DNA from: Thiobacillus sp.
Lineage (GTDB): Bacteria > Pseudomonadota > Gammaproteobacteria > Burkholderiales > Thiobacillaceae
Reading direction: 5' to 3'
NCBI GenBank assembly: GCA_020217265.1
Contig: JAIWOS010000159.1
Coordinates: 1-10,000 of the forward strand
DNA: 10,000 nt
Both the position numbers and the translations under genes were made by a program. Position 1 is the stretch's first letter; every line of letters begins with the position of its first letter. Below are positions 1 through 10,000 of this stretch, in pieces. Below the pieces are notes generated by a model. It was not told the DNA's origin, made no database searches, and saw only the letters and a list, made by a program, of their open reading frames with translations.

Positions 1-96
1 ATCGTGTCGATGTGGCAGATGTGGTTCTACACCCTTCCGGACGAAGTGCAGGAATGCGAAGGCGCCCTGCCCGTCATCAAGCGTAGCGGCGCCTGA
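1..96 (+). CDS. C-terminal fragment of an unrecognised protein
   Basis: An open frame enters from the left edge and gives 31 residues before a TGA at 94-96. The visible tail begins IVSMWQMWFYTLPDEV and contains one cysteine (ECEG) and a basic end (IKRSGA). It is tryptophan- and methionine-rich at first, but too short to assign a family. It converges on the sigma-54 activator gene, with only 16 bases between the two stop codons. GC-rich codon use matches the neighbours, which supports real coding. The frame is inferred from the open reading and the tidy convergent stop; no motif proves it. Confidence 0.5.
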   Translation: MVSMWQMWFYTLPDEVQECEGALPVIKRSGA

Positions 97-106
97 TCCG
101 CCCCCG

Positions 107-122
107 GCTGGCTCAGGCCAGC
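107..122. terminator. Small hairpin at convergent gene ends, weak terminator candidate
   Basis: GCTGGC (107-112) and GCCAGC (117-122) form a perfect 6-bp stem around a TCAG loop. The hairpin overlaps the stop codon of the minus-strand activator gene (113-115) and lies just after the stop of the left-edge gene. It could work for both strands. No T-run follows on either strand, so it is not a classical intrinsic terminator. It could be chance in GC-rich sequence. Confidence 0.25.
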
Positions 123-1414
123 TTGCGGTAGAGGGTGCGCTCGCTGATACCAAGCCTGGCGGCGAGCGATTTGCGGTCGCCGCCATGGCGTGCCAGCGCC
201 CATTGCAGATAGCGCCGTTCGGCCACCTCCAGCGGCACGACCTCGTCCGCGGCCGCCACCTCGCCCTGCCCGGCCACTTCGGGCGGCAGGTGCCCCGGCA
301 GCAGCACGTCGCCATCCGCCATCAGCATCGCGCGTTCGAGAATGTTGCGCAGTTCGCGGATATTCCCCGGAAAGTCGTAGTCCTGCAGCCGCGCGCGCGC
401 CGCGGCGGACAGGCTGTAGGCACGCCCCGGTGCCAGCCGCGTCAGCAGGGTGTCGGCCAGCAGGCCGATGTCTTCGCGCCGCTCGCGCAGCGCAGGCAGC
501 ACGATGGGAAACACGCTCAAGCGGTAATAGAGGTCGCGCCGGAACGTGCCGGCGTCCACCATCGCTTTCAGATCGCGGTGCGTCGCGGCGACGAGGCGGA
601 AATCCGCGCGGTGCGTTTCCAGTCCGCCGACGCGGCGGAAGGTGCCCGATTCCAGCAGGCGCAGCAGCTTCACCTGCAATGACAGCGGAATGTCACCCAC
701 CTCATCGAGAAAAAGCGTACCGCCCGCGGCCGATTCGACCAGGCCGATCTTGCGCTGGTTGGCGCCGGTGAACGCGCCTTTCTCATAGCCGAACAGTTCA
801 CTTTCGAACAGCGTCTCGGTCAGGCCCGAACACTCGACCACCACAAAGGGGCCGTGCTCACGCCCGCTTTGCTGGTGAATCGCCTGCGCGACCAGTTCCT
901 TGCCGGTGCCCGATTCGCCCAGGAGCAGCGCCGTGGTATCGGACGGCGCCACGCGGCGCACCAGTTCGAGCATGCGGTTGAACGCCGGCGACTTGCCGAC
1001 CAGGCCGGTTTCGACGGGAAAGCTGCTGGCCTCGCGCACCGTGCTCATGCGCTCGACAAAGTACTCGATCTTGCCCGACGCGCCGACGATGGGCGTCAGT
1101 TCCACATCCACGTGTTCCTCGCCGCGCGGCGTATGATGCAGGTGCAGTACGCGGTTCGGCTCGCCGCTGACACGGCTGGCAGCCAGGGGACAGAATTCGC
1201 CACATTCGTCGCACGGCCGGCTGTAGCCGTGCGACACGGAATAGCAGGTTTGCCCGACCACGTCGCGGCCCGATGAAAATATGCGGCGATAGGCCGCATT
1301 CGCAGCAAGAATCCGGTAATCGCCATCCATCACGATCTGCGGATCGGGATGCGTTTCCAGAAAACTGATGAGCTCGTTCGTGGGGGACATGCGCGACACT
1401 GCCATTTCTGTCAT
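113..1414 (-). CDS. Sigma-54-dependent transcriptional activator: cysteine-rich PAS sensor, AAA+ and Fis-type HTH
   Basis: This is an enhancer-binding protein that uses ATP hydrolysis to open promoters held by sigma-54 RNA polymerase. Residues about 13-125 are a PAS-like sensor with four cysteines in the pattern C57-X10-C68-X2-C71-X3-C75. The AAA+ domain (about 138-365) has Walker A GESGTGKE (166-173), the sigma-54 contact loop GAFTGA (213-218), Walker [12 protein letters not shown] (231-241) and an arginine-rich segment, [13 protein letters not shown] (291-303). A Fis-type helix-turn-helix ends the protein ([22 protein letters not shown] region, 412-433). There is no receiver domain, so it probably senses a ligand or redox state directly and not phosphorylation. 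All activator motifs are intact. It is divergent from the cyd operon, which has a -24/-12 promoter, so that operon is its likely target (inference). Start choice is uncertain: Met1, Met4 and Met9 are all possible and none has a clear Shine-Dalgarno. Met1 gives the longest form. Confidence 0.93.
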
Positions 1415-1470
1415 GATTTATTTTTATATTTTGCCACATCTGGCGAGACAGAAAATAACCTACTTGCATT

Positions 1471-1495
1471 AGGCTTATTTATAGGCTTGATTTAT
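1471..1495. repeat. Imperfect tandem direct repeat in the cyd regulatory region
   Basis: AGGCTTATTTAT (1471-1482) is followed directly by AGGCTTGATTTAT (1483-1495), identical except for one inserted G. The copies lie just over one helical turn apart. The second copy overlaps the left half of the 17-bp palindrome. It may be a protein-binding site; function is not shown by sequence alone. Confidence 0.6.
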
Positions 1496-1503
1496 CAAAT
1501 CAA
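1487..1503. promoter_or_regulatory. Perfect 17-bp palindrome, candidate operator or enhancer site
   Basis: TTGATTT and AAATCAA are exact reverse complements around an ATC spacer. The centre, 1495, lies about 60 bases upstream of the predicted sigma-54 start. A dimeric regulator is the natural binder. The divergent activator is the first candidate, although sigma-54 activators often bind further upstream. The outer TTGAT/ATCAA halves resemble FNR half-sites, but the gap is 7 bases and not 4, so a standard FNR-family site is not supported. Confidence 0.55.
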
Positions 1504-1529
1504 TTCCGAATCCGGCCTGTCCAGCGAGC

Positions 1530-1544
1530 TGGCACGGGCCTTGC
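1530..1544 (+). promoter_or_regulatory. Sigma-54 (-24/-12) promoter of the cyd-sqr operon
   Basis: TGGCACGGGCCTTGC matches the sigma-54 consensus TGGCACG-N4-TTGC exactly, with the invariant GG at 1531-1532 and GC at 1543-1544 at correct spacing. The base after TTGC is G instead of the preferred A or T. It points towards cydP, and a sigma-54 activator gene lies next door. By the usual geometry, transcription should start near 1555-1558, which is at or just before the first cydP start codons. Confidence 0.87.
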
Positions 1545-1562
1545 GAATATGAGGGAATGTTA

Positions 1563-1748
1563 ATGAAACTGCCTCTCCCCGTTTTTCTGCAGAACCGGCT
1601 GGGTCGGGAAATCGCCCTCGCCATCGCGATCAAGCTCGTGGTGATCGCGGCGATCTTTTTCGCTTTCTTTCATGGCAACACCGTAGCCACCGATCCCGAC
1701 GCTGTCGCGGAGCGGCTTGCCAACCCCCAACAACAAACCACGCATTAA
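1563..1748 (+). CDS. cydP: Cytochrome bd oxidase putative small subunit CydP
   Basis: A 61-residue protein with a basic N-terminal stretch (NRLGREIA, 11-18), one hydrophobic helix (about 17-36, ending IFFAFFHG) and a polar tail. This pattern (arginine-rich lead, helix ending in aromatic FFAFF) and the place just upstream of cydA match the small CydP family, which is associated with cytochrome bd operons; its exact role is not settled. ATG 1563 was chosen because GAGGGA (1551-1556) lies 6 bases before it. The in-frame ATG at 1557 would add two residues but abuts that Shine-Dalgarno. If the sigma-54 start lies near 1556, most of the Shine-Dalgarno would be outside the transcript and translation would be near-leaderless. 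It ends 15 bases before cydA. Confidence 0.75.
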   Translation: MKLPLPVFLQNRLGREIALAIAIKLVVIAAIFFAFFHGNTVATDPDAVAERLANPQQQTTH

Positions 1749-1763
1749 ACCCAAGGAGCGCCC

Positions 1764-3356
1764 ATGCTGACCGAAGAACTCGTTGACCTTTCCAGGCTGC
1801 AATTTGCCGTCACCGCGCTGTATCACTTCCTGTTCGTCCCGTTGACGCTGGGGCTCGCGTTCATTCTGGTGATCATGGAACTCACCTACGTGATCACCGA
1901 CCGCCCGATCTACAAGGACATGGTGCGCTTCTGGGGCAGGCTGTTCGGCATCAACTTCGCGCTGGGGGTGACCACCGGCATCACCATGGAATTCCAGTTC
2001 GGCACCAACTGGGCGTATTACTCGCACTACGTCGGCGACATTTTCGGCGCGCCGCTGGCGATCGAGGGGCTGATGGCGTTCTTCCTCGAATCGACCTTCA
2101 TCGGCCTGTTCTTCTTCGGCTGGGACCGGCTCAACAAGTGGCAGCATTTCATGGTCACGGTGCTGATGGCGCTGGGCTCCAACCTCTCCGCGCTGTGGAT
2201 CCTGATCGCCAACGGCTGGATGCAGAACCCGGTCGGCGCGGAGTTTTCCTTCGTCACCATGCGCATGGAAATGACCGATTTCTGGGCCATCGTTTTCAAC
2301 CCCGACGCGCAGGCCAAGTTCGTGCATACCGTGTCGGCCGGTTACGTCACCGCGTCGTTGTTCGTGCTCGGCATTTCCAGCTGGTATCTCCTGAAGGGGC
2401 GCGATCTCGACTTCGCACGCCGCTCGTTCCGCATTGCCGCCGGTTTCGGCTTCGCCTCCGCGCTGTCGGTGATCGTGCTGGGCGACGAATCGGGCTACAC
2501 CGTCGGCGAGGCGCAGCAGACCAAGATGGCGGCGATCGAGGCGATGTGGGAAACCGAGCCTGCGCCCGCCGCGTTCACGCTGTTCGCGTTGCCCAATCAG
2601 AAAGCCGAGCGCAACGATTACGAACTGCAGATTCCCTACGTGCTCGGTTTGATCGGTACGCGCTCGCTCACCAAGGAGTTGCCCGGCATCAAGGAAATCA
2701 AGGAAAAGAACCGCGCGCGCATCGAGTCCGGCATCCAGGCCGTCGTCGCGCTGGAAAAACTGCGCAAGAACCGCGACGACTGGGCTGCCCGCTCGCAGTT
2801 CGATTTGCACAAAGCCGATCTCGGTTTCGGCCTGCTGCTGAAGAAGTACACCGTGGACGTCTCCCAGGCCACGCCCGAGATGATCCAGAAGGCGGTGGAC
2901 GACACCATCCCGAAGGTGGCGCCGCTGTTCTGGAGCTTCCGCATCATGGTCGCGCTGGGCTTCGCCTTCCTGCTGCTGTTCTCGCTGGCGCTGTTCTATT
3001 CGGTGAAGGGTAACTTCATCGAGAAGAAGTGGCTCTTGCGCTGGGCGTTCTGGTTCATTCCCATGCCCTGGATCGCGGCCGAGCTTGGCTGGGTCGTCGC
3101 CGAATACGGCCGCCAGCCGTGGACGATCTACGGCGTGCTGCCCACCCACCTGTCGGTGTCGAACCTCACGCCGGCCAACATCTACGGTTCGCTGGCGGGC
3201 TTCGTCGGCTTCTACACCGTGCTGCTCGTCGTCGAAATGTACTTGATGACCAAGTACGCGCGTCAGGGTCCGGCCAGCCTGGGCACCGGTAAGTATCACG
3301 GCGAAAAAGCATCCGGCGGCGCCCTGCCCGCAGACGCACCGGCACAGAAAATCTAA
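1764..3356 (+). CDS. cydA: Cytochrome bd quinol oxidase subunit I (CydA)
   Basis: Subunit I of the membrane bd oxidase carries haems b558, b595 and d and oxidises quinol at the periplasmic face while reducing O2 to water. The 530 residues align closely with E. coli CydA as I recall it, offset by two. Expected residues are present: His21 (b595 side), His188 and Met395 (b558 ligands), Glu101 and Glu109 (proton path), Lys254 and Glu259 in the Q-loop (TKMAAIEA), GWMQNP (151-156) and AEYGRQPW (446-453). The Q-loop region is the long, E. coli-type form, including a charged stretch around 305-350. AAGGAG at 1753-1758 sets the start. cydB follows 9 bases after the stop. No defect is visible. Confidence 0.98.
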   Translation: MLTEELVDLSRLQFAVTALYHFLFVPLTLGLAFILVIMELTYVITDRPIYKDMVRFWGRLFGINFALGVTTGITMEFQFGTNWAYYSHYVGDIFGAPLAIEGLMAFFLESTFIGLFFFGWDRLNKWQHFMVTVLMALGSNLSALWILIANGWMQNPVGAEFSFVTMRMEMTDFWAIVFNPDAQAKFVHTVSAGYVTASLFVLGISSWYLLKGRDLDFARRSFRIAAGFGFASALSVIVLGDESGYTVGEAQQTKMAAIEAMWETEPAPAAFTLFALPNQKAERNDYELQIPYVLGLIGTRSLTKELPGIKEIKEKNRARIESGIQAVVALEKLRKNRDDWAARSQFDLHKADLGFGLLLKKYTVDVSQATPEMIQKAVDDTIPKVAPLFWSFRIMVALGFAFLLLFSLALFYSVKGNFIEKKWLLRWAFWFIPMPWIAAELGWVVAEYGRQPWTIYGVLPTHLSVSNLTPANIYGSLAGFVGFYTVLLVVEMYLMTKYARQGPASLGTGKYHGEKASGGALPADAPAQKI

Positions 3357-3365
3357 GGAGCTGAC

Positions 3366-4502
3366 ATGGATTACGAAACCCTCAAACTGATCTGGTGGCT
3401 GCTGGTCGGCGTGCTGCTGGTGGGCTTTGCCATCATGGACGGCCACGACATGGGCATGGGCGTGCTCTTGCCCTTCGTCGGCAAGACCGACCTCGAACGC
3501 CGCGCCGTGATCAACACCGTCGCCCCGCACTGGGACGGCAACCAGGTGTGGTTCATCACCGCGGGCGGGGCGATCTTCGCCGCCTGGCCGCTGGTCTATG
3601 CCACCGCCTTCTCGGGCTTTTACTGGGCGATGATGGCCGCGCTGTGGGCGCTGTTCTTCCGCCCGGTCGGCTTCGACTACCGCTCCAAGATCAAGAACCC
3701 GACCTGGCGCAACACCTGGGACTGGGGCCTCTTCATCGGCGGGGCGGTGCCGCCGATCATCTTCGGCGTGGCCTTCGGTAATTTGTTGTTGGGCGTGCCC
3801 TTCCACTTCAACGACCTGATGATGTCCACCTACACCGGCAGCTTCTGGGCGCTGCTCAACCCCTTTGCGCTCTTGGCCGGGGTGGTGAGCCTGGCGATGA
3901 TCACGACGCAGGGCGCCAACTATCTGATGATGCGCACCGAAGGCGACATCTACCGCCGCGTGCGCGCCGCCAGCCTGATCTTCGCGGCGCTGGCCATCGT
4001 CACCTTCGCCCTGGCGGGCGTGTGGGTCGCCAACGGCATCCCCGGCTACGTCATCACCAGCGCGGTCGATCCCAATGCCTTGCCCGACCCGCTCGCCAAG
4101 ACGGTCGAGGTTTCCGCCGGCGCGTGGATGCACAACTACACGCAGTACGCCTGGGCGAAGTGGGTGCCGATCGCCGCCTTTGCCGCGCTTCTCGCCAGCA
4201 TCGTGTTCTCGCGCCTCAACCAGGCCGGGCTTGCGTTCTGGTCGTCGTCGATCGCCTGCGCCGGCATCATCGGCACGGCGGGCGTGTCGATGTTCCCCTT
4301 CATCATGCCCTCGTCCACCGACCCGCGCTCCAGCCTCACCGTGTACGACGCCGTGTCCTCGCACCTCACGCTCGGCCTCATGCTCGGCGCCACGGTCATC
4401 TTCATGCCGCTGATCGTGTTCTACACCTCGTGGGCCTACAAGGTGATGTGGGGCAAGGTGACGACGGAGTACATCGCCGCCAACGACAAATCGGTCTATT
4501 GA
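3366..4502 (+). CDS. cydB: Cytochrome bd quinol oxidase subunit II (CydB)
   Basis: Subunit II pairs with CydA in the inner membrane and is needed for haem d/b595 assembly and proton supply. The 378 residues match the E. coli length (379). They keep the hallmark stretches MDGHDMGMG (24-32, Asp25 and Asp28), APHWDGNQVW (53-62, Asp57), FFRPVGFDYRSK (97-108), LLNPFALLAGV (163-173), TQGANYLMMR (181-190) and MFPFIMPSS (309-317). Several hydrophobic helices fill the rest. TAAGGAG (3354-3360) overlaps the cydA stop and serves as ribosome site, so the two subunits are closely coupled. A DUF2141 gene, not cydX, follows after 10 bases, which is unusual. Confidence 0.98.
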   Translation: MDYETLKLIWWLLVGVLLVGFAIMDGHDMGMGVLLPFVGKTDLERRAVINTVAPHWDGNQVWFITAGGAIFAAWPLVYATAFSGFYWAMMAALWALFFRPVGFDYRSKIKNPTWRNTWDWGLFIGGAVPPIIFGVAFGNLLLGVPFHFNDLMMSTYTGSFWALLNPFALLAGVVSLAMITTQGANYLMMRTEGDIYRRVRAASLIFAALAIVTFALAGVWVANGIPGYVITSAVDPNALPDPLAKTVEVSAGAWMHNYTQYAWAKWVPIAAFAALLASIVFSRLNQAGLAFWSSSIACAGIIGTAGVSMFPFIMPSSTDPRSSLTVYDAVSSHLTLGLMLGATVIFMPLIVFYTSWAYKVMWGKVTTEYIAANDKSVY

Positions 4503-4512
4503 GCAAGCCATC

Positions 4513-4926
4513 ATGCTGAATCCGACACATCTCGTTTTACCGCTGATGCTTGCCGCCACCGGCGCGCAGGCGGCCACGCTCACCGTCAACCTCGATGGCG
4601 TTCAGCCCGGCGGCGGCGCGCTCACCGTGCTGCTGTTCGACCGTGCCGACGGCTTTCCCAAGGAAGCCAAAGCCCGCGCCCGCCACACGCTGCCCGCGGG
4701 CAGCCGCGCCATCGCGCTGGAAGGCCTGAAGCCCGGCGACTACGCCGTCTTGGCCTACCACGACGAAAACGGCAACGGCGAGCTCGACCGTTTTCTCGGC
4801 ATGATCCCCAAGGAAGGCTGGGGGCTGTCGAACAACCCCAAGGTCAGCGGCAAGCCTGCCTTCAAGGATGCCGCCATCGCGCTGCCGGAATCCGGCGCCG
4901 CGACCACGATCCAACTTGATTACTGA
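4513..4926 (+). CDS. Secreted DUF2141-family protein
   Basis: This 137-residue protein has a likely signal peptide (1-20, hydrophobic core LVLPLMLAA, cleavage near AQA|AT), so it should be periplasmic or outer-membrane associated. The mature part looks beta-rich and carries the DUF2141 hallmarks: GDYAVLAYHDENGNGELD (75-92), then FLGMIPKEGWGLSNNP (94-109). The DENGNGELD segment resembles a calcium-binding loop, but binding is inference. The biochemical role of the family is unknown. The gene sits between cydB and cydX, so its product may be made together with the oxidase. The ribosome site is weak (GAGCAAG near the cydB stop), which suggests coupling to cydB translation. Codon use matches the operon. 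Confidence 0.85.
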   Translation: MLNPTHLVLPLMLAATGAQAATLTVNLDGVQPGGGALTVLLFDRADGFPKEAKARARHTLPAGSRAIALEGLKPGDYAVLAYHDENGNGELDRFLGMIPKEGWGLSNNPKVSGKPAFKDAAIALPESGAATTIQLDY

Positions 4927-4937
4927 AAGGAATCGCC

Positions 4938-5063
4938 ATGTGGTATTTCGCCTGGATTCTCGGAGTCACCATGGCCGTGCTGCTCGCCTCGATGAGCGCG
5001 ATGATGTGCGATGCCAAGGAATGCGCGCTCGACGAAGCGCGCAAGCAAAATCCGGATGCCTGA
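4938..5063 (+). CDS. cydX: Cytochrome bd small subunit CydX (YbgT family)
   Basis: A 41-residue protein beginning MWYFAWILG, identical to the start of E. coli CydX as I recall it, followed by a single hydrophobic helix (about 2-23). CydX binds CydA and stabilises the haems of the bd oxidase. A Shine-Dalgarno, GAAAGGA (4925-4931), lies 6 bases before the ATG and overlaps the DUF2141 stop. Here cydX is separated from cydB by the DUF2141 gene. After the helix, the charged tail holds Cys24 and Cys29 (CDAKEC), which the E. coli tail lacks. A hairpin overlaps its stop codon. Confidence 0.93.
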   Translation: MWYFAWILGVTMAVLLASMSAMMCDAKECALDEARKQNPDA

Positions 5064-5074
5064 ACGCAGGCATC
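5055..5074 (+). other. Perfect 8-bp RNA hairpin over the cydX stop codon
   Basis: GATGCCTG (5055-5062) pairs exactly with CAGGCATC (5067-5074) around the tetraloop AACG. The stop codon (5061-5063) is inside the structure. No T-run follows, so it is not an intrinsic terminator, and a good ribosome site (5097-5101) for the next gene lies downstream. It may be an mRNA processing or stability element that sets different levels for the cyd genes and the downstream genes (inference). Confidence 0.55.
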
Positions 5075-5106
5075 AGCCAACCCATCCAGTCAAACCAGGA
5101 GCTTTC

Positions 5107-5598
5107 ATGAAACGCCTTGCACTTCCCGTTTTGCTGTTCACCCTGGGCCTGGGCATTGCCCACGCCGACAACACCCCGCAGGCCAACCCGCGGGCGGTCG
5201 TCGTCGAAGACATCAGCCGCGCCGACTTTGCCGGCACCGTTGCCGCGCTCAAGTCCCAGCTCACCGCCGACGGCTGGAATCTCGTCGCCGAGATCGACAT
5301 CGGCGCGCGGCTGGCGAAAAAGAACGTCAACCTGCCGGGCGGCCTGGTCATTCTCGAATTCACCAGCGGCGGCGCCACCATTCCGCTGCTGAAAAACGAG
5401 TCCACCCGCTACGTCGCCGGCCTCATGCCGTGCAGTCTCTCGGTCTACGCGAAAGACGACGGCCGCGTCGTCGTGTCGCGCATGAACGCCGGCGCGATGG
5501 CGGGCATGATGGAACCCAAGGTCGCCGAGGTGCTGAAACAGTCGTCCGCACGCATGGATGTCAGCATCGCCGCCGCACTCGCCCGCGCCGGCAGCTGA
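5107..5598 (+). CDS. Secreted DUF302-domain protein
   Basis: A 163-residue protein with a signal peptide (1-20, cleavage near AHA|DN), so probably periplasmic. The rest fits the DUF302 fold: an N-terminal segment with DFAGTVAALKSQLTADGWNLVAE (40-62), EIDIGARLAKKN (62-73), a central ILEF strand, and LMPCSLSVYAKDDG (106-119) followed by VVVSRMNAG (121-129). Cys109 lies in the conserved PC position of the family. The domain has no settled biochemical function. An upstream in-frame ATG at 5011 would give a longer product overlapping cydX. The start at 5107 is preferred because AGGAG (5097-5101) is 5 bases before it and it opens directly into the signal peptide. It lies 43 bases after cydX, the largest gap in the operon. 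Confidence 0.87.
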   Translation: MKRLALPVLLFTLGLGIAHADNTPQANPRAVVVEDISRADFAGTVAALKSQLTADGWNLVAEIDIGARLAKKNVNLPGGLVILEFTSGGATIPLLKNESTRYVAGLMPCSLSVYAKDDGRVVVSRMNAGAMAGMMEPKVAEVLKQSSARMDVSIAAALARAGS

Positions 5599-5626
5599 TC
5601 CCCACACTTTCCAGACAGGAAGCCCC

Positions 5627-6772
5627 ATGAGCCAACGCATCATCATCCTCGGCGCAGGTTTCGCCGCGCTCACCGCCGTGCGCGAACTGCGCCGCCGCGC
5701 GCCCGATGCCCGCATCGCGCTCATCGCGCCGAAGGCCGAGCTGATGTACTACCCGAGCCTGATCTGGGTGCCTGCGGGTTTGCGGCGCGGCGACGATCTC
5801 AGGATCGATGTCTCGGGCTTTCTTTCCGCGCACAAGGTCGAGTTTCATGCCGCCCGGGTCACCGGCCTGGCGGATCACGGCCGCACCGTGCTGACCGACA
5901 ACGGCACCTACACCAACGACGCACTGCTGATCGCCAGCGGCGGACGCTTTCTCAAGGCGCTGCCCGGCATCGAGCATGCGCTGACGATCTGCGAAGGCGC
6001 CCCGGCGGCAGAGGCGATCCGCGAACGGCTGACGACAATGGACGGCGGCAGCATCGCCTTCGGCTTTGCCACCAACCCCAAGGAACAGGGCGCGATGCGC
6101 GGCGGCCCGATGTTCGAATTGCTGTTCGGCATCGACACCCTGCTTCGCAAACAGGGTCGGCGCGAGAAATTCAAACTCACTTTCTTCAGCCCCGCAAAGG
6201 AGCCGGGTAAACGCCTGGGTGACAAGGCAGTGGCCGGTCTGCTGCGCGAGATGGAGAAGCGTGGTATCGCCACCCATCTCGGCCACAAGCTTACCGGCTT
6301 CGAGGCCGACCGCGTCAAGACCGAAGGCGGCGAGGTGCCCGCCGACCTCATCCTCTTCATGCCCGGCATGACCGGCTCGGCGTGGGCGGGTGAATCCGGC
6401 TTGGTGCTTTCGGACGGCGGCTTCTTCAAGGCCGACGCGCACTGCCGTGTGGAGGGTGCCGACCGCGTCTTCGTCGCGGGCGATGCAGGCAGCTACCCCG
6501 GCCCCGACTGGCTGCCCAAGCAGGCGCACATGGCTGACCTGCAGGCGCGTGCCGCCGCCGAAAACCTGCTCGCTGCGCTCGACGGCAAGCCGCCAGTCGC
6601 CAGCCCCAAACCCGAACTGATCTGCATCGTCGACACGCTCGATCGCGGCATCCTGGTCTACCGCGACGAGAAGCGCGCGCTGATCCTGCCGCCCTGCCGC
6701 CTGTTCCACTGGGCCAAGCGCTTCTTCGAATGGATGTACCTGCGTCCCTACCGCAAGGCGAAACCGGCATGA
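5627..6772 (+). CDS. FAD-dependent oxidoreductase, SQR/FCSD-like, missing one SQR cysteine
   Basis: A 381-residue flavoprotein of the two-dinucleotide-binding-domain family. The N-terminal IIILGAGFAA (5-14) is a Rossmann FAD motif, VFVAGDAGSYPG (281-292) is the second FAD contact, and WLPKQAHMADLQARAAAENL (295-314) is typical of the SQR/flavocytochrome c group. The C-terminal end, FHWAKRFFEWMYLRPYR (360-376), looks like an amphipathic membrane anchor, so a quinone acceptor is likely. By eye against the true sqr downstream, Cys122 and Cys333 correspond to SQR Cys128 and Cys354, but the Cys160 position (ASCFGPAYE) reads AMRGGPMFE, with no cysteine. It may therefore not make polysulfide as SQR does; the substrate is unknown. 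Start 5627 is supported by AGGAAG (5617-5622), and an upstream in-frame ATG (5558) would overlap the DUF302 gene. Its stop overlaps the YbgE-family start as ATGA. Confidence 0.85.
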   Translation: MSQRIIILGAGFAALTAVRELRRRAPDARIALIAPKAELMYYPSLIWVPAGLRRGDDLRIDVSGFLSAHKVEFHAARVTGLADHGRTVLTDNGTYTNDALLIASGGRFLKALPGIEHALTICEGAPAAEAIRERLTTMDGGSIAFGFATNPKEQGAMRGGPMFELLFGIDTLLRKQGRREKFKLTFFSPAKEPGKRLGDKAVAGLLREMEKRGIATHLGHKLTGFEADRVKTEGGEVPADLILFMPGMTGSAWAGESGLVLSDGGFFKADAHCRVEGADRVFVAGDAGSYPGPDWLPKQAHMADLQARAAAENLLAALDGKPPVASPKPELICIVDTLDRGILVYRDEKRALILPPCRLFHWAKRFFEWMYLRPYRKAKPA

Positions 6773-7056
6773 CGGGCGTTGCCGATCGCGCTTGGGCGCG
6801 CGGCGTCTCGCTCGTCGCCGCATTCCTGCTGATGCTGCTCGTCACGCTGTTTCCGCGACCGCTCACCGCCGAGGATGGCAGCCCCATCGGCCACGGCACG
6901 CTCATGCTCATCATGTGGGGCATGTCGGCAGGCTTCGTGCACGGCGTCGGTTTCGTGCCGAGAAATGCCCTGCTCCGCGTGCTGCTCGGCCCCTGGGCGG
7001 CGTGGGCATGTCTCGCTGTCGGCCTGTTTTTCTACGTCCGTTATTTCCTGAGGTAA
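6769..7056 (+). CDS. ybgE: Cyd operon protein, YbgE family
   Basis: A 95-residue membrane protein with three likely helices (about 12-29, 42-61, 72-90). The middle helix and loop IMWGMSAGFVHGVGFVPR (48-65) match E. coli YbgE, whose sequence I recall as LLMWAVCAGVIHGVGFRP. YbgE is encoded with cytochrome bd in many proteobacteria; its exact role is not established. The start at 6769 is chosen from the ATGA overlap with the preceding stop and AAGG at 6755-6758. A longer in-frame form from 6730 would lie within the flavoprotein gene and adds a non-hydrophobic lead. Its presence confirms that the intervening DUF302 and flavoprotein genes belong to the cyd transcription unit. Only 3 bases separate it from the haemoglobin gene. 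Confidence 0.88.
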   Translation: MTGVADRAWARGVSLVAAFLLMLLVTLFPRPLTAEDGSPIGHGTLMLIMWGMSAGFVHGVGFVPRNALLRVLLGPWAAWACLAVGLFFYVRYFLR

Positions 7057-7059
7057 CCC

Positions 7060-7482
7060 ATGTCCACGCATTACCAGCGTATCGGCGGCGAACCCGCCCT
7101 GCGCCAGCTTACCCGCCGTTTCTACGAAATCATGGATGAACTGCCGGAAACCTACGCGCTGCGCAAGCTGCACCCGGAAGATCTTTCGGAATCCGCCGAC
7201 AAGCTGTTCGAATTCCTGTCCGGCTGGACGGGCGGCCCGCAACTCTTCATCGAGAAACACGGCCACCCCATGCTGAGGCGGCGCCATATGCCCTTCAGCA
7301 TCGGCCGCGAGGAGCGCGACCAGTGGCTGCTGTGCATGAAGCTGGCGCTGGAGGAGGTTGTGCCGGAGGCGACGCTGCGCGACGAACTCTATGCCGCGCT
7401 CGCCCGCGTGGCCGACCACATGCGCAACCGTCCGGAAGGAGGATACGCCGAAACGGCCGCGTCCTCGTGTACCGCCCACTGA
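7060..7482 (+). CDS. Group II truncated haemoglobin
   Basis: A 140-residue haem protein of the 2-on-2 globin fold, group II (TrHbO-like). The signatures are YQRIGGEPALRQL (5-17), FYEIMDELPE (21-30, Tyr22 at the B10 place), LHPEDLSESADKLFEFLSGW (37-56), the GGPQLFIEKHGHPMLRRRHMPF stretch (58-79) with His76 as likely proximal ligand, and RDQWLLCM (86-93) with Trp89 at the G8 place. Such proteins bind O2, NO or related ligands and sometimes reduce them; the physiological role here is inference. GAGG (7050-7053) lies 6 bases before the start and overlaps the end of the YbgE-family gene. The C-terminal tail (ETAASSCTAH) extends beyond the globin core. Confidence 0.94.
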   Translation: MSTHYQRIGGEPALRQLTRRFYEIMDELPETYALRKLHPEDLSESADKLFEFLSGWTGGPQLFIEKHGHPMLRRRHMPFSIGREERDQWLLCMKLALEEVVPEATLRDELYAALARVADHMRNRPEGGYAETAASSCTAH

Positions 7483-7516
7483 CCGACCCCTTTCCCAACC
7501 GAACTCTCGTCCCCTC

Positions 7517-8788
7517 ATGGCCCACATCGTTATCCTCGGCGCAGGCACCGGCGGCACGCCGGCCGCCTACGAAATGCGCCAACTGCTCGACAAGTCCCAC
7601 GCCGTCACCCTCATCAACGCGTCGGAAACCTTCCAGTTCGTGCCGTCCAATCCCTGGGTGGCGCTCGGCTGGCGCAAGCCGCGCGAGGTCACGTTCGCAC
7701 TGCGCCCCTATCTCGAAAAGAAGGGCATCCACTTCATCGCCCAGCGCGCCGACAAGATCGACGCCGCCAGCAACACGATCCACCTCGCCAACGGCGAGTC
7801 GGTGAATTACGACTACCTGGTGATCGCCACCGGCCCCCGCCTCGCATTCGACCTGGTACCCGGCGCGGGCCCCGAGCACGGCCACACCGAATCGGTCTGC
7901 ACCGTCGATCACGCGCAACGCGCCTACGCCAACTATCAGGAATTCCTCAAGAATCCGGGCCCGGTCATCGTCGGCGCGCTGCCCGGCGCGTCGTGCTTCG
8001 GCCCGGCCTACGAGTACGCGATGGCGCTGGAAACCGACCTGCGCCGCCGCAAGCTGCGCCACAAGGTGCCCATCACCTACGTCACCTCCGAACCCTACAT
8101 CGGCCACCTGGGCCTGGGCGGCGTCGGCGATTCGAAAACGCTGCTGGAAAGCGAATTCCGCCAGCGCCACATCAAGTGGATCACCAACGCCAGAACCACG
8201 CGGGTGGACGCCGGGACAATGCACGTCGACGAAGTCAACGACAACGGCGAGACGATCCGCCAGCACGCGCTCGATTTCCGCTACGCGATGATGCTGCCGC
8301 CGTTCCGCGGCGTGGATGCCGTCGCCGGCGTCGAAGGCCTGTGCAACGCGGCGGGCTTCGTCAATGTCGACGAATTCCAGCGCAGCACGGCGTACCCCAA
8401 CATCTATTCGGCGGGCGTGTGCATCGCCATCCCGCCGGTCGAGCAGACACCGGTGCCCACCGGCACCCCCAAGACCGGCTACATGATCGAATCGATGGTC
8501 ACCGCCATCGTCCACAACATCGCCGACGAACTCGCCGGCAAAGCGCCCAGCCACACCGGCACCTGGAGCACCATCTGCCTCGCCGACATGGGCGATACCG
8601 GCGCGGCCTTCGTCGCCATCCCGCAGATTCCGCCGCGCAACGTGACCTGGGCGCGCAAGGGCAAGTGGGTGCACTACGCCAAGGTAGCGTTCGAGAAGTA
8701 CTTCATCCGCAAGATGAAGACCGGGAATTCGGAGCCGCTGTACGAAAAATTCGTACTGAAGGCGCTGGGCATCAAGCGCCTGAACTGA
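7517..8788 (+). CDS. sqr: Sulfide:quinone oxidoreductase (type I SQR)
   Basis: SQR is a membrane-bound FAD enzyme that oxidises sulfide to sulfur or polysulfide and passes electrons to quinone. The 423 residues strongly resemble the Acidithiobacillus ferrooxidans enzyme: MAHIVILGAGTGGTPAAYEM at the start, FQFVPSNPWVALGW (39-52), IATGPRLAF (103-111), SEPYIGHLGLGGVGDSK (191-207), PVPTGTPKTGYMIESM (312-327) and VAFEKYFIRKMK (390-401). The three catalytic-site cysteines are in place: Cys128 (ESVCTVDHA), Cys160 (GASCFGPAYE) and Cys354 (STICLADMG). The C-terminal segment gives the monotopic membrane anchor. Start 7517 opens the conserved N-terminus; no Shine-Dalgarno precedes it, as the 34-base gap is pyrimidine-rich. 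An upstream in-frame ATG at 7358 would overlap the haemoglobin gene and is rejected. It is the last gene of the operon. Confidence 0.97.
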   Translation: MAHIVILGAGTGGTPAAYEMRQLLDKSHAVTLINASETFQFVPSNPWVALGWRKPREVTFALRPYLEKKGIHFIAQRADKIDAASNTIHLANGESVNYDYLVIATGPRLAFDLVPGAGPEHGHTESVCTVDHAQRAYANYQEFLKNPGPVIVGALPGASCFGPAYEYAMALETDLRRRKLRHKVPITYVTSEPYIGHLGLGGVGDSKTLLESEFRQRHIKWITNARTTRVDAGTMHVDEVNDNGETIRQHALDFRYAMMLPPFRGVDAVAGVEGLCNAAGFVNVDEFQRSTAYPNIYSAGVCIAIPPVEQTPVPTGTPKTGYMIESMVTAIVHNIADELAGKAPSHTGTWSTICLADMGDTGAAFVAIPQIPPRNVTWARKGKWVHYAKVAFEKYFIRKMKTGNSEPLYEKFVLKALGIKRLN

Positions 8789-8827
8789 GCCGCCGAACGG
8801 TCACGCAGGCGCCGCAGAACCGCCGGC

Positions 8828-10000
8828 TCATTTCAGGGCGAGCGTCCTGCTGAAAAACGCGCCGACCTTGTCCGGCGGCAGGGGGCGCGCGAACACGTAG
8901 CCCTGGATCTCGTCGCAGCCGCGCTTCTTCAGAAAGGCCACCTGCTCCTGGGTTTCCACGCCTTCCGCCACCACGCGCATGTTGAGCGCATGCGCCAGGC
9001 GGATGATGGCGGTGGCAATCTCGGCGTCGTCGCTGTCGATCAGCACATCGTCGATCAGGCTTTTGTCGATCTTCAGCGCGTCGATCGGCATGCGCTTCAA
9101 CTGGCCGAGATTGGAGTGCCCGGTGCCGAAGTCGTCGATGTAGACGTGCAGGCCGCGCTGGCGCAGCGCATCGAGCATGGCGAAGGTGCGTTCCGGATTC
9201 TCCATCGCCGCGCTCTCGGTCACTTCCACCTGCAGATGCGACGCGTCCATGCCGGTTTCGCGCAGGATGGCATCGATATCGTCGGCGAGCCGTTCGTCGG
9301 TGAACTGGCGCGGCGACAGGTTGATCGCCACCGGCGGCGGCTCGAGCCCCGCATCGCGCCAGGCGATCCACTGCTCGCACGCCGTGCGCGCCACCCAGCG
9401 CCCGATCGGCACGATGAGTCCGGTTTCCTCCGCCACCGGGATGAACTTCTCCGGGCTGACGATGCTTCCGGAACGCGTCAGCCAGCGGATCAGCGCCTCG
9501 ATCCCAACCACCCGGCCACTGGCAAGATCGACCTTGGGCTGGTAGACGAGCGCCAGTTCACGACGATCGATGGCCTGGCGCAGGCCGTTTTCCAGCATGA
9601 GATGTTGCTGCGCCATCGTGTTGAGCTCGTCGCTGTAATACTCGAACCCGGTGCGGCGCTGCTTGGCCTGGTACATGGCGAGATCGGCCTGGCGCAAGAG
9701 GGTGTTGGCGTCCTGGCCGTCGTCGGGGTACACGCTGATGCCGATGCTGGCGCCGATGGCGTAGCGTCGCTGTTCGATCTTGAACGACTCGGCCAACGCG
9801 GCGATGAGCTTGGCGGCGACCCGGCTGGCGGCGCGCGAAGCCGGCGGGTGCGTGAGCACGACGGCGAACTCGTCGCCGCCCAGACGCGCGACGAAATCGT
9901 CGGCACGCAGCTGCTCGTCGAGCCGGCTGGCGACCACGCGCAGCACCTGGTCGCCCACCTCGTGGCCCTGCGAGTCGTTGATGTGCTTGAATCGGTCAAG
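8828..10000 (-). CDS. GGDEF-EAL cyclic-di-GMP turnover protein, N-terminus beyond the window
   Basis: The gene runs off the right edge; 390 C-terminal residues are visible, and the frame stays open to base 10000 (reading [17 protein letters not shown], a typical GGDEF-domain segment). The GGDEF motif is intact (9866-9880), with an RxxD product-inhibition site (RADD, 9896-9907) five residues before it. The EAL domain follows with GIEALIRW (EAL at 9491-9499), [47 protein letters not shown] and [12 protein letters not shown]. All usual metal and catalytic residues are present, so both diguanylate cyclase and phosphodiesterase activity are possible; the balance is not predictable here. Sensor domains, if any, lie outside. 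It converges on sqr with 39 bases between the stop codons and is probably not part of that operon. Confidence 0.96.

What the first reader, a model, noticed from the sequence alone, without database searches (positions are those of the whole stretch)
1563..8788. Single operon encodes both ends of a sulfide-to-oxygen electron chain
sqr is the last gene of a closely packed unit that begins with cydP, cydA and cydB. SQR feeds quinone and bd oxidase drains it; the E. coli bd enzyme is known to resist sulfide while haem-copper oxidases are inhibited. This suggests a dedicated sulfide respiration or detoxification module, possibly a physical complex.
Basis: partly seen in the sequence, partly recalled or inferred. 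Interest (0 to 1): 0.7.

Follow-up and report, generated by a model that had tools for sequence, protein, structure and literature searches.

The report
Sulfide-responsive respiration operon ending in sqr
A Thiobacillus operon carries a sulfide-oxidising enzyme together with a sulfide-tolerant oxygen-consuming oxidase, probably under a sulfur-sensing switch, and the same pairing recurs in other bacterial families, which suggests a wired-together way to burn toxic sulfide with oxygen.

Summary
In detail: cydP-cydA-cydB-DUF2141-cydX-DUF302-flavoprotein-ybgE-globin-sqr (1563-8788) is one co-directional unit with gaps of -4 to 43 bases. SQR is type I with its three cysteines; CydA matches E. coli bd oxidase end to end.

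A divergent sigma-54 activator carries the cysteine spacing of FisR, a sulfane-sulfur sensor. Between it and cydP lie a palindrome (1400-1413; a weaker one at 1432) and an exact sigma-54 site (1530-1544). Strong promoter matches and exact palindromes occur upstream of 20 and 25 of 44 cydA loci with the divergent regulator, and of none of 30 without it. Three paralogues of the regulator sit beside sqr.

sqr and cydA lie on one strand within 5 kb in 26 of 66 sampled genomes holding both (13 families; about 0.2 expected by chance).

Best reading: a sulfane-sulfur-induced operon that co-produces SQR and a sulfide-tolerant quinol oxidase. Against "dedicated": sqr is in only 4 of 11 same-genus operon regions. 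No evidence for a physical complex was found, nor could it be tested. Signal and co-transcription are inferred.

The parts
113..1414 (-). FisR-like sigma-54 activator: PAS_4, sigma-54 AAA, Fis-type HTH; start in relatives corresponds to the codon at 1390 rather than 1414; cysteines C57-x10-C68-x6-C75 (C49, C60, C67 from 1390)
1400..1413 (.). palindrome TGNCA-N4-TGNCA, exact; likely upstream activator site
1432..1445 (.). second palindrome, one mismatch; likely second activator site
1530..1544 (+). sigma-54 (-24/-12) promoter site, exact match to TGGCAC-N5-TTGC
1563..1748 (+). cydP, putative small subunit of bd oxidase
   Evidence: NF045611
1764..3356 (+). cydA, bd quinol oxidase subunit I, aligned end to end with E. 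coli CydA
3366..4502 (+). cydB, bd quinol oxidase subunit II
4513..4926 (+). DUF2141 protein, function unknown
4938..5063 (+). cydX, small subunit of bd oxidase
5107..5598 (+). DUF302 protein, function unknown
5627..6772 (+). SQR-like flavoprotein, substrate unknown; lacks the middle SQR cysteine
6769..7056 (+). ybgE, cyd operon membrane protein
7060..7482 (+). truncated (bacterial-like) globin
7517..8788 (+). sqr, type I sulfide:quinone oxidoreductase with C128, C160, C354

Best explanation
A sulfur-induced respiratory operon. The divergent FisR-like activator senses sulfane sulfur (persulfide/polysulfide) through its cysteine triad, binds the palindromes 85-130 bases upstream of the promoter, and drives sigma-54 transcription of the whole unit from 1530-1544. 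SQR oxidises sulfide to sulfane sulfur and passes electrons to ubiquinone; CydAB with its small subunits, which tolerates sulfide better than haem-copper oxidases do, re-oxidises the quinol with oxygen. The cell thus clears sulfide and keeps respiring when sulfide blocks its other oxidases. Shown here: anatomy, conserved sites, recurrent linkage. Inferred: the signal, binding, co-transcription, electron flow in vivo. Known from elsewhere: sulfide tolerance of bd oxidase, SQR chemistry. Not claimed: a physical complex.
For: Packed unit. SQR triad in 16 of 16 homologues, duplicates included. FisR-type triad in 62 of 64 regulators taken from cydA loci, 49 of 50 in named loci, and the 11-residue spacing of the first two equals Cys53-Cys64 of FisR, which form a tetrasulfide link (PMC9495516, passages). 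Of 48 sigma-54 activators in four genomes, 9 have the triad: 4 beside cydAB, 3 beside sqr, 2 neither; of 39 without it, 0 beside cydAB and 1 beside an sqr fragment. Sigma-54 match of at least 11 of 12: 20 of 44 loci with divergent regulator, 0 of 6 co-directional, 0 of 30 without. Exact palindrome: 25 of 44, 3 of 6, 0 of 30; among the 25 divergent loci not used to find the motif, 9. sqr-cydA on one strand within 5 kb in 18 of 41 and 8 of 25 genomes with both (about 0.11 and 0.07 expected). Rhodanese- and persulfide-dioxygenase-like genes in relatives' operons. A. baumannii: sulfide induces cydAB and, through FisR, sqr; the two predicted to be linked through quinone (PMC7315123, passages).
Against: sqr is in only 4 of 11 same-genus operon regions. 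24 of 44 loci with the divergent regulator lack a strong sigma-54 match, and 5 of 30 loci without a regulator have two or more palindromes when one mismatch is allowed. The upstream sqr-cydA layout lacks the regulator in 12 of 12 regions fetched, some short. A. baumannii FisR responds to sulfide without these cysteines, so the triad is not proof of the signal. Two triad regulators in the window's genome have neither cyd nor sqr as neighbour. The window operon has no recognised persulfide dioxygenase or rhodanese.
Confidence: 0.68

Rival explanations
1. The operon answers low oxygen, NO or general redox stress. The PAS cysteines sense something other than sulfane sulfur, bd oxidase and globin are the point, and sqr is one more quinone-reducing gene gained at the end.
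For: A truncated globin lies in the operon; cyd operons without sqr keep the same regulator, e.g. L038, L043-L046 and many outside Thiobacillus; bd oxidase is widely used at low oxygen (recalled).
Against: Triad regulators stand beside sqr in the same genomes and beside sqr without cydA in 6 of 17 control loci chosen for high SQR identity; the cysteine spacing is that of FisR; sqr-cydA linkage recurs.
Confidence: 0.2
2. sqr is an accidental passenger behind a cyd operon, with its own promoter or none that matters.
For: sqr is missing from 7 of 11 same-genus regions; it has no clear Shine-Dalgarno sequence.
Against: Linkage in 26 of 66 genomes with both genes, 13 families, two layouts; the SQR tree forces at least three changes for each layout; no promoter-like site near sqr.
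Confidence: 0.08
3. SQR docks on CydABX as one membrane sulfide oxidase that hands quinol over directly.
For: In L275, L277 and L278 the sqr gene is the next hit after cydX; an SQR-bc1-ba3 supercomplex exists in Aquifex (PMC3128077, passages).
Against: No interface evidence was obtained; sqr lies on either side of cydAB in different families with differing genes between; many cyd operons have no sqr.
Confidence: 0.08

Closest known systems
FisR-controlled sqr operons (Cupriavidus pinatubonensis; A. baumannii pdo1-sqr-tauE)
   Same: Divergent PAS/AAA/Fis sigma-54 activator, predicted sigma-54 promoter, sqr among the targets; first two sensor cysteines at the same spacing as in Cupriavidus FisR
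   Different: Here the operon is built round cydAB with sqr last and has no recognised dioxygenase; in A. baumannii cydAB lies elsewhere and is induced separately
Cytochrome bd operon cydABX-ybgE of E. coli type
   Same: cydA, cydB, cydX and ybgE families
   Different: cydP in front; DUF2141, DUF302, SQR-like flavoprotein, globin and sqr added; FisR-like sigma-54 control (regulation of the E. coli operon not examined)
Acidithiobacillus ferrooxidans SQR and bd oxidase
   Same: Closest solved SQR (3sz0); sqr and cydAB both listed as raised on sulfur media (PMC2754497, passages)
   Different: Locus tags far apart (AFE_1792 and AFE_0955-0954)
Aquifex aeolicus SQR-bc1-ba3 supercomplex
   Same: Sulfide to oxygen through SQR (PMC3128077, passages)
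   Different: Other oxidase, bc1 included, physical complex shown there only

Membership tests
FisR-type sulfane-sulfur activator | Sensor domain, sigma-54 AAA domain and Fis-type HTH | tested here: met
   PAS_4, PF00158, PF02954 over cut-offs
FisR-type sulfane-sulfur activator | Cysteines spaced as Cys53 and Cys64 of Cupriavidus FisR, plus a third (Cys71, recalled) | tested here: met
   C-x10-C-x6-C against the residue numbers in PMC9495516; the FisR sequence itself was not aligned
FisR-type sulfane-sulfur activator | Divergent from sulfide-oxidising genes with a sigma-54 promoter | tested here: met
   Divergent from the cyd-sqr unit, site at 1530-1544; sqr is the tenth gene, not the first
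FisR-type sulfane-sulfur activator | Activation by sulfane sulfur | not testable with these tools
   needs experiment
Type I SQR | Three catalytic cysteines of A. ferrooxidans SQR | tested here: met
   C128, C160 and C354 align with 3sz0 cysteines (their catalytic role is recalled), kept in 16 of 16
Type I SQR | Sulfide-dependent quinone reduction | not testable with these tools
   needs assay
Cytochrome bd (E. coli type) | CydA and CydB with a long Q-loop and CydX | tested here: met
   PF01654, TIGR00203, TIGR02106; ungapped alignment with E. coli CydA through the Q-loop region
sqr-pdo (FisR operon) module | Persulfide dioxygenase in the operon | tested here: not met
   none among the window genes; present in some relatives
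SQR-oxidase supercomplex | SQR and oxidase purify together | not testable with these tools
   single-chain prediction only; none run

The most novel reading that the evidence does not exclude
In beta- and gammaproteobacteria FisR-type persulfide sensors switch respiration directly onto bd oxidase, and SQR with CydABX works as a tailored sulfide oxidase, by a complex or by restricted quinone exchange, whose gene linkage arose several times.
Probability: 0.15. Interest if true: 0.85.

Novelty: new variant of a known kind. Interest (0 to 1): 0.55.

Why it matters
Sulfide oxidation by SQR and sulfide tolerance of bd oxidase are usually treated as separate defences joined by the quinone pool. One operon under a persulfide-sensing activator would make them one regulated pathway and add bd oxidase to the direct FisR regulon. 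A named strain, T. thioparus DSM 505, carries the arrangement, so it can be tested at once, and it would offer one reason why cydAB is sulfide-induced in some bacteria.

Tried and rejected
One cyd-dedicated SQR clade: the first tree (41 rows, 34 of them linked SQRs) suggested it; with 17 control SQRs and two loci where cydA lies about 9-10 kb away added, and one long row left out, it broke (downstream group 5 changes, at least 3 forced; upstream 3, at least 3 forced). I keep only 'several linkage events'.

The first promoter scan had an indexing error; one search replaces it. The first operon walk crashed; one search replaces it, but its walk stops early in many loci, so counts come from tblastn.

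The palindrome was found on 20 control regions, 19 of them among the 44 later counted; hence the separate count of 9 of 25. Palindromes at the three regulator-sqr pairs: no exact copy; one-mismatch sites lie in front of sqr in two (L148, L150).

Literature: the ten searches listed no paper whose title, abstract or passages I saw describe sqr in a cyd operon or FisR control of cydAB. Most subscription journals are not held; Li et al. 2017 on FisR was not read. For T. thioparus the genome paper names a bd oxidase and has no occurrence of 'sqr' in its main text. No structure was predicted.
Full report
WHAT IS THERE. The window is a 10 kb stretch of a 2.14 Mb, 84.6% complete genome; the best named relatives of its cydA are mostly Thiobacillus. 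The unit 1563-8788 is cydP, cydA, cydB, DUF2141, cydX, DUF302, SQR-like flavoprotein, ybgE, truncated globin, sqr, all on the + strand with gaps of -4 to 43 bases. A GGDEF-EAL gene follows convergently.

THE ENZYMES. CydA aligns from residue 5 to 523 with E. coli CydA. SQR aligns from 2 to 422 with A. ferrooxidans SQR and has its three cysteines (C128, C160, C354), kept in 16 of 16 homologues, which include some loci held under two ids. The flavoprotein at 5627 is a distant SQR relative (3h8i, E 1.9e-23); the middle SQR cysteine is missing, while C122, C273 and C333 are kept in 25 of 25 homologues.

THE CONTROL REGION, WHICH THE FINDING DOES NOT MENTION. The divergent gene 113-1414 encodes PAS_4, a sigma-54 activation domain and a Fis-type HTH. 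Relatives' starts correspond to the codon at 1390. Upstream lie a sigma-54 site with an exact match (1530-1544; the only site in the window with at most one mismatch, where 1.05 are expected, so the match alone proves little) and two palindromes of the form TGNCA-N4-TGNCA (1400-1413 exact, 1432-1445 one mismatch; another exact copy at 1168 lies inside the regulator gene). Across 20 control regions the palindromes and the promoter stand out from otherwise divergent sequence.

TEST WITH AND WITHOUT THE REGULATOR. Of 80 named cydA loci (the best 80 of 227 found), 44 have the regulator divergent within 4.5 kb, 6 co-directional, 30 none (some on short contigs). Sigma-54 matches of at least 11 of 12 within 500 bases upstream of cydA: 20 of 44, 0 of 6, 0 of 30; at 10 or more: 24, 1 and 2; inside cydA as a control, at 10 or more: 0 of 80. 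An exact palindrome within 700 bases: 25 of 44, 3 of 6, 0 of 30; two or more sites with at most one mismatch: 29, 3 and 5; background 47 exact copies in 1,376 kb. Since the motif came from 19 of the 44, the independent figure is 9 of the other 25. The promoter evidence is best for Thiobacillus, Sulfuriferula and close kin; most other loci lack a strong match.

WHAT THE REGULATOR SENSES. In Cupriavidus FisR sulfane sulfur makes a tetrasulfide link between Cys53 and Cys64 (PMC9495516, passages). The window regulator has the same spacing and a third cysteine seven residues on (Cys71 of FisR is recalled). The triad is in 62 of 64 regulators taken from cydA loci, 49 of 50 in named loci. Among 48 strong PF00158 matches in four genomes (the window's, T. 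thioparus, Sulfuriferula, Cupriavidus laharis; two or more of them cut by contig ends), 9 have it: 4 beside cydAB, 3 beside sqr, 2 beside neither; of the 39 without, 0 beside cydAB and 1 beside an sqr fragment, within about 3 kb. The three sqr neighbours are divergent from sqr in the window's genome, T. thioparus and Sulfuriferula; two of the three have a sigma-54 match before sqr. Regulators closer to the window's own stand beside sqr, with no cydA on the stretch, in 6 of 17 control loci that I chose for high SQR identity. On a Pseudoalteromonas xiamenensis plasmid the regulator is divergent from cydP, cydB, cydX and ybgE. Against this reading, A. baumannii FisR lacks these cysteines yet governs the sulfide response (PMC7315123, passages).

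HOW OFTEN sqr AND cydA GO TOGETHER. In 300 sampled genomes of the order, 41 have both a type I SQR (E at most 1e-60) and CydA (E at most 1e-100), the window's own not counted; in 18 of the 41 they lie on one strand within 5 kb, in 7 families. In 369 genomes of the class the figures are 25 and 8, in 6 families. I read these from the lists by hand. Chance gives about 0.11 and 0.07; kinship makes the genomes less than independent. There are two layouts: sqr downstream of cydABX, as in the window, and sqr directly upstream of cydA. Of 25 such regions fetched (25 of the 26; the other is L072), the regulator is present in 7: 5 of 5 downstream-type of the order, 2 of 8 of the class, 0 of 12 upstream-type. 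In L275, L277 and L278 sqr is the next hit after cydX. In L256, L259 and L266 the order of hits is cydA, cydB, cydX, ybgE, MBL, globin, rhodanese, sqr. The MBL gene after ybgE in L083 matches persulfide dioxygenases (ETHE1 4chl, E 1.5e-39). The SQR tree with controls forces at least three changes for each layout.

LIMITS. sqr is in the operon in 4 of 11 same-genus regions and 7 of 16 named Thiobacillus-type loci, one of them in fragments. This type of cydA is in 14 of 35 same-genus genomes, several of them incomplete (read by hand, weak and other-type matches left out). The window's genome has four COX1-family matches, some perhaps NO reductase, so bd is unlikely to be its only oxidase. Nothing here tests transcription, sensing, electron flow or a complex.

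VERDICT. The parts are known; FisR-like control of a cyd operon that carries sqr, and its recurrence, were not described in what I saw of the searches listed under Tried and rejected.

Noticed in passing
window 5627-6772: An SQR-like flavoprotein without the middle SQR cysteine but with three other cysteines kept in 25 of 25 homologues; it also lies in cyd operons of other groups (L080, L095, L103, L105, L125). Substrate unknown.
   Followed up: partly
L056 11911-13300: In a T. denitrificans MAG with 95% identical CydA, flavocytochrome c sulfide dehydrogenase-like and cytochrome c genes sit behind cydB in the operon that also ends in sqr: a second sulfide-oxidising insertion.
   Followed up: partly
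L253 2907-5618; genomes G180, G238, G311, G329: A 2.7 kb gene annotated cydB with no separate cydA in Pseudoalteromonas xiamenensis, and open frames of 935-958 aa at cydA in some genomes, suggest fused cydA-cydB genes.
   Followed up: no
G000:C145 (L213) and G000:C16 (L215): Two further triad-bearing sigma-54 activators in the window's genome; the first lies beside a gene that looks like a cytochrome c assembly protein, the second by a contig end.
   Followed up: no
L062 1963-5116: A Thiobacillus cyd operon without the regulator, strong sigma-54 site, exact palindrome or sqr: a natural comparison.
   Followed up: no
L066 17643-18296; L282, L283, L284: A Tll0287-like gene (Pfam match for L066) in cyd operons, and genes that look similar by eye between regulator and sqr in other genomes.
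   Followed up: no
window 8828-9958: The convergent GGDEF-EAL gene is kept at 80-86% identity behind the operon in several Thiobacillus loci.
   Followed up: no
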